Made by a program: the position numbers and the translations under genes
Shown here: positions 1-64,000 of the stretch, one piece after another
Layout of the letters: each line of letters starts with the position of its first letter
How positions within the stretch are numbered: position 1 is the first letter of the stretch
Origin: Saccharophagus sp. K07
GTDB lineage: Bacteria; Pseudomonadota; Gammaproteobacteria; Pseudomonadales; Cellvibrionaceae
Reading direction: 5' to 3'
Length of the DNA: 64,000 bases
NCBI RefSeq assembly: GCF_014336955.1
Contig: NZ_QRAI01000001.1
Coordinates: 930,001-994,000 of the forward strand
The notes under the pieces: generated by a model
Told to the model about the DNA's origin: nothing
The model's input: only the letters and a program-made list of their open reading frames with translations
Databases searched by the model: none

Positions 1-290
1 CGCGGTCGATGGTATCCACCAGTTCCCACACAACAGTTTCCGCAGGACCTTCATTGCCAAAGCTTAATAAGCGGGCGGAAGGCGATGTGTAGGAAAGCTG
101 ATCAACCAATATGCCCGATGGACTGACCAGCAGAGGGGCTTGTTCCGGCAGCTCAGGTCCGCGCGATCCGAAAATCGCCAGCAGCACAGCAATCAGAATA
201 ATCAGGGTCAAAACATTGAGTACTGCGGTGCGCACCCAATTCAAACTGCGCCAAACCAATTTGGCCAGCCGCACTATAGGCGAGTGGTGT

Positions 291-307
<17 letters not shown>
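1..307 (-). CDS. sppA: Signal peptide peptidase SppA (protease IV), N-terminal part, cut by window edge
   Basis: Only the first 102 or so codons lie in the window; the gene runs off the left edge. The start is the ATG read from 307, with a GGAAA ribosome site 7 bases before it and a 17-base overlap with the end of the upstream DUF2069 gene. The protein opens with a short basic cytoplasmic stretch, one membrane helix (about residues 31-47, rich in L, I, V) and then the periplasmic start GPELPEQAPLLV..., ending near the ELVDTIDR segment typical of 67K-type SppA. The family cleaves leftover signal peptides in the inner membrane. The catalytic Ser/Lys region is outside the window, so activity cannot be judged. 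The call rests on the N-terminal pattern alone. Confidence 0.72.
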
Positions 308-1625
<1,318 letters not shown>

Positions 1626-1803
1626 GAGATCTATAGAACGTCTAAGTTAATAAGAAAGGCCACATTCTAGCCCGGATAAATTTTGTGGGCAGCGGGAATT
1701 TGGACTTCGCCGATATCAAATAAAAAGACGATCGGACGTCTCCGACATGCTGCGCATTTAATTCGCATGTTAACGACATCCGATCCAGAACTTTGGATGA
1801 GTC

Positions 1804-3123
1804 ATGCCTGCGATAACCGATCTGATTCCACTGAAATGGCGTCGCCCTCTGTATACCGTCGGGCGATTTTTCCGCAACCTCTCCACCGACTATGTTGCGC
1901 ACGACTGCTCCAAAAGTGCCGCCGCATTGACTTATCTTACCTTGTTTGCCCTGGTGCCGCTGATGACAGTGGTTTACGCGGTGTTTTCCTTGATTCCGGC
2001 ATTCGATGGTGTGGCGGAAAAGCTGCAGAGTGTTTTGTTTGTGCATTTCATTCCGGAGAGCGGCCGGGAACTGCAGAGCTATCTCACGGAATTCTCCGCC
2101 CATGCGCGCTCGCTGACCGGGGTGGGGGTAGGGATGCTGGTGGTTACCGCCTACTGGATGCTGACCAGCATCGAAAAGACGTTCAACAACATCTGGGGAG
2201 TTGCGCGACCGCGCAAAGGTTTTACCAGCTTCCTGTTGTACTGGGCGGTGCTGAGCATTGGTCCGTTGCTGCTCGGTGTCGGCCTTGCCATCAGTACTTA
2301 TGTGTTATCCCTGAAACTGGTGTTCAACAAGTGGGACACACTTGGCGTCAGCTCGGTCATATTCAGTGTATTGCCGTTTTGTCTGACGGTTATTGGTTTT
2401 GCTTTGCTGTTTGCTGCTGTCCCCAATTGTCGGGTGCCTTTTCGCCATGCGCTGATCGGTGGATTCACTACCGCCCTGGCGTTTCAAATATTGAAAGACG
2501 TTTTCAGTGAAGTGGTGGTGAGGTCGTCGATCCAAATCGTCTATGGCGCTTTTGCCGCAGTGCCGCTTTTTCTATTGTGGATCAATCTGGCGTGGACGGT
2601 GGTGCTCGCCGGAGCGATTCTGGTCCGCACTCTGGCGGAGCGCAGTTATGTGGTGCAGGAGAACAAGCTCAGCGACATGTTCGCGGCGCTTATGTGTTTG
2701 GAGCTATTGCGCGAACGCTGCCGTTCCGGGCGTACGGTATCGGATGGTGATTGTTACCGCATGGGAATAGGGGTAGTACATTGGCAGCGCCTGCGCACAA
2801 GCCTGGAAAAAGCCCACTGGCTCTCCCAAACCGCCAATGGCCGCTATGTGCTGATCCGCGATCTGCGCGATTTGACGCTTTGGGATTTGGCGAGTGTATT
2901 GAAGATCAGTTTGCAGGATCTGCAGGCCATGCCCTCCAAGTATGCCCTTGGAAACTGGCGCGAACCCTACCTGCAGCTCAGTCGCGAACTGGTTGATGAG
3001 GCACAGCGTATTCTGGGACGGTCACTGGAGGATTTGATGGTTGCGGCGAAGTCGTCGGAAGAAACTCAACCTCAGAGCGATTCGGAACACCCCGAGTTGC
3101 TGCTGCCACCGGGCAAACCTTAG
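1804..3123 (+). CDS. yihY: YihY/BrkB family inner-membrane protein
   Basis: A 439-residue membrane protein. Six hydrophobic helices occupy about residues 35-285, starting with AAALTYLTLFALVPLMTVVYA, which is the hallmark of the YihY/BrkB family (once mislabelled ribonuclease BN). A hydrophilic C-terminal domain of about 150 residues follows, longer than in the E. coli protein but usual in Pseudomonas-type members; its middle part resembles a winged-helix fold. The function is uncertain and a transport or envelope role has been suggested. It diverges from arsC, matching the known wrbA-arsC-yihY neighbourhood. The end is rich in S, E and Q and probably disordered. Confidence 0.88.
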   Translation: MPAITDLIPLKWRRPLYTVGRFFRNLSTDYVAHDCSKSAAALTYLTLFALVPLMTVVYAVFSLIPAFDGVAEKLQSVLFVHFIPESGRELQSYLTEFSAHARSLTGVGVGMLVVTAYWMLTSIEKTFNNIWGVARPRKGFTSFLLYWAVLSIGPLLLGVGLAISTYVLSLKLVFNKWDTLGVSSVIFSVLPFCLTVIGFALLFAAVPNCRVPFRHALIGGFTTALAFQILKDVFSEVVVRSSIQIVYGAFAAVPLFLLWINLAWTVVLAGAILVRTLAERSYVVQENKLSDMFAALMCLELLRERCRSGRTVSDGDCYRMGIGVVHWQRLRTSLEKAHWLSQTANGRYVLIRDLRDLTLWDLASVLKISLQDLQAMPSKYALGNWREPYLQLSRELVDEAQRILGRSLEDLMVAAKSSEETQPQSDSEHPELLLPPGKP

Positions 3124-3244
3124 CGCGGACGATTGTTAAACTGCTGGGTACTGGTGACAGCGCAAAGATTTGTAATAATCCGGCCAAGTTTGTTTCTCCG
3201 TCTATACTAAGCAGTATCACAGCGGTCCTGATTTCCCCCGTTCT

Positions 3245-3610
3245 ATGGCAATACCTTTACTGATATGTGATGACTCCAGCATGGCGCGCAAGCAGGTTGC
3301 CAAGTCGCTGCCAGAGAGTTGGGACGTGAGCATTACTTACGCCAGCAATGGGGTAGAGGCGCTGGCAGCTATTCGGCAGGGCAAGGGTGAAATCGTCTTT
3401 CTGGATCTCACAATGCCGGAAATGGACGGTTTTAGCGTGCTGGATGCCATCCGCAAAGAAGACCTCAAAACCGTTGTCATTGTTATATCCGGCGATATCC
3501 AACCCGTTGCGCGCGAGCGAGTGTTGCAGCTCGGTGCGATTGACTTCATTAAAAAGCCTATAGATCAGGACAAGCTGCGCGAAACCCTTCTGGCGTTTGG
3601 GCTGCTCTAA
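3245..3610 (+). CDS. Single-domain (CheY-like) response regulator
   Basis: A 121-residue protein that is only a receiver domain. The acidic pocket is DD at residues 9-10, the phospho-acceptor is Asp54 in FLDLTMPEMDG, the switch Ser lies in VISGD (about 83) and the conserved Lys in FIKKPI (about 103). No output domain is present, so it must act by protein contact, as in chemotaxis or a phosphorelay. The usual partner genes (cheC-like or a histidine kinase) are not adjacent: avtA follows in the same direction after 68 bases. Its kinase cannot be told from this window. Confidence 0.88.
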   Translation: MAIPLLICDDSSMARKQVAKSLPESWDVSITYASNGVEALAAIRQGKGEIVFLDLTMPEMDGFSVLDAIRKEDLKTVVIVISGDIQPVARERVLQLGAIDFIKKPIDQDKLRETLLAFGLL

Positions 3611-3678
3611 TACCTGCTTCCCTTTTTTGCGGAGAGGGCGTTCGGTAAGATGCCTGCCCCGTCACTCGGTTAAGCACT

Positions 3679-4947
3679 ATGAACCTTTCTCATTTGGGAA
3701 ACCTTTCCCATTTTGGCCAGCTTCTGGCACAAGACTCGCCGATCGTGCAACTGATGGAGGATCTGGGTGAAGCTCTGAGCCGCAATCCGGATATCCTGTT
3801 TCTCGGTGGTGGCAACCCCGCGCAAGTGCTCGAGGCGCAACAATGTTTTCAGAAGCATCTGCAGGCGCTCGCTGCGGATTCCAAAGCGACCAGTGATTTA
3901 TTGGGTGTGTATCCAGCACCACAGGGGGCGGATTCCACCTTGCAGGCGTTGGCGGATTTTTTTGCGCTGGAATGTGGCTGGCGGGTTTCGCCAGCGAATA
4001 TTGCGCTGGTCAGCGGCAGCCAGCTCGCGTTTTTTATTTTGCTCAACCTTTTTGCCGGACAGACATCTGACGGCGGGCAGCGGCAGGTTTTATTGCCGCT
4101 GGTGCCAGAGTATCTGGGATATTCCGCGCAAGGCTTGCAACACGATTTTTTTCAGGCGCGCAAACCGCTTCTCAAGCTCACGCAACCGAATCGCTTTAAA
4201 TACGCACTCGATGCGGAACACCTCGATATAGACGCAACCGTCGGCTCTATGTGCGTCACTCGCCCGACCAATCCTTCCGGCAATTTATTGACCAGCGCAG
4301 AAATGGAAAAACTTGCCGCCGCAGCGCGCGCAGCGAATATTCCGTTGATCGTCGATATCGCCTACGGCACGCCATTCCCGGGATTGGTGTACGAAGCCTG
4401 CGAAAATCCCTGGCGTCCAGGCATGATCAATGTAATGAGTCTATCCAAACTCGGTCTGCCGGGCGTGCGCACCGCGATCGTGATAGCGGATGAACCCATT
4501 ATTCACTGGGTGGCCCGCGCCAATACCATTATGAGTCTGGCCAATGGCAATCTCGGGCCAGCTTTGTTGGAACGCTTGATTCGCAGCGGTGATCTGGCTC
4601 GTCTCGGACACACAACTCTGCCGGATTTTTACCGCGGCCAGCGCGACTTTCTGGTCGATGCTTTGGATAAAGCGCTCAACGGCTTGCCATACCGGATTCA
4701 CGAACCTCAGGGGGCATTTTTTGTATGGCTCTGGTTTGAAGGTCTGCCGGTCAGCAGCCAAGTGCTTTACGAGAATCTGAAAAAACTCGGCGTGCTGGTG
4801 ATGGCGGGAGAACCGTTTTTCTTCGGTTGGGAGAAGAGCTGGCCGCATGCGCGGCAATGCCTGCGTTTGACCTATTGCCAACCGGAAGAAGTTCTTGCGC
4901 AAGCTGCGCAGATCATTGCCGCGGAAGCGCGCCGTTTGTTCGGCTGA
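3679..4947 (+). CDS. avtA: Valine--pyruvate aminotransferase
   Basis: A 422-residue fold-type I PLP aminotransferase. The N-terminus (MEDLGEAL, then FLGGGNPAQV) is characteristic of AvtA rather than of other class I enzymes. The PLP lysine is in SLSKLGLPGVRTA near residue 256, and the substrate Arg lies in the C-terminal LRLTYC segment. It interconverts valine and pyruvate with 2-oxoisovalerate and alanine. That links it functionally with ilvIH at 26.1-28.3 kb, although the genes are far apart. The start MNLSHLG is the first ATG after the regulator gene and fits the family length. Confidence 0.9.
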   Translation: MNLSHLGNLSHFGQLLAQDSPIVQLMEDLGEALSRNPDILFLGGGNPAQVLEAQQCFQKHLQALAADSKATSDLLGVYPAPQGADSTLQALADFFALECGWRVSPANIALVSGSQLAFFILLNLFAGQTSDGGQRQVLLPLVPEYLGYSAQGLQHDFFQARKPLLKLTQPNRFKYALDAEHLDIDATVGSMCVTRPTNPSGNLLTSAEMEKLAAAARAANIPLIVDIAYGTPFPGLVYEACENPWRPGMINVMSLSKLGLPGVRTAIVIADEPIIHWVARANTIMSLANGNLGPALLERLIRSGDLARLGHTTLPDFYRGQRDFLVDALDKALNGLPYRIHEPQGAFFVWLWFEGLPVSSQVLYENLKKLGVLVMAGEPFFFGWEKSWPHARQCLRLTYCQPEEVLAQAAQIIAAEARRLFG

Positions 4948-5265
4948 TAGGAGTGGTACAAGCCATTCCTAATCCTCTGATTAACCCTAAACCAAGCCAG
5001 GCTCTAAGTTATGGCTGTCGCCTCAATCTACCTCGCGCCAAATAAGACCTAAGAATCTTTTCTATCAAAAATCGCCTTATTTCCTTCGGTTATTAGGAAA
5101 AACCTTTCTTATCACGCTTATCGCCACTTTAGCCCGCTGGTCTTTCGCGCCCGTCGGGTGCTGTGAGGCTGCTCTAGTGTTATTTGGCGGGCTTCGTTTT
5201 TGCGCGAGGTGCGCCTGAACACCCGATTTGGGTAAGCCCAGAACACCTAATGAGAGTTGGCATCC
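4948..5265. other. Intergenic region upstream of the minor pilin operon
   Basis: These 318 bases separate avtA from the first minor pilin gene and must hold the operon promoter. I see no convincing gene. A weak sigma-54-like pair (GG at 5190-5191, GC at 5202-5203, correct 10-base spacing) is present, but the flanking bases match the consensus poorly. A GAGAG ribosome site at 5252-5256 serves the ATG at 5266. The avtA stop is not followed by a clear terminator. Confidence 0.5.
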
Positions 5266-5829
5266 ATGAGCAGTTCCAATAGCAAGCAGCGCGGTTTCAC
5301 CCTGTTGGAAGTATTTTCAGTGGTGGTTGTAAGTGGGGTGCTGGCGATGGCGAGCATGCCGCTCATCCAGGATTACAAACAACATCATGCTGCTGCGAGC
5401 ATCCAGCAAAAATTCGCTGAGACTTTGACATTGGCGCGCGAACGGGCGGTTGGTGCTGGAGAAGCCACTTATGTCTGCGCAAGTCGGGATGGCAAAACCT
5501 GCGGCGGTGACTGGACCGACGGTTGGTTGGTCTATCAGGGAGGAGCGGCGAAACAGCTCGGTGAAGCTGTGCAAGACGAGGAAGTCATTCTGCAAGTCAA
5601 AAACGAAGATGTTTCCATTCCATTTCATGTCTTGAATGAAAATTTTGGTCGCGTAGCGGAAATTCGTTTTGACAATCGCGGATTTAATGCAGCGCAACAG
5701 CGCTTGATGGCGTTGAATTGCGATTCCAGCAGTCTGGCTGGAAAAGAAGCCATATTTGTCGAACGCAGCGGACGAGTGCGGATTGGTAAAAATTCCGAGG
5801 ATGCGGATTTTTCCTGCCCCCAAGTGTGA
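5266..5829 (+). CDS. fimU: Type IV pilus minor pilin, GspH/FimT-FimU type
   Basis: A 187-residue prepilin. The leader ends in RG and is followed by FTLLEVFSVVVVSG, so PilD should cut after Gly and methylate the Phe; the Glu at +5 is present. The rest fits the GspH/FimT domain with paired cysteines in the globular part (CASRDGKTC, and C-x-x-S-S near the end). As first gene of the pilV-W-X-Y1-E operon it occupies the FimU position, and FimU-type pilins help prime pilus assembly at the tip. I start at ATG 5266, which has GAGAG 9 bases upstream, rather than at TTG 5257. The symbol is by position; fimT is an alternative. Confidence 0.82.
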   Translation: MSSSNSKQRGFTLLEVFSVVVVSGVLAMASMPLIQDYKQHHAAASIQQKFAETLTLARERAVGAGEATYVCASRDGKTCGGDWTDGWLVYQGGAAKQLGEAVQDEEVILQVKNEDVSIPFHVLNENFGRVAEIRFDNRGFNAAQQRLMALNCDSSSLAGKEAIFVERSGRVRIGKNSEDADFSCPQV

Positions 5830-5839
5830 TAGGTGATTT

Positions 5840-6316
5840 ATGAACCGTTTACGCCGTAATGAAGTCGGTTCCTCTCTGGTTGAAGTTGTCGTTGCATTGT
5901 TTGTACTTGCGGTGGGAATGCTGGGCGTATTGTCCATGCAAGTCAAATCCATGCAGTTCAATCAAAGCGCTTATTACTACACGCAGGCGGTTTATCTCGC
6001 CAACGAAATTCTCGAGCACATGCGTTCCAGTCCTGGTATTGCCAATACCTATTTAATTGGCCTGGAAGAAGCTGCTCCCACCGCCAGTAAAAATTGCAAT
6101 GACACCAGTGTCACTTGCTCTCCTGCCGAATTGCGCAATTTCAATTTGAAACAATGGCGCGACAACGTGACCAGCACTCTGGTATCCGGCAAAGCATCGG
6201 TGCAGCGCGTCGGTGATTTTTATGCGATTACGGTTCAGTTCGACGATTCCCGCAGCTCAACCAAAAAGGACGGGACGCCGGAATTGAGTGAATATGTCTT
6301 GATGACGGAGATTTAA
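5840..6316 (+). CDS. pilV: Type IV pilus minor pilin PilV
   Basis: A 158-residue prepilin-like protein. The leader ends NEVG and is followed by SSLVEVVVALFVLAVGMLG, a variant of the PilV start with Glu at +5, and then by QVKSMQFNQSAYYYTQA, typical of PilV. Two close cysteines (CNDTSVTC) may form a disulfide. With FimU, PilW, PilX and PilE it is thought to form the tip complex that carries PilY1. It starts 10 bases after fimU, and its stop overlaps the start of pilW (TAATG). Confidence 0.88.
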   Translation: MNRLRRNEVGSSLVEVVVALFVLAVGMLGVLSMQVKSMQFNQSAYYYTQAVYLANEILEHMRSSPGIANTYLIGLEEAAPTASKNCNDTSVTCSPAELRNFNLKQWRDNVTSTLVSGKASVQRVGDFYAITVQFDDSRSSTKKDGTPELSEYVLMTEI

Positions 6317-7416
6317 TGATGAGTATCTCCTGCTATGGCAACCGGTCACGGAGATGCCAAAACGGTCTTTCGGTAGTTGAACTGTTGGTATCGCTGGTTA
6401 TAGGTATGGCGGTGATCGCCGGCTCTGTTCAAGTTGTCGTATCAAGCAAACGCAATTTTCTCGACCAGGATGAAGTGTCTTTTATTCAAGCCAATGCGCG
6501 TTATGCGTTGGATTTGGTGAGTAAAGATATTCGCATGGCGGGCTATCTTGGCTGCGCTACAAAAAATTCTGTACAGCTTGCAAACTCCGTTAAAGATGAT
6601 GCAGGTGGTTATATTTCTCTTTACGGCATCAAAGGATTTGAAGGCGAAACCAACACCGACGATTTTCCCGCAGATTTTAAAGATTTGGTTAAAGCTGGAA
6701 CCGACGGAATTTTGATCCGTCGTGCCGCAGATGCTGGCGAGTTGGATGTCAAAAGTCACGTGCCAACTTCGGCCACCATACAACTTTGGGAAAATCACAA
6801 TTATGCCCCTGGCAGCACTTTGATGATCGCAGATGGAAATTGCAGAAATGTCGGTCTCTTTCAGGTCAGTGGCCCAAGCGGTTTGCCTTCTAATCAAATT
6901 ATTCACGATATGGGTGCAGGTAATTGCACCAAGCTTATTCGCGGAGATTTTGTCTGTGATGCCAGCTGTACTGCGACCTCATGCGGCACGGCCAATATAG
7001 CTACAGGAGAGTATGGCCCTGGTTCAAAAGTGATGGAATTTGTTGCGCACGCTTATTATGTCGGTGAATCCACTATGGTGCCGGGAATGCCAGCGTTATT
7101 TCGCCAAGTGTTTAACGCAAATGGAGCGCCAGGCACAGCTGCTGAAGAAATTGCATTGGGCGTTGAAGATATGGAAATTCTCTACGGTCTCGATACCAAC
7201 AACGACGGCAATGTGGATCAATTGCGCAAAGCCAGTGAGATTGCCAATGATGCCGAATGGGACAAAGTGATCAGTGTGAAACTCAGCTTGGTTTTCCGCT
7301 CGCAAATGCCGGTTCTCAACACGGAAGAAACCAGAGTTTTGGCTGATACCGAATACAAAGATCGCTATATGCGGCAAGTCGTCAACTCCACGGTCCGCAT
7401 TCGCAATAGGGGGTGA
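6316..7416 (+). CDS. pilW: Type IV pilus minor pilin PilW
   Basis: A 366-residue prepilin-like protein of the length expected for PilW. The N-terminal helix is GLSVVELLVSLVIGMAVIAG, with Gly before the cut and Glu at +5. Residue order (FIQANARYALDLVSKDIRMAGYLGC) matches PilW. Near the C-terminus is a calcium-loop-like stretch, DTNNDGNVD (about nt 7195-7221). Four cysteines (CDASCTATSC and its surroundings) suggest disulfides. The start overlaps the pilV stop by 1 base; a second ATG directly follows it, so the exact start is uncertain by one codon. Confidence 0.9.
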   Translation: MMSISCYGNRSRRCQNGLSVVELLVSLVIGMAVIAGSVQVVVSSKRNFLDQDEVSFIQANARYALDLVSKDIRMAGYLGCATKNSVQLANSVKDDAGGYISLYGIKGFEGETNTDDFPADFKDLVKAGTDGILIRRAADAGELDVKSHVPTSATIQLWENHNYAPGSTLMIADGNCRNVGLFQVSGPSGLPSNQIIHDMGAGNCTKLIRGDFVCDASCTATSCGTANIATGEYGPGSKVMEFVAHAYYVGESTMVPGMPALFRQVFNANGAPGTAAEEIALGVEDMEILYGLDTNNDGNVDQLRKASEIANDAEWDKVISVKLSLVFRSQMPVLNTEETRVLADTEYKDRYMRQVVNSTVRIRNRG

Positions 7417-7418
7417 TC

Positions 7419-8072
7419 ATGTGTTGGCTGCAACAAAAACCAAATATCGTGCATGTTGGCAGAGGTAAACAATCCGGCACTGCATTAATTGTAAGCTTGA
7501 TTATTCTGGCCGTGGTAACGCTGCTCGGCGTGACCAGCATGAAATCATCCAATACCGATCTGAAATTGGCGGCGAGTCAGCGCGATAGAGGTGTAGCGTT
7601 CGAGGCAGCGGAAGCCGCGTTGGTGATTGTGGAAAGCAATCTGGCTAATAGTCCTCCCAACAGAGAAAAATTATTTTCAACCTGCAGCGGGTCCGGGTGT
7701 TACAACGAAACCTGCAATGATGGTTTGTGTTTTGCGGGCAATTATCTGGCGACGGATACCGAAATTGATTGTCAGGTGGCGGATTCTTCCGAACGTCGAG
7801 TCGATTTCTGGAGTGATGCGACATTGAAAGTGTGGGAAACAGAAGGTCGCTACAAAACTGTCAAAATTGATAATTTGAAAACCGATGTGAAATACATAGT
7901 GGAATTTTTGTGTTTTGTTCCGCGGGACGCCGATACTCCTTTTGATGAAGCGGATTCACTGACCTGGAACAACGGAGCGCCTTTATTCCGAATTACGGCA
8001 TTGGCGCAAGGCAATGGCGGCAGGGCGTCGGTAGCTTTGCAATCCACATACAAAGTATTGAACGGGTTCTGA
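7419..8072 (+). CDS. pilX: Type IV pilus minor pilin PilX
   Basis: A 217-residue PilX-family protein. After a basic N-terminus comes the helix GTALIVSLIILAVVTLLGVTSMKSS, then LAASQRDRGVAFEAAEAALV, the AAEAAL signature of PilX. Like other PilX proteins it lacks the usual +5 Glu of major pilins. The ATG at 7419, with GGGGG just upstream, is preferred to the GTG at 7413 that would overlap the pilW stop. It is part of the tip-priming complex. Several cysteine pairs in the middle (CSGSGCYNETC) suggest an oxidised periplasmic fold. Confidence 0.88.
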   Translation: MCWLQQKPNIVHVGRGKQSGTALIVSLIILAVVTLLGVTSMKSSNTDLKLAASQRDRGVAFEAAEAALVIVESNLANSPPNREKLFSTCSGSGCYNETCNDGLCFAGNYLATDTEIDCQVADSSERRVDFWSDATLKVWETEGRYKTVKIDNLKTDVKYIVEFLCFVPRDADTPFDEADSLTWNNGAPLFRITALAQGNGGRASVALQSTYKVLNGF

Positions 8073-8088
8073 GGCCGAGGTGCAGTTT

Positions 8089-11000
8089 ATGAAAAAAAGA
8101 AAATTATTGGATGCAGCTCGAAAATTTATTGCGTTCAGCGTAGGGTTGGGTGTTGTCTCGCCTATGATGGCAAGTGCACAAACCATTGCGGATTACGCTT
8201 CAGTGCCACCTCTGCTGGCGGAAAGCGCTACACCCATGGTGATGTTGGCCATGTCCAACGATCATCAGTTGTTTTATAAAGCCTATACCGATTACGACGA
8301 TCTGGATGGTGACGGCTATGCCGACACCACCTATAAAAACAGCATTGAATACGTTGGTTATTTCGATAGCAACAAATGTTACGTCTACGATACGACCAAC
8401 AAGCTTTTTGTCCCTGTTGCACTGACAAATAACAGGTATTGCAATAAAACTACCCACAATCAGTGGAGTGGAAACTTCCTCAACTGGGCGACCATGACGC
8501 GCATCGATGAAGTGCGCAAAGTTCTCTATGGCGGATATCGTTCGATAGATTCAGATAGCGCGACGGTTTTGGAGCGTTCATTTTTGCCGAATGACGCCCA
8601 CAGTTTTGCCAAATATTACAACGGTACGGATCTGAACAAATTAACGCCTTTTGGTACAGCTACGACTGGAATGGATACCGATACCAGCGGCATTACTATT
8701 TGTAATACAACGCGAGAATCCAGTGCTGGTGGTGTTATCTCGCAAAGTTCCACCAAACCGCCGTTGGCGCGTGTGGTGAAGGGAAATTATTCGCTGTGGG
8801 CTGCCAACGAACGTTACCAGTGCTTGTACTCCGAGGAGCAATCCGCGACCAATAGCAACCAATATTCGGTTACAGGATTGCGGGCAAAGAGTTCGAATCC
8901 ATCAACCAATGATCGAATGAAAGAGGCAGATGGCACTACTGTGCCGGATTATGTGGTGCGGGTGTCCGTGTGCGTGGATGGTTTGGTCGGTGGTGAAGAT
9001 TGCAAACAATATCCAAACGGCAATTACAAACCCATAGGCATTTTGCAGCGCTTTGGTGACAACCAATCGGTTATGTGGGGGCTGTTGACTGGCTCCTATA
9101 AGAAAAACAAATCTGGCGGTGTATTGCGCAAAAATATTGGTTTTATTACGGATGAAATCAACACAACAACCGACGGAACCTTTAAAAGTGCGCCGGCCAC
9201 TGGTGGCATTATCAATACAATCGACAAATTGCGCTTGGCGAATTACCGATTCGGTAAAGACAAGTCGTCAGGAAACGATGACGGATCCTATAACTCCACC
9301 GACAAGTGCGCATGGGGTAAAAACAGTTTCAAAGACGGCGAGTGTACCAACTGGGGCAACCCGTTTACCGAAATTCTGCTGGAATGCTACCGCTATTTTG
9401 CCGGCAAAGGACCGAATAGCTCGTTTGATGCGGACGACAGCTCTCTGATTTCAGGTCTGACTCGGCAGACATCCTGGAAAAATCCACAAAATGCAGATAC
9501 AGCATGTGCCAGCCTCAACGTTATCGCATTTAATGCCAGTACGGTTTCCTACGATAACGATCAATTGGATGGCGTCAGCGATTTGAATACCAATAAAACA
9601 GCGCGCCAACTTACCAAGATCGTCGGCGATGGTGAGGGAATTACCGATCAATACTATTTCGTCGGAACAAATGGTGGCACTGGAGACAATGCCAATCAGC
9701 TTTGTACCGCGAAACAAGTCACCGATCTCGGTTTAGTAACAGGTACTTGCCCTGATGCACCGCGCCTTAGTGGTTCTTATCTCGCTGCAGGGCTTGCTTA
9801 TCACGCCAATACAGCAGATTTGCGCCCTGATATTGACGATAAACAATCGGTTACGACTTATGGTGTGACCCTGGCGCCCGCGTTACCAAATGTGGCTCTG
9901 ACGGCGCCCGGTGGCAAACGCGTTTCAATTTTGCCTGCCTGCCGCAATTCTGAAATCGGTGGCAATTGCGGTCTGGTGGACTTTAAAGTGGTTTCGCAAT
10001 CTGTCACACCAGAAAAATTGACCGGTAAGTTCTATGTAAACTGGGAAGATAGTGAGCAGGGCGGTGACTATGACCAGGATGTGTCCGGTGTCCTGACCTA
10101 CGAGTTAACATCGACTCAACTGAAAATCACCACAGACGTATTTGAGTCTTCAACGCCCTATAAAATGGGGTTTGGATTTATTGTTGCCGGTACTACCAAC
10201 GATGGTTTCCACAGTCTTTCGGGGGTCAATGGCTACAGCGGTTACGGCTGTACTAACTGCCAAGAGGGTGATTCCGCAAAAAGCAAAACATTTACTCTCG
10301 GTACATCAACAGTCGGTTCTTCCATTGTCAAATTGTTGGAACAGCCGCTGTATTACGCGGCGAAGTGGGGCGGTTTTGTTGATATCGATGGCGATGGTAA
10401 GCCCAATCTCGCCAAAGAATGGGATCAGCGCAATAACATAACCGGCGAAAGTGGTTCGGACGGTCAACCGGATACTTATTTCTATGCTACCAGTCCCAAC
10501 CAATTGAAAAATCAACTGACCAATATTCTGGTATCAATTCTGGATCGCACAGCATCTGGAACATCAGCTGCAGTGGTTGCGAATACCGGAACCGGTGAAG
10601 GGGCGATTTATCAAGCCCTTTACAATCCGCGTTTCAGTGCGGCCAATGGTGTAGATGCGGTGGATTGGGTGGGTACACTCAATGCACTGTTTATCGATAC
10701 CTACGGTTTTATTCGCGAAGACAATGCTGAGCCAAAAGGAAAGCTGACTGTTGAAGATAATATCGTCGATATTTTCTATAACCCGGTCAGCCAAAAAACT
10801 CAGGTGCAACGTTATTCCGCAATGGCGGATGGTTCTCAAGGCGAAGCTATTGGAGCGCCTGTCGATGTACTCGACATCAAACCCATCTGGAGCGCCCGTG
10901 ATGAATTAGGCAAAGTCACGGATTACGTTACGCAAAGAGCAAAATATTCCGATATCGCGAACAGTGGTCGTTACATCTTCACGAGTATCGACCTTGATGG

Positions 11001-12948
11001 CGATGGTCAGATTGGTATGAAGTCGGAATTTGATGAAACCTTTGCTTTTGTTCCTGAGACATTCGCCGACAATGGCGAAAATCAGTATTACCGCCTGTTA
11101 GGGCTGAAAAGCGCCAATGCGAGTGATGCGGAAAAAATCGTCAAATATGTTCGCGGTGAAGATATTTCCGGATATCGCAATCGCCGCATCGATGTGGACG
11201 GCGATGGCAAGCTTGAACCTGTTCTGCTCGGTGACATTGTGAATTCTTCTCCACTGGCCGTCGGTCGTCCTTCCAGTGGTTATGATTTGGCGTTTGGCGA
11301 TGAAACCTATCGTGAATTCCGCCAAAAATATCAAAACCGCCGGCAGGTGGTTTATGTCGGCGCAAACGATGGCATGTTGCACGCGTTCAATGGTGGGTTT
11401 TATAACGCGTCGACCTTCAGCTATGAATTGAGTCGTTCTGGTGAAACCAAACACGCACTGGGTGCGGAGCTGTGGTCTTATATTCCCTACAATGTGCTGC
11501 CGCATTTGCAGTGGCTGACCAAGCCTGATTATCCGCACGTATTCTTCGTCGATGGCACCGTAAAAAGCTATGACGTCAATATTTTCCCGAATGATGCAAC
11601 GCATCCGAAAGGTTGGGGAACTATTTTGGTGGCAGGTCTGCGTTTTGGTGGCGGCGATTACACGCTAGATCCTGAAAATGATGCAGATAACGATCCGAGC
11701 AACGATATTACTTTGCGCTCTTCGTATGTGGTTCTCGACATCACGGATCCGGAGCAGCCACCTAAAGTCCTTGCGGAAATTACCCATCCGGATTTGGGCT
11801 TCACCGTGGCGGAACCTGCGCTCATCAAAATGCGCGCTGGCAGCTCTTCGACTGGCTCTTATTTAAACCCGAGCTTGAATAAATGGTATCTCGTTTTTGG
11901 CTCCGGTCCTGCTGGCTCTACTGCAGCTGGTCGACAACAAGCACTGACATCAGCTGTCAGTGACAAAACTGCCAAGCTCTTTATTTACGACTTGGCCAAA
12001 AAAGAGCTGACTGTTAAAGACACTGATGAAAAATCCAGTTTTATTGGGGGTATTCATTCAGTTGACTGGACCCGCGACTATATCGACGACGCCATTTATT
12101 TTGGTTTGGTGTCCGGGAATGTCAGCAATGCAAGCGGCAAATTAATGCGTGGCCTCGTGCAAGACACAGATGGCTCATTGACGCTGACGATTGGTGAAGT
12201 GCTGGATGAAACTGCGCAACCTTTCAGCGCGACGCCTCTGACCGTGCGCGATCGCATGGGAGAATATTGGGTTTATTCCGGTACCGGGCGTTTTTATGTA
12301 GTGGAGGATAATTTCACTACCGCGCAGCAATCTTATTACGGCATCAAAGAGCCGCAAAAGAATGGCAAGGTTGTAAATGATGTGGTGAAAAAAGCGGATT
12401 TGATCAACACCACTGATATTCGGGTATTTACCGATGGCAGCGTGGATTCACGGGAAAAACCCGGCACAGATATTATTTTGAAGGGTTCTGCTCAACCGGC
12501 TAAAACCTTCATGGATGTCTACAATGCGGTACAGAGAAACCATGGTTGGTATTTTGATTTCGATCGCCTGCGCTCACGCAATGTGACTCAGGCAGTAGTA
12601 TCGGATCAGTCTCTGGTATTTACGGAATATCAACCCAGTGGCATGAAATGTCAGCCGGAAGGGTTGGGATTCCTCAATGCGCCGCATTTGCAAGCGGGTA
12701 TTCCGGGAGCCTTCGCGCCGCTCGGAACTGACTCCAGCTCAGTCAATGAAGATGGAGCGGAAGAGGTGAAATTGAGCGATAACCTTGGTCTCGGCAGTCC
12801 CTCATCACCGGCAATACATCAACGCGGTGACGGTAAAAAGGTTGCGGTGGTGCAAACCTCTACAGGGGAACTTTCAACCAATGTTATTGAGAATGGCGCA
12901 ACTCAAGGACAGCGAGAATCTTGGCGAGAAGTGATTATCAATCGGTAA
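8089..12948 (+). CDS. pilY1: Type IV pilus tip adhesin/biogenesis protein PilY1 (PilC family)
   Basis: A 1619-residue exported protein with a cleavable signal peptide (cut probably after the ASA motif near residue 28). The C-terminal third is the PilC/PilY1 beta-propeller (VYVGANDGMLHAFNG, DIVNSSPLAVG). Four DxDGDG calcium loops are visible at about residues 70, 765, 968 and 1035. The N-terminal part is the variant beginning LAMSNDHQLFYKAYTDYDDL, without a DxSxS metal site, so a functional von Willebrand A domain like that of P. aeruginosa PilY1 is not evident. The ATG at 8089 has GAGG 8 bases upstream and is preferred to the GTG at 8080. It should sit on the minor pilin tip complex and mediate adhesion and calcium-dependent retraction control. 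Confidence 0.93.
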   Translation: MKKRKLLDAARKFIAFSVGLGVVSPMMASAQTIADYASVPPLLAESATPMVMLAMSNDHQLFYKAYTDYDDLDGDGYADTTYKNSIEYVGYFDSNKCYVYDTTNKLFVPVALTNNRYCNKTTHNQWSGNFLNWATMTRIDEVRKVLYGGYRSIDSDSATVLERSFLPNDAHSFAKYYNGTDLNKLTPFGTATTGMDTDTSGITICNTTRESSAGGVISQSSTKPPLARVVKGNYSLWAANERYQCLYSEEQSATNSNQYSVTGLRAKSSNPSTNDRMKEADGTTVPDYVVRVSVCVDGLVGGEDCKQYPNGNYKPIGILQRFGDNQSVMWGLLTGSYKKNKSGGVLRKNIGFITDEINTTTDGTFKSAPATGGIINTIDKLRLANYRFGKDKSSGNDDGSYNSTDKCAWGKNSFKDGECTNWGNPFTEILLECYRYFAGKGPNSSFDADDSSLISGLTRQTSWKNPQNADTACASLNVIAFNASTVSYDNDQLDGVSDLNTNKTARQLTKIVGDGEGITDQYYFVGTNGGTGDNANQLCTAKQVTDLGLVTGTCPDAPRLSGSYLAAGLAYHANTADLRPDIDDKQSVTTYGVTLAPALPNVALTAPGGKRVSILPACRNSEIGGNCGLVDFKVVSQSVTPEKLTGKFYVNWEDSEQGGDYDQDVSGVLTYELTSTQLKITTDVFESSTPYKMGFGFIVAGTTNDGFHSLSGVNGYSGYGCTNCQEGDSAKSKTFTLGTSTVGSSIVKLLEQPLYYAAKWGGFVDIDGDGKPNLAKEWDQRNNITGESGSDGQPDTYFYATSPNQLKNQLTNILVSILDRTASGTSAAVVANTGTGEGAIYQALYNPRFSAANGVDAVDWVGTLNALFIDTYGFIREDNAEPKGKLTVEDNIVDIFYNPVSQKTQVQRYSAMADGSQGEAIGAPVDVLDIKPIWSARDELGKVTDYVTQRAKYSDIANSGRYIFTSIDLDGDGQIGMKSEFDETFAFVPETFADNGENQYYRLLGLKSANASDAEKIVKYVRGEDISGYRNRRIDVDGDGKLEPVLLGDIVNSSPLAVGRPSSGYDLAFGDETYREFRQKYQNRRQVVYVGANDGMLHAFNGGFYNASTFSYELSRSGETKHALGAELWSYIPYNVLPHLQWLTKPDYPHVFFVDGTVKSYDVNIFPNDATHPKGWGTILVAGLRFGGGDYTLDPENDADNDPSNDITLRSSYVVLDITDPEQPPKVLAEITHPDLGFTVAEPALIKMRAGSSSTGSYLNPSLNKWYLVFGSGPAGSTAAGRQQALTSAVSDKTAKLFIYDLAKKELTVKDTDEKSSFIGGIHSVDWTRDYIDDAIYFGLVSGNVSNASGKLMRGLVQDTDGSLTLTIGEVLDETAQPFSATPLTVRDRMGEYWVYSGTGRFYVVEDNFTTAQQSYYGIKEPQKNGKVVNDVVKKADLINTTDIRVFTDGSVDSREKPGTDIILKGSAQPAKTFMDVYNAVQRNHGWYFDFDRLRSRNVTQAVVSDQSLVFTEYQPSGMKCQPEGLGFLNAPHLQAGIPGAFAPLGTDSSSVNEDGAEEVKLSDNLGLGSPSSPAIHQRGDGKKVAVVQTSTGELSTNVIENGATQGQRESWREVIINR

Positions 12949-12956
12949 ATGGCCGC

Positions 12957-13376
12957 ATGAAGAGACAAAGTGGATTCTCGCTGATTGAATTTGTATTAGT
13001 GGCACTGACAATCGCGCTGTTAATTGCCATCATTTTTAAAAATTATGCGGAAGCGGTGGTGCAGGAACGACGCACCATCGCCCAGCAGGCACTGTATACC
13101 GTGGTTGGTTTGCAGGAGCGCTGGTTCGTTCGTATGTCGGAATATGCCCGCAGTATCGACCAGGTTGGCGGCGCAGATGCGGCTGGCGATTATTATGTGC
13201 TGCAAATTACTCAGGATCCCTGCGGCAATACCAGCTGTTTTACCGTGACAGCAGTGGCGCAAGGTGAGCAGACTGACGATCGCGACTGCGAAAAAATGTC
13301 GATCAATAATCTCGGCGTTAAACGTGCGGTGAGTCGCGATAATCGTGATACCACGGATAAATGTTGGGAGTCCTAG
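12957..13376 (+). CDS. pilE: Type IV pilus minor pilin PilE
   Basis: A 139-residue pilin with a short leader ending SG, followed by FSLIEFVLVALTIALLIAII: a standard PilD cut site with Phe at +1 and Glu at +5. The globular part carries a C-terminal disulfide candidate (CGNTSC) and DRDCEKMSINNLGVK, as in PilE-type minor pilins. It begins 8 bases after pilY1; the pilY2 gene found between them in P. aeruginosa is absent. Its stop overlaps the end of the opposing fimT-like gene by 4 bases. The ATG at 12957 keeps the leader short, as is usual for type IVa pilins. Confidence 0.87.
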   Translation: MKRQSGFSLIEFVLVALTIALLIAIIFKNYAEAVVQERRTIAQQALYTVVGLQERWFVRMSEYARSIDQVGGADAAGDYYVLQITQDPCGNTSCFTVTAVAQGEQTDDRDCEKMSINNLGVKRAVSRDNRDTTDKCWES

Positions 13377-13951
13377 AGATCCGGTTCGTCCTCGGGTAGG
13401 GCGTTGCAATTAATTGGCTTTTTGTCGACGTGTGCTACCAAGCCATTTTCCAACGGTCGGGCGACGTAGCTTCGGCCAGACATATTGGCGCTGATGCGGC
13501 GAATTAAATATTTATCTTCTTTTTTCGGGCAGAGGTAAAAGCTTCCGTAGGGATGCGCTCTGCCATCGTTGTGGTACCGGATAAAACCCGCTCTGCTGGA
13601 GGCTCGCAAATGTAACGAGCCGTCAAATTCCGCAGCCAATTCAAATTCGATTTTTTCCTTTTGATTGACTTTTCGATCGCCATTTTCGTCGACGAATACA
13701 ACAAACTTTTTGATCTTGTCGCGGGTGCATTTCATGTTGTCATCGACACCGCAGAACAGAACTTCTTTGCCGGAAAATACAGCTAATTCGCGTGCTTTAG
13801 TCAAGTGGCGGAGAATTTCCCGGGCGGCAGTATCGGATTCCTGCTTGAGTTTGTAGCTGCGCAGATTGGGAGCGGCAGCTCCGAGTAGAAGCGCTGCCAA
13901 AGCGATGGTAACAAGTACTTCGAAGACAGTGGTGCCTTTGTCCTTTTTCAT
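13373..13951 (-). CDS. fimT: GspH/FimT-family pseudopilin
   Basis: A 192-residue protein with leader MKKDKG followed by TTVFEVLVTIALAALLLGAAAP. Gly before the cut and Glu at +5 are kept, but +1 is Thr rather than Phe. The globular part is the GspH domain, with a DENGDRKVNQ loop resembling a calcium site and cysteine pairs. GGAGGG precedes the ATG at 13951. It opposes pilE tail to tail and lies 37 bases past the end of pilR reading the same way. In P. aeruginosa fimT follows pilR too, so this is probably the true fimT, with the rest of the pilin operon turned round. Confidence 0.8.
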   Translation of the reverse strand: MKKDKGTTVFEVLVTIALAALLLGAAAPNLRSYKLKQESDTAAREILRHLTKARELAVFSGKEVLFCGVDDNMKCTRDKIKKFVVFVDENGDRKVNQKEKIEFELAAEFDGSLHLRASSRAGFIRYHNDGRAHPYGSFYLCPKKEDKYLIRRISANMSGRSYVARPLENGLVAHVDKKPINCNALPEDEPDL

Positions 13952-14031
13952 ATGCCCTCCATGGCAAGTAAACTCCTGCACGAATCATGACGCGCTCGCG
14001 GGCTTTTATCTGTAGGAAATTAACCCTGCTG

Positions 14032-15414
14032 TCAGTCAGATTCCAACCCGAGTTTTTGCAGGCGATAACGCAATGACCGGAAGGTGATACCGAGTTCCCG
14101 GGCGGCGACGGTCTTGTTCCAGCGCACGGCTTCCAGTGCGCCCAAAATCACTTCCTTCTCGATCTCTGCCAGATATTCATCAAGGGATGTGTATTCACCA
14201 CAGCGGGCATAATGATCGATTTTGCCGCTCTCAGCGGGTTTGCGCGCTGTAGGTGTGATCACTTGATTGCCAGAATGGAGCTGCAGGTCGCGCCCTTTGA
14301 TCAGGTTATCTTCGCAGAGGGTGAAAGCGCGCTCGAGGATGTTTTCCAATTCGCGCACGTTCCCAGGGAAATCGTACTGGCGCAGCTGTTCCATCGCCTC
14401 GACGCTCATTTCCGGTATAGGAACGCCGACCTCTTGGGCGAGTTTACGCAGAATATGCTGAGCCAGGGTCGGCAGGTCTTCCTTGCGTTCGCGCAAGGCG
14501 GGGACATTGAGTTGGATAACATTGAGACGGTAAAACAAATCCTGCCGGAAGTGGCCTTTGTCCACTTCCTTGGCGAGATCTTTGTGAGTGGCGCAGAGAA
14601 CTCGCACATCGGTTTTGACTTCAGCTGGCGCACCCACGGGGCGTACGGCTTTTTCCTGCAGAGCGCGCAGCAATTTCACCTGCATTTCCAGCGGCAGATC
14701 CGCGACTTCATCAAGGAAAAGGGTGCCCCCTTCTGCTGCTTGGAAAAGACCTTGTTTATCCTGATGCGCGCCGGTGAAGCTGCCTTTTTTGTGGCCAAAA
14801 AACTCACTTTCCATCAACTCGCCAGGAATCGCGCCGCAGTTCACTGGAATAAACGGGCCGGATGCACGGGGTCCTAATTCATGAATTGAACGGGCTACTA
14901 ACTCTTTTCCGCTGCCGGATTCGCCGGCGATATAAACCGGCGCCTGAGAACGCGCCAGTTTGCGAATACTGATTTCCAGGTTCTGAATAGCTCTGGAATT
15001 GCCGATCAAACGCGACGGGCGACTTTGCGTGGCCTGCTCAGGCAGGCGACTCGATTGCACCGCAGCGGATACCAGTTTGCGCAGTGCGGCGAGGTCGACA
15101 GGTTTGGAAACGAAATCGAAAGCGCCTGCTTTCATGGCTTCCACCGCGGTATCCATATTGCCATGAGCGGTGATAACCGCTACCGGCACTTCCGGATGCT
15201 TGGACTGCATAAACTTCACCAGTTCTATGCCGTTGCCATCCGGTAAGCGCATATCGGTCAGGCAGAGGTGGTATTCGGTCCGGGTAATCAGTTGTTTGGC
15301 TTCACTGACAGAGCCTGCGCTCTCAGTTTCAATGTCCATTCGCTGCAAAGTGAGTTCAAGTAATTCACAGATATCTGGTTCATCGTCGATGATCAGCGCT
15401 TTGAGTTGAGTCAT
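14032..15414 (-). CDS. pilR: Type IV pilus two-component response regulator PilR (sigma-54 activator)
   Basis: A 460-residue NtrC-type activator. The receiver domain (1-120) has phospho-acceptor Asp54 in CLTDMRLPDG. The AAA+ domain has Walker A GESGSGKE at 164-171, the sigma-54 contact loop GSFTGA at 211-216 and a Walker B in TLFLDEVADL. A Fis-type helix-turn-helix (AARELGITFRSLRYRLQKLG) ends the protein. PilR activates sigma-54 transcription of the major pilin gene, which is not in this window. It is 15 bases downstream of pilS in the same direction. Confidence 0.95.
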   Translation of the reverse strand: MTQLKALIIDDEPDICELLELTLQRMDIETESAGSVSEAKQLITRTEYHLCLTDMRLPDGNGIELVKFMQSKHPEVPVAVITAHGNMDTAVEAMKAGAFDFVSKPVDLAALRKLVSAAVQSSRLPEQATQSRPSRLIGNSRAIQNLEISIRKLARSQAPVYIAGESGSGKELVARSIHELGPRASGPFIPVNCGAIPGELMESEFFGHKKGSFTGAHQDKQGLFQAAEGGTLFLDEVADLPLEMQVKLLRALQEKAVRPVGAPAEVKTDVRVLCATHKDLAKEVDKGHFRQDLFYRLNVIQLNVPALRERKEDLPTLAQHILRKLAQEVGVPIPEMSVEAMEQLRQYDFPGNVRELENILERAFTLCEDNLIKGRDLQLHSGNQVITPTARKPAESGKIDHYARCGEYTSLDEYLAEIEKEVILGALEAVRWNKTVAARELGITFRSLRYRLQKLGLESD

Positions 15415-15429
15415 GTGAGCAGGCTCTGA

Positions 15430-17031
15430 TTAAAACATGCGTTGAAAATGTGAAAAATCGATGCGAAAACAACTCAGCCCTTCTTCCGTTCGGCGATAGT
15501 GCAGGCTGGCCTGGTTGATTTCACAAAGCTCCTTGGAAATATACAGCCCTAAGCCGGAACCGCGTTCTTCCGTGGTAAAAAACGGGTCGAAAATATAAGG
15601 CAGTCGGTCATTACTGATGCCAGGTCCAAAGTCGATTACTTCAAGATAACTGATATCGTCATTGCGCGATTTATTCACTTTTAGCAGTACCTTGGCAACC
15701 CCGGTGTGCTGGCGACTATAGCGTAACCCGTTATCGAGCAGATTGGTGAGCACCTGAGACAAATGCGTCTGGTCCATTTTCACCTTGTGACAGCCCGCGT
15801 TCATCTCTATTTCCACTGCGACATTCTGCCCGGTCGTGTATTGCGTGACAAAGCCGGGTAACCATTCGTTGAGATCGAAGGTTTCCGGTTGCGGCTCTTT
15901 GCGGCGTGACAGCGCCAAAGTGCTTTCGACAATGTGATTCACCCGCTGCGAATGCTGGTGAATGATTTCCGTCAGGCGTTTGTCAGCGCCGCTGATATGA
16001 GGGGATTCTGCCAGCAGTTGAGCCGCATGCGATATGGCGCCCAGAGGATTGCGAACCTCGTGTGCAATGCTGGCGGTTAGTCGCCCTAAGGAAGCCAACT
16101 TCAGCTGCTGTGCCTGTTGCGTCATAACGCGGTGATCTTCGATATAAATCACTGTGCGCGTCGACTCTCCCAATTCTATGGAAGACAAACTCACGCGCGC
16201 TTGCTGTCCGGCGCGCAACTCTATGACTTGGGGTGGCCCACCTTGCGCACTTTCTTTCCAGTGGGCAATAAATCGGGCGAGAGGAGAGAGTGTGTTGAAG
16301 TTGAGGTTGCGATAATCCGTATCGAGCGGCAAATCCAACAGGCGCAGAGCGGAATCGTTAATCAATTCAATGTGATTGTCGTTATCGAGAACTATGATCC
16401 CGGTGCGCATACGCGCGACTATAGCCTGCGCCAAGCGCTGCAGGTGAGCAGCGAATGCCGCTTGTGTGGCAGCCTCAAGATTACTGGTGCGCAGTTTTTC
16501 GGTCAAAAACTGAAAGGCATAAGCTGTACAAAACAGCAGAACACCGAGAAAACCCGCGGAAAACAGCGCTTGGTTGTTAATGTGCCCCAGTTGGTACAGA
16601 TACATGGTTTCGGCGATGACGAGCAAACTGGCCATGGCTGCAAAGGCAATGCCCAACTGCCCGCGAATAAAAATGCCGGCCATGGCAACAACCACCAACA
16701 GCAAATAGCCAAGCCCGCTTTCAATGCCGCCGCTGGCGTGAATCAATGTGACCAGCGCTACCACATCGGTCACCAGTGACGTGACGACTCGATTAAATGA
16801 ATGGATCAGTTTGTTGGGCTGGACAATGACCAGAGTCAATAAACAGATGCTGAGGTAAACCAGCACGGCCCAGAGGAACAATTGTGGATAGAGTGTGCTA
16901 AGGAAATTTCTTGAAGCCGCAAACAAATAAACGCCCATCAAAAAGAAGGCGAGGATCGCACGGAAATAAAAATAGACCTTTAACAGCGTGGGGTTGTGCT
17001 GTACCTGAATAATGTCGGATTCGTGTCTCAT
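15430..17031 (-). CDS. pilS: Type IV pilus sensor histidine kinase PilS
   Basis: A 533-residue kinase with six membrane helices in about residues 22-178, a PAS domain at about 205-300, a HisKA domain with His324 in SIAHEVRNPLGA and an ATPase domain ending in GSGLGLYISKELCEIN. The topology matches PilS, which senses pilin in the membrane and phosphorylates PilR. The start is only about 40 bases from a hairpin terminator behind bamD, so its promoter is short or overlaps that region. pilS and pilR form a two-gene unit. Confidence 0.95.
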   Translation of the reverse strand: MRHESDIIQVQHNPTLLKVYFYFRAILAFFLMGVYLFAASRNFLSTLYPQLFLWAVLVYLSICLLTLVIVQPNKLIHSFNRVVTSLVTDVVALVTLIHASGGIESGLGYLLLVVVAMAGIFIRGQLGIAFAAMASLLVIAETMYLYQLGHINNQALFSAGFLGVLLFCTAYAFQFLTEKLRTSNLEAATQAAFAAHLQRLAQAIVARMRTGIIVLDNDNHIELINDSALRLLDLPLDTDYRNLNFNTLSPLARFIAHWKESAQGGPPQVIELRAGQQARVSLSSIELGESTRTVIYIEDHRVMTQQAQQLKLASLGRLTASIAHEVRNPLGAISHAAQLLAESPHISGADKRLTEIIHQHSQRVNHIVESTLALSRRKEPQPETFDLNEWLPGFVTQYTTGQNVAVEIEMNAGCHKVKMDQTHLSQVLTNLLDNGLRYSRQHTGVAKVLLKVNKSRNDDISYLEVIDFGPGISNDRLPYIFDPFFTTEERGSGLGLYISKELCEINQASLHYRRTEEGLSCFRIDFSHFQRMF

Positions 17032-17070
17032 CTTATTAGCTCTGGCGGATAGCCTGGATTATTTGGACAC

Positions 17071-17098
17071 AAAAAAGGCAGCCTCAGCTGCCTTGGTT
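17071..17098 (-). terminator. Rho-independent terminator after bamD
   Basis: An 8-base-pair perfect stem (17075-17082 with 17087-17094, loop CTCA) is followed on the minus strand by six T residues. It lies right after the bamD stop and in front of pilS, which is read the same way. Confidence 0.85.
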
Positions 17099-17099
17099 T

Positions 17100-18038
17100 T
17101 TAGCCAGCTTTGTCAGGACGGGGGGCTTCTATTTTTTCAAATTCAGTCTCGTCCTGATATTCGGGGCTATATTGCGCGCGCGTATCGAAGCCGGCAAGTT
17201 CTGCCCGCTCGAACAGACCAAAGGTGACATAGCTGAACCAACCGCGTCTGTGTCTCTTTAAATAATAGGTTTGGTCAAATTCGCCATTGTCTTTCAGAGC
17301 CGGGTAATCCGGGAAGTTCGCGGCCAATACTTTAACCGCCGTGTCTGCCATGTCTTTCATGTCTAACAGGTAATACGCCTGAGCCATAACTGCCAAACCA
17401 TCGGGGACTGCCGGGGTTCTCTGAAAATTCTCCACCACAAAACTACCGCGCTTCGCCGCTGCGAGATAAGCACCGCGCTTGAAATAGTAATTTGCTACGT
17501 GAATTTCCGAACGGGCCATCACATTGCGCAAATAAACCATACGCTTCTGTGCATCGGATGCATAAGGGGAATTGGGGAAGCGTTGAATAAACAGGGCAAA
17601 ATGGTCGAAGGCTTCACGCGCACCACCTATATCGCGGTCGGTATTGTCGGCGCCGAAAATTGAACCAACGAAGCCGCTTTCCCGGTTATAGCTGGCGAGA
17701 CCGCGCATGTAGTAGGCGTAGTCGACATCGCGATGTTGTGGGTGAAGGCGGATGAACCGTTCCGCGTTGGCGATCACATCCTCAAAATTATCGGCCTGGT
17801 AATGGGCGTAAATCAGTTCCAGTTGAGCTTGTTCGCCATAGGTGCCGAAGGGGAAGTTTTCCTCCAGCATTTGTAGGGTTTGAATGGCGGCCAGCCAACT
17901 GCCGTTATTCAAATGTTTTTGCGCGCTTTCATACACTTCCTGTTCGGTTAGCCCCTTGCGCGACTTTTCTGGAGGTTTGGTGGCACAGGCGCTAAGAAGC
18001 GTTAGAATGACGCACATTACGAGGGTGGCAAAACGCAT
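17100..18038 (-). CDS. bamD: Outer-membrane assembly lipoprotein BamD (ComL/YfiO)
   Basis: A 312-residue lipoprotein with the lipobox LLSAC (Cys18). Helical TPR-type repeats follow (SAQKHLNNGSWLAAI; YGEQAQLELIYAHYQ; HRDVDYAYYMRGLASYN; SPYASDAQKRMVYLRN), as in BamD. It is part of the BAM complex that inserts outer-membrane proteins such as pilus and pump components. At 312 residues it is longer than the E. coli protein (about 245); the extra length is a polar C-terminal tail after the last repeat, ending in APRPDKAG. It diverges from rluD, the usual arrangement in gammaproteobacteria. Confidence 0.93.
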   Translation of the reverse strand: MRFATLVMCVILTLLSACATKPPEKSRKGLTEQEVYESAQKHLNNGSWLAAIQTLQMLEENFPFGTYGEQAQLELIYAHYQADNFEDVIANAERFIRLHPQHRDVDYAYYMRGLASYNRESGFVGSIFGADNTDRDIGGAREAFDHFALFIQRFPNSPYASDAQKRMVYLRNVMARSEIHVANYYFKRGAYLAAAKRGSFVVENFQRTPAVPDGLAVMAQAYYLLDMKDMADTAVKVLAANFPDYPALKDNGEFDQTYYLKRHRRGWFSYVTFGLFERAELAGFDTRAQYSPEYQDETEFEKIEAPRPDKAG

Positions 18039-18181
18039 TGAAACCCGCTCTTGACTTCAAGTTGTAGTGAAAATCTAACAGCCAACCAATCCCGGTAAAT
18101 TCCAAAATTGTGGCGAAATTCGTGGTTCCGGCCCGTAGGGCGGGGAACGGTGCAGTGTAGCCAGTCGTGCAGAAGAACTCA

Positions 18182-19144
18182 ATGAAACAGCAAATCTCCG
18201 AGCAGAACCGTATTTCCTTCGAACTATCTGGCCAGCGCTTGGATCAGGTGGCCGTCCACTTGTTCCCGCAATTTTCCCGCGCTCGTTTGCAAGAATGGAT
18301 AAAAACAGGCCAGATCACCTTGGAAGGCAGGGCCGTCAAACCAAATACCAAGGTCGCTGGAGGCGAAGTTATCCGCCTCGAGGTGGAGCAGAAGAACGAA
18401 GGCGAATGGCAGGCGGAAGATTTGGGACTCAATATCGTTTACGAAGACGACGACTTGCTGGTCATAGATAAACCTGCGGATCTTGTGGTTCACCCGGCGG
18501 CGGGCAACGAAGATGGCACCTTGTTGAACGGCTTGCTGCACCATTTGCCACAGTTACAGCAGATCCCTCGGGCAGGCATAGTGCACAGGTTGGACAAAGA
18601 CACAACCGGCTTGATGGTCGTGGCCAAAACATTGGAAGCTCAGAATCATCTGGTGCAACAGCTGCAAGCCCGCACAGTTTCCCGGCAGTACGTGGCAGTA
18701 GTGATAGGAGCAATCCCTCCGCACGGCCAAGTCGATGCTCCCGTCGGGCGGGACCCGTTCAACCGGGTCAAAATGGCGGTAGTGAAATCGGGGGGCAAAG
18801 AGGCCATCACTCATTTTCGCCGTCTTGCCCGTCTGGGGCCGTTCAGTCTTGTCCGGCTCAAACTGGAGACTGGTCGCACCCACCAGATTCGCGTCCATAT
18901 GTCCCATCTGGGTTTTCCTTTGGTTGGTGATCCCCTCTACGGTCGCCGCTTGTCCCGCATGGTGGACGTGAGCCCAGAAGTGGTGGAAATGGTGACATCG
19001 TTTCCGCGGCAGGCGCTTCATGCGGAGCAGCTGTCCCTAATTCACCCGAGCACCGGCGAAACCTGCAGCTGGAAATCTCCCTGGCCGGAAGATTTTGCCG
19101 TATTGGTCGAGGAATTGGGCGGACCGGCTTATGAGGCGGAGTAG
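18182..19144 (+). CDS. rluD: 23S rRNA pseudouridine synthase RluD
   Basis: A 320-residue enzyme with an N-terminal S4 RNA-binding domain (residues about 15-75, QRLDQVAVHLFPQFSRARLQ) and a catalytic domain with the motif HRLDKDTTGLMVVAKT, whose Asp is the nucleophile. It makes pseudouridines 1911, 1915 and 1917 in helix 69 of 23S rRNA. The ATG at 18182, with AGAAG upstream, is preferred to the GTG at 18167. It overlaps the start of pgeF by 14 bases; bamD-rluD-pgeF-clpB is a conserved neighbourhood. Confidence 0.94.
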   Translation: MKQQISEQNRISFELSGQRLDQVAVHLFPQFSRARLQEWIKTGQITLEGRAVKPNTKVAGGEVIRLEVEQKNEGEWQAEDLGLNIVYEDDDLLVIDKPADLVVHPAAGNEDGTLLNGLLHHLPQLQQIPRAGIVHRLDKDTTGLMVVAKTLEAQNHLVQQLQARTVSRQYVAVVIGAIPPHGQVDAPVGRDPFNRVKMAVVKSGGKEAITHFRRLARLGPFSLVRLKLETGRTHQIRVHMSHLGFPLVGDPLYGRRLSRMVDVSPEVVEMVTSFPRQALHAEQLSLIHPSTGETCSWKSPWPEDFAVLVEELGGPAYEAE

Positions 19145-19901
19145 AACTTTGCAACTTATACAGCCGGATTGGCCGTGTCCGCCCAACGTAAAAGCGGTCA
19201 TCTCCACGCGGCGTGGTGGGGTGAGTTCCGGCGCTTACGCCAGCGGCAACTTGGGCGACCATGTGGGCGACGACCCGGCGCTTGTATTGGCCAACCGTCA
19301 GCAGTTGGCCAAGCAGACGGGGGTGCCGAACTGGCCGTGGCTGCAGCAGGTTCACGGTACAGATCTTGTGCAGTTCGACGAATCGCTCAGGGAGGGCAGT
19401 CCTGCAGATGGGGTCTATACCTCCGCTCCCGGGCGAGCCTGTGCTGTGCTTACGGCTGATTGTCTACCGGTATTGCTATGCAACGACAGTGGTACCCAGG
19501 TAGCTGCTGTTCACGCCGGATGGAAAGGCTTGGCGGCAGGCATTCTCAACAAATCGGTGGAAGCGTTTGCCGATAAGCCCGGCTCTCTTATGGCGTTTTT
19601 GGGGCCGGCTATAGGTCCTGAGCATTTCGAAGTTGGAGCGGATGTCTACACCGCTTTTGCGGGTTTGTTTGGCCGCATGGAGGTAGGGGATGATTGGCAG
19701 TCCGCGTTTGTGCCCGCCAGCCGACCCGGTCATTATTTGGCAGACCTATATGGGCTGGCCAGAAGTGTTTTTTCCCGCCTCGGGGTCGAGCGTGTATACG
19801 GAGGCAATTACTGTACGTTTGCCGATCAAGACTCCTTCTATTCCTATCGCCGGGATGGTGTTACCGGAAGAATGGTAAGCGCCATCTGGCTTGAATCCTG
19901 A
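19131..19901 (+). CDS. pgeF: PgeF/YfiH family purine nucleoside phosphorylase/laccase-fold protein
   Basis: A 256-residue protein of the family earlier called polyphenol oxidase or YfiH. The metal and active-site residues are visible: His in WLQQVHGTDLV, Cys in LTADCLPVLLC and His in VHAGWKGLAAGIL. The family is reported to edit misincorporated L-serine in peptidoglycan precursors and also shows purine nucleoside activity; which applies here cannot be read from sequence. It starts within the end of rluD and so is probably translationally coupled. It ends directly against the opposing unknown gene. Confidence 0.9.
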   Translation: MRRSRTLQLIQPDWPCPPNVKAVISTRRGGVSSGAYASGNLGDHVGDDPALVLANRQQLAKQTGVPNWPWLQQVHGTDLVQFDESLREGSPADGVYTSAPGRACAVLTADCLPVLLCNDSGTQVAAVHAGWKGLAAGILNKSVEAFADKPGSLMAFLGPAIGPEHFEVGADVYTAFAGLFGRMEVGDDWQSAFVPASRPGHYLADLYGLARSVFSRLGVERVYGGNYCTFADQDSFYSYRRDGVTGRMVSAIWLES

Positions 19902-20600
19902 TTAGCTGCGCAGGGTGCTGAGATAGTCCGTTAAGCGCCCAGCCCAGCGTTTCGACAATGCTTTGAAATCGCGCAGATTTTCTACCCGATTGGTCCGTTT
20001 TAAGTCCCCCGGTCCGCTAAATTGGCTCGTCTCGCTGTAATCGGAAAGTTGCACCAGCGGTTGATTGCCGCTGTCGTTGAGCGAAAGCTCCAAGCGCGCC
20101 GCGCCAGTGTATTGAACAAAGTCTTTGGAGATCGGGCGCATCGACAAGTCTGGCGCGAGCAGACGAAACCGGGAAAGGTTGGCGGAAACTATGAGGGTAT
20201 CGCTGTCTGGAGAATGCGTCTGTTCCAAGCCGAGATCTTTGCTGAGTGCATCTTCCAATGCTTTGCGCAGTGCGTCTGTATAGGACTTGCGAATGCGTTC
20301 TTCGTCTCGCTCAGTCATCTGACTTTTAAAATCCCACAGCCATTGTTTGTCGAACTCCAGCGTCGGTTGCTCAACCTGGAATGTTTTGAAACGCTTGAGA
20401 TCGACCCCTTGAACAAGTCGCACGGAGTCAAAGCCTTTAGCCTTTACGTCGATCCACGCGACTGACGGTTGTGCGTTTAACGAGCTCGCCGCAACAGTCG
20501 TTTCCTCGGGCACGACCTTAGGTTTGGGGGTAGCCCAAATGGGAGTGGATATAAAAGGCGCAGTCACAAGTGCAAGGCATAAAGCGTATGTGAGCTTCAT
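19902..20600 (-). CDS. Exported protein of unknown function (DUF3313-like)
   Basis: A 232-residue protein with a signal peptide (cut probably after the IWA motif near residue 24); GAGGAAG lies 4 bases before its ATG. The mature part has a conserved-looking core: VKAKGFDSVRLVQGVDLKRFKTFQ, then a helix rich in D, E and R, then LIVSANLSRFRLLAP. The pattern of a short exported domain with a DLKRFKTF strand resembles DUF3313-type envelope proteins, but I do not recognise it with certainty. No lipobox is present. It sits between pgeF and clpB, which are direct neighbours in Pseudomonas, so it looks like an insertion in that block. Confidence 0.6.
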   Translation of the reverse strand: MKLTYALCLALVTAPFISTPIWATPKPKVVPEETTVAASSLNAQPSVAWIDVKAKGFDSVRLVQGVDLKRFKTFQVEQPTLEFDKQWLWDFKSQMTERDEERIRKSYTDALRKALEDALSKDLGLEQTHSPDSDTLIVSANLSRFRLLAPDLSMRPISKDFVQYTGAARLELSLNDSGNQPLVQLSDYSETSQFSGPGDLKRTNRVENLRDFKALSKRWAGRLTDYLSTLRS

Positions 20601-20819
20601 AAAACTTCCTCAGACCAAACGAGCGGGGGTGTCGAACCGGATCTTAGCGTCACCAACCATAGTTAGAAGGATTTGGCGAACAAAGATTCCAGGGTTTGAA
20701 GAGCGTCTGCTGTTAAAAATTGTAGCCAGAGTCCCTAATTTACCGGGGTGACCGCGAAGTGGTTGAAAAAATCTAGCATTTGTTCTGGATCAAATTTGCT
20801 TCACCTGTTTTGAGGGTCG

Positions 20820-20846
20820 CTTGATTTTGTTGTGACACGCCCAAAT
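20820..20846 (+). promoter_or_regulatory. Heat-shock (sigma-32) promoter of clpB
   Basis: The -35 element CTTGATT (20820-20826) and the -10 element CCCAAAT (20840-20846) are separated by exactly 13 bases, close to the sigma-32 consensus CTTGAAA-N13-CCCATNT. The promoter lies 39 bases before the clpB start, where a heat-shock promoter is expected. Confidence 0.85.
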
Positions 20847-20885
20847 CTAGCATCACATCTCATTGCCGAATTGGGGTTTTCCTAA

Positions 20886-23522
20886 ATGCGTATAGACCGC
20901 TTTACCAATCAACTGCAGATAGCCCTATCTGACGCTCAATCTTTGGCTGTGGGGCGCGATCACTCTCAAATCGAGCCGGTCCACTTGGCCGTTGCCATGC
21001 TCGACCAGCAGGGCGGTTCCGTACGCCCCTTGCTCTCAGCCGCTGGCTTTGATGTCAACGCATTGCGTAATGCTTTGCGCAAAGCATTGGATGATCTGCC
21101 GAAAATCCAGAACCCTACCGGCGATGTCAGTATGTCGCAGGAATTAGGGCGTTTGCTGAATTTGGCCGACAAGCAGGCGCAAAAGCAGGGCGACAAATTT
21201 ATTTCCAGTGAATCGGTATTGTTGGCCGCTCTGCAGGACGGTAGTAACAGCCTGGGCAAAGTGCTGAAGCAACACGGCGATCAGCGCCGTTTGGAGCAGG
21301 CAATTCAAAAAGTGCGCGGCGGTGAAACCGTCGACAATCCAGATGCAGAAGGCCAACGCCAAGCGTTGGATAAATACACCGTTGATCTCACTGCGCGCGC
21401 GGAAGCGGGCAAACTCGATCCGGTAATCGGCCGCGACGACGAAATTCGCCGAACTATTCAGGTTTTGCAGCGCCGCACCAAAAATAACCCTGTGCTGATT
21501 GGTGAACCCGGCGTTGGTAAGACCGCGATTGTCGAAGGCTTGGCGCAGCGCATCGTCAATGGCGAAGTGCCGGAAGGTTTAAAAGATAAACGCCTATTGT
21601 CACTTGATCTCGGTGCACTGCTCGCCGGCGCCAAATTCCGTGGCGACTTTGAGGAACGCTTAAAAGCTGTTATGAACGAGTTAAGCAAACAAGAGGGGCG
21701 GATTATTCTGTTTATCGACGAGCTGCACACCATGGTTGGCGCGGGTAAAGCCGAGGGTGCCATGGATGCAGGCAATATGCTCAAGCCAGCGCTCGCCCGC
21801 GGTGAATTGCACTGCGTCGGCGCCACAACGCTGGATGAATACCGCAAGTACATCGAAAAAGACGCGGCACTCGAACGCCGCTTCCAAAAAGTATTGGTGG
21901 ATGAGCCTAACGAAGAAGACACCATTGCCATTTTGCGCGGTTTGAAAGAGCGCTATGAAGTCCACCACGGCGTCGATATTACGGACTCAGCTATTATCGC
22001 CGCGGCTAAATTGTCGCAGCGCTACATCACGGATCGTCAATTGCCCGACAAAGCAATCGATCTGATCGACGAGGCGGCGAGCCGTATTCGCATGGAAATC
22101 GATTCCAAGCCGGAAGAGATGGATCGCCTGGAGCGCAAATTGATCCAGTTGAAAATCGAACGCGAAGCAGTGAAAAAAGACGAAGACGAAGCTGCGCGCA
22201 AACGTCTGGATAAAATCAATCAGGATATTGAAAACCTGGAACGCGAATACGCTGATCTCGATGAAATCTGGCGTTCCGAAAAAGCCGCACTGCAAGGTTC
22301 ACAGGATATTAAAACCAAATTGGAGCAAGCTCGTTTGGATCTCGAAAGCGCCCGCCGCGCCAGCGACCTTGCGCGCATGTCGGAATTGCAATACGGCATT
22401 ATTCCAGCGTTGGAAAAACAACTCGATATGGCGAGCCACGCTGAAATGCTGGAAATGAAGCTGCTGCGCAATCGAGTGACGGACGAAGAAATCGCTGAAG
22501 TGGTTTCCAAATGGACCGGTATTCCGGTTTCCAAAATGCTGGAAGGCGAGCGGGAAAAATTGCTGCGCATGGAAGATGCGTTGCACAAACGCGTAATTGG
22601 TCAAAATGAAGCGGTCAACGCGGTTGCCAACGCGGTGCGGCGCTCGCGCGCCGGTTTATCCGATCCCAATCGCCCGAACGGGTCCTTCCTGTTCCTCGGA
22701 CCCACTGGCGTTGGTAAAACTGAATTGTGTAAATCGCTGGCGGAATTTTTGTTCGATACTCAGGATGCGATGGTGCGCATTGATATGTCCGAATTTATGG
22801 AGAAGCACTCCGTCGCCCGTTTGATCGGTGCGCCTCCCGGCTATGTAGGATACGAAGAGGGCGGTTATTTAACGGAGGCTGTGCGGCGTAAGCCTTATTC
22901 CGTGGTGTTGTTGGATGAGGTGGAAAAAGCGCATCCGGATGTTTTCAATATCCTGCTGCAAGTACTTGAAGATGGTCGCTTGACTGACGGCCAAGGTCGA
23001 ACCGTGGATTTCCGCAACACGGTTGTGGTCATGACTTCCAATCTGGGCTCGGACCGAATTCAGGAAATCGCCAATAATCGCTCTTTCGATACGATTAATT
23101 TCGATGGTTCACGCGATGATGACGGTCAGAACGAGAACCGCTACCACGCGATGAAGAATGCAGTCATGGAAGTCGTCTCACGCCACTTCCGTCCGGAATT
23201 TATCAACCGTATCGACGAAGTAGTGGTGTTCCATCCATTGGCTGCTTCGCAGATCAAAGGTATCGCCGATATTCAGCTCAGCCTGTTGCGCCGCCGCTTA
23301 GCGGAGCGCGATCTGAAGCTGGAGCTCGCACCTGAGGTGATGGAACTGTTGGCGGAGGCTGGTTTCGATCCTGTATACGGCGCACGTCCCTTAAAACGCG
23401 CCATCACCCAAATGATCGAAAACCCGCTCGCTCAGGAAGTGCTCGCCGGCAAATTCAGCCCAGGCGATACCATTTCCGGGGTCCTGGCTGGCGAAAAAGT
23501 AGTATTCAACAGGTCGCGCTGA
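20886..23522 (+). CDS. clpB: ATP-dependent disaggregase ClpB
   Basis: An 878-residue Hsp100 chaperone of full length. Order: N-terminal Clp domain (1-145), first AAA+ module with Walker A GEPGVGKT at 206-213, a long coiled-coil M-domain (about 410-530, rich in E, K and R), and a second AAA+ module with Walker A GPTGVGKT at 605-612. Pore-loop and sensor segments ([23 protein letters not shown]) are intact, and there is no ClpP-binding loop. With DnaK it pulls proteins out of aggregates. It is expressed from the sigma-32 promoter just upstream and ends in a strong terminator, so it is a single-gene unit. Confidence 0.98.
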
Positions 23523-23530
23523 CGGAAACA

Positions 23531-23557
23531 AAAAGCCCCGCATTTGCGGGGCTTTTT
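23531..23557 (+). terminator. Rho-independent terminator after clpB
   Basis: A GC-rich stem (AAAAGCCCCGC with GCGGGGCTTTT, loop ATTT) followed by a T run, 8 bases after the clpB stop. The A tract on the left also makes it usable for the opposing DUF4124 gene. Confidence 0.92.
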
Positions 23558-23579
23558 ATATCTGCCGTATCTATGTCGA

Positions 23580-24005
23580 TTATTCGGTGTCCGCTGCTGC
23601 GGGCTTGCAAAGGCGTGCAATCGCACGACGACTAAATTCGATTTCCGCATTGATTTCTTCTTGCGTGAGCTCTTTTAAGCTGCCGTCCCGTTCTTGCATT
23701 TGGATGCGACGGTTGCTTTGCAGCAGTGCCAATCGATCCCGCTCAGCCTGGCATCTGACCGCATCCGGATCATCGTTGGACTCGCTAACCTCGTCAGAAC
23801 TGATTGTTCCCAAGGATTGCGGTCCTTTTTTCTTGACCCTTTCAGCTTTCACACCCTTTGGTGGTTTGTCGGAGTAGTGAATAACACCCCGTTCGTCCTT
23901 CCACTGATACAAATCCGCCGCTGCAGACATCAGTGGCAAACTCAGCAAAAGAGCCAGGCCTACAGTGTGAAAGGGCTGAAGAAACTGTCGTTTTACGGTG
24001 CTCAT
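23580..24005 (-). CDS. DUF4124 domain protein, exported
   Basis: A 141-residue protein with a signal peptide (cut after SAAA or SAAAD, about residue 30). The DUF4124 core follows, ADLYQWKDERGVIHYSDKPP, a short beta domain of unknown function common in gammaproteobacterial envelope proteins. The remainder is a charged helix (CQAERDRLALLQSNRRIQM). The ATG at 24005 with AAGG 7 bases upstream gives a normal signal peptide; a frame extending upstream to 24029 has no such site. It converges on clpB. Confidence 0.82.
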   Translation of the reverse strand: MSTVKRQFLQPFHTVGLALLLSLPLMSAAADLYQWKDERGVIHYSDKPPKGVKAERVKKKGPQSLGTISSDEVSESNDDPDAVRCQAERDRLALLQSNRRIQMQERDGSLKELTQEEINAEIEFSRRAIARLCKPAAADTE

Positions 24006-24138
24006 GTAAGTACCTTGTATATCGGTCAAAAAGTCAGGCTCAAACTGCGACCTTGCTTGAGTATAGCGCCACCGCCAGGTTTGAGCTGTGCTGCGTTCAT
24101 CAGCTGGGTGAATGGCTATTTAGCGGACCTGAATGGGA

Positions 24139-25113
24139 CTACGCAAGGGTAATCAACTTTTCTATAAAGGCGTCTGTAGCCGGATTGATCCGCTGCCGCG
24201 CCGGGTCTGCTTCGAACCAAGCAATCGTTCTTTTAATGCCTTCGCGATATGGAATCTCCGCACGAAAATCTGGCACCAAAGCTTTGATCTTGCTGTTATC
24301 AAAAATGGCACTGACCGATTTGTCGCCCAGCAGCGTGCCGGTGTAATCGGGATTCAATGCGCAAATCCGCTCGGACGTGACGTGCACTATGCGCGCTTCA
24401 CATCCTGCCGCCTCAGCGGTCAGCTGATAGATGGTATCCCAGGTCAGAAATTCATCCGAAGTTATATGGAAATCCTCGCCAATTGCTTTGGCGTTGCCGA
24501 CCAGTCCAGCAAACCCGCGAGCAAAGTCCTCTGCGTGGGTCAGTGTCCAAACGGAGGTCCCGTCCCCCTGCACGACCACAGGTTTTCCCTGTTTCATACG
24601 CGCCACGGCGGTGTACTCCGTCCAGCCGCCGATCGTCAGTGGGATAACCGTGGAGTAGGTGTGCGACGGGCGCACTATGGTTGCGGGGAATCCCTCGCGC
24701 TCATAAGCCGACATCAATGTTCTTTCTGCGGCAATCTTGTTGCGCGAGTACTCCCAAAAAGGGTTCTCCAGTGGTGTGCGCTCGGTGATATAAGGGGTAG
24801 GGCCGGGATTTTGATAACAGGACGCAGAGCTGATGAAGATATACTGTCGCGCTTTTCCGCGGAATAGCTGGATATCGCGCTCTATATGCTCGGGTGTGAA
24901 GGCTATCCAGTTAACCACCGCATCCCACTCGAAATCATCAAGGTGCCGGTGCGCCTGCGGAGTATCTATATCCCCGCAAATAAAGTGGGCGGAGGGCAAA
25001 TCGACATGACTGCCAGTGCGGTTCAATAACCAGAGATCGCAACCGCGCGATAGCAGCAGGCGACTGGCCGATAAACTGATATTGCCTGTGCCACCGATAA
25101 ACAAAACTTTCAT
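24139..25113 (-). CDS. NAD-dependent epimerase/dehydratase family protein (extended SDR)
   Basis: A 324-residue Rossmann-fold protein. The nucleotide loop is GGTGNIS (about residues 7-13), and the catalytic pair is in YSRNK with the preceding Ser in ISSASCYQ, the SDR Y-x-x-x-K arrangement. The central part (RPSHTYSTVIP, GDGTSVWTLTHAEDFA) resembles sugar-nucleotide epimerase-like proteins related to plant CSP41. The substrate is unknown. I start at the ATG at 25113, directly before the Rossmann strand; an upstream frame to 25281 would add 56 residues with no family counterpart. No sugar-biosynthesis genes are adjacent. Confidence 0.82.
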   Translation of the reverse strand: MKVLFIGGTGNISLSASRLLLSRGCDLWLLNRTGSHVDLPSAHFICGDIDTPQAHRHLDDFEWDAVVNWIAFTPEHIERDIQLFRGKARQYIFISSASCYQNPGPTPYITERTPLENPFWEYSRNKIAAERTLMSAYEREGFPATIVRPSHTYSTVIPLTIGGWTEYTAVARMKQGKPVVVQGDGTSVWTLTHAEDFARGFAGLVGNAKAIGEDFHITSDEFLTWDTIYQLTAEAAGCEARIVHVTSERICALNPDYTGTLLGDKSVSAIFDNSKIKALVPDFRAEIPYREGIKRTIAWFEADPARQRINPATDAFIEKLITLA

Positions 25114-25302
25114 GCAACAAAACCCAAAAGGGGAAATTGTCGCGGAGTATACAAGTAAGCAATAGGGGAGATAAGAATAAGCTGCGAAGCTTATGCCGTA
25201 TTTAAAACAGAGGGAAAATAAGAGTGCGGAGTTGAAGTTGCGAGACCGCAATTTCGTGCGGCCTCGCTTGAGATTCTTCAATAATGCAATAGGCTTTTCT
25301 AA

Positions 25303-25325
25303 GAGCTGCTTTAAAAAAGCAACTC
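25303..25325 (-). terminator. Probable terminator after the cold-shock gene
   Basis: A 10-base-pair stem with one G-U pair (25303-25312 with 25316-25325) lies 17 bases past the csp stop. The following T tract on the minus strand is short and broken, so this is less certain than the other terminators. Confidence 0.5.
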
Positions 25326-25341
25326 CCGAAAGTTGGATTTG

Positions 25342-25551
25342 TTAGATCGCGACGATATTTTCTGCTTGTGGGCCTTTCTTGCCTTGCGTAACAGTGAACT
25401 GTACGCGCTGACCTTCGGCAAGCGTTTTGAAACCTGAGCCGCTAATGGCGCTGAAATGAGCAAAAACATCTGGACCGGACTCTTGAGCGATAAAGCCAAA
25501 GCCTTTGGATTCGTTGAACCATTTAACGGTGCCGGTGGTGGTATTAGCCAT
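25342..25551 (-). CDS. CspA-family cold-shock protein
   Basis: A 69-residue single OB-fold cold-shock domain. Both RNA-binding motifs are intact: KGFGFI (RNP1) and DVFAHF (RNP2, with Ala where Val is usual). It binds single-stranded RNA and melts secondary structure at low temperature or during growth transitions. AGGA lies 8 bases before the ATG. A long stretch of more than 200 bases without genes precedes it and could be the structured 5' leader typical of cspA genes, including a small palindrome at 25582-25595. Which paralogue it is cannot be told. Confidence 0.95.
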
Positions 25552-26102
25552 GTGGATTGTCCTGTACTTGATAAAAATGGTGTTCTAGATAGAACGGTTT
25601 TGCTGTGTTGCTACTAATGAAGGTCGAGCGAGGAGTATCCAGAAGGGACTGCCACAAGTCTGCGAGACGGCTAACATAAGAGCTAAAAGCGCTTCTAAGA
25701 TTATAGGGATTCCTGGCGTTGTCAATGAATATTCGTGTGCGGACCTTATTGCGGTGCGTTCGAATGCTTGACTTTGCCGGGTCAGTAGAGAAAATGAGCA
25801 ATTCGCCAGATGGCTGGTAGACTACGCCCGATAGACCTCGGCGCGACTATTCTACTCAGCGGCAAATCAACCCTTTGCCCGACCATCCTGAAGTGCGGGG
25901 GCGCATACCCGAGCTGCCCTACTTGATATCGCGTTGCCGGCTCCAATCGGACATTGCCCGCTTTAAAAAAGCGGCGGTATCAAGTCTGCTTCAACAAATT
26001 CGCAACTTTTCCGGTTCAAACTCTGCGCCGTGTCGGCTCGGAGTGCCGTTGTATTTTTATGAACCTGATGATCGTTAATCAGACAGACAGAGGACTGTAA
26101 CA
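25552..26102. other. Intergenic region between csp and ilvI (divergent leaders)
   Basis: These 551 bases hold the leaders of two divergent genes. On the csp side is the palindrome GTTCTAGATAGAAC (25582-25595), about 30 bases before the csp start. On the ilvI side is a stem CCGCTTT-AAA-AAAGCGG (about 25958-25974) with no T run, and a 13-codon frame (26059-26100) ending two bases before ilvI. I see no classic attenuator with runs of Leu, Val or Ile codons. Longer open frames across this region have no ribosome sites or recognisable protein features. Confidence 0.5.
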
Positions 26103-27836
26103 GTGGAATTACTTTCCGGCGGTGACATGCTGCTACGAGCCCTGGCGGACGAAGGCGTTGAGTGCATTTTCGGCTACCCGGGTGGTGCGGCACTGCACAT
26201 TTACGACGCCTTGTTCCGTCAGAACAAGGTAAAACATATTCTGGTTCGCCATGAGCAGGCGGCCACTCACGCGGCGGACGGTTATGCCCGCTCCACCGGC
26301 CGAGTCGGTGTGGTACTGGTAACCTCGGGCCCAGGTGCCACCAACGCCATTACCGGCATTGCGACGGCCTATATGGACTCCATACCCATGGTGGTGATCT
26401 CCGGTCAGGTCGTGTCCGACAAGATCGGCGAAGATGCCTTCCAAGAAACCGACATGGTGGGCATTTCCCGTCCTATCGTGAAGCACAGCTTCCTGGTGAA
26501 GGACGCTCGGGATATCCCTTCCATCGTTAAAAAAGCATTCTATATCGCCTCCACAGGCCGTCCTGGACCGGTGGTGATCGATATCCCTAAAGACGTTACC
26601 AATCCGAACGACAAGTTCGAATACCACTACCCAGAGCGCATCAAAATGCGTTCATACTCCCCAGCGCAACGCGGTCACGCAGGGCAGATCAAAAAAGCGG
26701 TACAACTGCTGCTGTCGGCCAAGCGCCCCATTATTTACGCGGGCGGTGGTGTTATTTTGGGCAATGCCTGCCAACAACTGACAGAATTGGCGCGCCGCCT
26801 GGATGCGCCGGTTACCAATACATTGATGGGCTTGGGTGCTTACCCGGGAAGCGATCGCCAGTTCCTCGGTATGCTCGGCATGCACGGCTTCGTCGAAGCC
26901 AACTATGCCATGCACCATGCGGACGTCATTTTGGCCGTGGGCGCTCGCTTTGATGACCGCGTAACCAATACGCCGAAGAAATTTTGCCCGAACGCCAAGA
27001 TCATCCACGTCGATATCGATCCGGCATCCATTTCCAAAACCGTCGTTGCCGATGTTCCCATCGTAGGTCCGGTCGACAGCGTTCTGAACGATATGCTGGA
27101 AATCCTCGCGACTGCGGAAGAAAAGCAGGACAGTAAAGCTATCGAAGACTGGTGGAAACAAATCAATGAATGGCGTGAACGCTATGGCCTGCTGGTCAAA
27201 CCGCGCTATCGCACCGACGGCAATATGATTATGCCGGAAGAGGTGATTCGTACTCTGTACGAAGTGACCAAGGGCGATGCCTTCGTTACCTCGGACGTTG
27301 GTCAGCACCAGATGTTTACGGCGCAGTATTATCAGTTTGATAAACCGCGCCGTTGGATCAATTCCGGTGGTCTGGGCACCATGGGTTTTGGTTTGCCGGC
27401 CGCTATGGGCGTTCAATACGCAAACCGTGATGCAACCGTCGCCTGTGTAACGGGTGAAGGCAGTATCCAAATGTGTATCCAAGAGCTGTCCACCTGCAAG
27501 CAATACCATTTGCCGGTGAAAATCATCTGCTTGAACAACCAGGCGCTCGGCATGGTGAAGCAGTGGCAAGACATGCAGTACAGCAGTCGTTATTCCGAGA
27601 GCTTGTACGAAGAATCCCTGCCGGATTTCGTCAAGTTGATGGAAGCCTACGGCCATGTGGGGATGCGTGTGACTAAACGGGAAGAACTGCGCGCGAAAAT
27701 GGAAGAATGTTTTGCTATGAAAGACAGGGTGGTCTTTATGGATATTTACGTAGATCCGACCGAACACGTTTATCCGATGCAGATTTCTCCTGGCTCTATG
27801 CGCGATATGTGGCTGAATAAAACGGAGCGCACCTAA
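26103..27836 (+). CDS. ilvI: Acetolactate synthase, large (catalytic) subunit
   Basis: A 577-residue thiamine diphosphate enzyme of the usual length. The N-terminal domain has the catalytic Glu in [16 protein letters not shown] (about residue 47), and the C-terminal domain has the cofactor motif GEGSIQM...LNN. It joins two pyruvates to acetolactate, or pyruvate and 2-oxobutyrate, the first common step to valine, leucine and isoleucine, and feeds the branch that AvtA can also use. Translation starts at a GTG with AGAGGA 8 bases upstream. The stop shares one base with the ilvH start, so the subunits are co-translated. Confidence 0.96.
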
Positions 27837-28327
27837 TGAGACGAATTATTTCACTTTTGATGGAAAACGAACCTGGCGCACTCTCCCGAGTTGTCGGGTT
27901 GTTTTCACAGCGCGGCTATAACATCGAATCGCTCACCGTCGCGCCGACGGAAGATCGCACTCTGTCGCGTTTGACTCTGACCACCATCGGCGATGATCAC
28001 AAGATCGAACAAATCACCAAGCACCTTAATCGTTTGATTGAAGTGGTGAAATTAGTCGATCTCACAGAAGGTGCGCATATTGAGCGCGAATTAATGCTGG
28101 TAAAAGTGCGTGCAACTGGCGCTCAACGTGCAGAAGTCAAACGTTGTGTGGATATATTCCGCGGTCAGATCGTCGACGTGACGGCAACGGTCTACACGAT
28201 TCAAATTACTGGCACCAGCGATAAATTGGACGCTTTCTTTCAAGCAGTTGGTGAAGCGTCGATTTTGGAAGTGGTGCGCTCAGGTGTATCCGGTATTGGC
28301 CGGGGCGAAAAAGTTCTCACCATTTAA
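27836..28327 (+). CDS. ilvH: Acetolactate synthase, small (regulatory) subunit
   Basis: A 163-residue protein with an N-terminal ACT domain (RRIISLLMENEPGALSRVVGLF; RGYNIESLTV) and the conserved C-terminal domain (LMLVKVRA...CVDIFRGQIVDVT). It binds the large subunit, raises its activity and confers valine feedback inhibition. The length matches IlvH. It overlaps ilvI by one base, and a strong terminator follows, so ilvIH is a two-gene operon. Confidence 0.96.
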   Translation: MRRIISLLMENEPGALSRVVGLFSQRGYNIESLTVAPTEDRTLSRLTLTTIGDDHKIEQITKHLNRLIEVVKLVDLTEGAHIERELMLVKVRATGAQRAEVKRCVDIFRGQIVDVTATVYTIQITGTSDKLDAFFQAVGEASILEVVRSGVSGIGRGEKVLTI

Positions 28328-28348
28328 ATTGATTTTCGAATGCAATCA

Positions 28349-28371
28349 GCCGGGCAAGTCCCGGCTTTTTT
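28349..28371 (+). terminator. Rho-independent terminator after ilvH
   Basis: A stem GCCGGG (28349-28354) with CCCGGC (28360-28365), five-base loop, followed by six T residues, 21 bases past the ilvH stop. Confidence 0.9.
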
Positions 28372-28406
28372 ATTTCTGCAAAAATTGAGCGCTCATCAGT
28401 AATAAA

Positions 28407-28429
28407 AAAGCCCCGCAGAGCGGGGCTTT
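28407..28429 (-). terminator. Rho-independent terminator after the RND operon
   Basis: A 10-base-pair stem (AAAGCCCCGC with GCGGGGCTTT, loop AGA) with a T run on the minus strand, 27 bases past the end of the RND transporter gene. It is also usable from the ilvH side. Confidence 0.88.
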
Positions 28430-28456
28430 GGGTTTTAGATTTCTACGAATTTAATG

Positions 28457-31400
28457 TCAGTGTGCAGAACTCTCAACGCGTGCTTTATGGTCAGCCTCTT
28501 TCTCCCGGTGTGAAAGACGGAATACCAAGAGGAAGAACAGCGGAATAAAGAAAATGGCCAACACGGTTGCGGAGAAAACGCCACCGAATACACCGGTACC
28601 GATTGCGTTTTGGCTGCCTGAACCAGCGCCGCTGCTCAGCACCAGCGGGGTTACACCCAGCATGAATGCCAATGACGTCATGATGATCGGGCGCAGACGC
28701 ATACGGACAGCTTCCATAGTGGCATCGAACAAGCTCATACCACTCTCGTAAAGGCTCTTAGCAAATTCCACGATCAAAATGGCGTTTTTAGCTGACAAAC
28801 CTATAGTCGTCAGCAGGCCGACCTGGAAGTACACGTCGTTGGACAGACCGCGCAAGCTGGCGAATACCACCGCACCGAGGATCCCGAGCGGAACTACCAG
28901 CATTACCGAAATGGGTACCGACCAGCTTTCATACAGTGCTGCCAGACACAGGAATACGACAAGGATGGAAATGGCGTAAAGCAAAGGTGCTTGAGCTCCG
29001 GATTCGCGTTCCTGGTAGGAAAGCCCCGTCCATTCATAACCAAATCCAGGAGGCAGCTTGGCCGCCAGTTCTTCCATGATTTCCATCGCTTCCCCAGAGC
29101 TCACTCCGGGTGCGCCAGCTCCTTGGATATTCACGGACGGAACACCGTTATAGCGTTCCAAGCGCGGCGAACCATATATCCAGCGCCCGGTGGTGAAAGC
29201 CGAGAAAGGCACCATTTCACCCTTGTTATTGCGCACGTACCAGTCGCCGACATCCTCGGGCATCATCCGATTCGCGGCCTCGCCTTGGACGTAAACGCGT
29301 TTGACGCGCCCGCGATCAACGAAGTCGTTGACGTAAGTCGCCGCCCAAGCTGTTGAAAACACGCTGTTGATATCCGCGATCGACACGCCTAAAGCCGCAG
29401 CTTTTTCCTGGTCGATATCCAGTTTGAATTGCGGAGTATCCTCCTGACCGTTAGGTCGCACCCCGACCAGGCGAGGGTCTTGCGCAGCCATTCCGAGCAA
29501 CTGATTGCGAGCATTCATCAAAGCATCGTGACCCAGACCACCCAGGTCCTTCAGCTGGAAGTTGAAACCAGTGGCAGTACCGAGCTGTGGAATGGACGGA
29601 GGTGCGATTGCAAACACCATGGCGTCCTGCATGGGCATAAAGCGTCCCATGGCTCTGCCAGCGATGGCTTGGACTTTCTGACTTTTGTCCTTGCGAAGAT
29701 CCCAGTCTTTGAGCTTCACAAACGCCATACCGTTGTTCTGGCCGCGTCCAGCAAAGCTAAAACCAATAACTGAGAAAATGGACTCTACGTTGGCCTCTTC
29801 CTGAGTCAAATAATATTGTTCGATCTCATCCATGACCGCGATGGAGCGTTCTTTGGTGGCGTTAACCGGCAAGGTCATGATGGTGAACATGATTCCTTGG
29901 TCTTCATCCGGCAGGAACGATCCCGGCAGACGAGTGAACATCAGGCCAAGTACTCCGACGATGGCGACATAAATCGCAACATAGCGCAAGGGGCGGTGAA
30001 GAATATGGCGAACGCCTGATTGATAGCGCTCACTGGTTTTATTGAAAGTGCGGTTGAACCAGCCGAAGAAGCCGCGACGTTCGTAGTGGTGTTCGCTGGG
30101 CATTTTCAACAAGCTGGCGCAAAGCGCCGGGCTGAGAGTAAGCGCAACAACTACTGACAGCAGCATCGCCGATACCACTGTGATGGAGAACTGGCGATAA
30201 ATAACACCGGTAGAGCCGCCGAAAAATGCCATAGGCACAAATACCGCCGACAGCACCAGAGCGATACCGACCAGTGCGCCAGTGATTTGGTCCATGGATT
30301 TGCGAGTGGCTTCTTTGGGCGGTAGGCGATCTTCTTCCATCACCCGCTCAACGTTCTCAACCACCACGATGGCGTCATCCACCAGCAGACCAATCGCGAG
30401 CACCATTCCGAACATGGTCAGGGTGTTAATGCTGAAGCCAAATGCCGCCAAAATCCCGAAAGTTCCCAGCAAGACTACCGGCACAGCGATGGTCGGAATC
30501 AAGGTCGCGCGGAAGTTCTGCAGGAAGAGATACATCACCAGGAATACCAGGATGATCGCTTCGATCAAGGTGTGAACCACACCTTCGATAGAGAGCTTGA
30601 CGAACGGAGTGGTGTCATACGGAAAAACCACTTCCAATCCGGGTGGGAAAAACGGTTGCAACTCGGCAATGCGTTTGCGGACCGCTTCTGAGGTATTTAA
30701 TGCGTTGGCGCCTGCCGCCAGGGTAACCGCCAGACCAGTCGCCGGTTGGTTGTTGTACTCGGTTTCGAACTGATAGTTCTCGCCGCCCAGTTCAACTCGC
30801 GCTACGTCGCCCAAACGAATTTGCGAACCGTCGCTGTTGACGCGCAGCAAAATATTGCGGAACTGCTCAGGTGTTTCCAGGCGAGTTTGTACCACTATGC
30901 TGGCGTTGACTTGCTGTCCGGGAAGAGCAGGAGTACCGCCCAATTCACCGGCGGCAATTTGCGCGTTTTGCGCGCGTATGGCGTTGACAATATCGTTAGT
31001 GGTAAATGAATAAGCGGCCAGCTTTTCTGCATCCAGCCACACGCGCATAGCGTACTGCGAACCGAAAATCTGGATTTGACCGACACCGTCAACGCGGCTC
31101 AGTGGTTCGCGAATATTCGCCGCCACATAGTCCGCGATGTCGTATTTATCCATGCTGCCGTCTTTGGATACAAATCCCACCACCATCAAGAAACCAGCGG
31201 AGGATTTGTTGACCCGCACCCCTTGCTCCTGTACTTCCTGAGGCAAAAGTGGCATAGCAGCTTGCAGTTTATTTTGTACTTGAACCTGAGCGATGTCTGG
31301 GTCGGTTCCTGCGCGGAAAGTCAGTGTCACTTCCGCGCGGCCACTGGATTCGGCCGTAGAGGACATGTACACCACATTGTCGACGCCCGTGAGGTTCTGC

Positions 31401-31597
31401 TCGATGATTTGCACCACTGAGTCTTCCAGTGTTTTGGCAGACGCACCGGGATAAGTAGCACTAATACTTACCGAAGGTGGAGCAACCTCGGGATATTGCG
31501 CAATTGGAAGCTGGAATATCGAAAGAACCCCAGCCAGCATAATGATGATCGAGATCACCCACGCAAATACCGGGCGATCAATAAAAAATCTTGCCAT
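28457..31597 (-). CDS. acrB: RND multidrug efflux transporter, HAE1 family (AcrB/MexB-like)
   Basis: A 1046-residue inner-membrane pump of full AcrB length. It begins [17 protein letters not shown], the standard first helix. The proton-relay acids are Asp407-Asp408 in [15 protein letters not shown], with the partner Lys at about 937 in [12 protein letters not shown]. Two large periplasmic loops separate the twelve helices. It exports drugs, dyes and solvents using the proton gradient. The adaptor gene is 5 bases upstream. No outer-membrane channel gene is in the operon, so it must borrow a TolC/OprM-type channel made elsewhere. Confidence 0.95.
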
Positions 31598-31602
31598 GTG
31601 GC

Positions 31603-32772
31603 TTATTCTCCGGAATTAGTGGCTTGGCTGACCTTTGCGGCGGAAGCTTCCATCGGGTTGACGGTGGCTCCTGGAGCAACTTTTTGCAGACCGGCAACAA
31701 TCACTCGATCCCCTTTTTGCAGGCCGCCTTCAACTAACCAACTGTCACCGATCGCGCGACTAGTTGTCAGCGGGCGCACTTCAACCACATTTTGTGCATT
31801 CACAACCATTGCAGTCGCATTGCCTTCGCGATCACGCGTGATGCCACGTTGCGGAACCAGCAACGCGTCTTTACGCACACCTTCCTGAATTTCAGCGCGA
31901 ACAAACATTCCGGGTAATAACAAATGATTTGGGTTGGGGAAGAGTGCGCGAACAACTACGGTTCCAGTGGATTCGTTTACGTTCATTTCTGCAAATTGCA
32001 ATTCGCCTTCATGCTCGTAAGGAGTGCCATCTTCCAATTTCAATTTGACGATAGCCTTTTCTCTTGTGGCCAACTCACCAGCCATGATTTGACGGCGCAG
32101 CTCAAGCACGCGCGCGGCTGGTTGGGCCAAGTCCACGTAAATAGGATCAAGTTGATGAATGGTGGCGAGAACGCCGGCTTGCTGCGCCGATACCAATGCA
32201 CCTTCGGTGACCGATGATTTACCGATACGGCCACTAATTGGTGCAAGCACTTTGGTGTACTCGAGATCGATTTGCGCGGTGACCAGTGCAGCTTCCGCCA
32301 CAGCCACTTCCGCTTCGGATTGGCGAGCGGAGGCGAGTGCATCGTCATACATTTGCTGACTAATCGCTTTTTGCGCCAGCAGATCTTTGTAGCGTCTTTC
32401 GCGCGCCTGCGCGGTTGCGGCGTTCGCTTTGGCTTTGGCTAAATTGGCTTTGGCTGTTTGGACAGTAGCGTCATAACGGTCCGCGTTGATTTGATAAAGC
32501 TGCTGCCCAGCTTCCACCGTTGATCCTTCCTCGAATAAACGCTTCTGCAGAATTCCGCCAACTTGTGGGCGCACTTCCGCTTTACGAAATGCAATGGCGC
32601 GTCCGGGCAGTTCAGTAGTCAAATTGACCGTTGTGGTATCAAGCGTTACCACGGTCACAGCCGCTGGAGGAGGGGTGCCTGCGGCAGTTTGTTGCTCTTT
32701 TTGGCAGCCGGTCAGAAAAATGGCAAATAAACTTGCCAGCATTAAATGACGGGACGTGCGGGAGGACTGCAT
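31603..32772 (-). CDS. acrA: RND efflux periplasmic adaptor lipoprotein (AcrA/MexA-like)
   Basis: A 389-residue membrane-fusion protein with the lipobox LTGC (Cys22). A lipoyl-type half domain ([20 protein letters not shown]) and its mate ([20 protein letters not shown]) flank an alpha-helical hairpin (about residues 95-165, rich in A, K, Q), then a beta-barrel domain. It bridges the pump to an outer-membrane channel. AAGGAG lies 7 bases before the ATG. It is 54 bases downstream of the tetR gene on the same strand and so is probably co-transcribed with it. Confidence 0.94.
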
Positions 32773-32826
32773 GGATGGCTCCTTTATAAGGGCGGAAGGT
32801 TATATAACACGTTAAGACATGTGGGT

Positions 32827-33426
32827 TTAGATGCGGTTTCTGGTATCCAAGGCGATGGCATGCCAGGTCGCTTCAATGATTTCGTTTACATCCATGTCTT
32901 GTTCAGACACCAATCCGAGATGATATTTACGGGCGAGATTGATAAATGTCTCGAAGCCCAAGGTTACCAATATTTCGTCTGGAAGCGGTTTGATCATCCC
33001 TTGCTCGCGGCACTTATCGAACAGCACGCGCAGGGGACCAAAGGCCTGCCAGGCGCTCAGGAAATGATCACGCAACACATCCGGGGGAAGATGATCGAAT
33101 TGTCCCTTACTGAGCAGCATTTCCGGATAGGTTTTACAAAATAGCCAAACATTTTGGCAAAGATCGCGGTATTGCTGCTGTAAAGGTTTGTCAGGATCGT
33201 GGCCCGCCAGGACATGTTGAGCAAATGTCTGAATGATCTCCTGATGGAGCTGGCGGATCAAGGCATCGCGATCCTTGAAGTATAGATACAAAGTCCCAGC
33301 GGCCACGCCAGCTTCATCGGCGAGCTGCTTCATCGAAAAACCGTGAAAACCACAACCGGCCAGCAATCGCAGCGCGGCGCGCAAAATCAATAAGCGCTTA
33401 TCGGTAACAGATGGGTCGGTGAGCAT
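32827..33426 (-). CDS. TetR/AcrR-family repressor of the RND operon
   Basis: A 199-residue regulator with a TetR DNA-binding domain at the N-terminus (ILRAALRLLAGCGFHGFSMKQ, then AGVAAGTLYLYFKDRDAL) and an all-helical ligand domain. It heads the acrAB-like genes on the same strand rather than diverging from them. A perfect palindrome just upstream of its start is a good operator, so it should repress its own operon until a ligand binds. The ligand cannot be inferred. Confidence 0.9.
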   Translation of the reverse strand: MLTDPSVTDKRLLILRAALRLLAGCGFHGFSMKQLADEAGVAAGTLYLYFKDRDALIRQLHQEIIQTFAQHVLAGHDPDKPLQQQYRDLCQNVWLFCKTYPEMLLSKGQFDHLPPDVLRDHFLSAWQAFGPLRVLFDKCREQGMIKPLPDEILVTLGFETFINLARKYHLGLVSEQDMDVNEIIEATWHAIALDTRNRI

Positions 33427-33436
33427 GTATTTCGCC

Positions 33437-33454
33437 TGAATGAACGTTCATTCA
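33437..33454. promoter_or_regulatory. Perfect 18-bp palindrome, likely TetR operator
   Basis: TGAATGAACGTTCATTCA is its own reverse complement over all 18 bases. It ends 11 bases upstream of the repressor start codon, where a TetR-family dimer would block transcription of tetR-acrA-acrB. Length and symmetry fit TetR operators. Confidence 0.82.
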
Positions 33455-33520
33455 TTATAAAGGGCGAAAATTTTACAGGTAATCGCCAGTATCTTAAATA
33501 TCTAAATATCCGACGAATGG

Positions 33521-33544
33521 TAACCCCAGTGCGAACTGGGGTTA
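33521..33544 (-). terminator. Terminator-like hairpin at the end of opgH
   Basis: A 10-base-pair perfect stem (33521-33530 with 33535-33544, loop GCGA) overlaps the opgH stop codon. The T tract after it on the minus strand is weak. It separates opgH from the repressor gene that follows on the same strand. Confidence 0.6.
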
Positions 33545-35518
33545 GGGGCGTGATTGGGCAAGAACACCTTGTCGCTTGGGCAGCGGCGGTAGTTTTGGCG
33601 TAGGCTGCCATTGGCGAAAACTTTGTACAGGCATATCCCGCCATATTTCCGGAGGAAGTTCTGGGACTGTTTGGGCGTTGATTGGGTTTGCAGACAGGTC
33701 GGCAGTTAAAGCCTTGTTCAATTCTTCCAATACCGGGATATGTTTCGTTTCGCTTGGGCAAAGGAATATCCCCACGCGTCGAGTTATGCGGCCCAAGGTA
33801 ATACTGCTGGAGTAACGCACAGTGGGTGCAGCGAGGATCAAACCGAGCAGCACTGGGGTTAGCCACCAGAAAAATACTGGGGCATAAAAATAGGTTACGC
33901 CTCCCCAGGCAATAGCGACACAGCCGACAAATGCTGTCCGATACAAGGCCTGTTTCCACGGGATCATTCGCCCCTCGCGTGATTGCGCATCCCAGCGCAC
34001 TTTGCGGCCGAGGAACACGCAAATCACAAAGTAGGAGTGAAACACCATCATCAGAGGAGCGATCAATATGGCGAATATCACTTCAGCGACCGCGCTAAGA
34101 ATTAAGCGCAAAGCACCGCCGAATTCGTGCCTGCGATAACACAGTCCTACGATCAGGCTCATCAATTTGGGCAACAAAAGCAGGGCGACCGTCATATACA
34201 ACATGGAAAAAATCAGGTCGGTCTTGGCGATGGGCCAATCCGGAAACAGCTGATAACCGCTGCTGAAGAAGACATTGCTGGTCGTCGCGCGAACCAGTGC
34301 GTCGACTGTGCTGAGTGCCAACATTAACAACCAGACGAGAGTGGAAATATAAGCAACCGCGCCGAAGAGGAAATGTACGCGGCTCAATGTGCGTATGCCC
34401 CGGGCATTCAACAGCGCTAAATGTTGGATATTGCCTTGTACCCAGCGGCGATCCCGGGTGGCGTAATCCAGCAAGTTGCTTGGCACTTCTTCATAACTTC
34501 CTTCAACATCGGCGAGCAGAAATACATCCCAGCCCGCACGGCGCAACAGAGCAGCTTCAACAAAATCGTGGCTAAGAATTTCACCGCCAAAAGCCCCTTT
34601 GCCCGGCAGTGCGGGCAAACCACAGGACTCTAAAAATGCCTCAATACGAATAATGGCGTTATGGCCCCAATAATTGGCGGTGTCGGTCTGCCAGAAAGCG
34701 AGGCCGGTCGCCAGCATAGGGCTGTTTAGTGCTGCAGCGAATTGTAAAAAACGCCCGAATAAAGTTGTCTGGCGGACAGGAATTGGAACGGTTTGAATCA
34801 GCCCGGCGGTCGGATTTGCTTCCATTGCAGAGACCAGGGTTAACACACATTCACCAGTCATAATGCTGTCTGCATCCAGCACGATCATATGATCATAATG
34901 CGCACCCCAGCGCTGGCAAAAATCCGCCAAATTGCCCACTTTGCGGTGCAGATTTTTTTCGCGCCTGCGATAAAACGCGTGTGAAGCCAATGGGCCTAAG
35001 CGTGCAATCAATTGTTGCCAGCCGCTGCTTTCGGCTTCGATCAATTTGGGATCTTGGGTGTCACTCAATAAATAAAAATCGAACGAATCCAGATGACCCG
35101 TGTGGGCCACCGAGCGCAGATTGGCTTCGAATCCTGCCAATATCCGTTTGGTATCTTCGTTGTAAACCGGCATTACGATCGCCGTACGGCTTTTTAACTC
35201 AGTGATGCGCTGTGTCTCTCTAGGCAACTGATGCTTAAGACTGAGTGGATCCAAGCGGAGCAGTTGCAAAACAAATCCAATGGCACCGCTCCAAAACGCA
35301 ATCACAATCCAGGTGAAGGTAATTGAAAATAAAAATAAAAGGGTGGCTTCCAATGGAGTGGTTCCGTTGGAACTGAAAATGTCGAACATCAACCAGACAC
35401 CATTTGCAACAGTGCCGACACATAAGAGCAAAAACACGAGTTGGCGCGCCAGCTTGCCGGGTGCCCTCAAGCGACCGCCAGAGGAAATCTCAGCGGATTT
35501 CGGATGGAGACCAGACAT
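33542..35518 (-). CDS. opgH: Glucan biosynthesis glucosyltransferase OpgH (short form)
   Basis: A 658-residue inner-membrane GT2-type enzyme that makes the beta-glucan backbone of osmoregulated periplasmic glucans. Two membrane helices (about 25-75) precede the cytoplasmic catalytic domain, with acidic motifs in LLSDTQDP and VLDADSIMTGE, the third in SHDFVEAALL and the RRWVQGN motif. Several helices follow. E. coli OpgH is about 850 residues; the missing part is the N-terminal cytoplasmic extension. I start at ATG 35518, with GAGG 9 bases upstream. It overlaps the end of opgG by 29 bases, as is common for this pair. Confidence 0.93.
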   Translation of the reverse strand: MSGLHPKSAEISSGGRLRAPGKLARQLVFLLLCVGTVANGVWLMFDIFSSNGTTPLEATLLFLFSITFTWIVIAFWSGAIGFVLQLLRLDPLSLKHQLPRETQRITELKSRTAIVMPVYNEDTKRILAGFEANLRSVAHTGHLDSFDFYLLSDTQDPKLIEAESSGWQQLIARLGPLASHAFYRRREKNLHRKVGNLADFCQRWGAHYDHMIVLDADSIMTGECVLTLVSAMEANPTAGLIQTVPIPVRQTTLFGRFLQFAAALNSPMLATGLAFWQTDTANYWGHNAIIRIEAFLESCGLPALPGKGAFGGEILSHDFVEAALLRRAGWDVFLLADVEGSYEEVPSNLLDYATRDRRWVQGNIQHLALLNARGIRTLSRVHFLFGAVAYISTLVWLLMLALSTVDALVRATTSNVFFSSGYQLFPDWPIAKTDLIFSMLYMTVALLLLPKLMSLIVGLCYRRHEFGGALRLILSAVAEVIFAILIAPLMMVFHSYFVICVFLGRKVRWDAQSREGRMIPWKQALYRTAFVGCVAIAWGGVTYFYAPVFFWWLTPVLLGLILAAPTVRYSSSITLGRITRRVGIFLCPSETKHIPVLEELNKALTADLSANPINAQTVPELPPEIWRDMPVQSFRQWQPTPKLPPLPKRQGVLAQSRP

Positions 35519-37094
35519 AATTCCACACCTCACTTAAACGTTGATCGCGTAGAGCCAAAAAGAGACGCATGTCGACCGGAGTTGCATTATTCGGAGTCAG
35601 CTTGAAAGAAACGCGCCAAGTATTGCCATCCGGAAGACGAGTAACCAAAACGTCTTCCGCGCTGCCGTTGTTGATCTGCAGATCGGCGTTGATTTCGATG
35701 TTGGGCGGCAAATTGTCCAAAGGGCCGCCGTTAAAATCGACCATGAATAGACGCTTGCTACGAGGGGGCGGGCTACTCTGGCCGGGAAGAGCTGCCCATC
35801 CGATACGTGTGCGTTCTACATGAGCTTTGTCGTGTTGGGGGAGGCGTTCATTAAACGTTGTGAGTTTGTAGCGGAAGCGCCAATCGGTCCCGGCTTTGAC
35901 GGGCAGGGCTGGCACCCAGTAACTTACGATGTTGTCGTTGGTTTCACTCTCGGTGGGAATCTCCACCAACTCCAAACGACCCTCACCCCAATCACCGTCG
36001 GGTTCAATCCACAAGCTCGGCCGCAGTTCGTATTTCGCCTCGGTGTCGTGGTAACTCAAAAAATCTCTATCTCGTTGCAGCAGACCAAAACCGCGCGGGC
36101 TGCGATCCTGCAGCGATGTCACGCGTAATTCATAGGGATTGGAAAGCGGCCGCCAGATCCATTCTCCCGCTCCTGTTTGCATTAAAAGACCGTCGGAGTC
36201 GTGAACTTCGGGGCGAAAATCATCGATGAAACGAGTGCGATTTTCGCCGTAAAAAAACATGCTGGTTAAAGGTGCAATACCCAGTTTTTTAATGTCCGCG
36301 CGCGGAAATAAACGCGCTTCGACGTTGATGGAAGTCGGTGCTCCTGGAATAAGTTCGAAACTGTAAGCGCCTGCCAGAGAAGGGCTGTCCAGCAAGGCAA
36401 TGATCCACATGCGCGATGCATCGGCTGCCGGCTTGACCAGCCAGAATTCACGAAAGGAAGGAAATTCTTCGCCCGAAGATTCCGCGGTATTAATGGCAAG
36501 TCCGCGCGCGGAAATTCCATATAGCTGTCCCGGTCCAACCAGGCGAAAATAAGATGCGCCTTGAAAGACCAAAAATTCGTCTTTGTATTTCGGCGTATTT
36601 AATGGGTAATGAACGCGCAGACCGGCGTAGCCGATTCGACTAATAGCGTCCGGTGGTATTTGCACGGGATCACCGTGGTAAACAAAAAAGTCCGGATCAA
36701 ATGGAATAGGCGTATTAGTTCCATCCAGTGTGAGCGCGCGAATTGCTACAGGTTCGCGATATAAAAAACCGGGGTAAAAAAACTGAATTTCAAACAGGGT
36801 TTCGTTGCGCCACAAAGCTGCATCGGGGTGAAAGTTGATACGCCGATACTGATCGTAATTCAATCCCGCGAGAACAGGCGGCAAATCTTTTTTGGGTGCT
36901 TGGTAAGCTTGCGAAGCCAATGTTTTGGCTCTTGTGGCCATTGTTTCGAGCAGGGCTTCTGCCGATAGTGGCGGTTTTTCCTGCGCGATAGGTGGTTGCT
37001 CCTGCGTAGGCGATTCTTCCTGTGCAATAACGGCGGTGGAAATTGCCCAACTGCAAAGAAGAGCTGGCAAAAATTGCAAGATCCTTTGAAGCAT
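35490..37094 (-). CDS. opgG: Periplasmic glucan biosynthesis protein OpgG
   Basis: A 534-residue exported protein with a signal peptide (cut after VIA, about residue 24), then a short QE/PP-rich linker (QEQPPIAQEKPP) and the MdoG domain from about residue 60 (LAGLNYDQYRRINFHPDAAL, FEIQFFYPGFLYREPV). OpgG is needed for glucan release and branching in the periplasm; related enzymes are now placed among beta-glucanases. AGGAG lies 10 bases before the ATG at 37094. opgG and opgH form an operon, and a long gene-free region lies upstream. Confidence 0.94.
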   Translation of the reverse strand: MLQRILQFLPALLCSWAISTAVIAQEESPTQEQPPIAQEKPPLSAEALLETMATRAKTLASQAYQAPKKDLPPVLAGLNYDQYRRINFHPDAALWRNETLFEIQFFYPGFLYREPVAIRALTLDGTNTPIPFDPDFFVYHGDPVQIPPDAISRIGYAGLRVHYPLNTPKYKDEFLVFQGASYFRLVGPGQLYGISARGLAINTAESSGEEFPSFREFWLVKPAADASRMWIIALLDSPSLAGAYSFELIPGAPTSINVEARLFPRADIKKLGIAPLTSMFFYGENRTRFIDDFRPEVHDSDGLLMQTGAGEWIWRPLSNPYELRVTSLQDRSPRGFGLLQRDRDFLSYHDTEAKYELRPSLWIEPDGDWGEGRLELVEIPTESETNDNIVSYWVPALPVKAGTDWRFRYKLTTFNERLPQHDKAHVERTRIGWAALPGQSSPPPRSKRLFMVDFNGGPLDNLPPNIEINADLQINNGSAEDVLVTRLPDGNTWRVSFKLTPNNATPVDMRLFLALRDQRLSEVWNYVWSPSEIR

Positions 37095-37738
37095 TAACAC
37101 TAGACTCCTGCTTTTTTAATAAAACCTTATGAACAAATAAAGATCGTGTGAACATTTTCTGTTCAACCAATGAATGGAGAAAAGCGCGGCTGTCCGAAAC
37201 ATATTGCTGAACCTCACTGAGTGGGATTCATAACAGCACCAAATCTTTTTCTTCAGCTAAACGTCTGTTCATGCATTGGCTTGAATGGCCAAGGCAATTT
37301 ATTGGCCAACTTTTGTCCATCAGCTAAAACGAACTTCCACTGCGTGAAAGTGTTCGCCGCAGTAATAGAGCGTTGAGTGAAAATCAATCGGTTGTCGGAA
37401 AGCCAAACCAAATGGAGAGGCAAGTTTCTCTGGTTACACATCGTTCGATATAGGTTCGATAGTACAGAGAAGGAATGAAATTATGAGCTTTATATAACGG
37501 GCGCTGAGTCTAACATGGAAAAACTTGTTGAAAATCCAAAAAGGCAATTTTTTTTACAATTGGTGAAGCAAACAACTTCTGCAAAAGGCTAGGGAACTAA
37601 AATCCGCATTGTGGTAAAACTTATCTTCTGTTCGCAGGTCCGATGCCGCTGCGTTTTGCCTTAGAGGTGTTTGCGAGCGCAGGTTAGTTGACCTCGGAGA
37701 TAATCCTAAAAACTATGAATCAAGGAAACCTTAGCCTT
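37095..37738. other. Gene-poor region between opgG and the methyltransferase gene
   Basis: These 644 bases contain divergent promoters for opgG (minus) and the exported methyltransferase (plus). The sequence is AT-rich with T tracts near 37549-37557. A 62-codon minus-strand frame (37253-37441) has coding-like codons but no ribosome site and no signal peptide; it could be a gene remnant. I see no other gene, RNA or repeat. Confidence 0.45.
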
Positions 37739-38611
37739 ATGAAATCCATTTTTGTCTCCTTCGCTGCCTGTTTGCTGGCGGCTTGTGCACACAGTCCTCA
37801 GACTCAACAAGCCCCGGTCAATGGCGTCGACGACGCCAAATTGCGCGAGGTTTTAGCTTCTCAGGATGACAGTCTCAAAGCTCGTTATTCTGCCCGCCAC
37901 CCATATGAAACCTTGCAGTTTTTCGGTATTGCACCAGGAATGACGGTTGTAGAACTGCTGCCGGGAGACGGCTGGTACTCCAAGATTCTGCTGCCTTATC
38001 TGGGAGAAAACGGCAAGCTGATTGGAGTGGACTACCCATCCACCATCTGGGCCAACTTTCCATTTGCTAACGAAGAATTTATCGCCAAGCGCAAACAGTG
38101 GCCGGGCGAGTGGACGGCAAGTGCCCAGCAATGGAATTCGGCGGGAGCAGCTGTAGAAGCCTACGCACTTGATCAGGCGCCACAATCATTGAACGGCACC
38201 GTTGATATGGTGCTTTTTATCCGTGCGTTGCACGGCATGGCGAGAGTGGAAGCAAAAGGACAATTTTTAACCAGTTCGCTGGCGCGGACATATCAACTTC
38301 TCAAGCCAGGCGGCTTGGTAGGGGTTGTTCAGCATGAAGCGCGTGAAGACAAGAGCGATACCTGGGCTGATGGTAATAATGGGTACCTGAAGCGCTCATA
38401 TGTGAAGAAAGTGTTTGAGGATGCCGGCTTCGAATTTGTTGGCGAGTCGGAAGTAAATCAAAATCCTAAAGATCAACCGACCGATGAAGAAAGTGTTTGG
38501 CGCTTGCCACCTTCACTTTCCGCGAGCAATGCAGATCCGAAATTGGCTGAGCACTATAAATCCATCGGTGAAAGTAATCGCATGACATTGCTGTTTCGCA
38601 AACCGAATTGA
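37739..38611 (+). CDS. Predicted class I methyltransferase with lipoprotein signal (COG4798-like)
   Basis: A 290-residue protein with a lipoprotein signal peptide, MKSIFVSFAACLLAAC, Cys16 being the lipid site. The mature part has a methyltransferase-like fold: motif I appears as VVELLPGDGWYSKILLPYL with GKLIGVDYPS as the next strand, and a late segment LLKPGGLVGVVQHEA matches motif III/post-III. Such exported predicted methyltransferases occur in proteobacteria without a known function, and S-adenosylmethionine is not expected in the periplasm. AAGGA lies 12 bases upstream of this ATG; an in-frame ATG at 37714 would only lengthen the n-region. A terminator follows. Confidence 0.75.
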   Translation: MKSIFVSFAACLLAACAHSPQTQQAPVNGVDDAKLREVLASQDDSLKARYSARHPYETLQFFGIAPGMTVVELLPGDGWYSKILLPYLGENGKLIGVDYPSTIWANFPFANEEFIAKRKQWPGEWTASAQQWNSAGAAVEAYALDQAPQSLNGTVDMVLFIRALHGMARVEAKGQFLTSSLARTYQLLKPGGLVGVVQHEAREDKSDTWADGNNGYLKRSYVKKVFEDAGFEFVGESEVNQNPKDQPTDEESVWRLPPSLSASNADPKLAEHYKSIGESNRMTLLFRKPN

Positions 38612-38623
38612 TGCGACCTAAAT

Positions 38624-38653
38624 AAAAAATCCCGGCAAATGCCGGGATTTTTT
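38624..38653. terminator. Bidirectional terminator
   Basis: A long stem (AAAATCCCGGCA with TGCCGGGATTTT) with A and T tracts on both sides lies between the methyltransferase (plus) and the CTERM-like gene (minus), touching the latter's stop codon. Confidence 0.9.
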
Positions 38654-38975
38654 AAGTTTTATTTTTGCGATATCTTTCTCGCCGTATGGCAATAGTGCCA
38701 AACAACAGTGAGATCGCAAGAGCGGCGTAAGAGCTGTCAATTTCCGGAACCGAGTGGGGTTTATTGCGTTTGGCTTTTTGTGCCGCTTTTTCCTGAGCTT
38801 TTTTCTTTTTGGCTAAAGCTACAGCATCTCTTTGGCTTTGAGTTGTTTTGGTCTCAAGTTCCACCGCTCTGTTCACTTCATGCTTTGCTGGTTCATCTTC
38901 GATTTCCGCACTATAACTAGGTGCTGCACAGACAAGTGCCAGCGCGATACCTATTATTGTGATGATTTTTTTCAT
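38652..38975 (-). CDS. Small exported protein with CTERM-like C-terminal sorting signal
   Basis: A 107-residue protein. It has a clear signal peptide (MKKIITIIGIALALVCAAPS, cut after SYSA), an acidic then lysine/alanine-rich middle (ALAKKKKAQEKAAQKAKRNK), and a three-part C-terminus: the motif VPEID, a hydrophobic helix of about 17 residues (YAALAISLLFGTIAI) and a basic end RRERYRKNK. That layout is the pattern of exosortase-type sorting signals (PEP-CTERM and relatives; the VPEID variant is the closest I recall). No exosortase gene is in this window. GGGAG precedes the ATG. The protein family itself is not recognised. Confidence 0.7.
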   Translation of the reverse strand: MKKIITIIGIALALVCAAPSYSAEIEDEPAKHEVNRAVELETKTTQSQRDAVALAKKKKAQEKAAQKAKRNKPHSVPEIDSSYAALAISLLFGTIAIRRERYRKNKT

Positions 38976-39177
38976 ATATCTCCCTGATGGCTTTGTTACC
39001 TGAAAACAAAACGATGCTTAGGCCCGCAATGTTTACGACTTCATAAGCAGAAATATTGCCATTTTGGAAAAAATCTTTGGCGTCAAGGCTTTATAAAATT
39101 GTTTGCGAAGAATAAAAGAAAGATGTAAATCAAACCGACGTGGCGAGCAAAAGGAGAGAGTTGAAAGTGGAGGTGAA

Positions 39178-39201
39178 AATCAGGGGGATCTCCCCCTGAT
39201 T
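39178..39201 (-). terminator. Rho-independent terminator after glk
   Basis: An 11-base-pair perfect stem (AATCAGGGGGA with TCCCCCTGATT, two-base loop) followed on the minus strand by TTTT, 14 bases past the glk stop. Confidence 0.85.
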
Positions 39202-39215
39202 CGGTATGAAGAGTT

Positions 39216-40187
39216 TTATCGCTGATTAATTTGTTGTTCCAGCCACGCCGCTGCACCCACAAATGCCGTTTCCGGATGCACAATCAATTTGGCTGGAATG
39301 GTTTCAACGTAGTGACTCATAACGCCTTTGTTGGCGAATCGCTCGCTAAACTGGCTGGCCAGTAAAAAGTCGGTAAAGCGCGGCAATATGCCGCCCGCTA
39401 TGTAAATACCGCCTTTGGCACCGTAGGTGAGGGCGAGGTTGCCTGCGAATGAACCAGCAAAGCTGCAGAAGGTGGAAAGCGTTTCACCAAAAATGCTGCT
39501 TGAATTGGCAAGTGCTTTTTCGGTGATGTCAGCAGGGGTTACTTCTTCAGCAGTTGTGCCGCGGACAGCTGCAATCGCTTTGTACAGATTGACCAATCCA
39601 GGTCCGGAAATAAACATTTCTGCGGAGACGTGGCCGTGGGAAGCGATTGCGGCCTTGATAACGTCAGCTTCAAATTCTGATGCAGGCGCTATGTTGACGT
39701 GGCCACCTTCGCAGGGAACGGGCAGCCAAGCGCCTTTGTGGTTGACCAAACCTGCAACTCCCAATCCGGTACCTGGACCAAATACGGCCTTTGTTGCAGC
39801 TGTCTCTTCTACGCCGGGTTTGACGGTGACCAAGTGGTCATCGCTCAATTGACTGCACGCTGCAGCGACGGCAGCAAAGTCATTCATGGCCACAAAGTGT
39901 TCGAATCCAAATTCTTTTGCCATGGCAATGCAGGAGAATTCCCAGCTGAGGTTAGTCATGCGAACGGTATCGCTAACGACCGGACCGGCAATCGCCAAAC
40001 AAGCGGATTTTGGTTTTATACCACCCAGCTTTTCGATATAGGTGTGCAGCGCCGCAGAGCAGGTGGGATATTCGCGGCCTTGCAGTACGTGGATATGCTC
40101 GATGATAAAGTTGTTTTGGGTTTTCCCGGTGATCAGGGCGAAGCGCGCGTTGGTTCCACCGATATCAGCGACTATATAGGGATACAT
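39216..40187 (-). CDS. glk: Glucokinase
   Basis: A 323-residue ROK-unrelated (Glk-type) hexokinase-fold enzyme. The phosphate loop is ADIGGTNARFAL at residues 7-18, the catalytic Asp is in AMNDFAAVA, and the second ATP site is FGPGTGLGVAGL. It phosphorylates glucose to glucose 6-phosphate. The ATG at 40187 matches the family N-terminus and has GAGAA 8 bases upstream; an ATG at 40202 is possible. It diverges from the sortase-type response regulator. No sugar transporter or Entner-Doudoroff gene is adjacent. Confidence 0.93.
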   Translation of the reverse strand: MYPYIVADIGGTNARFALITGKTQNNFIIEHIHVLQGREYPTCSAALHTYIEKLGGIKPKSACLAIAGPVVSDTVRMTNLSWEFSCIAMAKEFGFEHFVAMNDFAAVAAACSQLSDDHLVTVKPGVEETAATKAVFGPGTGLGVAGLVNHKGAWLPVPCEGGHVNIAPASEFEADVIKAAIASHGHVSAEMFISGPGLVNLYKAIAAVRGTTAEEVTPADITEKALANSSSIFGETLSTFCSFAGSFAGNLALTYGAKGGIYIAGGILPRFTDFLLASQFSERFANKGVMSHYVETIPAKLIVHPETAFVGAAAWLEQQINQR

Positions 40188-40348
40188 CCTGAGGGTTCTC
40201 ATAAAGGGTTGGAGAAAAGACCGGTCACTCTAGTAAAGCGCCCGATGAGGGTCAAGGCTTGCTCTCTGGTGCGCTTGTGCTTGGTTTAAGGTTGGCGCGA
40301 ATGGATCGCTGGCGTAGCATGGCGATTTTTGTTCTACAGGGCGAGATC

Positions 40349-41038
40349 ATGGCGCGTCATATCGTAATCGTGGAAGATGAACTGGCCATTGCGCAGAACT
40401 ATTGTGATGCGCTGCGGCGTCAGGGGTACAAAGTTTCCCATTACCGCAGCCGGGCCGAGGCCATGGAACAATTTGCCGTTCGCTTGCCGGATCTGGCGAT
40501 CATTGACGTCGGCCTCGGCGACGAACCCGAAGGTGGTTTCGACCTGTGCCGCGATTTGCGCAGCCGCGCGCCGGAACTGCCCATTATTTTCCTCACCGCA
40601 CGCGATGACGATTTCGACGTGGTGTCAGGCTTGCGTCTCGGCGCCGATGATTACCTGAGCAAGGACATAGGACAGGCACATTTGATGGCGCGCATAACCG
40701 CGCTGTTTCGCCGGGTAGATGCTCTGCGCAAACCTGCGACTGTCGAACAGGTTCTCCAGCGCGGTTTACTCACCATCAATATCGAACGTATGGCCGTGCT
40801 GTGGCGCGATCAGCCGGTTGATCTGACGGTCACAGAGTTCTGGATCGTTCATTCGCTGGCTTTGCATCCGGGGCACGTAAAAAATCGTCAGCAGTTGATG
40901 GACGCAGCCAACGTCGTGCTCGACGACAACACCATTACCTCGCATATCAAACGCATCAGGCGCAAATTCAAAACGCTGGATGACGGCTTTGATCAGATCC
41001 AGACCGCCTATGGCATGGGCTATCGCTGGGTGATCTAA
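40349..41038 (+). CDS. pdsR: Response regulator of the proteobacterial dedicated sortase system type
   Basis: A 229-residue OmpR-like regulator. The receiver has Asp53 in LAIIDVGLGDEPEGGFDLC, with switch Thr in FLTARDDD and Lys in YLSKDIG. The C-terminal winged helix ends in NTITSHIKRIRRKFK and AYGMGYRWV. The overall reading, including DVGLGDEPEGGFD, matches the regulators named for the marine/proteobacterial dedicated sortase system. The kinase gene starts directly after its stop. No sortase or sortase substrate lies in the window, so the name is by resemblance. AGGG about 8 bases upstream supports ATG 40349. Confidence 0.72.
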   Translation: MARHIVIVEDELAIAQNYCDALRRQGYKVSHYRSRAEAMEQFAVRLPDLAIIDVGLGDEPEGGFDLCRDLRSRAPELPIIFLTARDDDFDVVSGLRLGADDYLSKDIGQAHLMARITALFRRVDALRKPATVEQVLQRGLLTINIERMAVLWRDQPVDLTVTEFWIVHSLALHPGHVKNRQQLMDAANVVLDDNTITSHIKRIRRKFKTLDDGFDQIQTAYGMGYRWVI

Positions 41039-43027
41039 ATGGCTCTGCGCCGCCAATTATTGCTGGTTGCCTCTCTCACACTGGCTTTGCCTTGGGCGGG
41101 ATGTGAATACGTTAAGGAAATGGAAGCCAGTTTGCGCCAAGGGCAGGAGGCAGCGCTGACGGCAACGGTTCAGGCGGTGTCAGCCCGCATTCTCACCGAT
41201 CCCCAGTTAACAGTCGCGCTGGCAAACAGCGTTGAAAGTCTGGCTCAACATGGATCGGACAATGTCATCTACGCCCATTTGCAGCAAAGTCCGGTGGTGC
41301 TGGACGGATACGATGATGAGTGGCGCAATTCAGGAATCCCTTGGCAGAGCCTTTCGCCGCAGATCAAAACCGCCTGGGGTGCACGCGATGAGCAACTCTT
41401 CGGCTATATCCAGGTTGCGGATTCCGACCGCCAGTTTTTTGATCCCTCACTATCGCACACATCGGCTGATCACGTGGTGATCGGCTTAAGCGGTCAAGAC
41501 GCATTGCGTTTTTTCTCGGCGGCACCCGGTGTTTTATCGGTGGAACGGCATTTGGGGGAGGGAGTGTGGCAACGGGAACACAGGGCTGTGGGGGTGTGGA
41601 ATGAGCAGGTGTCGTCTTACGCCATTGAAGTGCGCTTGCCGCTGTCCTGGGCGCAGCAGGGCATCAGTATTGACGCGCACGATGGCGCTTCCGCATCTTC
41701 ACTTGAGTCTCGTGAACTACATGCACTGGTGCAAAATGAGCGGATTTACGATGAGGCTCTGTCCATCTTTGCACGCCCAGGAATACGGTTGTCATTGGTT
41801 GCGGAAGATGGATGGTTGCTAGGCCGTTCAGGCGAAGTGCTGTTTCGCCACCAAATCCAAGAACGAGCAAGCTTTTCCCATTGGCTATTGCGCCGCATCC
41901 TGGGCCAACCCGATTTTCCCCGCTTGCCGGATCAGGAAATTAATGGCCGCTTGAATGGCATATCGAGCACAGCGTCCCTGAATGAAACAGCCTGGTATAT
42001 CTGGTCGGATTCGCTCCTAGGACGGGTTGCCTTGCCGTTGGAGTTGTTGGGAAAACAGGACTCACCCCGACTATGGCTGGTAGCAGAGCAGACTATGGAC
42101 TCCCTGGAAGCTCTTACCTCTGGCGCTATGGGGCGACTGTTGTGGTATACAACCGTTGCTATGGTCTTGAGCGGCGCGGCGCTTTTGGCTTATGCGAGTG
42201 TGTTGTCCTGGCGGATCCGCCGGCTCAGCCGCGCCGCCCAGCAAGCGGTCGACAGTGACGGACGAATTCGCGGCAACCTGCCCAGCGGGCGCAGCTCTGA
42301 CGAGATAGGCGATTTAGCCAGAAGCTTTGCCGCGCTCCTGCAACGCTTGCGCGAGTACAACGAATATCTGGAAAGCTTGGCCAGCAAACTGTCGCATGAG
42401 TTGCGCACGCCCTTGGCCATAGTGCGGAGTTCTCTCGATAACCTCGAGCAAATCAATGACAGCGGAGAGCAGCGGGTTTATATCGAGCGCGCCAGCGAAG
42501 GAGCTTCCCGTCTGTCCAAATTGCTCAATGCCATGAGCGCCGCGGCGCGCCTTGAACAAACCCTTCAGCATAGTGAATTTGAAGAAGTGGATCTGGCGGA
42601 ATTGCTAGAGCATCTCGCCGCCAGCTATAGCAGTGTTTATGCACCCCGCAACATTTCATATGTCGTTGTGGGTGAGAGACCTATGCGCATCCGCGTGGCC
42701 CCGGAGTTGATCGCGCAGTTATGCGACAAACTGGTTGAAAACGCGGCGGACTTTACGGGGGATCACGGCCTTATTGAGCTGCACCTGAGCCGCCACGCCA
42801 ACGAACTATGTTTGCGAGTAATCAACACCGGACCTCCCTTGCCGGAATCACTGCAGGACCGGATTTTCGATTCGCTGACCTCATCCCGGGCCGGAGACGG
42901 TCAACATCTGGGATTGGGCCTGCACGTGGTTAAGATGATTGTCCGCTTTCACAAAGGCAAAGTCCGCGCGTTCAATCTTGCAGAAGAGCAGAAGGTGGTA
43001 TTTGAGGTGGTGTTGCCGTTGGCCTGA
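41039..43027 (+). CDS. pdsS: Sensor histidine kinase of the dedicated sortase system type, with CBM9/DOMON-like sensor
   Basis: A 662-residue kinase. After an N-terminal helix, a large periplasmic region of about 330 residues contains LDGYDDEW near residue 91, the start typical of carbohydrate-binding family 9/DOMON-like domains. A second membrane helix lies at about 363-386, then a HAMP linker, HisKA with His453 in LSHELRTPLAIV, and an ATPase domain (LVENAADF; LGLGLHVVKMIVRFHKG). The layout matches kinases paired with dedicated-sortase regulators. The ATG follows the regulator stop with no gap. It ends opposite bfr. The ligand is unknown, and a sugar-like ligand is a guess from the domain. 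Confidence 0.75.
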   Translation: MALRRQLLLVASLTLALPWAGCEYVKEMEASLRQGQEAALTATVQAVSARILTDPQLTVALANSVESLAQHGSDNVIYAHLQQSPVVLDGYDDEWRNSGIPWQSLSPQIKTAWGARDEQLFGYIQVADSDRQFFDPSLSHTSADHVVIGLSGQDALRFFSAAPGVLSVERHLGEGVWQREHRAVGVWNEQVSSYAIEVRLPLSWAQQGISIDAHDGASASSLESRELHALVQNERIYDEALSIFARPGIRLSLVAEDGWLLGRSGEVLFRHQIQERASFSHWLLRRILGQPDFPRLPDQEINGRLNGISSTASLNETAWYIWSDSLLGRVALPLELLGKQDSPRLWLVAEQTMDSLEALTSGAMGRLLWYTTVAMVLSGAALLAYASVLSWRIRRLSRAAQQAVDSDGRIRGNLPSGRSSDEIGDLARSFAALLQRLREYNEYLESLASKLSHELRTPLAIVRSSLDNLEQINDSGEQRVYIERASEGASRLSKLLNAMSAAARLEQTLQHSEFEEVDLAELLEHLAASYSSVYAPRNISYVVVGERPMRIRVAPELIAQLCDKLVENAADFTGDHGLIELHLSRHANELCLRVINTGPPLPESLQDRIFDSLTSSRAGDGQHLGLGLHVVKMIVRFHKGKVRAFNLAEEQKVVFEVVLPLA

Positions 43028-43049
43028 GCCAACGGCTGGTAGAGTGGGA

Positions 43050-43523
43050 TCACGAGCTGCCCATTTTCGACTGGAGATAATTTTCCAGAGTAACCTTGTC
43101 GATCAAGCTCAACTGGGTTTCCAACCAGTCCACATGCTCTTCCTCGGAGGTGAGGATGCTCTCCAGGATTTCGCGCGAGCCGTAATCTCTGACCGATTCA
43201 CAATAGGCGATGGCTTCGCGCAGGTCTGGAATCGCTTTTAGTTCAAGCGTCAGGTCGCACTGCAACATTTCTTTGACGTTTTCCCCGATCAACAGCTTGC
43301 CGAGGTTTTGCAAGTTGGGGATGCCATCCAAAAACAAAATACGCTCCACCAGCTTGTCGGCGTGCTTCATCTCATCGATGGACTCGTGGTACTCGTGATC
43401 TGCCAGCTCTTTGAGTCCCCAGTTTTTGTACATGCGCGCATGCAAAAAATACTGGTTAATGGCAATCAATTCGTTGGCGAGGATTTTGTTGAGGTGTTCT
43501 ATGACTTTGGCGTCGCCTTTCAT
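43050..43523 (-). CDS. bfr: Bacterioferritin
   Basis: A 157-residue four-helix ferritin with all key residues: Glu18, Glu51, His54, Glu127 and His130 (in SEEEHVDW) for the di-iron site, and Met52 as haem ligand. Twenty-four subunits form a shell that stores iron as ferric mineral. GGGGA lies about 7 bases before the ATG at 43523; an upstream frame to 43586 has no family counterpart. It follows bfd on the same strand after 120 bases, and Bfd reduces the stored iron for release. Confidence 0.95.
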
Positions 43524-43643
43524 AATCGGATCCCCGTGTTTTTGGGCGTAACGGGGAAGTTTGGCGACGAACGCAGATGCTGTCAAACGCTGCTTATAAC
43601 AGCCTTATTTTGCTGAAGGAGGGAAGGGGATAAGCTTTACAGC

Positions 43644-43838
43644 TTACGCCATTACCCAAAATACCCCAGCAGATGATGATTCTTGGCAGGAGCGAACAAT
43701 GTCTTTGGTGAGGCAGGCGCATTTGCCACATTCGGTCATAACGCCTAATTGATCGCGGATTTCACGTACTGAAGCACCATTTTCTGCCGCTGTGCGGATT
43801 TGGCTGTCAGTGACCCCTTTACAAAGACATACGTACAT
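43644..43838 (-). CDS. bfd: Bacterioferritin-associated ferredoxin Bfd
   Basis: A 64-residue [2Fe-2S] protein. The four cluster cysteines are Cys4 and Cys6 (MYVCLCKG) and the C-x-x-C pair in TECGKC. Bfd docks on bacterioferritin and passes electrons in to free iron. The ATG at 43838, with GGTGG 6 bases upstream, gives the standard MYVCLC start. A Fur-like box lies about 37 bases upstream, which fits induction under iron shortage. The C-terminus is slightly longer and more hydrophobic than usual. Confidence 0.92.
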   Translation of the reverse strand: MYVCLCKGVTDSQIRTAAENGASVREIRDQLGVMTECGKCACLTKDIVRSCQESSSAGVFWVMA

Positions 43839-44198
43839 AAATAACCACCGTATTTGCAATGAATTAAAGTTAGTGGGAATGAGAATGGTTGTCAATTAGA
43901 TATTCATATTCTGGAAGTTGGGTCTCACTTGGCTGGTGAGCCATTTCCGTTCATTTTGTGATCAGAGTGGAGGTGAATTTAAAACACCAATGAGGCTGAT
44001 ATAAAAAAACAATCGGAGACTTAGGGCGGGCAGTGTAGTATCCCGTCGTCAATCGACATGCCTTGTTCATGGATATCCCGAAACCATTTCAACGCGAGAT
44101 TCCGCTGCGCAGGGGTTTCAGGGGTTGAAATAAGAAAAGGCGCCGCAATACTGGTTGTTCATTCACTCCATACCACTAAATCTATTAGGAGATCATTT
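43839..44198. other. Divergent control region between bfd and the peroxiredoxin gene
   Basis: These 360 bases hold the divergent promoters. A Fur-like site is visible on the bfd side. On the peroxiredoxin side, AGGAG 9 bases before the ATG is clear. I found no OxyR site that I would defend, and no gene. A frame extending the peroxiredoxin upstream to 44058 lacks family similarity. Confidence 0.5.
43875..43893 (-). promoter_or_regulatory. Probable Fur box upstream of bfd
   Basis: The 19 bases GGGAATGAGAATGGTTGTC match 13 of 19 positions of the Fur consensus GATAATGATAATCATTATC. The site lies 37 bases upstream of the bfd start, where Fur would block transcription when iron is plentiful. Confidence 0.6.
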
Positions 44199-44801
44199 AT
44201 GGGCGTTCTAGTTGGCAAACCCGCTCCCGATTTCACCGCTCCGGCTGTTTTGGGCAATGGCGAAATCGTTGACGATTTCAGCTTCAGCAAAGCAACCAAA
44301 GGCAAAAAAGCGGTTGTGTTCTTCTACCCACTGGACTTCACCTTCGTGTGCCCATCTGAGCTGCTGGCTTTCGACCACCGCTATGACGAGTTCAAGAAGC
44401 GTGGCGTTGAGGTAATCGGTGTTTCTATCGACTCTCACTTCACTCACAACGCGTGGCGCAACACTCCAATCGACCAAGGTGGTATCGGCGCTGTTAAATA
44501 CCCTCTGGTTGCAGACATCACTCACGCCATCGCCAAGGCTTACGACGTTGAATCTGCTGGCGGCGTAGCTTTCCGCGGTTCATTCCTGATCGACGAAGAA
44601 GGTGTAGTTCGTCACCAGGTTGTAAACGATCTGCCTCTCGGCCGTAACGTTGATGAAATGTTGCGTATGGTCGACGCTCTGAAATTCCACCAAGAACACG
44701 GCGAAGTTTGCCCAGCTGGTTGGAAAGAAGGCGACAAGGGTATGACTGCATCTCCAGAAGGTGTTGCTGCTTATCTGAAAGAGAACGCTTCCAAACTGTA
44801 A
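44199..44801 (+). CDS. Typical 2-Cys peroxiredoxin (AhpC/Prx1 type)
   Basis: A 200-residue peroxiredoxin. The peroxidatic Cys is in FYPLDFTFVCPSEL (about residue 50) and the resolving Cys in HGEVCPAGW (about 169), so it works as a dimer with intersubunit disulfides. It reduces hydrogen peroxide and organic peroxides. AGGAG lies 9 bases upstream of the ATG. Position beside bfd, bfr, rnt and pyrC matches the Pseudomonas arrangement. No ahpF or thioredoxin reductase gene is adjacent. Followed by a terminator, so it is a single-gene unit. Confidence 0.93.
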   Translation: MGVLVGKPAPDFTAPAVLGNGEIVDDFSFSKATKGKKAVVFFYPLDFTFVCPSELLAFDHRYDEFKKRGVEVIGVSIDSHFTHNAWRNTPIDQGGIGAVKYPLVADITHAIAKAYDVESAGGVAFRGSFLIDEEGVVRHQVVNDLPLGRNVDEMLRMVDALKFHQEHGEVCPAGWKEGDKGMTASPEGVAAYLKENASKL

Positions 44802-44826
44802 TCAGCACTTGCGCGCGATTACAAAA

Positions 44827-44852
44827 AAACGGCCGGTTTTCCGGCCGTTTTT
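44827..44852 (+). terminator. Rho-independent terminator after the peroxiredoxin
   Basis: A GC-rich 10-base-pair stem (AAACGGCCGG with CCGGCCGTTT, loop TTTT) and T run, 26 bases after the stop. Confidence 0.92.
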
Positions 44853-45017
44853 GTTTGGGCTATTTGCGCAGGCAAGTGCCGTTATTGTGTTGTAGATGCA
44901 ACCTATTGGTTGATGGTGTAAGGTGAGCCGGGTTTCGTTAGTGGACGCCCGCGTACTGCTGTCATCACGCAGGCATCTTCATTTGCACAGGCATCTTCCA
45001 TTTGCAAAGGTCGCTTC

Positions 45018-45758
45018 ATGTCGCTCCGTTTCTTTCGATTCTGTGTTTCTGTATTTTTCGCGTTATCGGTTTCGTATGCGGTTGCTGCGGTGCCCGAGGT
45101 GCCGGTAGGTAGTCTGCCCGCCAAGCGAACAACCGATTTTCCGTGGATGTCGGTCGCTATGTGGGATCGCATGCATGCAGAAGATGTTTTAGTGGCAGAA
45201 CACGATAATGTTGACGTGTTATTTATTGGCGATTCGATTACTGCAGGTTGGGATCCTGCTCTTTGGCAACAGCATTTTGCGCCTTTGAAGTCCGCCAATT
45301 TTGGTATCGGCGGTGATCATACAGGTAACGTGTTATGGCGTTTGCAACATGGGGCGATTGGCAATATCAAACCCAAGCTGATTATTTTGCTGCTCGGGGT
45401 CAATAATTTTGGCCATTTAAACGAAACGCCCATTCAGGTGGCGGAAGGAGTGGCGCGCGTTGTTCAGCAATTGCGCCTGGCGTGGCCGGCTTCCAAAATT
45501 TTGTTAAATGGTGTGTTTCCCTTTGAAGAATCTGCTGACTCTCCCCGTCGGCAAGAAGTTAAGGAATTAAATCGGCGACTTGCTGCAGTAGCGGATGGGC
45601 GGCGGATTATCTTTAAGGATTATGGCGGCCTCTTCTTGCAGCAGGATGGCAGTATTTCGGCCGAGGTTATGGGCGACTATCTCCATCCCACCAAAAAAGG
45701 CTATGAAATTTGGGCAAAAGCCATGCTGCCCGATATGCAAGCGCTATTGCAGGAATAA
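45018..45758 (+). CDS. Secreted SGNH/GDSL-family hydrolase
   Basis: A 246-residue exported esterase-like protein. A signal peptide (cut after AVA, about residue 24) is followed by the four SGNH blocks: FIGDSITAGW with the catalytic Ser, GGDHTGN with Gly, LLGVNNFG with Asn, and DYLHPTKKGYE with Asp and His. The GVNN and DYLHP patterns resemble the PAF-acetylhydrolase-like group, which includes bacterial carbohydrate and lipid esterases. The substrate is not predictable. It lies between the peroxiredoxin and rnt and interrupts that Pseudomonas-like block. Confidence 0.88.
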   Translation: MSLRFFRFCVSVFFALSVSYAVAAVPEVPVGSLPAKRTTDFPWMSVAMWDRMHAEDVLVAEHDNVDVLFIGDSITAGWDPALWQQHFAPLKSANFGIGGDHTGNVLWRLQHGAIGNIKPKLIILLLGVNNFGHLNETPIQVAEGVARVVQQLRLAWPASKILLNGVFPFEESADSPRRQEVKELNRRLAAVADGRRIIFKDYGGLFLQQDGSISAEVMGDYLHPTKKGYEIWAKAMLPDMQALLQE

Positions 45759-45771
45759 CAAGATTCCTGCA

Positions 45772-46458
45772 CTACAGCGTGTCTGACTCTTCTGGCTCAC
45801 TTGCCTGCGGCAGCGGCCAGCCTCCCATATGTTTCCAGCGGTTGACGATGCGGCAGAAAAGTTCTGCAGTCTTTTGGGCATCGTATGCGGCGCTATGGGC
45901 TTCGCGGTTGGAAAATTCGATGTTCGCCAACTGACAGGCACGGGCCAGCACTGTATGTCCGTAAGCAAGCCCTGCCAAAGTGGCAGTGTCGAAACAGGAG
46001 AAGGGATGGAAAGGGTTGCGTTTAATATCGCAGCGCTCTGAGGCGGCGTTGACGAAACTGAGATCGAAGTGCGCGTTATGCGCCACCATGATCGCGCGCG
46101 TACATTCATACTGTTTCACTTTGCGGCGAATGGCCTGAAAAATATCTGCGAGCGCCAAGCTCTCGGGCACCGCAATGCGACTTTCGCTATTGAGATCAAT
46201 GCCGGTGAAATCCAGCGCCGACTGTTCGATATTTGCGCCTTCGAACGGATCGAGATGGAACGAATAGGTTGAATCGATTACAAGATCCCCGTTTTCATCC
46301 ATATCCAGCGTAACGGCGGCAATTTCCAAAAGTGCATCGGTGCGAGGATTGAAGCCGCCTGTTTCCACGTCGATGATGACCGGCATGAATCCACGGAAGC
46401 GCTCGCTGAATGGGGTTGGCGCGCCTTTGTCAGGAGTGCCTTTATCAATAAAAGTCAC
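45772..46458 (-). CDS. rnt: Ribonuclease T
   Basis: A 228-residue DEDD exonuclease. The metal residues appear in order: Asp and Glu in [10 protein letters not shown], Asp in [13 protein letters not shown], and His/Asp in [14 protein letters not shown]. It trims the 3' ends of tRNA and other stable RNAs and works as a dimer. It lies 15 bases downstream of pyrC on the same strand, as in Pseudomonas, so the two are probably co-transcribed. Confidence 0.94.
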
Positions 46459-46473
46459 AGCAATCCTTAGTCA

Positions 46474-47517
46474 TCAAACAGTGGGAATTTCCAAGCGCCA
46501 GCGCAGAGTGTCGCCTGTGCGCAGTGGAATCAGGGTGTCAGCGCCAAAAGGCAGCGATTCGGGGGCACGCCATTCCTCTTTGCGCAACGTCACTTTGGCT
46601 TGGTTGCGCGGCAAGTTGTAATAATCCGGGCCGTAAAAGCTGGCGAAGGCTTCGAGTCGATCCAGTGCTCCAGCCTGTTCAAAAGCTTCTGCGTAGAGTT
46701 CCAGTGCGGCATAAGCCGTATAGGACCCAGCACAACCGCAAGCCGCTTCTTTCTTGCTGCGTGCGTGCGGCGCGGAATCCGTGCCGAGGAAAAAGCGCGG
46801 GTCACCGCTGATAGCCGCTTCGATCAAAGCTTGCTGGTGCGTGCTGCGCTTGAGGATAGGCAGGCAGTAGAAATGCGGTCTGACGCCTCCCACCAACATA
46901 TGGTTGCGGTTGAACAGCAGGTGATGGGCCGTGATGGTCGCAGCCAGATTGCTCGCCGTGCTTTTAACAAATTGCGCTGCATCGGCAGTGGTGATGTGTT
47001 CTAGCACGATTCTCAGATTGGGCACTCTTTGAATCAGCGGTGCCAGTATGCGCTCGATAAACACTTTTTCGCGATCGAAGATATCGATTTGTGCATCTGT
47101 TACTTCACCGTGAACCAGCAGCAAAATCCCGTGCTCGGCCATGGCTTCCAGCGTCGGCAGGATTTTTTCGATGCTGGTGACTCCGGAGTCGGAATTGGTG
47201 GTCGCACCAGCCGGGTAGAGCTTGCAGGCCACCACGCCAGCCTGTTTTGCTGCGGCAATATCGGCAGGTGTCGTGCGATCGGTCAGATAGAGCACCATCA
47301 ATGGCTCAAATGACAAGCCAGCGGGAACATGTTGTTGAATACGCTGCTTATACGCGAGCGCCTGCTCGGCGTTGAGCACGGGAGGAACCAAGTTCGGCAT
47401 CACAATGGCGCGCTGGAATTGGCGCGCGGCATCTTTCACGGTGTGGGCGAGGGCTTCGCCGTCGCGCAAGTGGATATGCCAGTCGTCAGGAGCGGTAATG
47501 GTGAGAGTTTGGGTCAT
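46474..47517 (-). CDS. pyrC: Dihydroorotase PyrC (class II)
   Basis: A 347-residue zinc amidohydrolase. Metal ligands are in [10 protein letters not shown], the carbamylated Lys in ACKLYPAG, His in LEHITTADA and the catalytic Asp in [12 protein letters not shown]. It closes carbamoyl-aspartate to dihydroorotate in pyrimidine synthesis. The length fits the PyrC (not the longer PyrX-type) family. It diverges from motY and is the first gene of pyrC-rnt. Confidence 0.96.
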
Positions 47518-47587
47518 GCAATTCTGTCAGAAGTCGTTGGGCCGGCGCTAAGGCGCTACGGGCCGACATGCTACCGGAAATGACCGC

Positions 47588-47614
47588 TAAAGCACAGGCG
47601 GCTCTAGCCGATAA
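47588..47614 (+). promoter_or_regulatory. Flagellar sigma-28 (FliA) promoter of motY
   Basis: The -35 element TAAAGCAC (47588-47595) and -10 element GCCGATAA (47607-47614) are separated by exactly 11 bases; the -10 matches the FliA consensus perfectly and the -35 begins TAAAG. The start of motY is 68 bases downstream, so motY should be expressed with the late flagellar genes. Confidence 0.88.
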
Positions 47615-47682
47615 ACAACAAGCGGCACCGGGTCTTCGCCGGTTGCATCTTATTTATTGGCATTTCGGGTTGGCGGGTATCT

Positions 47683-48552
47683 ATGGGCTTTGCCAGAGTC
47701 ATTGTGTTGTTGAGCTTGTGGAGTTTCAGCAGTTCCGCGACGGTTTACAGCAGCTTTTTGGAAAATGGGTCCTGGACCTCGAACGCCTCGGTGTTCGAGT
47801 GCCGCTTAACGCACACTGTGCCATCCTACGGGAATGCGGTATTTCATACTCGCGCCGGGGAGACATCTGAGTTCTATCTCGAAGGCGATACCGGCCGATT
47901 GAAAGAAGGGGAGGCGACCTTGCTTGCCCGTTCGCCCATCTGGGCAGAGGTTCGACGGCAGGTTGAGATCGGTCAGATCCCGATGATCCGGGAAAAGCGG
48001 GCGGTGCAGTTGCCCTCGGCAACCACTGAGCGAATGCTTTCCGAGTTATACAGCGGTCAGGAATTGGTTATTGCATATGACCCCTGGTATGGCAGTGAAG
48101 ACCCATTACAGCTGGCAATAACGACTGTTGGTTTCCGCGCGGCCTATGACAGTTATCTCACCTGTCTAGCAGGGCTATTGCCCGTCAACTTCGATCAAAT
48201 CCGACGCACATCCATCTATTACGCCAGCGGTCAAGTAGAGGAACTTCAGCTGGCGGAGCGGCGCAAACTGGACAATATAGTGGCCTACGTCAAAGCAGAC
48301 CCGAGTGTGCGCGAGTTTTTTATTGATGGGCACACCGACAGTGTCGGCACTCGCGAGGTTAACTTGGCGGTGGCGCAGAAGCGGGCAGAGCAGGTAACCA
48401 ATTATCTGATCAAAAAAGGTGTTCCCAAGGAGGCGATCACCAGTCGCTGGCACGGTGAGCGCTATCCGATTGCGTCTAATGAAACACCGGCCGGGCGCGC
48501 TAAAAACCGCCGTGTGACGATTCGCTTGGAGAGGGTTACTTTGGAAGATTGA
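47683..48552 (+). CDS. motY: MotY-family flagellar stator-ring protein
   Basis: A 289-residue exported protein: short signal peptide (cut near SSA, about residue 19), an N-terminal beta domain (YLEGDTGRLKEGEATLLARS) and a C-terminal OmpA-like peptidoglycan-binding domain (FFIDGHTDSVGTREVN; GRAKNRRVTIRLE). MotY forms the T-ring that anchors stators to the polar flagellum basal body in Vibrio and Pseudomonas. The sigma-28 promoter upstream and the pyrC/argG neighbours support this over a general OmpA protein. It ends 2 bases from the opposing gene. Confidence 0.9.
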   Translation: MGFARVIVLLSLWSFSSSATVYSSFLENGSWTSNASVFECRLTHTVPSYGNAVFHTRAGETSEFYLEGDTGRLKEGEATLLARSPIWAEVRRQVEIGQIPMIREKRAVQLPSATTERMLSELYSGQELVIAYDPWYGSEDPLQLAITTVGFRAAYDSYLTCLAGLLPVNFDQIRRTSIYYASGQVEELQLAERRKLDNIVAYVKADPSVREFFIDGHTDSVGTREVNLAVAQKRAEQVTNYLIKKGVPKEAITSRWHGERYPIASNETPAGRAKNRRVTIRLERVTLED

Positions 48553-48554
48553 GG

Positions 48555-50144
48555 TCAGCTGGAGCGCAGACTCGATTTCTGCTGTTTTCTGCCTTGATCC
48601 AACACTTTTTGTGCCCGGGAGCAGATGTCTCCCGAAAAACGCTGTTGGCAATCGGCGGTAATGGATTCGGCCTGAGCAAGATCGCGCGCTTCCACCAGTT
48701 CAAGCACCCAATTGTTATAGGCCGAGCCGATGATTTCGCGCGGGTGTTTGGGGTCTTTAACGGCTTCGCTGGGCTGGTTTAGATAATCAGCCAAAATAGT
48801 GACGACTTCCTGCCAGTTTTTTTCTTCCCACTGATATTCCGCCCAGCGCAGGTAAAACCAGTTCACCATGTCCGGCCAAGCGCGGGGATCGCTGAGATGT
48901 CCTTCGGTAAGTGACAGCACAAGCAGGCCGTCGTCGAAGCGTTTCAGCTCCGCTAGCTTGGTCATCAAAACGCTCACTGCATTGATGACTCTCTGTTCTA
49001 GCGCTGCTCTTTCCTGCCCCGCTGCCAGTCCTCGGCTCAAAAGGTCACCCATGATCGCCAGGGTTTGCTCCGTATCGCCCAGTTGCGCGTAAGTGAGCAT
49101 GGCGCCTGACATATACATCTTCAGTGAGTTCTGCAGTCCGGTCACTGTTAAATGGCGCTGGCTGTCCTGCATCACCGTTGCATAAGTGACGTCAAAAAGG
49201 CGTTTCAGAGTTTTCCAATCCTGTTGTATTGCGAGTGCGTGGATTTCACGATTGTAGAAATAGAGGCGCTTTTCCTGAGCCATTGGATTGGACGGATCTA
49301 TAAAAGCGCTGATTTCGGCTAGGCGTAAGCTATCTTTCTCGTCCATTCGGCTGGAAATGGTGTGCTGATTGAGCATATTACGGGCGGCGAGATGCGTGGC
49401 GCTGATTCGTTCCCTCTTTAGATAATCCTGGTAGGTCGCCGGTTGCAGGCTGCGGCTGGTAAACCAGTCGTTGTTGTTGCGTTCGTAAAAGGCTTCGTCG
49501 TGCAGCTGGTCATAGCCGTTGGGGCTGGTGGTCTCCACATCAATTTTGCGGCCGTCGCGCAGGTCCAATTGAATGAATGCGTGCGAGGGGAGTAGAACGC
49601 CCTGAACCCGCAGGTTGTAGTGACGCGCCAAGATCGCGTACAGCAGGCTGGCGCTGATGCAGTTGAACTCGCCGGTTTCAAAGATCCCCATGAGCCGTGA
49701 TTGATCCGTCGAATAGCCGTTGGGAGCGCCGCCCCGGCTCTCCTTGAGAAAGAAAGTGTTGTGCATCTCGATATTGAGCAGCTGTCCGATCAGCCAGTCG
49801 TTTTTGCGCTCGACGATCAGTTTGTCGATCTGTTTGCGGAATTGAGCGATACGGGTTTTGACGGATTCGTAGTCGGCAAAATCCCGCACCCCGGAGGCGA
49901 CGAGATAGAGGGCGAGCAGGGCGTCCGGATCGTCGCGGCCGGCGAGGTGGAGATCGCCCAGGGTGGCGCGCTCGAAGTAGCTGAGTTCGGACCAGATAGG
50001 GTAGTGCGTCGTCCCATAGTTGGAACGATCTTCGTCTGCCAGAGCGCCTCCCGCCAAGCCAAGCAGTAGTAATAGCAGCAGCGCCAGCACGCTTCTGCTC
50101 CTGGTCGGCGGTAGGGGAATAAAATGAAGGCTGCGGTTCGACAT
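48555..50144 (-). CDS. Exported transglutaminase-like protein with helical repeats
   Basis: A 529-residue protein with an N-terminal hydrophobic signal (SVLALLLLLLLGLAGGALA). A transglutaminase-like core follows at about 120-230: candidate catalytic Cys162 in GEFNCISASLLYAILA, His188 in LPSHAFIQLDL and Asp202 in KIDVETTSPNGYD. The last half is all-helical and TPR-like (residues about 280-500). The Cys-His-Asp order suggests a peptidase or amidase, probably in the envelope, but the family function is unknown to me. ATG 50144 is used; a GTG lies two codons upstream. It lies between motY and argG, converging on motY. Confidence 0.75.
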   Translation of the reverse strand: MSNRSLHFIPLPPTRSRSVLALLLLLLLGLAGGALADEDRSNYGTTHYPIWSELSYFERATLGDLHLAGRDDPDALLALYLVASGVRDFADYESVKTRIAQFRKQIDKLIVERKNDWLIGQLLNIEMHNTFFLKESRGGAPNGYSTDQSRLMGIFETGEFNCISASLLYAILARHYNLRVQGVLLPSHAFIQLDLRDGRKIDVETTSPNGYDQLHDEAFYERNNNDWFTSRSLQPATYQDYLKRERISATHLAARNMLNQHTISSRMDEKDSLRLAEISAFIDPSNPMAQEKRLYFYNREIHALAIQQDWKTLKRLFDVTYATVMQDSQRHLTVTGLQNSLKMYMSGAMLTYAQLGDTEQTLAIMGDLLSRGLAAGQERAALEQRVINAVSVLMTKLAELKRFDDGLLVLSLTEGHLSDPRAWPDMVNWFYLRWAEYQWEEKNWQEVVTILADYLNQPSEAVKDPKHPREIIGSAYNNWVLELVEARDLAQAESITADCQQRFSGDICSRAQKVLDQGRKQQKSSLRSS

Positions 50145-50319
50145 GGTCACTTGGATGGCGCGCTGTGCAAATGGTTCTCTGATTAATTTTTACCCGGATT
50201 TAAAGTATGACCCAGCATGCCGCTGATTACTGTTAATTCGTCGACTATGGCGCTACAATGCGCGCCCAGGCAAATCCGCCACTCCCCATTCCCCCCGCTC
50301 ATAAATGTTGGAGAGCATC

Positions 50320-51540
50320 ATGTCTTCCGTTAAAAAAGTCGTATTGGCTTATTCCGGTGGTCTGGACACTTCGGTGATCGTGCGTTGGTTGCAAGACACC
50401 TACAAATGCGAAGTGGTGACCTTTACAGCAGATATCGGTCAGGGCGAGGAATTGGAGCCAGCGCGCGCCAAGGCACAAGCGCTGGGCGTTAAAGAAATTT
50501 ATATCGAAGACCTGCGCGAAGAATTCGTGCGGGATTTCGTGTTCCCCATGTTCCGCGCCAATACTATTTACGAAGGCGAATATTTGCTGGGCACTTCCAT
50601 CGCGCGCCCATTGATTGCCAAACGTTTGGTCGAGATCGCCAATATCACTGGTGCGGACGCTATCTCTCACGGCGCTACTGGAAAAGGTAACGACCAGGTT
50701 CGTTTCGAAATCGGTGCTTACGCCCTCAAGCCCGGCATTAAAGTCATCGCGCCTTGGCGCGAGTGGGATCTGACTTCACGTGAAAAGCTGATGGCTTATT
50801 GCGAAGCTCATAACATCCCGGTCGATTTCGCGAAAAACAAAAAGAAATCTCCATACTCCATGGATGCCAACCTGCTGCACATCTCTTACGAAGGTGGCAT
50901 GTTGGAAAATCCTTGGGCCGAGGCCGAAGAGGATATGTGGCGCTGGACTGTGTCACCCGAGGCCGCGCCCGACAAACCAGAATATGTTGAACTGACCTAT
51001 AAAGGCGGTGACATTGTTGCGATCAACGGGCAGCAAATGTCTCCTGCAACGGTTTTGGCAACCCTTAATAAACTCGGTGGCGCACACGGTATTGGCCGCT
51101 TGGATTTGGTGGAAAACCGCTACGTCGGCATGAAATCTCGCGGCTGCTACGAAACTCCTGGCGGCACCATCATGCTGAAAGCGCACCGCGCCATTGAATC
51201 CATTACTTTGGATCGCGAAGTCGCGCATCTGAAAGATTCCTTCATTTCGCGTTACGCCTCCATGGTTTACAACGGCTACTGGTGGTCACCTGAGCGTTTG
51301 ATGCTGCAAAAAGTCATCGACGAATCTCAAGTGTTTGTGAATGGCGATGTTCGAGTGAAATTGTATAAAGGCAGCGTAACGGTTGTCGGCCGCCGCTCTG
51401 CGGACAGTTTGTTCGATGAAAAAATCGCAACTTTCGAAGACGACGCAGGTGCATACAACCAGAAAGATGCGGAAGGCTTTATCAAGCTGAACGCTCTGCG
51501 CATGCGCATCGCAGCACAAAAAGGACGCAAGCTGATTTAA
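50320..51540 (+). CDS. argG: Argininosuccinate synthase
   Basis: A 406-residue enzyme. The ATP PP-loop is AYSGGLDTS (about residues 9-17), and the substrate segments [16 protein letters not shown] and [14 protein letters not shown] are intact. It joins citrulline and aspartate in arginine synthesis. The ATG at 50320 has GGAG 7 bases upstream and gives the family length; the in-frame ATG at 50305 has no such site. A hairpin follows. Position next to motY matches Pseudomonas. Confidence 0.97.
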
Positions 51541-51566
51541 TCATTGCTCATTAGCTTGTTAATCGG

Positions 51567-51589
51567 GGCCGAGCGCAGCTCGGCCTTTG
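51567..51589 (+). terminator. Terminator hairpin after argG
   Basis: An 8-base-pair perfect stem (GGCCGAGC with GCTCGGCC, loop GCA) followed by TTTGTT, 26 bases past the argG stop. Confidence 0.8.
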
Positions 51590-51646
51590 TTAATGAATGG
51601 AGCCGCCAGTAAGAGCGGTGACCCCAATATTATTTTGAGGACCATC

Positions 51647-52201
51647 ATGCTCGTACGAATTTTTGCCGCCATTCTTTTGGTTGCTACGACTATCGCCCCC
51701 GCGCTCGCCGCTCGCCCCAACTACAATTACATAGGTGCAGGTTATGCACGCCAACATCTTGACTTGGATTGTGAGCAGGATGGTCTATTTTTAGAGGCGA
51801 GTTTCACTCTCAATGAGCTGATTTATTTCCACGGAAGTCACACTGATTTGACGAGCAGCAGTTGGTGCGGCTCTACGTCAACAGCACTTTCTCTCGGTGT
51901 GCGTGCGGATATCGGTCGTCAATCGAGCCTTTACGGTATGGCGACCATGATTAATCGCGATTATGGCCCGGATTCTGATGCAGGTTTTGGCGGCACTATA
52001 GGTGCGCGCGGTTTCGTTTCGCCAGGTTTTGAAGCGCGCGCTTTCATCACTTATGAATCCATTGATGAAATTCGAGAAACTATTTACGGCGTTGGTATGA
52101 ACCTCTGGTTCTCGCGCGCATTTAGCCTCAATGCGGAAGTGGCCACCAGTGACGACAGCAATGAAAGCTTCGCTGTAGGACTGCGCTTTAACTTCTATTG
52201 A
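51647..52201 (+). CDS. Small outer-membrane beta-barrel protein
   Basis: A 184-residue protein with a signal peptide (cut after ALA, about residue 21) and a mature part of alternating beta strands (YNYIGAGYARQHLD; SLGVRADIGRQSSLYGMATMI; FGGTIGARGFVSPGFEARAFIT). It ends in Phe-Asn-Phe-Tyr, the aromatic C-terminus recognised by the BAM machinery. This suggests an eight-stranded barrel, but no family is recognised. The ATG at 51647 has GAGG 8 bases upstream; a longer frame would start inside the argG terminator and lacks a site. Two cysteines may form a loop disulfide. Confidence 0.75.
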   Translation: MLVRIFAAILLVATTIAPALAARPNYNYIGAGYARQHLDLDCEQDGLFLEASFTLNELIYFHGSHTDLTSSSWCGSTSTALSLGVRADIGRQSSLYGMATMINRDYGPDSDAGFGGTIGARGFVSPGFEARAFITYESIDEIRETIYGVGMNLWFSRAFSLNAEVATSDDSNESFAVGLRFNFY

Positions 52202-52344
52202 TTCTGGAATTTCTGGTTGTTCAGTTTTTTCAGACTTTTCTGAAAATTCAGGCTATAGTATTGGGAGCTGTATTTGTAAACGTTTTTTGTAGTGGACGTT
52301 ATGCAACAGGGCGGAGTACCAGCAGGCGGTTATTTCCAAAGGGT

Positions 52345-52358
52345 TTGACGCTCGTCAA
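52345..52358 (+). promoter_or_regulatory. FNR/ANR box of the ccoNOQP promoter
   Basis: TTGAC-GCTC-GTCAA is a symmetric FNR/ANR site (consensus TTGAT-N4-ATCAA). A -10 element TATACT lies at 52380-52385, placing the site centre about 41 bases before the expected start point, the class II activator position. It should raise cbb3 oxidase expression at low oxygen. Confidence 0.85.
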
Positions 52359-52499
52359 ATCCTAGAATGGGATCCTATCTATACTGCTTTTAACAGCATC
52401 GAAAATCTTTCATACCGCGTAAATACAGCTCAAGACCGCAGAAAGGAACAGTTCTGTGAGTGCTCCGGTTTTTCTTTAACCAACCTTTTGGAAGTTGAT

Positions 52500-53951
52500 A
52501 TGAGTAACGACACGGCGGCATCCGCCCTTCCTGCGCCTGCCTACAACTATCACGTGGTGCGTCAGTTCTCCATCATGACCATCGTGTGGGGCGTTGTTGG
52601 CATGGCGGTAGGTGTGCTGCTCGCAGCGCAATTAATGTGGCCGGATTTAAACGATTTTTGGCAACCCTTTAGCCATTTTGGACGCTTGCGTCCTCTGCAT
52701 ACCAATGCGGTGATTTTTGCTTTTGGTGGCTGCGCTTTGTTCGCGACTTCTTATTTTGTCGTTCAACGCACGTGCCAAGCGCCTCTTTTCGGAGGCTTTT
52801 TAGTTCCGTTTACGTTCTGGGGTTGGCAGGCGGTTATTGTTGCTGCTGCTATTACTCTGCCAATGGGATTTACTACCTCTAAAGAATACGCAGAACTTGA
52901 ATGGCCAATTGATATTCTGATCACCCTGGTATGGGTGGCTTATGCGATCGTGTTTTTTGGCACCATCGTGAAGCGTCGCACTCAGCATATCTATGTTGCC
53001 AACTGGTTCTTCGGTGCATTTATCATCACCGTCGCAGTACTTCACGTAGTGAACAGCGCTGCGGTGCCTGTGCATTGGCTGAAATCTTATTCCGCCTATG
53101 CCGGTGCTGCAGATGCCATGATCCAGTGGTGGTATGGTCACAACGCGGTAGGCTTTTTCTTAACCGCAGGCTTCCTTGGCATCATGTATTACTTCGTTCC
53201 CAAGCAAGCTGGTCGCCCTGTTTATTCCTATCAATTATCAATCGTTCACTTCTGGGCGTTGATTTCCGTTTACGTTTGGGCGGGTGCTCACCACCTGCAT
53301 TACTCCGCCTTGCCAGATTGGGCTCAGAGCCTCGGTATGGTGATGTCCTTGATTCTGCTGGCTCCGTCTTGGGGTGGCATGATCAACGGTATGATGACCC
53401 TGTCCGGTGCGTGGCACAAACTCCGCACTGACCCGACGCTGCGCTTCCTAGTGGTTTCTCTGTCCTTCTACGGTATGTCCACCTTTGAAGGCCCGATGAT
53501 GTCGATCAAGACTGTTAACGCGCTTTCTCACAACACCGACTGGACCATCGGCCACGTACACGCCGGTGCGCTGGGATGGGTGGCAATGATTTCCATTGGT
53601 TCTATCTATCACTTGCTGCCTGTGCTGACTGGTCAAAAAGCCATGTGGAGCGTACGTCTGATCAATGCGCACTTCTGGTTGGCTACTGTAGGTACCGTGT
53701 TGTATATCGCCTCTATGTGGGTCAATGGCATTACTCAAGGCTTGATGTGGCGTGCGTTCAATACAGATGGCACTCTCACTTACAGCTTTGTGGAATCGGT
53801 TGAAGCCAGTTACCCAGGTTATTTTGTCCGCTTCCTTGGTGGAGCGTTTTTCCTCTCCGGCATGCTTTTGATGGCCTACAACGCCTATCGCACGGTTAAT
53901 TCAAAAAATGCGATAGAACCGGAAAAAGCTGCACAACCGCAATTGGCGTGA
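52500..53951 (+). CDS. ccoN: Cytochrome cbb3 oxidase subunit I (CcoN)
   Basis: A 483-residue membrane protein with about twelve helices; the haem and copper histidine regions are present ([19 protein letters not shown] with preceding [16 protein letters not shown]). This is the catalytic subunit that reduces oxygen with high affinity and pumps protons. The ATG at 52500 has GGAAG 5 bases upstream; a TTG at 52488 is less likely. It heads the cco operon behind an FNR-type promoter, and ccoO follows after 13 bases. Confidence 0.97.
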
Positions 53952-53964
53952 GGAAGAAGTCACC

Positions 53965-54576
53965 ATGAAACACCATGACATAGTGGAAAAAAACATCGGC
54001 TTAATGATCGTGTTGATCATAGTCGCCATCAGCTTCGGCGCACTTGTGGAAATTGTTCCGCAATTTTTCCTCAAGGATACGACCGAGCCTGTTGAAGGGC
54101 TGAAGCCGCTTAGCGCAGTGCAGTTGGAAGGCCGCGATATTTATATTCGAGAAGGTTGCCACGTGTGCCATACCCAAATGGTGCGGCCGCTGCGCGCGGA
54201 AGTGGAGCGCTACGGCCATTATTCCGTTGCTGGTGAATCGGTTTATGAGCACCCGTTCCTGTGGGGCTCAAAACGTACGGGACCTGATCTGGCGCGCGTG
54301 GGGCAGCGCTACAGCGACGAGTGGCACAAAGCGCATTTGTATAACCCCCGCAACGTGGTACCACAGTCCAACATGCCAGCTTTCCCTTGGCTGTATGACC
54401 GCGTCCTGACCGGTAAATACACCGCTGACAAAATGAAAGCATTGCGTTCAGTGGGTGTGCCTTATACGGACGAAGATATAGCGGGCGCCGCGGACGCAGT
54501 TCGCGGAGTGACAGAGATGGACGCCCTGGTCGCTTACTTGCAACAGTTGGGAACACTCTTGACCTACAAGCGGTGA
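53965..54576 (+). CDS. ccoO: Cytochrome cbb3 oxidase subunit II (CcoO), monohaem cytochrome c
   Basis: A 203-residue protein with an N-terminal membrane anchor (about residues 10-30) and one c-type haem site, CHVCH, near residue 58 within [18 protein letters not shown]. Distal Met candidates lie in the NMPAFPW segment. It relays electrons from CcoP to CcoN. The haem is attached in the periplasm. It overlaps nothing and sits in the standard cco order. Confidence 0.97.
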
Positions 54577-54579
54577 GCC

Positions 54580-54774
54580 ATGGACATCAATACGTTACGC
54601 AGTATCTCTCCGATACTGGTTTTATTGGCGTTTATCGGGGTGTGTTGGTGGGCTTTTTCGCCCAAACGGCGCAAGCGTTTCGATGAGGCGGCAAATCTGC
54701 CGTTTGCTGACGAAAACGAGAAAAAAGACGCGCAAAAAACCACCTCATCCGAGCAAGAGCGGGACAAATTATGA
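54580..54774 (+). CDS. ccoQ: Cytochrome cbb3 oxidase small subunit CcoQ
   Basis: A 64-residue protein with one membrane helix (ILVLLAFIGVCWWAFSPKRR) and an acidic/charged tail, the usual CcoQ layout. It stabilises the complex. Its stop overlaps the ccoP start (ATGA). Identification rests on size, helix and position. Confidence 0.93.
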   Translation: MDINTLRSISPILVLLAFIGVCWWAFSPKRRKRFDEAANLPFADENEKKDAQKTTSSEQERDKL

Positions 54775-55667
54775 GTATTTTTTGGAACATCTGGATTATT
54801 GGCTTGACCCTGGCGTGCATTGCTTTGGTGACCTGGGTATTGTTCGCCAATCGCAAAGTCGCCATCAAAGATGACGAAGAACCAGAAAATCGCACTACCG
54901 GCCACGTCTACGATGGCATTGAAGAATATGACAATCCACTGCCCAAGTGGTGGTTTCAATTGTTTGTCGGAACCTTGGTATTCACTGCGGTTTATTTGGT
55001 TATCTATCCTGGTTTGGGTAGTTTTCCAGGGGTAACTGGTTGGACTTCCCTGAACCAGTTGGAGCGTGAGCAAGACAAAGCACGTGATGTCCACAGTGAA
55101 ATTTACAGCGCTTTTTTGCAGACTCCGATCGAAGAATTAGCTCAGGACAACGCGGCCATGAAAATGGCAGTGCGCCTGTTTGCTAACAACTGCGCGGTAT
55201 GTCATGGCGCTGACGGCGGTGGTAACTACGGCTTCCCCAACTTGACCGATAAGGATTGGTTGTATGGCGGCAGCGCAGACAAAATCAAAGAAACCATCAC
55301 TCACGGACGTGCGGGCAGTATGCCAGCTTGGGGCCCCATTATCGGTGAACCCAATGTATTGGCTGTGAGCGAATACGTGTTGTCTCTTTCCAATCAGGAA
55401 CACGACAAGGATCTCGCGGCAAAAGGTTCTGCGGTTTTTCAACAGAATTGCATTGCATGCCATGGTGTTGACGGAACCGGTAACCAAGCGCTCGGTGCTC
55501 CTAATCTGGCGGACAATATTTGGCTGTACGACGGCAGTCGTGAAGGTATTGCTTATTCCGTCCGCAATGGCCGAGCGAATGTGATGCCTGCGCAGAAAGA
55601 TATGTTGCAGGAAGAAAAAATCCATCTGTTAGCCGCTTACGTTTACAGCTTATCGCTGGAGAATTAA
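54771..55667 (+). CDS. ccoP: Cytochrome cbb3 oxidase subunit III (CcoP), dihaem cytochrome c
   Basis: A 298-residue protein with two N-terminal helices and two haem c sites: CAVCH in NNCAVCHGADGG and CIACH in NCIACHGVDGTG. Met ligands follow each (GSMPAWG; ANVMPAQ). It takes electrons from soluble cytochrome c. Start overlaps ccoQ. A stem-loop between its end and ccoG may separate the structural from the assembly genes. Confidence 0.97.
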   Translation: MSIFWNIWIIGLTLACIALVTWVLFANRKVAIKDDEEPENRTTGHVYDGIEEYDNPLPKWWFQLFVGTLVFTAVYLVIYPGLGSFPGVTGWTSLNQLEREQDKARDVHSEIYSAFLQTPIEELAQDNAAMKMAVRLFANNCAVCHGADGGGNYGFPNLTDKDWLYGGSADKIKETITHGRAGSMPAWGPIIGEPNVLAVSEYVLSLSNQEHDKDLAAKGSAVFQQNCIACHGVDGTGNQALGAPNLADNIWLYDGSREGIAYSVRNGRANVMPAQKDMLQEEKIHLLAAYVYSLSLEN

Positions 55668-55675
55668 AAATCCCC

Positions 55676-55709
55676 GCGGCACTGTTTAGTAGTACCTAGG
55701 TAGTGCCGC
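55676..55709 (+). other. Stem-loop between ccoP and ccoG
   Basis: GCGGCACT (55676-55683) pairs perfectly with AGTGCCGC (55702-55709) around an 18-base loop. It starts 9 bases after ccoP and has no T run, so it does not look like a terminator; an RNA-processing or stability element is plausible. Confidence 0.55.
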
Positions 55710-55728
55710 CATTCCGAGGGCTTGTGAA

Positions 55729-57174
55729 GTGTCCGAAGACCCCAAATCGGGCCACGCGCCTGATAAAAAGGGAGACGCTATTCGCTACGTCAACCTTTAC
55801 GAATCTGAATCCAAAATCTACACCCGAAAAGTTTCCGGCTTTTATCAAAAAATCAGACGTTACACGGGACTTCCGTTAATTCTCGGTTTTTTGTTATTGC
55901 CGTGGTTCACCATTGATGGTCGTCCGGCTGTTTTATTTGATCTTGCCGCCCGTAAATTTCACATACTCACGCTGACGTTTTGGCCGCAAGACTTCATGCT
56001 GCTGGCCTGGGCGCTGATTATTTCCGCGTTTACCTTGTTTACCGTCACGGTGTTGCTCGGCCGCGTGTGGTGCGGTTTTACCTGTCCACAAACAGTTTGG
56101 ACATTGATGTTTATTTCTGTTGAGCATTTGTGCGAAGGCGATCGCAACAAGCGCATCAAACTGGATAAACAGCCGTGGAATTTGGAAAAAGTACTGCGCA
56201 AATCCAGCAAACATTTTTTGTGGGTGGTAATTGCGTTTATTACTGGAGCCACGTTTATCGGCTATTTCACGCCGATTCGTGAACTCTTGCTGGGATTTGT
56301 TCCGCATCGTGCGGAGAGTGGTTTGGTTTATTTCGATATCCATCCAGTTGCCGCGTTCTGGACGTTGTTTTTTACCGGCATGACGTATCTCAACGCCGGT
56401 TGGATGCGTGAGCAAGTGTGTAAATACATGTGTCCTTACGCGCGTTTTCAGGCGGTTATGTATGACCGCGATACTTTGGCCGTGTATTACGATCCGAAGC
56501 GCGGTGAAAAACGCGGTCCGCGTCGTCCAGGGGATGACTATAAGAAAAGCGGCTTGGGTGATTGCATCGATTGTTCCTGGTGCGTGCAGGTTTGCCCGGT
56601 GAATATCGATATTCGCGACGGTTTGCAATACGAATGCATTAACTGCGGATTATGTGTCGATGCGTGCAACACCGTTATGGATAAGATGTCTTATCCTCGA
56701 GGCTTGATCCGTTTTACTTCCGAGGACGAATTGCAGACCGGTAAAACGCGATTTTTCCGTCCGCGCTTGTTCGGTTATTGCTTCGCAGTTCTGGCAATGG
56801 TTAGCGTGTTTGCTTATGCCATCGCAACTCGCAGCCCTATAGGTATAGATGTGATTCGCGACCGGGGCGCGCGTTTGTATCGCGTAATGGGGAACGAGAT
56901 CCAGAACGTGTATACGGTGAAAATCAACAATATGGATTCGCACGACCATGTTTATGACATAGAAGTGGAAGGCGATTATCCGTTTGAGTTGAGAAACTAC
57001 CACCCGAAAACTGTGGAAGCAGGGGAAGTCTTTACTTTGCCAGTGCGTGTTTCTGTTCCGCGCGATCAACTGAAAGGCGAGAAAAACAAGCTGCGTTTTA
57101 TTGTGCGTGCTCAGGATAATGAGTCCATTCACGCCTCCGAAACCACCGTTTTTATGGGACCCGACGTTAAATGA
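55729..57174 (+). CDS. ccoG: Polyferredoxin CcoG (FixG), copper-handling factor for cbb3 assembly
   Basis: A 481-residue protein: several membrane helices with GFTCPQTVW and KYMCPYARFQ, then two [4Fe-4S] motifs, CIDCSWCVQVCP and CINCGLCVDAC, and a C-terminal periplasmic Ig-like domain. CcoG is reported to reduce copper(II) to copper(I) for cbb3 maturation. It starts at a GTG with GAGG 9 bases upstream. The stop overlaps the ccoH start. Confidence 0.95.
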   Translation: MSEDPKSGHAPDKKGDAIRYVNLYESESKIYTRKVSGFYQKIRRYTGLPLILGFLLLPWFTIDGRPAVLFDLAARKFHILTLTFWPQDFMLLAWALIISAFTLFTVTVLLGRVWCGFTCPQTVWTLMFISVEHLCEGDRNKRIKLDKQPWNLEKVLRKSSKHFLWVVIAFITGATFIGYFTPIRELLLGFVPHRAESGLVYFDIHPVAAFWTLFFTGMTYLNAGWMREQVCKYMCPYARFQAVMYDRDTLAVYYDPKRGEKRGPRRPGDDYKKSGLGDCIDCSWCVQVCPVNIDIRDGLQYECINCGLCVDACNTVMDKMSYPRGLIRFTSEDELQTGKTRFFRPRLFGYCFAVLAMVSVFAYAIATRSPIGIDVIRDRGARLYRVMGNEIQNVYTVKINNMDSHDHVYDIEVEGDYPFELRNYHPKTVEAGEVFTLPVRVSVPRDQLKGEKNKLRFIVRAQDNESIHASETTVFMGPDVK

Positions 57175-57680
57175 ACCTCGAAGCCAAAAAGCCCGCCTAC
57201 AAAGAACCCTGGTTTTGGATGGTCCTGGGGCCGTTGCTGGTGGTTATGGTCGTCAGCTTGACCATGGTTTCTGTGGCATTTCGTTTGGCGGATGATCGAG
57301 TCAAGGATGACTATTACAAGGAAGGTCGCATGATCAACAAGCGCTTTGCGGAAGAGCAAGTTGCGATCACTCAGGGAGTGGTGGGTGATATCACTTTTGA
57401 TTTCACCACAGCTGAAGTTTTTGTCGAACTTCAGGCGAAGGAATTACCGGATCAGTTGGTTCTCACTTTCTCTCATCCTGCCAATGCGGATGCGGACGAA
57501 ACCTTGTTGTTGCGCCGCATCGCAGGTGGTCGGTACCGTGCCGATCTTGCTCATAAGTTTCAAGGGCGCTGGTATTTAATTGTCAGCAATTCCGGTGCAA
57601 CGGAAGACGACAATTGGCGGGTCACTACAGAACTGGATTTCAATCGCGGCCATAGTGCGCGTTTCAGCGCCCATCTTTAA
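57171..57680 (+). CDS. ccoH: Cbb3 oxidase maturation protein CcoH (FixH)
   Basis: A 169-residue protein with one N-terminal membrane helix (about residues 12-37, PWFWMVLGPLLVVMVVSLTM) and a periplasmic beta domain of the FixH family. It joins the oxidase during assembly. Its ATG overlaps the ccoG stop (ATGA), and ccoI starts directly after its own stop, so translation is coupled. Confidence 0.93.
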   Translation: MNLEAKKPAYKEPWFWMVLGPLLVVMVVSLTMVSVAFRLADDRVKDDYYKEGRMINKRFAEEQVAITQGVVGDITFDFTTAEVFVELQAKELPDQLVLTFSHPANADADETLLLRRIAGGRYRADLAHKFQGRWYLIVSNSGATEDDNWRVTTELDFNRGHSARFSAHL

Positions 57681-60074
57681 ATGTCTGGATCTGTTGCTGC
57701 TGTTTCTTGTTTCCATTGTGGCTTGCCTGCGGACGCGAATTTCCGCGCGGAGATCAATGGTCAACAGCAGTATTTTTGCTGCATCGGTTGCCAGGCCGTT
57801 GCCCAGGCAATAGTCGGCCAAGGTTTGGCGGATTTTTATCGCCATCGTGAGCAACTCAATCCCCGCCCTCAAATGATCGATACGCGCTTCGACGCTTACG
57901 ATCTTCTCGCGGTGCAGGAGGATTTTGTCGAACATCATGCAGACGGATCGATTACCGCGAATATATTTGTGAGCGGCATCAGCTGCGCAGCCTGCGTCTG
58001 GCTGATCGAAAAACATTTGCAGTCTTTAGCGGGCGTTATGCAAGTTCAAGTCAACGCCAGTACCCTGCGCGCACGAATTCGCCTTCAGCCGGAAAAAACC
58101 AAAGTCAGCGAAATTTTTGCTGCTCTGACCAATATAGGTTTTCAGCCACAACCTCTGGTTGGTAGGGCGGAGCAGGAGTTGTGGCAGAAGGACCAGCGCG
58201 ATTATTTATTGCGTATGGCGGTCGCTGGCATCGGCATGATGCAAGCGGGCATGGTGGCGGTGGCGCTGCACGCCGGTGGGTTGCAAGGTATAGAGCCGCA
58301 GTGGGAACAATTGCTGCGCTGGGTGAATCTGCTGCTGACGCTGCCCATTATGTTCTTCAGCGCAAAACCTTTTTTCAGTGGCGCTCTTCGCGCTCTGCGC
58401 GTTGGGCGGTTGGTAAACGACGTATCCATTTCTCTCGGCTTGACCCTGGCGTTCAGCGCGAGTGTTTACGCCACCTTCACCCACAGCGGTGAAGTCTATT
58501 TTGATTCCGTTGCCATGTTCGCGTTTTTCCTCCTGCTCGGACGCTATCTGGAAAAGCGCGCGCGCTACGCCAACTTTAAAGCCTCAGCGCATTACCACAA
58601 TTTGCTGCCCATGACGGTTAACCGGATTCTCAGTGATGGCTCTGTAGAAACGGTTCCTTACAAACAACTGCAACAGGGGGAGCAGATACTAGTATCGCCG
58701 GGTGCGGTATTTCCGTGTGACGGAACCATTCTCGACGGCCATAGTGAAGCGGATGAAAGTCTGTTAACTGGTGAAGCCACTCCGCGCCCCAAAGCGCCGG
58801 GCGACACAGTGTTTGCCGGCACCTATAACGGCGGCACACCTTTGCGAGTGGGTGTTAGTGCGGTGGGCAAAAATACGCAGCTCGCGGCAATCGAAAATCT
58901 GGTTCAGCAAGCTGAGCAGGAGCGCCCGCGGCAGGTGACCTTGGCCGACCGTATTGCTGCGCGTTTCGTTGGCACTATTCTCACCATTACCACTATGGTG
59001 GGGGTTGCTTGGCACTTTATCGACCCAACCAAGGCTTTTTGGGTCAGTTTGTCGGTGTTGGTCGTGTCATGCCCTTGCGCACTCAGTCTGGCGACGCCGA
59101 CTGTTTTGACGGTTGGTGTCGGGCGATTGCGCCAATGGGGCATATTGGTGACGGGGGGCCAAGTCTTTGAGAATCTCAACAGCGTCGATTACGTCGTCTT
59201 CGATAAAACCGGCACACTCACTGACGGCGCTCTGCGCATTGTGGAAACCCGCTGTTTGGCGGATATGGATGAATCTGCGGCGCTAAGTCTGGCTGCGGCC
59301 TTAGAGGAGGGCAGCAGCCATCCTATCGCGCGTGCGTTCTCAGGGATTGAGCACGCTCACACAGTCACAAGCCGGGTAAGCCAAACCGCAGCGGGTGTCG
59401 GAGCTGTCATCGCTGGCCGCGAATATCGTTTAGGGACACCGAGTTATGCGTCTCCCCAAGCGCCGTTAAGCTATCCATCTGACGGCTTGTGGCTATTGCT
59501 TGCGGATGCCGAAAAACCGCTCGCCTGGATTCGTCTGGAAGATCGCTTGCGCGAGACCGCCAGCCAATGTATCGAGCAATTGCGCCGTTTGGGCTGCAAA
59601 CCGGTACTGCTCAGTGGCGACCGCGTGGAAAACGTGGCTCGTGCGGCGCAGAACCTGGGTATTGATGAATGGCAAGGTGGTTTATTGCCGGGCGATAAGC
59701 TCGCATACGTGCGCGGCCTGCAAAGCAAAGGCGGAAAAGTTTTGATGATCGGCGACGGCATCAACGATCTGCCGGTGCTGAGCGGTGCGGATGTGTCCTG
59801 TGCCATGGGTTCGGCAACGCGTTTGGCGCAGACTAAGGCTGACTGCATTTTGTTGGGTGAAGACCTGCTGCAAATACCCGCGTCCTTGCGTTTTGCCCGC
59901 GAGGTGCGCAAAACTATCAAACAAAATCTCACCTGGGCTATTGTCTACAATTTGTGTGCTCTGCCGCTCGCCGCAGCCGGTTTAGTTCCCCCCTGGTTGG
60001 CCGCGATCGGCATGTCTTCGAGCTCGTTGGTGGTCGTGCTCAACTCTTTGAAAGTAGGGCGTAACAAGACCTAA
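57681..60074 (+). CDS. ccoI: Copper-exporting P1B-type ATPase CcoI (FixI)
   Basis: A 797-residue pump. A Cys-rich N-terminal domain (CFHCG; CCIGC) precedes a heavy-metal domain with CAAC at 102-105. The transmembrane metal site is CPC at 464-466, the phosphorylated Asp508 is in DKTGTLTDG and the ATP-binding hinge is GDGINDLPVL. It supplies copper to the periplasmic side for the cbb3 active site and is slower and more specific than CopA. It follows ccoH directly, as expected. A 90-base gap with T tracts precedes ccoS. Confidence 0.96.
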   Translation: MSGSVAAVSCFHCGLPADANFRAEINGQQQYFCCIGCQAVAQAIVGQGLADFYRHREQLNPRPQMIDTRFDAYDLLAVQEDFVEHHADGSITANIFVSGISCAACVWLIEKHLQSLAGVMQVQVNASTLRARIRLQPEKTKVSEIFAALTNIGFQPQPLVGRAEQELWQKDQRDYLLRMAVAGIGMMQAGMVAVALHAGGLQGIEPQWEQLLRWVNLLLTLPIMFFSAKPFFSGALRALRVGRLVNDVSISLGLTLAFSASVYATFTHSGEVYFDSVAMFAFFLLLGRYLEKRARYANFKASAHYHNLLPMTVNRILSDGSVETVPYKQLQQGEQILVSPGAVFPCDGTILDGHSEADESLLTGEATPRPKAPGDTVFAGTYNGGTPLRVGVSAVGKNTQLAAIENLVQQAEQERPRQVTLADRIAARFVGTILTITTMVGVAWHFIDPTKAFWVSLSVLVVSCPCALSLATPTVLTVGVGRLRQWGILVTGGQVFENLNSVDYVVFDKTGTLTDGALRIVETRCLADMDESAALSLAAALEEGSSHPIARAFSGIEHAHTVTSRVSQTAAGVGAVIAGREYRLGTPSYASPQAPLSYPSDGLWLLLADAEKPLAWIRLEDRLRETASQCIEQLRRLGCKPVLLSGDRVENVARAAQNLGIDEWQGGLLPGDKLAYVRGLQSKGGKVLMIGDGINDLPVLSGADVSCAMGSATRLAQTKADCILLGEDLLQIPASLRFAREVRKTIKQNLTWAIVYNLCALPLAAAGLVPPWLAAIGMSSSSLVVVLNSLKVGRNKT

Positions 60075-60158
60075 ACGGATTTTTGTTTTTCCACTATTTT
60101 TGCTTTTTCAGTCTTTCCTCAATCCCCTACAATGCCCGCTTTTCGCGCTGGAGGTGTC

Positions 60159-60365
60159 GTGGACAGTCTTTATCTTCTGATTCCCCTGGCAGTGATTTTG
60201 GTTGCTGCAGCAGTTTGGCTGTTGTTCTGGGCCGTCAAATCCGGCCAATACGATGATCTCGATACCGAGGGGCGGCGCATTCTGTTTGACGATGAGGATC
60301 GCCCACCTCCGCCTAAAAAGGACGAAGGGGAAAAGCGGGACGATACCCCCGGTGACTCAAAATGA
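60159..60365 (+). CDS. ccoS: Cbb3 oxidase maturation protein CcoS
   Basis: A 68-residue protein with an N-terminal membrane helix (LYLLIPLAVILVAAAVWLLF) and a short cytoplasmic tail including DDLDTEGRRILFDDE, typical of CcoS, which is needed for cofactor insertion. I favour the GTG at 60159 with GGAGG upstream; an ATG at 60132 would add nine residues with no ribosome site. Its stop overlaps the start of the next gene (ATGA). Confidence 0.9.
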   Translation: MDSLYLLIPLAVILVAAAVWLLFWAVKSGQYDDLDTEGRRILFDDEDRPPPPKKDEGEKRDDTPGDSK

Positions 60366-61093
60366 CAGAACTCATTCCGACATTACTGGCGGCGTTGGTA
60401 CTGGGGTTGATGGGAGCTGGCCATTGTCTGGGGATGTGCGGCGGAATCGTCGCGGCCCTGACTTTCGCGATTCCTGAGCATGCGCGCGCGGCGCAATGGC
60501 GGCTCAATCTCGGCTATAACCTGGGGCGGGTCGCCAGCTATAGCGTGATCGGTGTTATAGCTGGTGCCCTGGCCAGTCAGGTGCCCTCTACCGGTTTTCC
60601 CTGGGGGCGGACTTTAGCGGGCCTTCTGTTGATTGCCATGGGCTTGCATATCGCGGGAGTGTGGCGCGGCATTCTCTGGCTTGAGCGCGGCGGCCGGTAT
60701 CTGTGGCATTGGATCAAGCCAGTCGGCGATCGATTTATGCCGCTGGATTCGTTTCCAAAGGCGCTGGTCATTGGCGCTGTGTGGGGCTGGTTACCCTGTG
60801 GTTTGGTCTACGCTGCTCTGGGTTATGCAGTGGCGCAACAAAGTGCTGTCGCGGGTGGACTCGTCATGTTGGCGTTTGGTTTAGGCACCTTACCTGCGCT
60901 CATTTTGGGCGGAGTCGCCGCTGCCAAGATAAAACCTTTTTTCAACAAGGGTCAGGTGCGTGCAGGTTTGGCCTGCGCTTACATCTTATTCGGGGCATGG
61001 ATGGTCACATCGGCCTGGTATCACCTGCTCGCGCATGGCGATCACTCGTCAGCAGCCGAACAGACTGAACACCAGCATCACCATCATCATTAA
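60362..61093 (+). CDS. SafE/TauE-like (UreH-domain) membrane protein, cco-linked, His-rich tail
   Basis: A 243-residue membrane protein with about six helices, starting with [18 protein letters not shown], and the second half-repeat [18 protein letters not shown]. This is the sulfite exporter/UreH-type family that follows ccoS in many gammaproteobacteria. The C-terminus is HQHHHHH, preceded by HGDHSS, a likely metal-binding tail. With the CHCLGMC-like region this hints at copper or nickel handling for oxidase assembly, though that is inference. Start overlaps ccoS. gloA follows after 17 bases. Confidence 0.85.
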
Positions 61094-61110
61094 AAATTGA
61101 GGTACATACC

Positions 61111-61509
61111 ATGCGCTTGTTACATACGATGTTGCGAGTGGGCAACCTGGACAGATCCATTGAGTTTTATCGCGACGTGCTGGGTATGACGCTTTTGCGT
61201 CGCCAGGATTATCCGGAAGGGCGATTTACCCTCGCTTTTATCGGTTACGGCGAGGAGGCAAACCATACAGTGATTGAGCTGACCCACAATTGGGATACGC
61301 CATCCTATGATTTAGGTAACGGCTATGGCCATATCGCCATTGGGGTCAATGACGTTTATGCCGCCTGCGAAAAAATTCGTGCGGCCGGAGGAAAAATCGT
61401 GCGCGAGCCAGGCCCAATGAAGCACGGCACAACTATATTGGCATTTGTGGAAGATCCGGACGGGTATCGTATCGAGCTTTTGTCCGACCACAATCACGTG
61501 TTCATTTAA
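61111..61509 (+). CDS. gloA: Lactoylglutathione lyase (glyoxalase I)
   Basis: A 132-residue enzyme with all four metal ligands at their usual positions: His5, Glu56, His74 and Glu122. The short length and ligands fit the nickel-dependent bacterial type. It turns the methylglyoxal-glutathione adduct into S-lactoylglutathione, removing toxic methylglyoxal. It lies between the SafE-like gene and mgtE on the same strand with short gaps and could be read through from the cco operon. Confidence 0.96.
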
Positions 61510-61524
61510 CGCATAAGGATTCCT

Positions 61525-62892
61525 ATGCAACCGCCGCACGAAGAACTCGATCCAGCGCGCGCTATCGCGGAATTGGCTGCTCATTTGGAAGAAGATGACG
61601 CCAATACCAAGGCACGTGCGTTAGCGGCGGAAATTTTTCATAACCTGGAGACTGAAGAAGTCGCCCTGGCGCTGGAGTCGCTGCCGTTCGAGCAGCGTCT
61701 GGCGGTCTGGCAACTGATTCCCAAAGACGAGCAGCTGGACGTTCTGGTGGCCATGCGCGGTGAAGCGCGCCTCCTGCTGCTGCGCCAGCTGTCTCCCTCC
61801 GAACTGCACGCCTTATTCGAAGATATCGAATCGGAAGATTTGATCGAACTGGCGGAAACCGTACCGGATTCAGTCGTCGATATGGCGCTCAGCCGCATGG
61901 ATGAGCAGCAGCGCAAATACTTCGAAATGGCGCAGCAATATCCGGACGAATCCGTCGGTCGTTGGCTTAATCACGACATTCTGGTGGTTTCGCAAAATAC
62001 TCGCGTCGCTGATGCATTGCGCCTGTTGCGGCGTGAAGTGCCGGATTACACCGAGGTGCTGTATCTGGTCGACCGCACTGGCCGCTGGACGGGCTGTACC
62101 AAGATCACCCGTCTGTTGTCCGCTCACCCGCACCAACACGTCTCGGAAATTCGCGAAGAGGATTACCCGCATCTGCAAGCTGCTGACGACATGTACGAGG
62201 CGGCGGAAGAGGTGGAACGCTCCAGTTATACAGCATTGCCAGTGCTTAATAACGATGGTGTTCTGCTCGGTCGTTTGGATGTGGGCACAGCCATGGATTT
62301 ATTGCGCGAACAGGCAGAAGGCCAATTGATGGCGTCGGCAGGTCTCGGCGAAGACGCGGACTTGTTTGCGCCGGTGAAACGCAGCGCACAAACGCGCGCG
62401 GTCTGGCTCGGCGTCAACCTGATGACTGCCTTTATGGTGTCCTGGTTTATCGGTTTGTTCGAAGCCACTCTGCAGCAAGTGGTCGCTTTGGCGGTGCTGA
62501 TGCCGGTGGTTGCCTCGATGGGAGGTGTATCCGGTAATCAAACCCTGACACTGATTATTCGCGGTCTAGCCCTCGGGCAGATTTCTGCGTCCAACCTTAA
62601 AGCTCTGTTGTTTAAGGAGTTGGGCGTAGGGGCATTGAATGGCCTGCTCTGGGCCATAGTGATCGGTGCTATTGCTGGAACCTGGTTTCACAGTCCGACG
62701 CTGGGATTTGTTATCGCCTGCGCCGTGGTCACCAATATTCTTACCGCCGCAACTTTCGGGGTATTAATTCCGGTGCTGCTCGACAAACTCAAATTGGATC
62801 CGGCGTTGTCAGGTGCCATGATCTTGATGGCATTTACCGATGTGGTGGGATTTGTCGCCTTCCTTGGCCTAGGTACATTAATTTTGCTTTAA
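61525..62892 (+). CDS. mgtE: Magnesium transporter MgtE
   Basis: A 455-residue channel: N-terminal helical regulatory domain (about 1-135), a pair of CBS domains (about 135-260), and five membrane helices from about 290. The pore motif PVVASMGGVSGNQT and the pore Asp in LMAFTDVVGF are present. Magnesium binding to the soluble domains closes the channel. It starts 15 bases after gloA and ends 13 bases before the opposing nth gene. Confidence 0.95.
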   Translation: MQPPHEELDPARAIAELAAHLEEDDANTKARALAAEIFHNLETEEVALALESLPFEQRLAVWQLIPKDEQLDVLVAMRGEARLLLLRQLSPSELHALFEDIESEDLIELAETVPDSVVDMALSRMDEQQRKYFEMAQQYPDESVGRWLNHDILVVSQNTRVADALRLLRREVPDYTEVLYLVDRTGRWTGCTKITRLLSAHPHQHVSEIREEDYPHLQAADDMYEAAEEVERSSYTALPVLNNDGVLLGRLDVGTAMDLLREQAEGQLMASAGLGEDADLFAPVKRSAQTRAVWLGVNLMTAFMVSWFIGLFEATLQQVVALAVLMPVVASMGGVSGNQTLTLIIRGLALGQISASNLKALLFKELGVGALNGLLWAIVIGAIAGTWFHSPTLGFVIACAVVTNILTAATFGVLIPVLLDKLKLDPALSGAMILMAFTDVVGFVAFLGLGTLILL

Positions 62893-62905
62893 GTAGTTTT
62901 TCGCC

Positions 62906-63568
62906 TCACGCTTTACGCGTGACTTTCGGCTTTTTCCGATCCGGATAACAAGTGGTACAGATCGGACAAACCGTGCCGTCACAGCCGCGTGCGGTGCAGT
63001 ATTCCCGCCCGTAATAAATAATCTGCAAGTGCAATTTTTCCCAATATTCCTGCGGAAATAATCGTTTGAGATCTTTTTCGGTCTGCTCAACGCTTTTGCC
63101 GGAGGTCAGGCCCCAGCGCTGCGCCAGTCGGTGAATATGGGTATCGACAGGAAACGCTGGTATGCCAAAACAATGGCTCAGCACCACACCAGCGGTTTTA
63201 TGGCCGACACCGGGAAGCGCTTCCAACTCTTCGAATGTTCGGGGAACTTCACCGGCATATTCTTCCGTCAGTATTTGCGACAGCTTTTGAATGGCTTTCG
63301 CTTTTTGTGGTGACAAGCCGCAGGGGCGAATAATTTCCTGAATTTTTTCCACCGGCATTTTCGCCATGGCAGCGGGCGTGTCCGCCAGCTCCCACAATTT
63401 GGGTGTGACGCGATTGACGCGTTCGTCGGTACATTGAGCCGATAACAACACCGCCACCAGCATGGTGTAAGGATCTTTGTGATCGAGTGGAATTGGCGGG
63501 TTCGGGTAAAGTTTCTGCAATGTTTCCAGAATTACCGCGACCCGCTGGGATTTGTTCAAATTCGCCAT
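62906..63568 (-). CDS. nth: Endonuclease III (with unusual cluster cysteines)
   Basis: A 220-residue DNA glycosylase/AP lyase. The helix-hairpin-helix has the catalytic Lys in LPGVGHKTAGVVL, and the catalytic Asp is in PVDTHIHRLAQRW. The C-terminal iron-sulfur region reads C-x4-C-x4-C-x2-C-x2-C instead of the usual C-x6-C-x2-C-x5-C; the first, third and fifth cysteines keep usual spacing but the second is Gly. It removes oxidised pyrimidines. dapC lies 22 bases upstream on the same strand. Confidence 0.92.
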   Translation of the reverse strand: MANLNKSQRVAVILETLQKLYPNPPIPLDHKDPYTMLVAVLLSAQCTDERVNRVTPKLWELADTPAAMAKMPVEKIQEIIRPCGLSPQKAKAIQKLSQILTEEYAGEVPRTFEELEALPGVGHKTAGVVLSHCFGIPAFPVDTHIHRLAQRWGLTSGKSVEQTEKDLKRLFPQEYWEKLHLQIIYYGREYCTARGCDGTVCPICTTCYPDRKKPKVTRKA

Positions 63569-63590
63569 GAACTGATATCAAACACGCATT

Positions 63591-64000
63591 TTATGGATGG
63601 GCTAAAAATCGTTTGATTCGCTCAGCCGCTTCACAACACTCTTCCAGAGTTGCAACCAATGCCATGCGAATGCGATTTTCGCCGGGATTGCCATCCGCTG
63701 TCGGGCGAGCGAGGTATTGACCGGGAAGTACGGTCACATTTTGCTGGGCGAACAAATCACGGGTGAATTCGGTGTCGCTGTAAGGCGTCTGTGCCCAGAA
63801 ATAAAATCCTGCATCCGGCATGGTGAGGTCGAGATGATTTTTTAATATTTCGGAAACAGCTGCGAATTTGCGGCGGTACAGCTCACGGTTTTCGCGCACG
63901 TGTTCTTCATCCCGCCACGCCGCTATGCTGGCGAGTTGGGTCGGCACAGGGAGGGCGCAGCCGTGATAGGTTCGATAGAGAAGATATTGCCGCAAAATTT
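63591..64000 (-). CDS. dapC: Succinyldiaminopimelate transaminase DapC, C-terminal part, cut by window edge
   Basis: The last 136 or so codons of a fold-type I aminotransferase; the N-terminal part with the PLP lysine lies outside the window. The visible part starts YLLYRTYHGCALPVPTQLAS, then PDAGFYFWAQ and NRIRMALVATLEEC with the substrate Arg, the DapC pattern. It acts in lysine and diaminopimelate synthesis. The frame is open through the right edge. It ends 22 bases before nth. The assignment to DapC over other aminotransferases is likely but based on the tail only. Confidence 0.8.
   Translation of the reverse strand, partial: ILRQYLLYRTYHGCALPVPTQLASIAAWRDEEHVRENRELYRRKFAAVSEILKNHLDLTMPDAGFYFWAQTPYSDTEFTRDLFAQQNVTVLPGQYLARPTADGNPGENRIRMALVATLEECCEAAERIKRFLAHP

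Follow-up and report, generated by a model that had tools for sequence, protein, structure and literature searches.

PdsSR without a detectable sortase: a two-component pair of Saccharophagus sp. K07 with predicted sites at envelope-protection genes

Described relatives and the identity of the pair

The two-component systems CreBC and BlrAB and the proteobacterial dedicated sortase system are the closest described counterparts of the pair analysed here. CreBC has been described as holding creD as a tightly controlled target (PMC5402928, PMC2654508) and, in Escherichia coli, as taking the carbon source as its cue (PMC5402928), and BlrAB is reported to drive the beta-lactamases of Aeromonas (PMC3660660). 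The CreBC-dependent resistance of Pseudomonas aeruginosa is reported not to act via ampC expression (PMC2654508), and therefore CreBC itself is no simple beta-lactamase switch. In Shewanella oneidensis, which is without CreBC, an unidentified two-component system has been proposed to lie behind the induction of blaA (PMC5786531), and a review ties pdsS and pdsO of Shewanella algae to beta-lactam resistance (PMC12114352). The genes yfhM and pbp1C, often found in one operon, have been proposed to serve wall defence and repair (PMC4498604).

The window, i.e. the whole stretch of 64,000 nt that was analysed, encodes a response regulator and a sensor kinase whose start abuts the regulator gene with zero gap (Table 1). 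Of the two models against which the initial annotation had proposed to search the pair, TIGR03787 (PdsR) takes in the regulator with 394.7 bits, above its curated cut-off of 335.7, while TIGR03785 (PdsS) is the top model of the kinase with 523.7 bits but leaves it below the curated cut-off of 612.2. Of the 74 genomes of the order with a kinase match, only 8 exceed the latter cut-off, and the kinase of G127, which has a sortase adjoining, also falls below it (596.9 bits). The runner-up models are CreB for the regulator (181.5 bits) and CreC for the kinase (137.5 bits, which TIGR03785 leads by 386 bits), and both fall short of their own cut-offs (NF008296, 273; NF008312, 356). A plain OmpR/EnvZ family does not score better, with 110.0 bits for the OmpR and 64.1 bits for the EnvZ model on the pair, and the proposed resemblance to the two-component pair of the dedicated sortase system was the right family assignment. 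The receiver with Asp53 and the winged helix were also read correctly, as the regulator is composed of Response_reg and Trans_reg_C domains and Asp53 was located by residue counting.

Table 1 Features of the locus and of the pdsO-like gene elsewhere in the genome
Feature	Position	Strand	Basis
glk (glucokinase), divergent from pdsR	39216..40202	-	TIGR00749 over cut-off
glk/pdsR intergenic region, without a box	40203..40348	.	box scoring
pdsR-type response regulator, OmpR/PhoB fold, 229 aa, Asp53	40349..41038	+	TIGR03787, PF00072, PF00486
Recognition-helix region DDNTITSHIKRIRRKF of the regulator	40922..40969	+	alignment of 59 regulators; coordinates counted from sequence
pdsS-type sensor histidine kinase, 662 aa	41039..43027	+	TIGR03785 best match; HAMP, HisKA, HATPase_c
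Periplasmic sensor of the kinase: N-terminal helix, CBM9-like part, Cache-like end	41105..42118	+	alignment A1 of 26 sensors; relatives' profile matches
LDGYDDEW motif of the CBM9-like part	41300..41323	+	alignment of 26 sensors; coordinates counted
bfr (bacterioferritin)	43050..43586	-	TIGR00754 over cut-off
pdsO-like, OmpA-like gene with box upstream	C1:667457-668134		TIGR03789 85.1 bits (cut-off 152.2), YiaD model 86.6

Sortase in this genome and across the order

That the pair has no sortase beside it, as first noted, was confirmed; the accompanying suggestion that the sortase genes lie elsewhere in the genome is not supported. The marine sortase model TIGR03784 and the sortase model PF04203 each gave 0 matches at E <= 1 in this genome, the completeness of which is rated 100%, and no true LPXTG-type substrate (TIGR03788) was found, the best match, a vWA-type protein by eye, reaching 17.7 bits where the cut-off is 551.65. 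The absence of sortase and substrate, together with the kinase score, sets the pair apart from the dedicated sortase system, with which it shares the same gene order and an alignable sensor region in addition to the model matches. This state is not odd. In a survey of 194 genomes of the order (74 kinase-positive and 120 kinase-negative), 35 of the 74 kinase-bearing genomes are without a sortase, and the kinase is missing from 4 of the 43 sortase genomes, two weak sortase matches (G031, G068) having been dropped from 45; a second count dropped the 11 kinase matches of at most 308.5 bits. The names of the TIGR models place dedicated sortase system regulators on genomes without a detectable sortase.

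The pair could be a leftover, with the sortase operon lost and the regulators persisting by inertia or controlling only themselves and pdsO, although we regard this as unlikely. Such a history would agree with the 9 changes of the sortase presence/absence label along the kinase tree, of which starred branches force 6 or more, and with five kinase-bearing relatives of family f1 whose sortase lies away from pdsRS. In four of these five (G015, G144, G168, G189) the predicted PdsR box described below is found both at the sortase operon and upstream of the pdsO gene preceding pdsRS, and in G034 and G128 a box persists at a gene that is vWA-only and similar to the substrate gene. However, both proteins of the pair are full length, the recognition helix of the regulator is typical of the family, and the box stands in promoter position at the alpha-2-macroglobulin/pbpC genes of this genome, with an alpha-2-macroglobulin box in three other families.

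The predicted PdsR box and its candidate targets

A motif search of 56 loci found a 24-bp direct-repeat box upstream of pdsR in 35 of them, with a log-likelihood of 654.6 vs 104-115 in 10 shuffled sets. The box tracks the kinase gene: its 20-bp core, at no more than one mismatch, is present in 46 of the 74 kinase-positive and 6 of the 120 kinase-negative genomes (p 1e-18), and at 0 mismatches in 27/74 vs 1/120. Among the 28 kinase-positive genomes that are without it at no more than one mismatch, 23 are sortase-less. The 79 core sites of the kinase-positive genomes include 54 close to the beginning of pdsR, pdsO or the gene for the sortase substrate; another 23 are elsewhere and 2 are outside the fetched loci. 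Eleven of the 23 have no target label from the reference set (one is at a GDPD-family gene), and 8 stand ahead of an aminotransferase, a rather poor fit to the wall-stress theme. At 16 bits or more, and with loci chosen partly because of box presence, the box lies on the strand opposite to the gene at 35/35 substrate-gene and 27/27 pdsO sites, and on the same strand as the gene at 33/34 pdsR sites.

Box sites occur upstream of pdsR, the sortase operon, pdsO, alpha-2-macroglobulin, creD and class D beta-lactamase genes. For alpha-2-macroglobulin they are seen in four families (G000 f1, G151 f28, G465 f63, G358 f206), for creD in two genomes counted irrespective of PdsSR presence (G491 and G358), and for class D beta-lactamases twice, all in one genome (G071). 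The labels put to the test were ECF sigma, lysA-like, porin, glutathione peroxidase, MsrB and vWA, and class-wide box matches also fall inside unrelated genes. Only 14 of the best 33 pdsO-like genes (at least 92 bits) have a box within 400 bp; across the order the TIGR03789 PdsO model is uninformative at E <= 1e-10, with matches in 194/194 genomes, because any OmpA domain matches. As far as literature searches on sortase and Pds terms reach, no PdsR box or regulon was found in print.

In the regulator described here the recognition helix reads DDNTITSHIKRIRRKF, a form shared by 7 of 59 aligned regulators and outnumbered only by one that differs from it by a single K/R change (8 of 59). Five of the six other regulators with this helix have a box at their own pdsR, and the sixth (G057) has it at pdsO and the substrate gene. 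This genome holds two boxes in promoter position (23.9 and 24.2 bits), one of them some 62 bp ahead of an alpha-2-macroglobulin gene that has PBP1C next in line, the other upstream of the pdsO-like gene; random sequence held 0 boxes of at least 20 bits in 4 Mb on one strand. A third box of at least 20 bits lies inside a lysA-like decarboxylase gene and a fourth some 400 bp ahead of where an ECF sigma gene probably starts, and therefore some matches may be idle. The pdsR promoter itself has no PdsR box; over the 220 bp ahead of the gene the score does not rise above -7.0. The alpha-2-macroglobulin, with its CLEQ motif of thioester type, followed by PBP1C, recalls the yfhM-pbpC (ECAM-PBP1C) operon of E. 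coli, but here a predicted PdsR box stands ahead; we know of no PdsR link to that operon.

The predicted box is found at genes of cell-wall and envelope protection and no sortase was found, and therefore the pair probably serves to report envelope damage rather than to switch a dedicated sortase. The box evidence supports the initial suggestion that the pair controls something else, ties the alpha-2-macroglobulin/PBP1C genes, for which defence and repair have been proposed (PMC4498604), to a named sensor, and turns the sortase label into a testable hypothesis on the sensing of envelope damage. We propose that a disturbance of the envelope or the peptidoglycan may be sensed by the kinase via its CBM9/Cache-type periplasmic domain, upon which the kinase would phosphorylate PdsR at Asp53. 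PdsR would then bind the 10-bp direct repeats, which in most cases stand some 50-140 bp ahead of the target genes and in one fixed orientation, and would activate these genes. The predicted targets are the alpha-2-macroglobulin/PBP1C operon (protease trap and wall repair) and the pdsO-like OmpA protein in this genome, and include the sortase operon, pdsO, creD and class D beta-lactamases in other genomes. PdsSR would thereby work like CreBC/BlrAB, with a box of its own.

With moderate confidence, we consider the pair to be PdsSR, an envelope-stress system of the CreBC kind, with the sortase as a member in some species only. The likeness to CreBC/BlrAB lies in CreB and CreC being the closest other models for the two proteins, in the creD and class D beta-lactamase genes with a PdsR box in some relatives, and in the PBP-linked theme. 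In contrast, the PdsS-type sensor is CBM9/Cache-like, and the PdsR box is unlike the cre/blr tag TTCACnnnnnnTTCAC as published (PMC3660660). Upstream of pdsR this tag was found in 0/56 loci as an exact match and in 2/56 at no more than one mismatch, it was absent at no more than one mismatch from six target promoters, and its occurrence in the window is at chance level. In its broadest form the proposal is tentative, and we hold it slightly short of evenly balanced: PdsSR may be a counterpart of CreBC/BlrAB that is widespread but has been overlooked, responding to peptidoglycan damage and driving, through a 10-bp-repeat box of its own, a wall-defence regulon (pdsO, sortase and substrate, alpha-2-macroglobulin with PBP1C, creD, class D beta-lactamases), with the dedicated sortase system being a mislabel taken from one optional target. 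PdsSR could then be a candidate for the blaA-switching system proposed in S. oneidensis (PMC5786531).

Another sorting system could have taken the place of the sortase. Two genes away from the pair (38652-38975) lies a substrate-type protein with a VPEID-CTERM-like tail (22.1 bits, short of the required 33), the genome encodes an exosortase E (243.6 bits, over the cut-off of 150) and two more VPEID-tailed proteins, also under the cut-off, and all 3 exosortase E genomes (E <= 1e-30) of the 194 carry the kinase. However, this 3/3 carries little weight with the kinase in 74/194 genomes, no box of at least 13 bits was found at the window gene, the exosortase E locus or the other VPEID loci, and no VPEID-tailed gene was found by pattern in the kinase neighbourhoods of G098 and G173. 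Re-employment of the pair for exosortase E/VPEID-CTERM sorting is most improbable, and these loci are rejected as substitute targets.

Neighbouring genes and the periplasmic sensor

The neighbours were rightly named glk and bfr, and neither has a significant box: upstream of glk there is none of at least 13 bits, and on the bfr side a weak box-like match (43724-43747, 16.6 bits) is at chance level, 38 of 100 shuffles holding one, and bfr is rejected as a target. The proposed comparison with related genomes covered the kinase neighbourhoods of 60 genomes besides the window (13 of the 74 kinase genomes being left out); no relatives of glk cluster there, and relatives of bfr occur in one (G058). 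These results bear on the reading of the pair as a sensor of the carbon source that answers to a carbohydrate signal and serves the local glk and bfr. The CBM9-like sensor of relatives, the divergent position of glk and the reported response of E. coli CreBC to the carbon source (PMC5402928) agree with it, but the missing boxes and the rarity of these neighbours elsewhere make it very unlikely.

The envelope-damage reading places the signal at the periplasmic part of the kinase, which the initial annotation had called CBM9/DOMON-like. The kinase's own sensor, searched alone, matches no Pfam model at E <= 1, and the CBM9-like assignment is supported through its relatives: a profile of 26 sensors matches the beta-xylanase chain 7nwn (E 6.3e-5), and 4 of the 26 match PF06452 CBM9_1 at E <= 1 (best 2.5e-5). 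Sensing through a sugar is consistent with these matches of the relatives at the level of the fold. In the LDGYDDEW motif the first D is nearly invariant and the W invariant among the 26 sensors. A structure predicted for the sensor from the single sequence was useless (pLDDT 34). Seven of the 26 sensor regions match PF23846 Cache_WalK at E <= 1 (best 3.3e-5), a likeness to the WalK-type cell-wall sensor kinases, from which the PdsS type differs by its extra CBM9-like part and by a WalK model score on the kinase of only 85.6 bits against a cut-off of 725. A pdsS G547W change is reportedly the subject of one published paper. The related-locus search with the kinase returned one distant match, in Bacteroidales, at 22% identity and over the kinase core only.

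Family assignment of the pair and its occurrence with and without a sortase

The initial annotation had likened the regulator (PdsR) and kinase (PdsS) to the two-component pair named for the proteobacterial dedicated sortase system, and the profile searches agree with this. The regulator scored 394.7 bits (cut-off 335.7) with TIGR03787, a model named 'proteobacterial dedicated sortase system response regulator', and TIGR03785 was the best model for the kinase with 523.7 bits, yet below its cut-off of 612.2. The runner-up models were CreB (181.5 bits) for the regulator and CreC (137.5 bits) for the kinase, and the plain families OmpR and EnvZ scored 110.0 and 64.1 bits on the pair. The TIGR03785 cut-off fails to separate sortase-bearing from sortase-less genomes, because the six kinases scoring highest in the order (788-850 bits; family f44, loci L056-L061) come from genomes with no match to the marine sortase model TIGR03784 at E <= 1e-10. 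Six other regulators have exactly the recognition helix seen in the window's PdsR (7/59 in all), and the commonest form (8/59) differs from it by one K/R change.

A profile of 26 sensor regions of the kinase matched the beta-xylanase chain 7nwn of the PDB (E 6.3e-5) over the DGYxDxW part. At E <= 1, CBM9_1 was matched by four and Cache_WalK by seven of the 26 regions, and the window's own sensor region matched neither. These profile matches may be read as a CBM9-like part set within a Cache-like sensor; a single-sequence structure model was of too poor a quality to test this reading.

Sortase genes elsewhere in the genome, one of two possibilities raised in the initial annotation, were searched for in the whole assembly (4.27 Mb in 19 contigs, with a completeness rating of 100% and contamination of 0.11%), with zero matches to TIGR03784 or PF04203 at E <= 1. 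The single match to the substrate model TIGR03788, a vWA-type protein by eye, reached 17.7 bits vs a cut-off of 551.65. A survey of 194 genomes from the order found the kinase (E <= 1e-60) in 74 and the sortase (E <= 1e-10) in 45, or 43 once two weak matches were dropped. The kinase genomes divide into 39/74 with a sortase and 35/74 without (38 and 25 when 11 weaker kinase matches are dropped), and 4/43 sortase genomes lack the kinase (Fisher p 5e-16). Therefore, the sortase is almost always accompanied by the pair, whereas the pair often occurs without a sortase. Mapping sortase presence onto a quick tree built from 61 kinases requires nine changes, at least six of which are forced by starred branches; the sortase-less genome G118 groups with the window's kinase, on a long branch whose placement is unsure. 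Sixty-one kinase neighbourhoods, from the window and 60 of the other 73 kinase genomes, contain a sortase cluster in 23 cases, a substrate gene in 24 and a cluster with the OmpA-like PdsO in 18, and in two genomes of the window's family f1 (G189, G144) the sortase lies ~189 kb away from the pair.

A direct-repeat box linked to the kinase

The upstream regions of pdsR genes have in common a 24-bp motif, GATCAATTGTGATGAATTGTGGCA, made of 10-bp direct repeats (the box). It was found in 35/56 regions with a log-likelihood of 654.6, vs 104-115 in ten shuffled sets run from somewhat fewer starts. Its 20-bp core, searched across whole genomes of the order, occurred at <= 1 mismatch in 46/74 kinase-positive vs 6/120 kinase-negative genomes (p 1e-18) and at 0 mismatches in 27/74 vs 1/120, both comparisons being uncorrected for relatedness; a reversed-pattern control gave 12 sites (by our count) vs 85 for the true core. 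The 79 core sites in kinase-positive genomes comprise 54 near core-gene starts (pdsR 8, pdsR and substrate gene together 17, substrate gene 10, pdsO 19), 23 elsewhere and 2 outside the fetched loci, and the motif training set did not include those at sortase operons or pdsO genes distant from pdsRS, which makes these sites independent of it. At sites of 16 bits or more, the box strand is opposite to the gene at 35/35 substrate genes (two being possible vWA-only remnants) and 27/27 pdsO genes, and the same as the gene at 33/34 pdsR genes, the lone exception being a 17.1-bit match within a coding frame of G118. The carrier fraction is biased because many loci were fetched for their box; orientation should be unbiased. 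Class-wide, the core pattern occurred in 27/369 genomes, often at pdsR, pdsO or the substrate gene, and also inside unrelated genes.

Genes behind the box in the window's genome

The core at <= 3 mismatches gave 24 sites in this genome vs 10 for the reversed control. Four sites reach 20 bits or more by matrix, and 4 Mb of one strand of random sequence gave zero. Two of the four are in promoter position (see table); of the others, one falls inside a lysA-like decarboxylase gene and one (20.1 bits, L166 near 9075) precedes an ECF sigma gene, ~400 bp ahead of where that gene is likely to start; genes resembling FecR and a receptor by eye follow it. The window's sole match, close to bfr (16.6 bits), was rejected as chance level, one being held in 38/100 shuffles.

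Features of the pair, boxes and exosortase-related genes (bare coordinates are window positions; C, contig of the window's genome G000; L, fetched locus)
Feature	Position	Strand	Remark
OmpR/PhoB-type regulator (pdsR)	40349-41038	+	TIGR03787 over cut-off
Membrane sensor kinase (pdsS)	41039-43027	+	adjacent to regulator gene; TIGR03785 best match, under cut-off
VPEID-CTERM-like-tailed small protein	38652-38975	-	22.1 bits, under cut-off; two genes from pdsR
Second VPEID-tailed gene	L003		beside exosortase E
Third VPEID-tailed gene	C2:123055		
XrtD gene	G000 C3:291976-292716 (L002, L126)		second exosortase of genome
Box	C6:18419-18442		~62 bp upstream of alpha-2-macroglobulin-type gene
Box	C1:668272-668295		upstream of pdsO-like OmpA gene

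The product of the C6 gene is lipoprotein-like and contains a CLEQ motif; its ten Pfam matches correspond to an alpha-2-macroglobulin architecture, and the PBP1C gene comes next (753.3 bits, cut-off 494.2). This gene order resembles that of E. coli, in which, according to excerpts of PMC4498604, the alpha-2-macroglobulin gene often shares an operon with pbp1C and a role in wall defence and repair is proposed for both. In the window's genome two tandem genes directly precede the alpha-2-macroglobulin gene, one matching Porin_7 (L163 9522-10256) and the other similar by eye (L163 10432-11169). The genome also encodes exosortase E (243.6 bits, cut-off 150), an XrtD of VPLPA-CTERM type (508.1 bits, cut-off 400) and, in addition, three small proteins with VPEID tails, every one below the model's cut-off; none of the VPEID and exosortase loci has a box of 13 bits or more.

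Boxes in relatives and likeness to CreBC

Alpha-2-macroglobulin genes have an upstream box in G151 (81 bp), G465 (92 bp) and G358 (77 bp), as does creD in G491 (~60 bp; PF06123, 482 bits), a genome that also has a sortase locus, and in G358 (~57 bp; PF06123, 451 bits). In G071, class D beta-lactamase genes carry it at two places, 75 and 117 bp upstream (NF012161, 274 and 276 bits, cut-off 250). According to excerpts of PMC5402928, PMC2654508 and PMC3660660, BlrAB is activated by beta-lactams or PBP4 loss and drives the Aeromonas beta-lactamases, and in P. aeruginosa the loss of PBP4 activates CreBC, which drives creD, though its effect on resistance was not exerted via ampC expression. S. oneidensis reportedly has no CreBC and VbrKR homologues, and an unknown two-component system is proposed to act on its beta-lactamase (excerpts of PMC5786531).

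The observed families, the absence of a sortase, the kinase-linked box and the genes that carry it, together with the cited work, make PdsSR look like an envelope-stress system of CreBC type that would have the sortase among several optional targets. PdsR would bind the box and activate its targets, and the kinase would sense envelope stress, the putative nature of its signal. The likeness lies in CreB and CreC being the next-best models and in the box-bearing creD and class D beta-lactamase genes of relatives; the difference is that the published cre/blr tag is absent at <= 1 mismatch from all six box-bearing target promoters tested. Several results count against the CreBC-like reading: the upstream region of the window's own pdsR has no box (score -7.0), 28/74 kinase genomes, 23 of them sortase-less, have none at <= 1 mismatch, only 14/33 of the best pdsO-like genes carry one, and the beta-lactamase sites are confined to one genome. 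So do 11 sites without a target labelled by the reference set, one being a GDPD-family gene, and eight sites that precede an aminotransferase gene by ~70-210 bp across eight genomes (families f19 and f34; L212-L215, L217-L220), this gene being divergent from glutathione peroxidase in 4/5 f19 genomes and from the MsrB gene in 3/3 f34 genomes.

Two vWA-only genes of ~282 aa with a box upstream (L221 4111-4959, L222 4568-5413), found in the sortase-less G034 and G128, resemble the sortase substrate and are possibly remnants of its gene.
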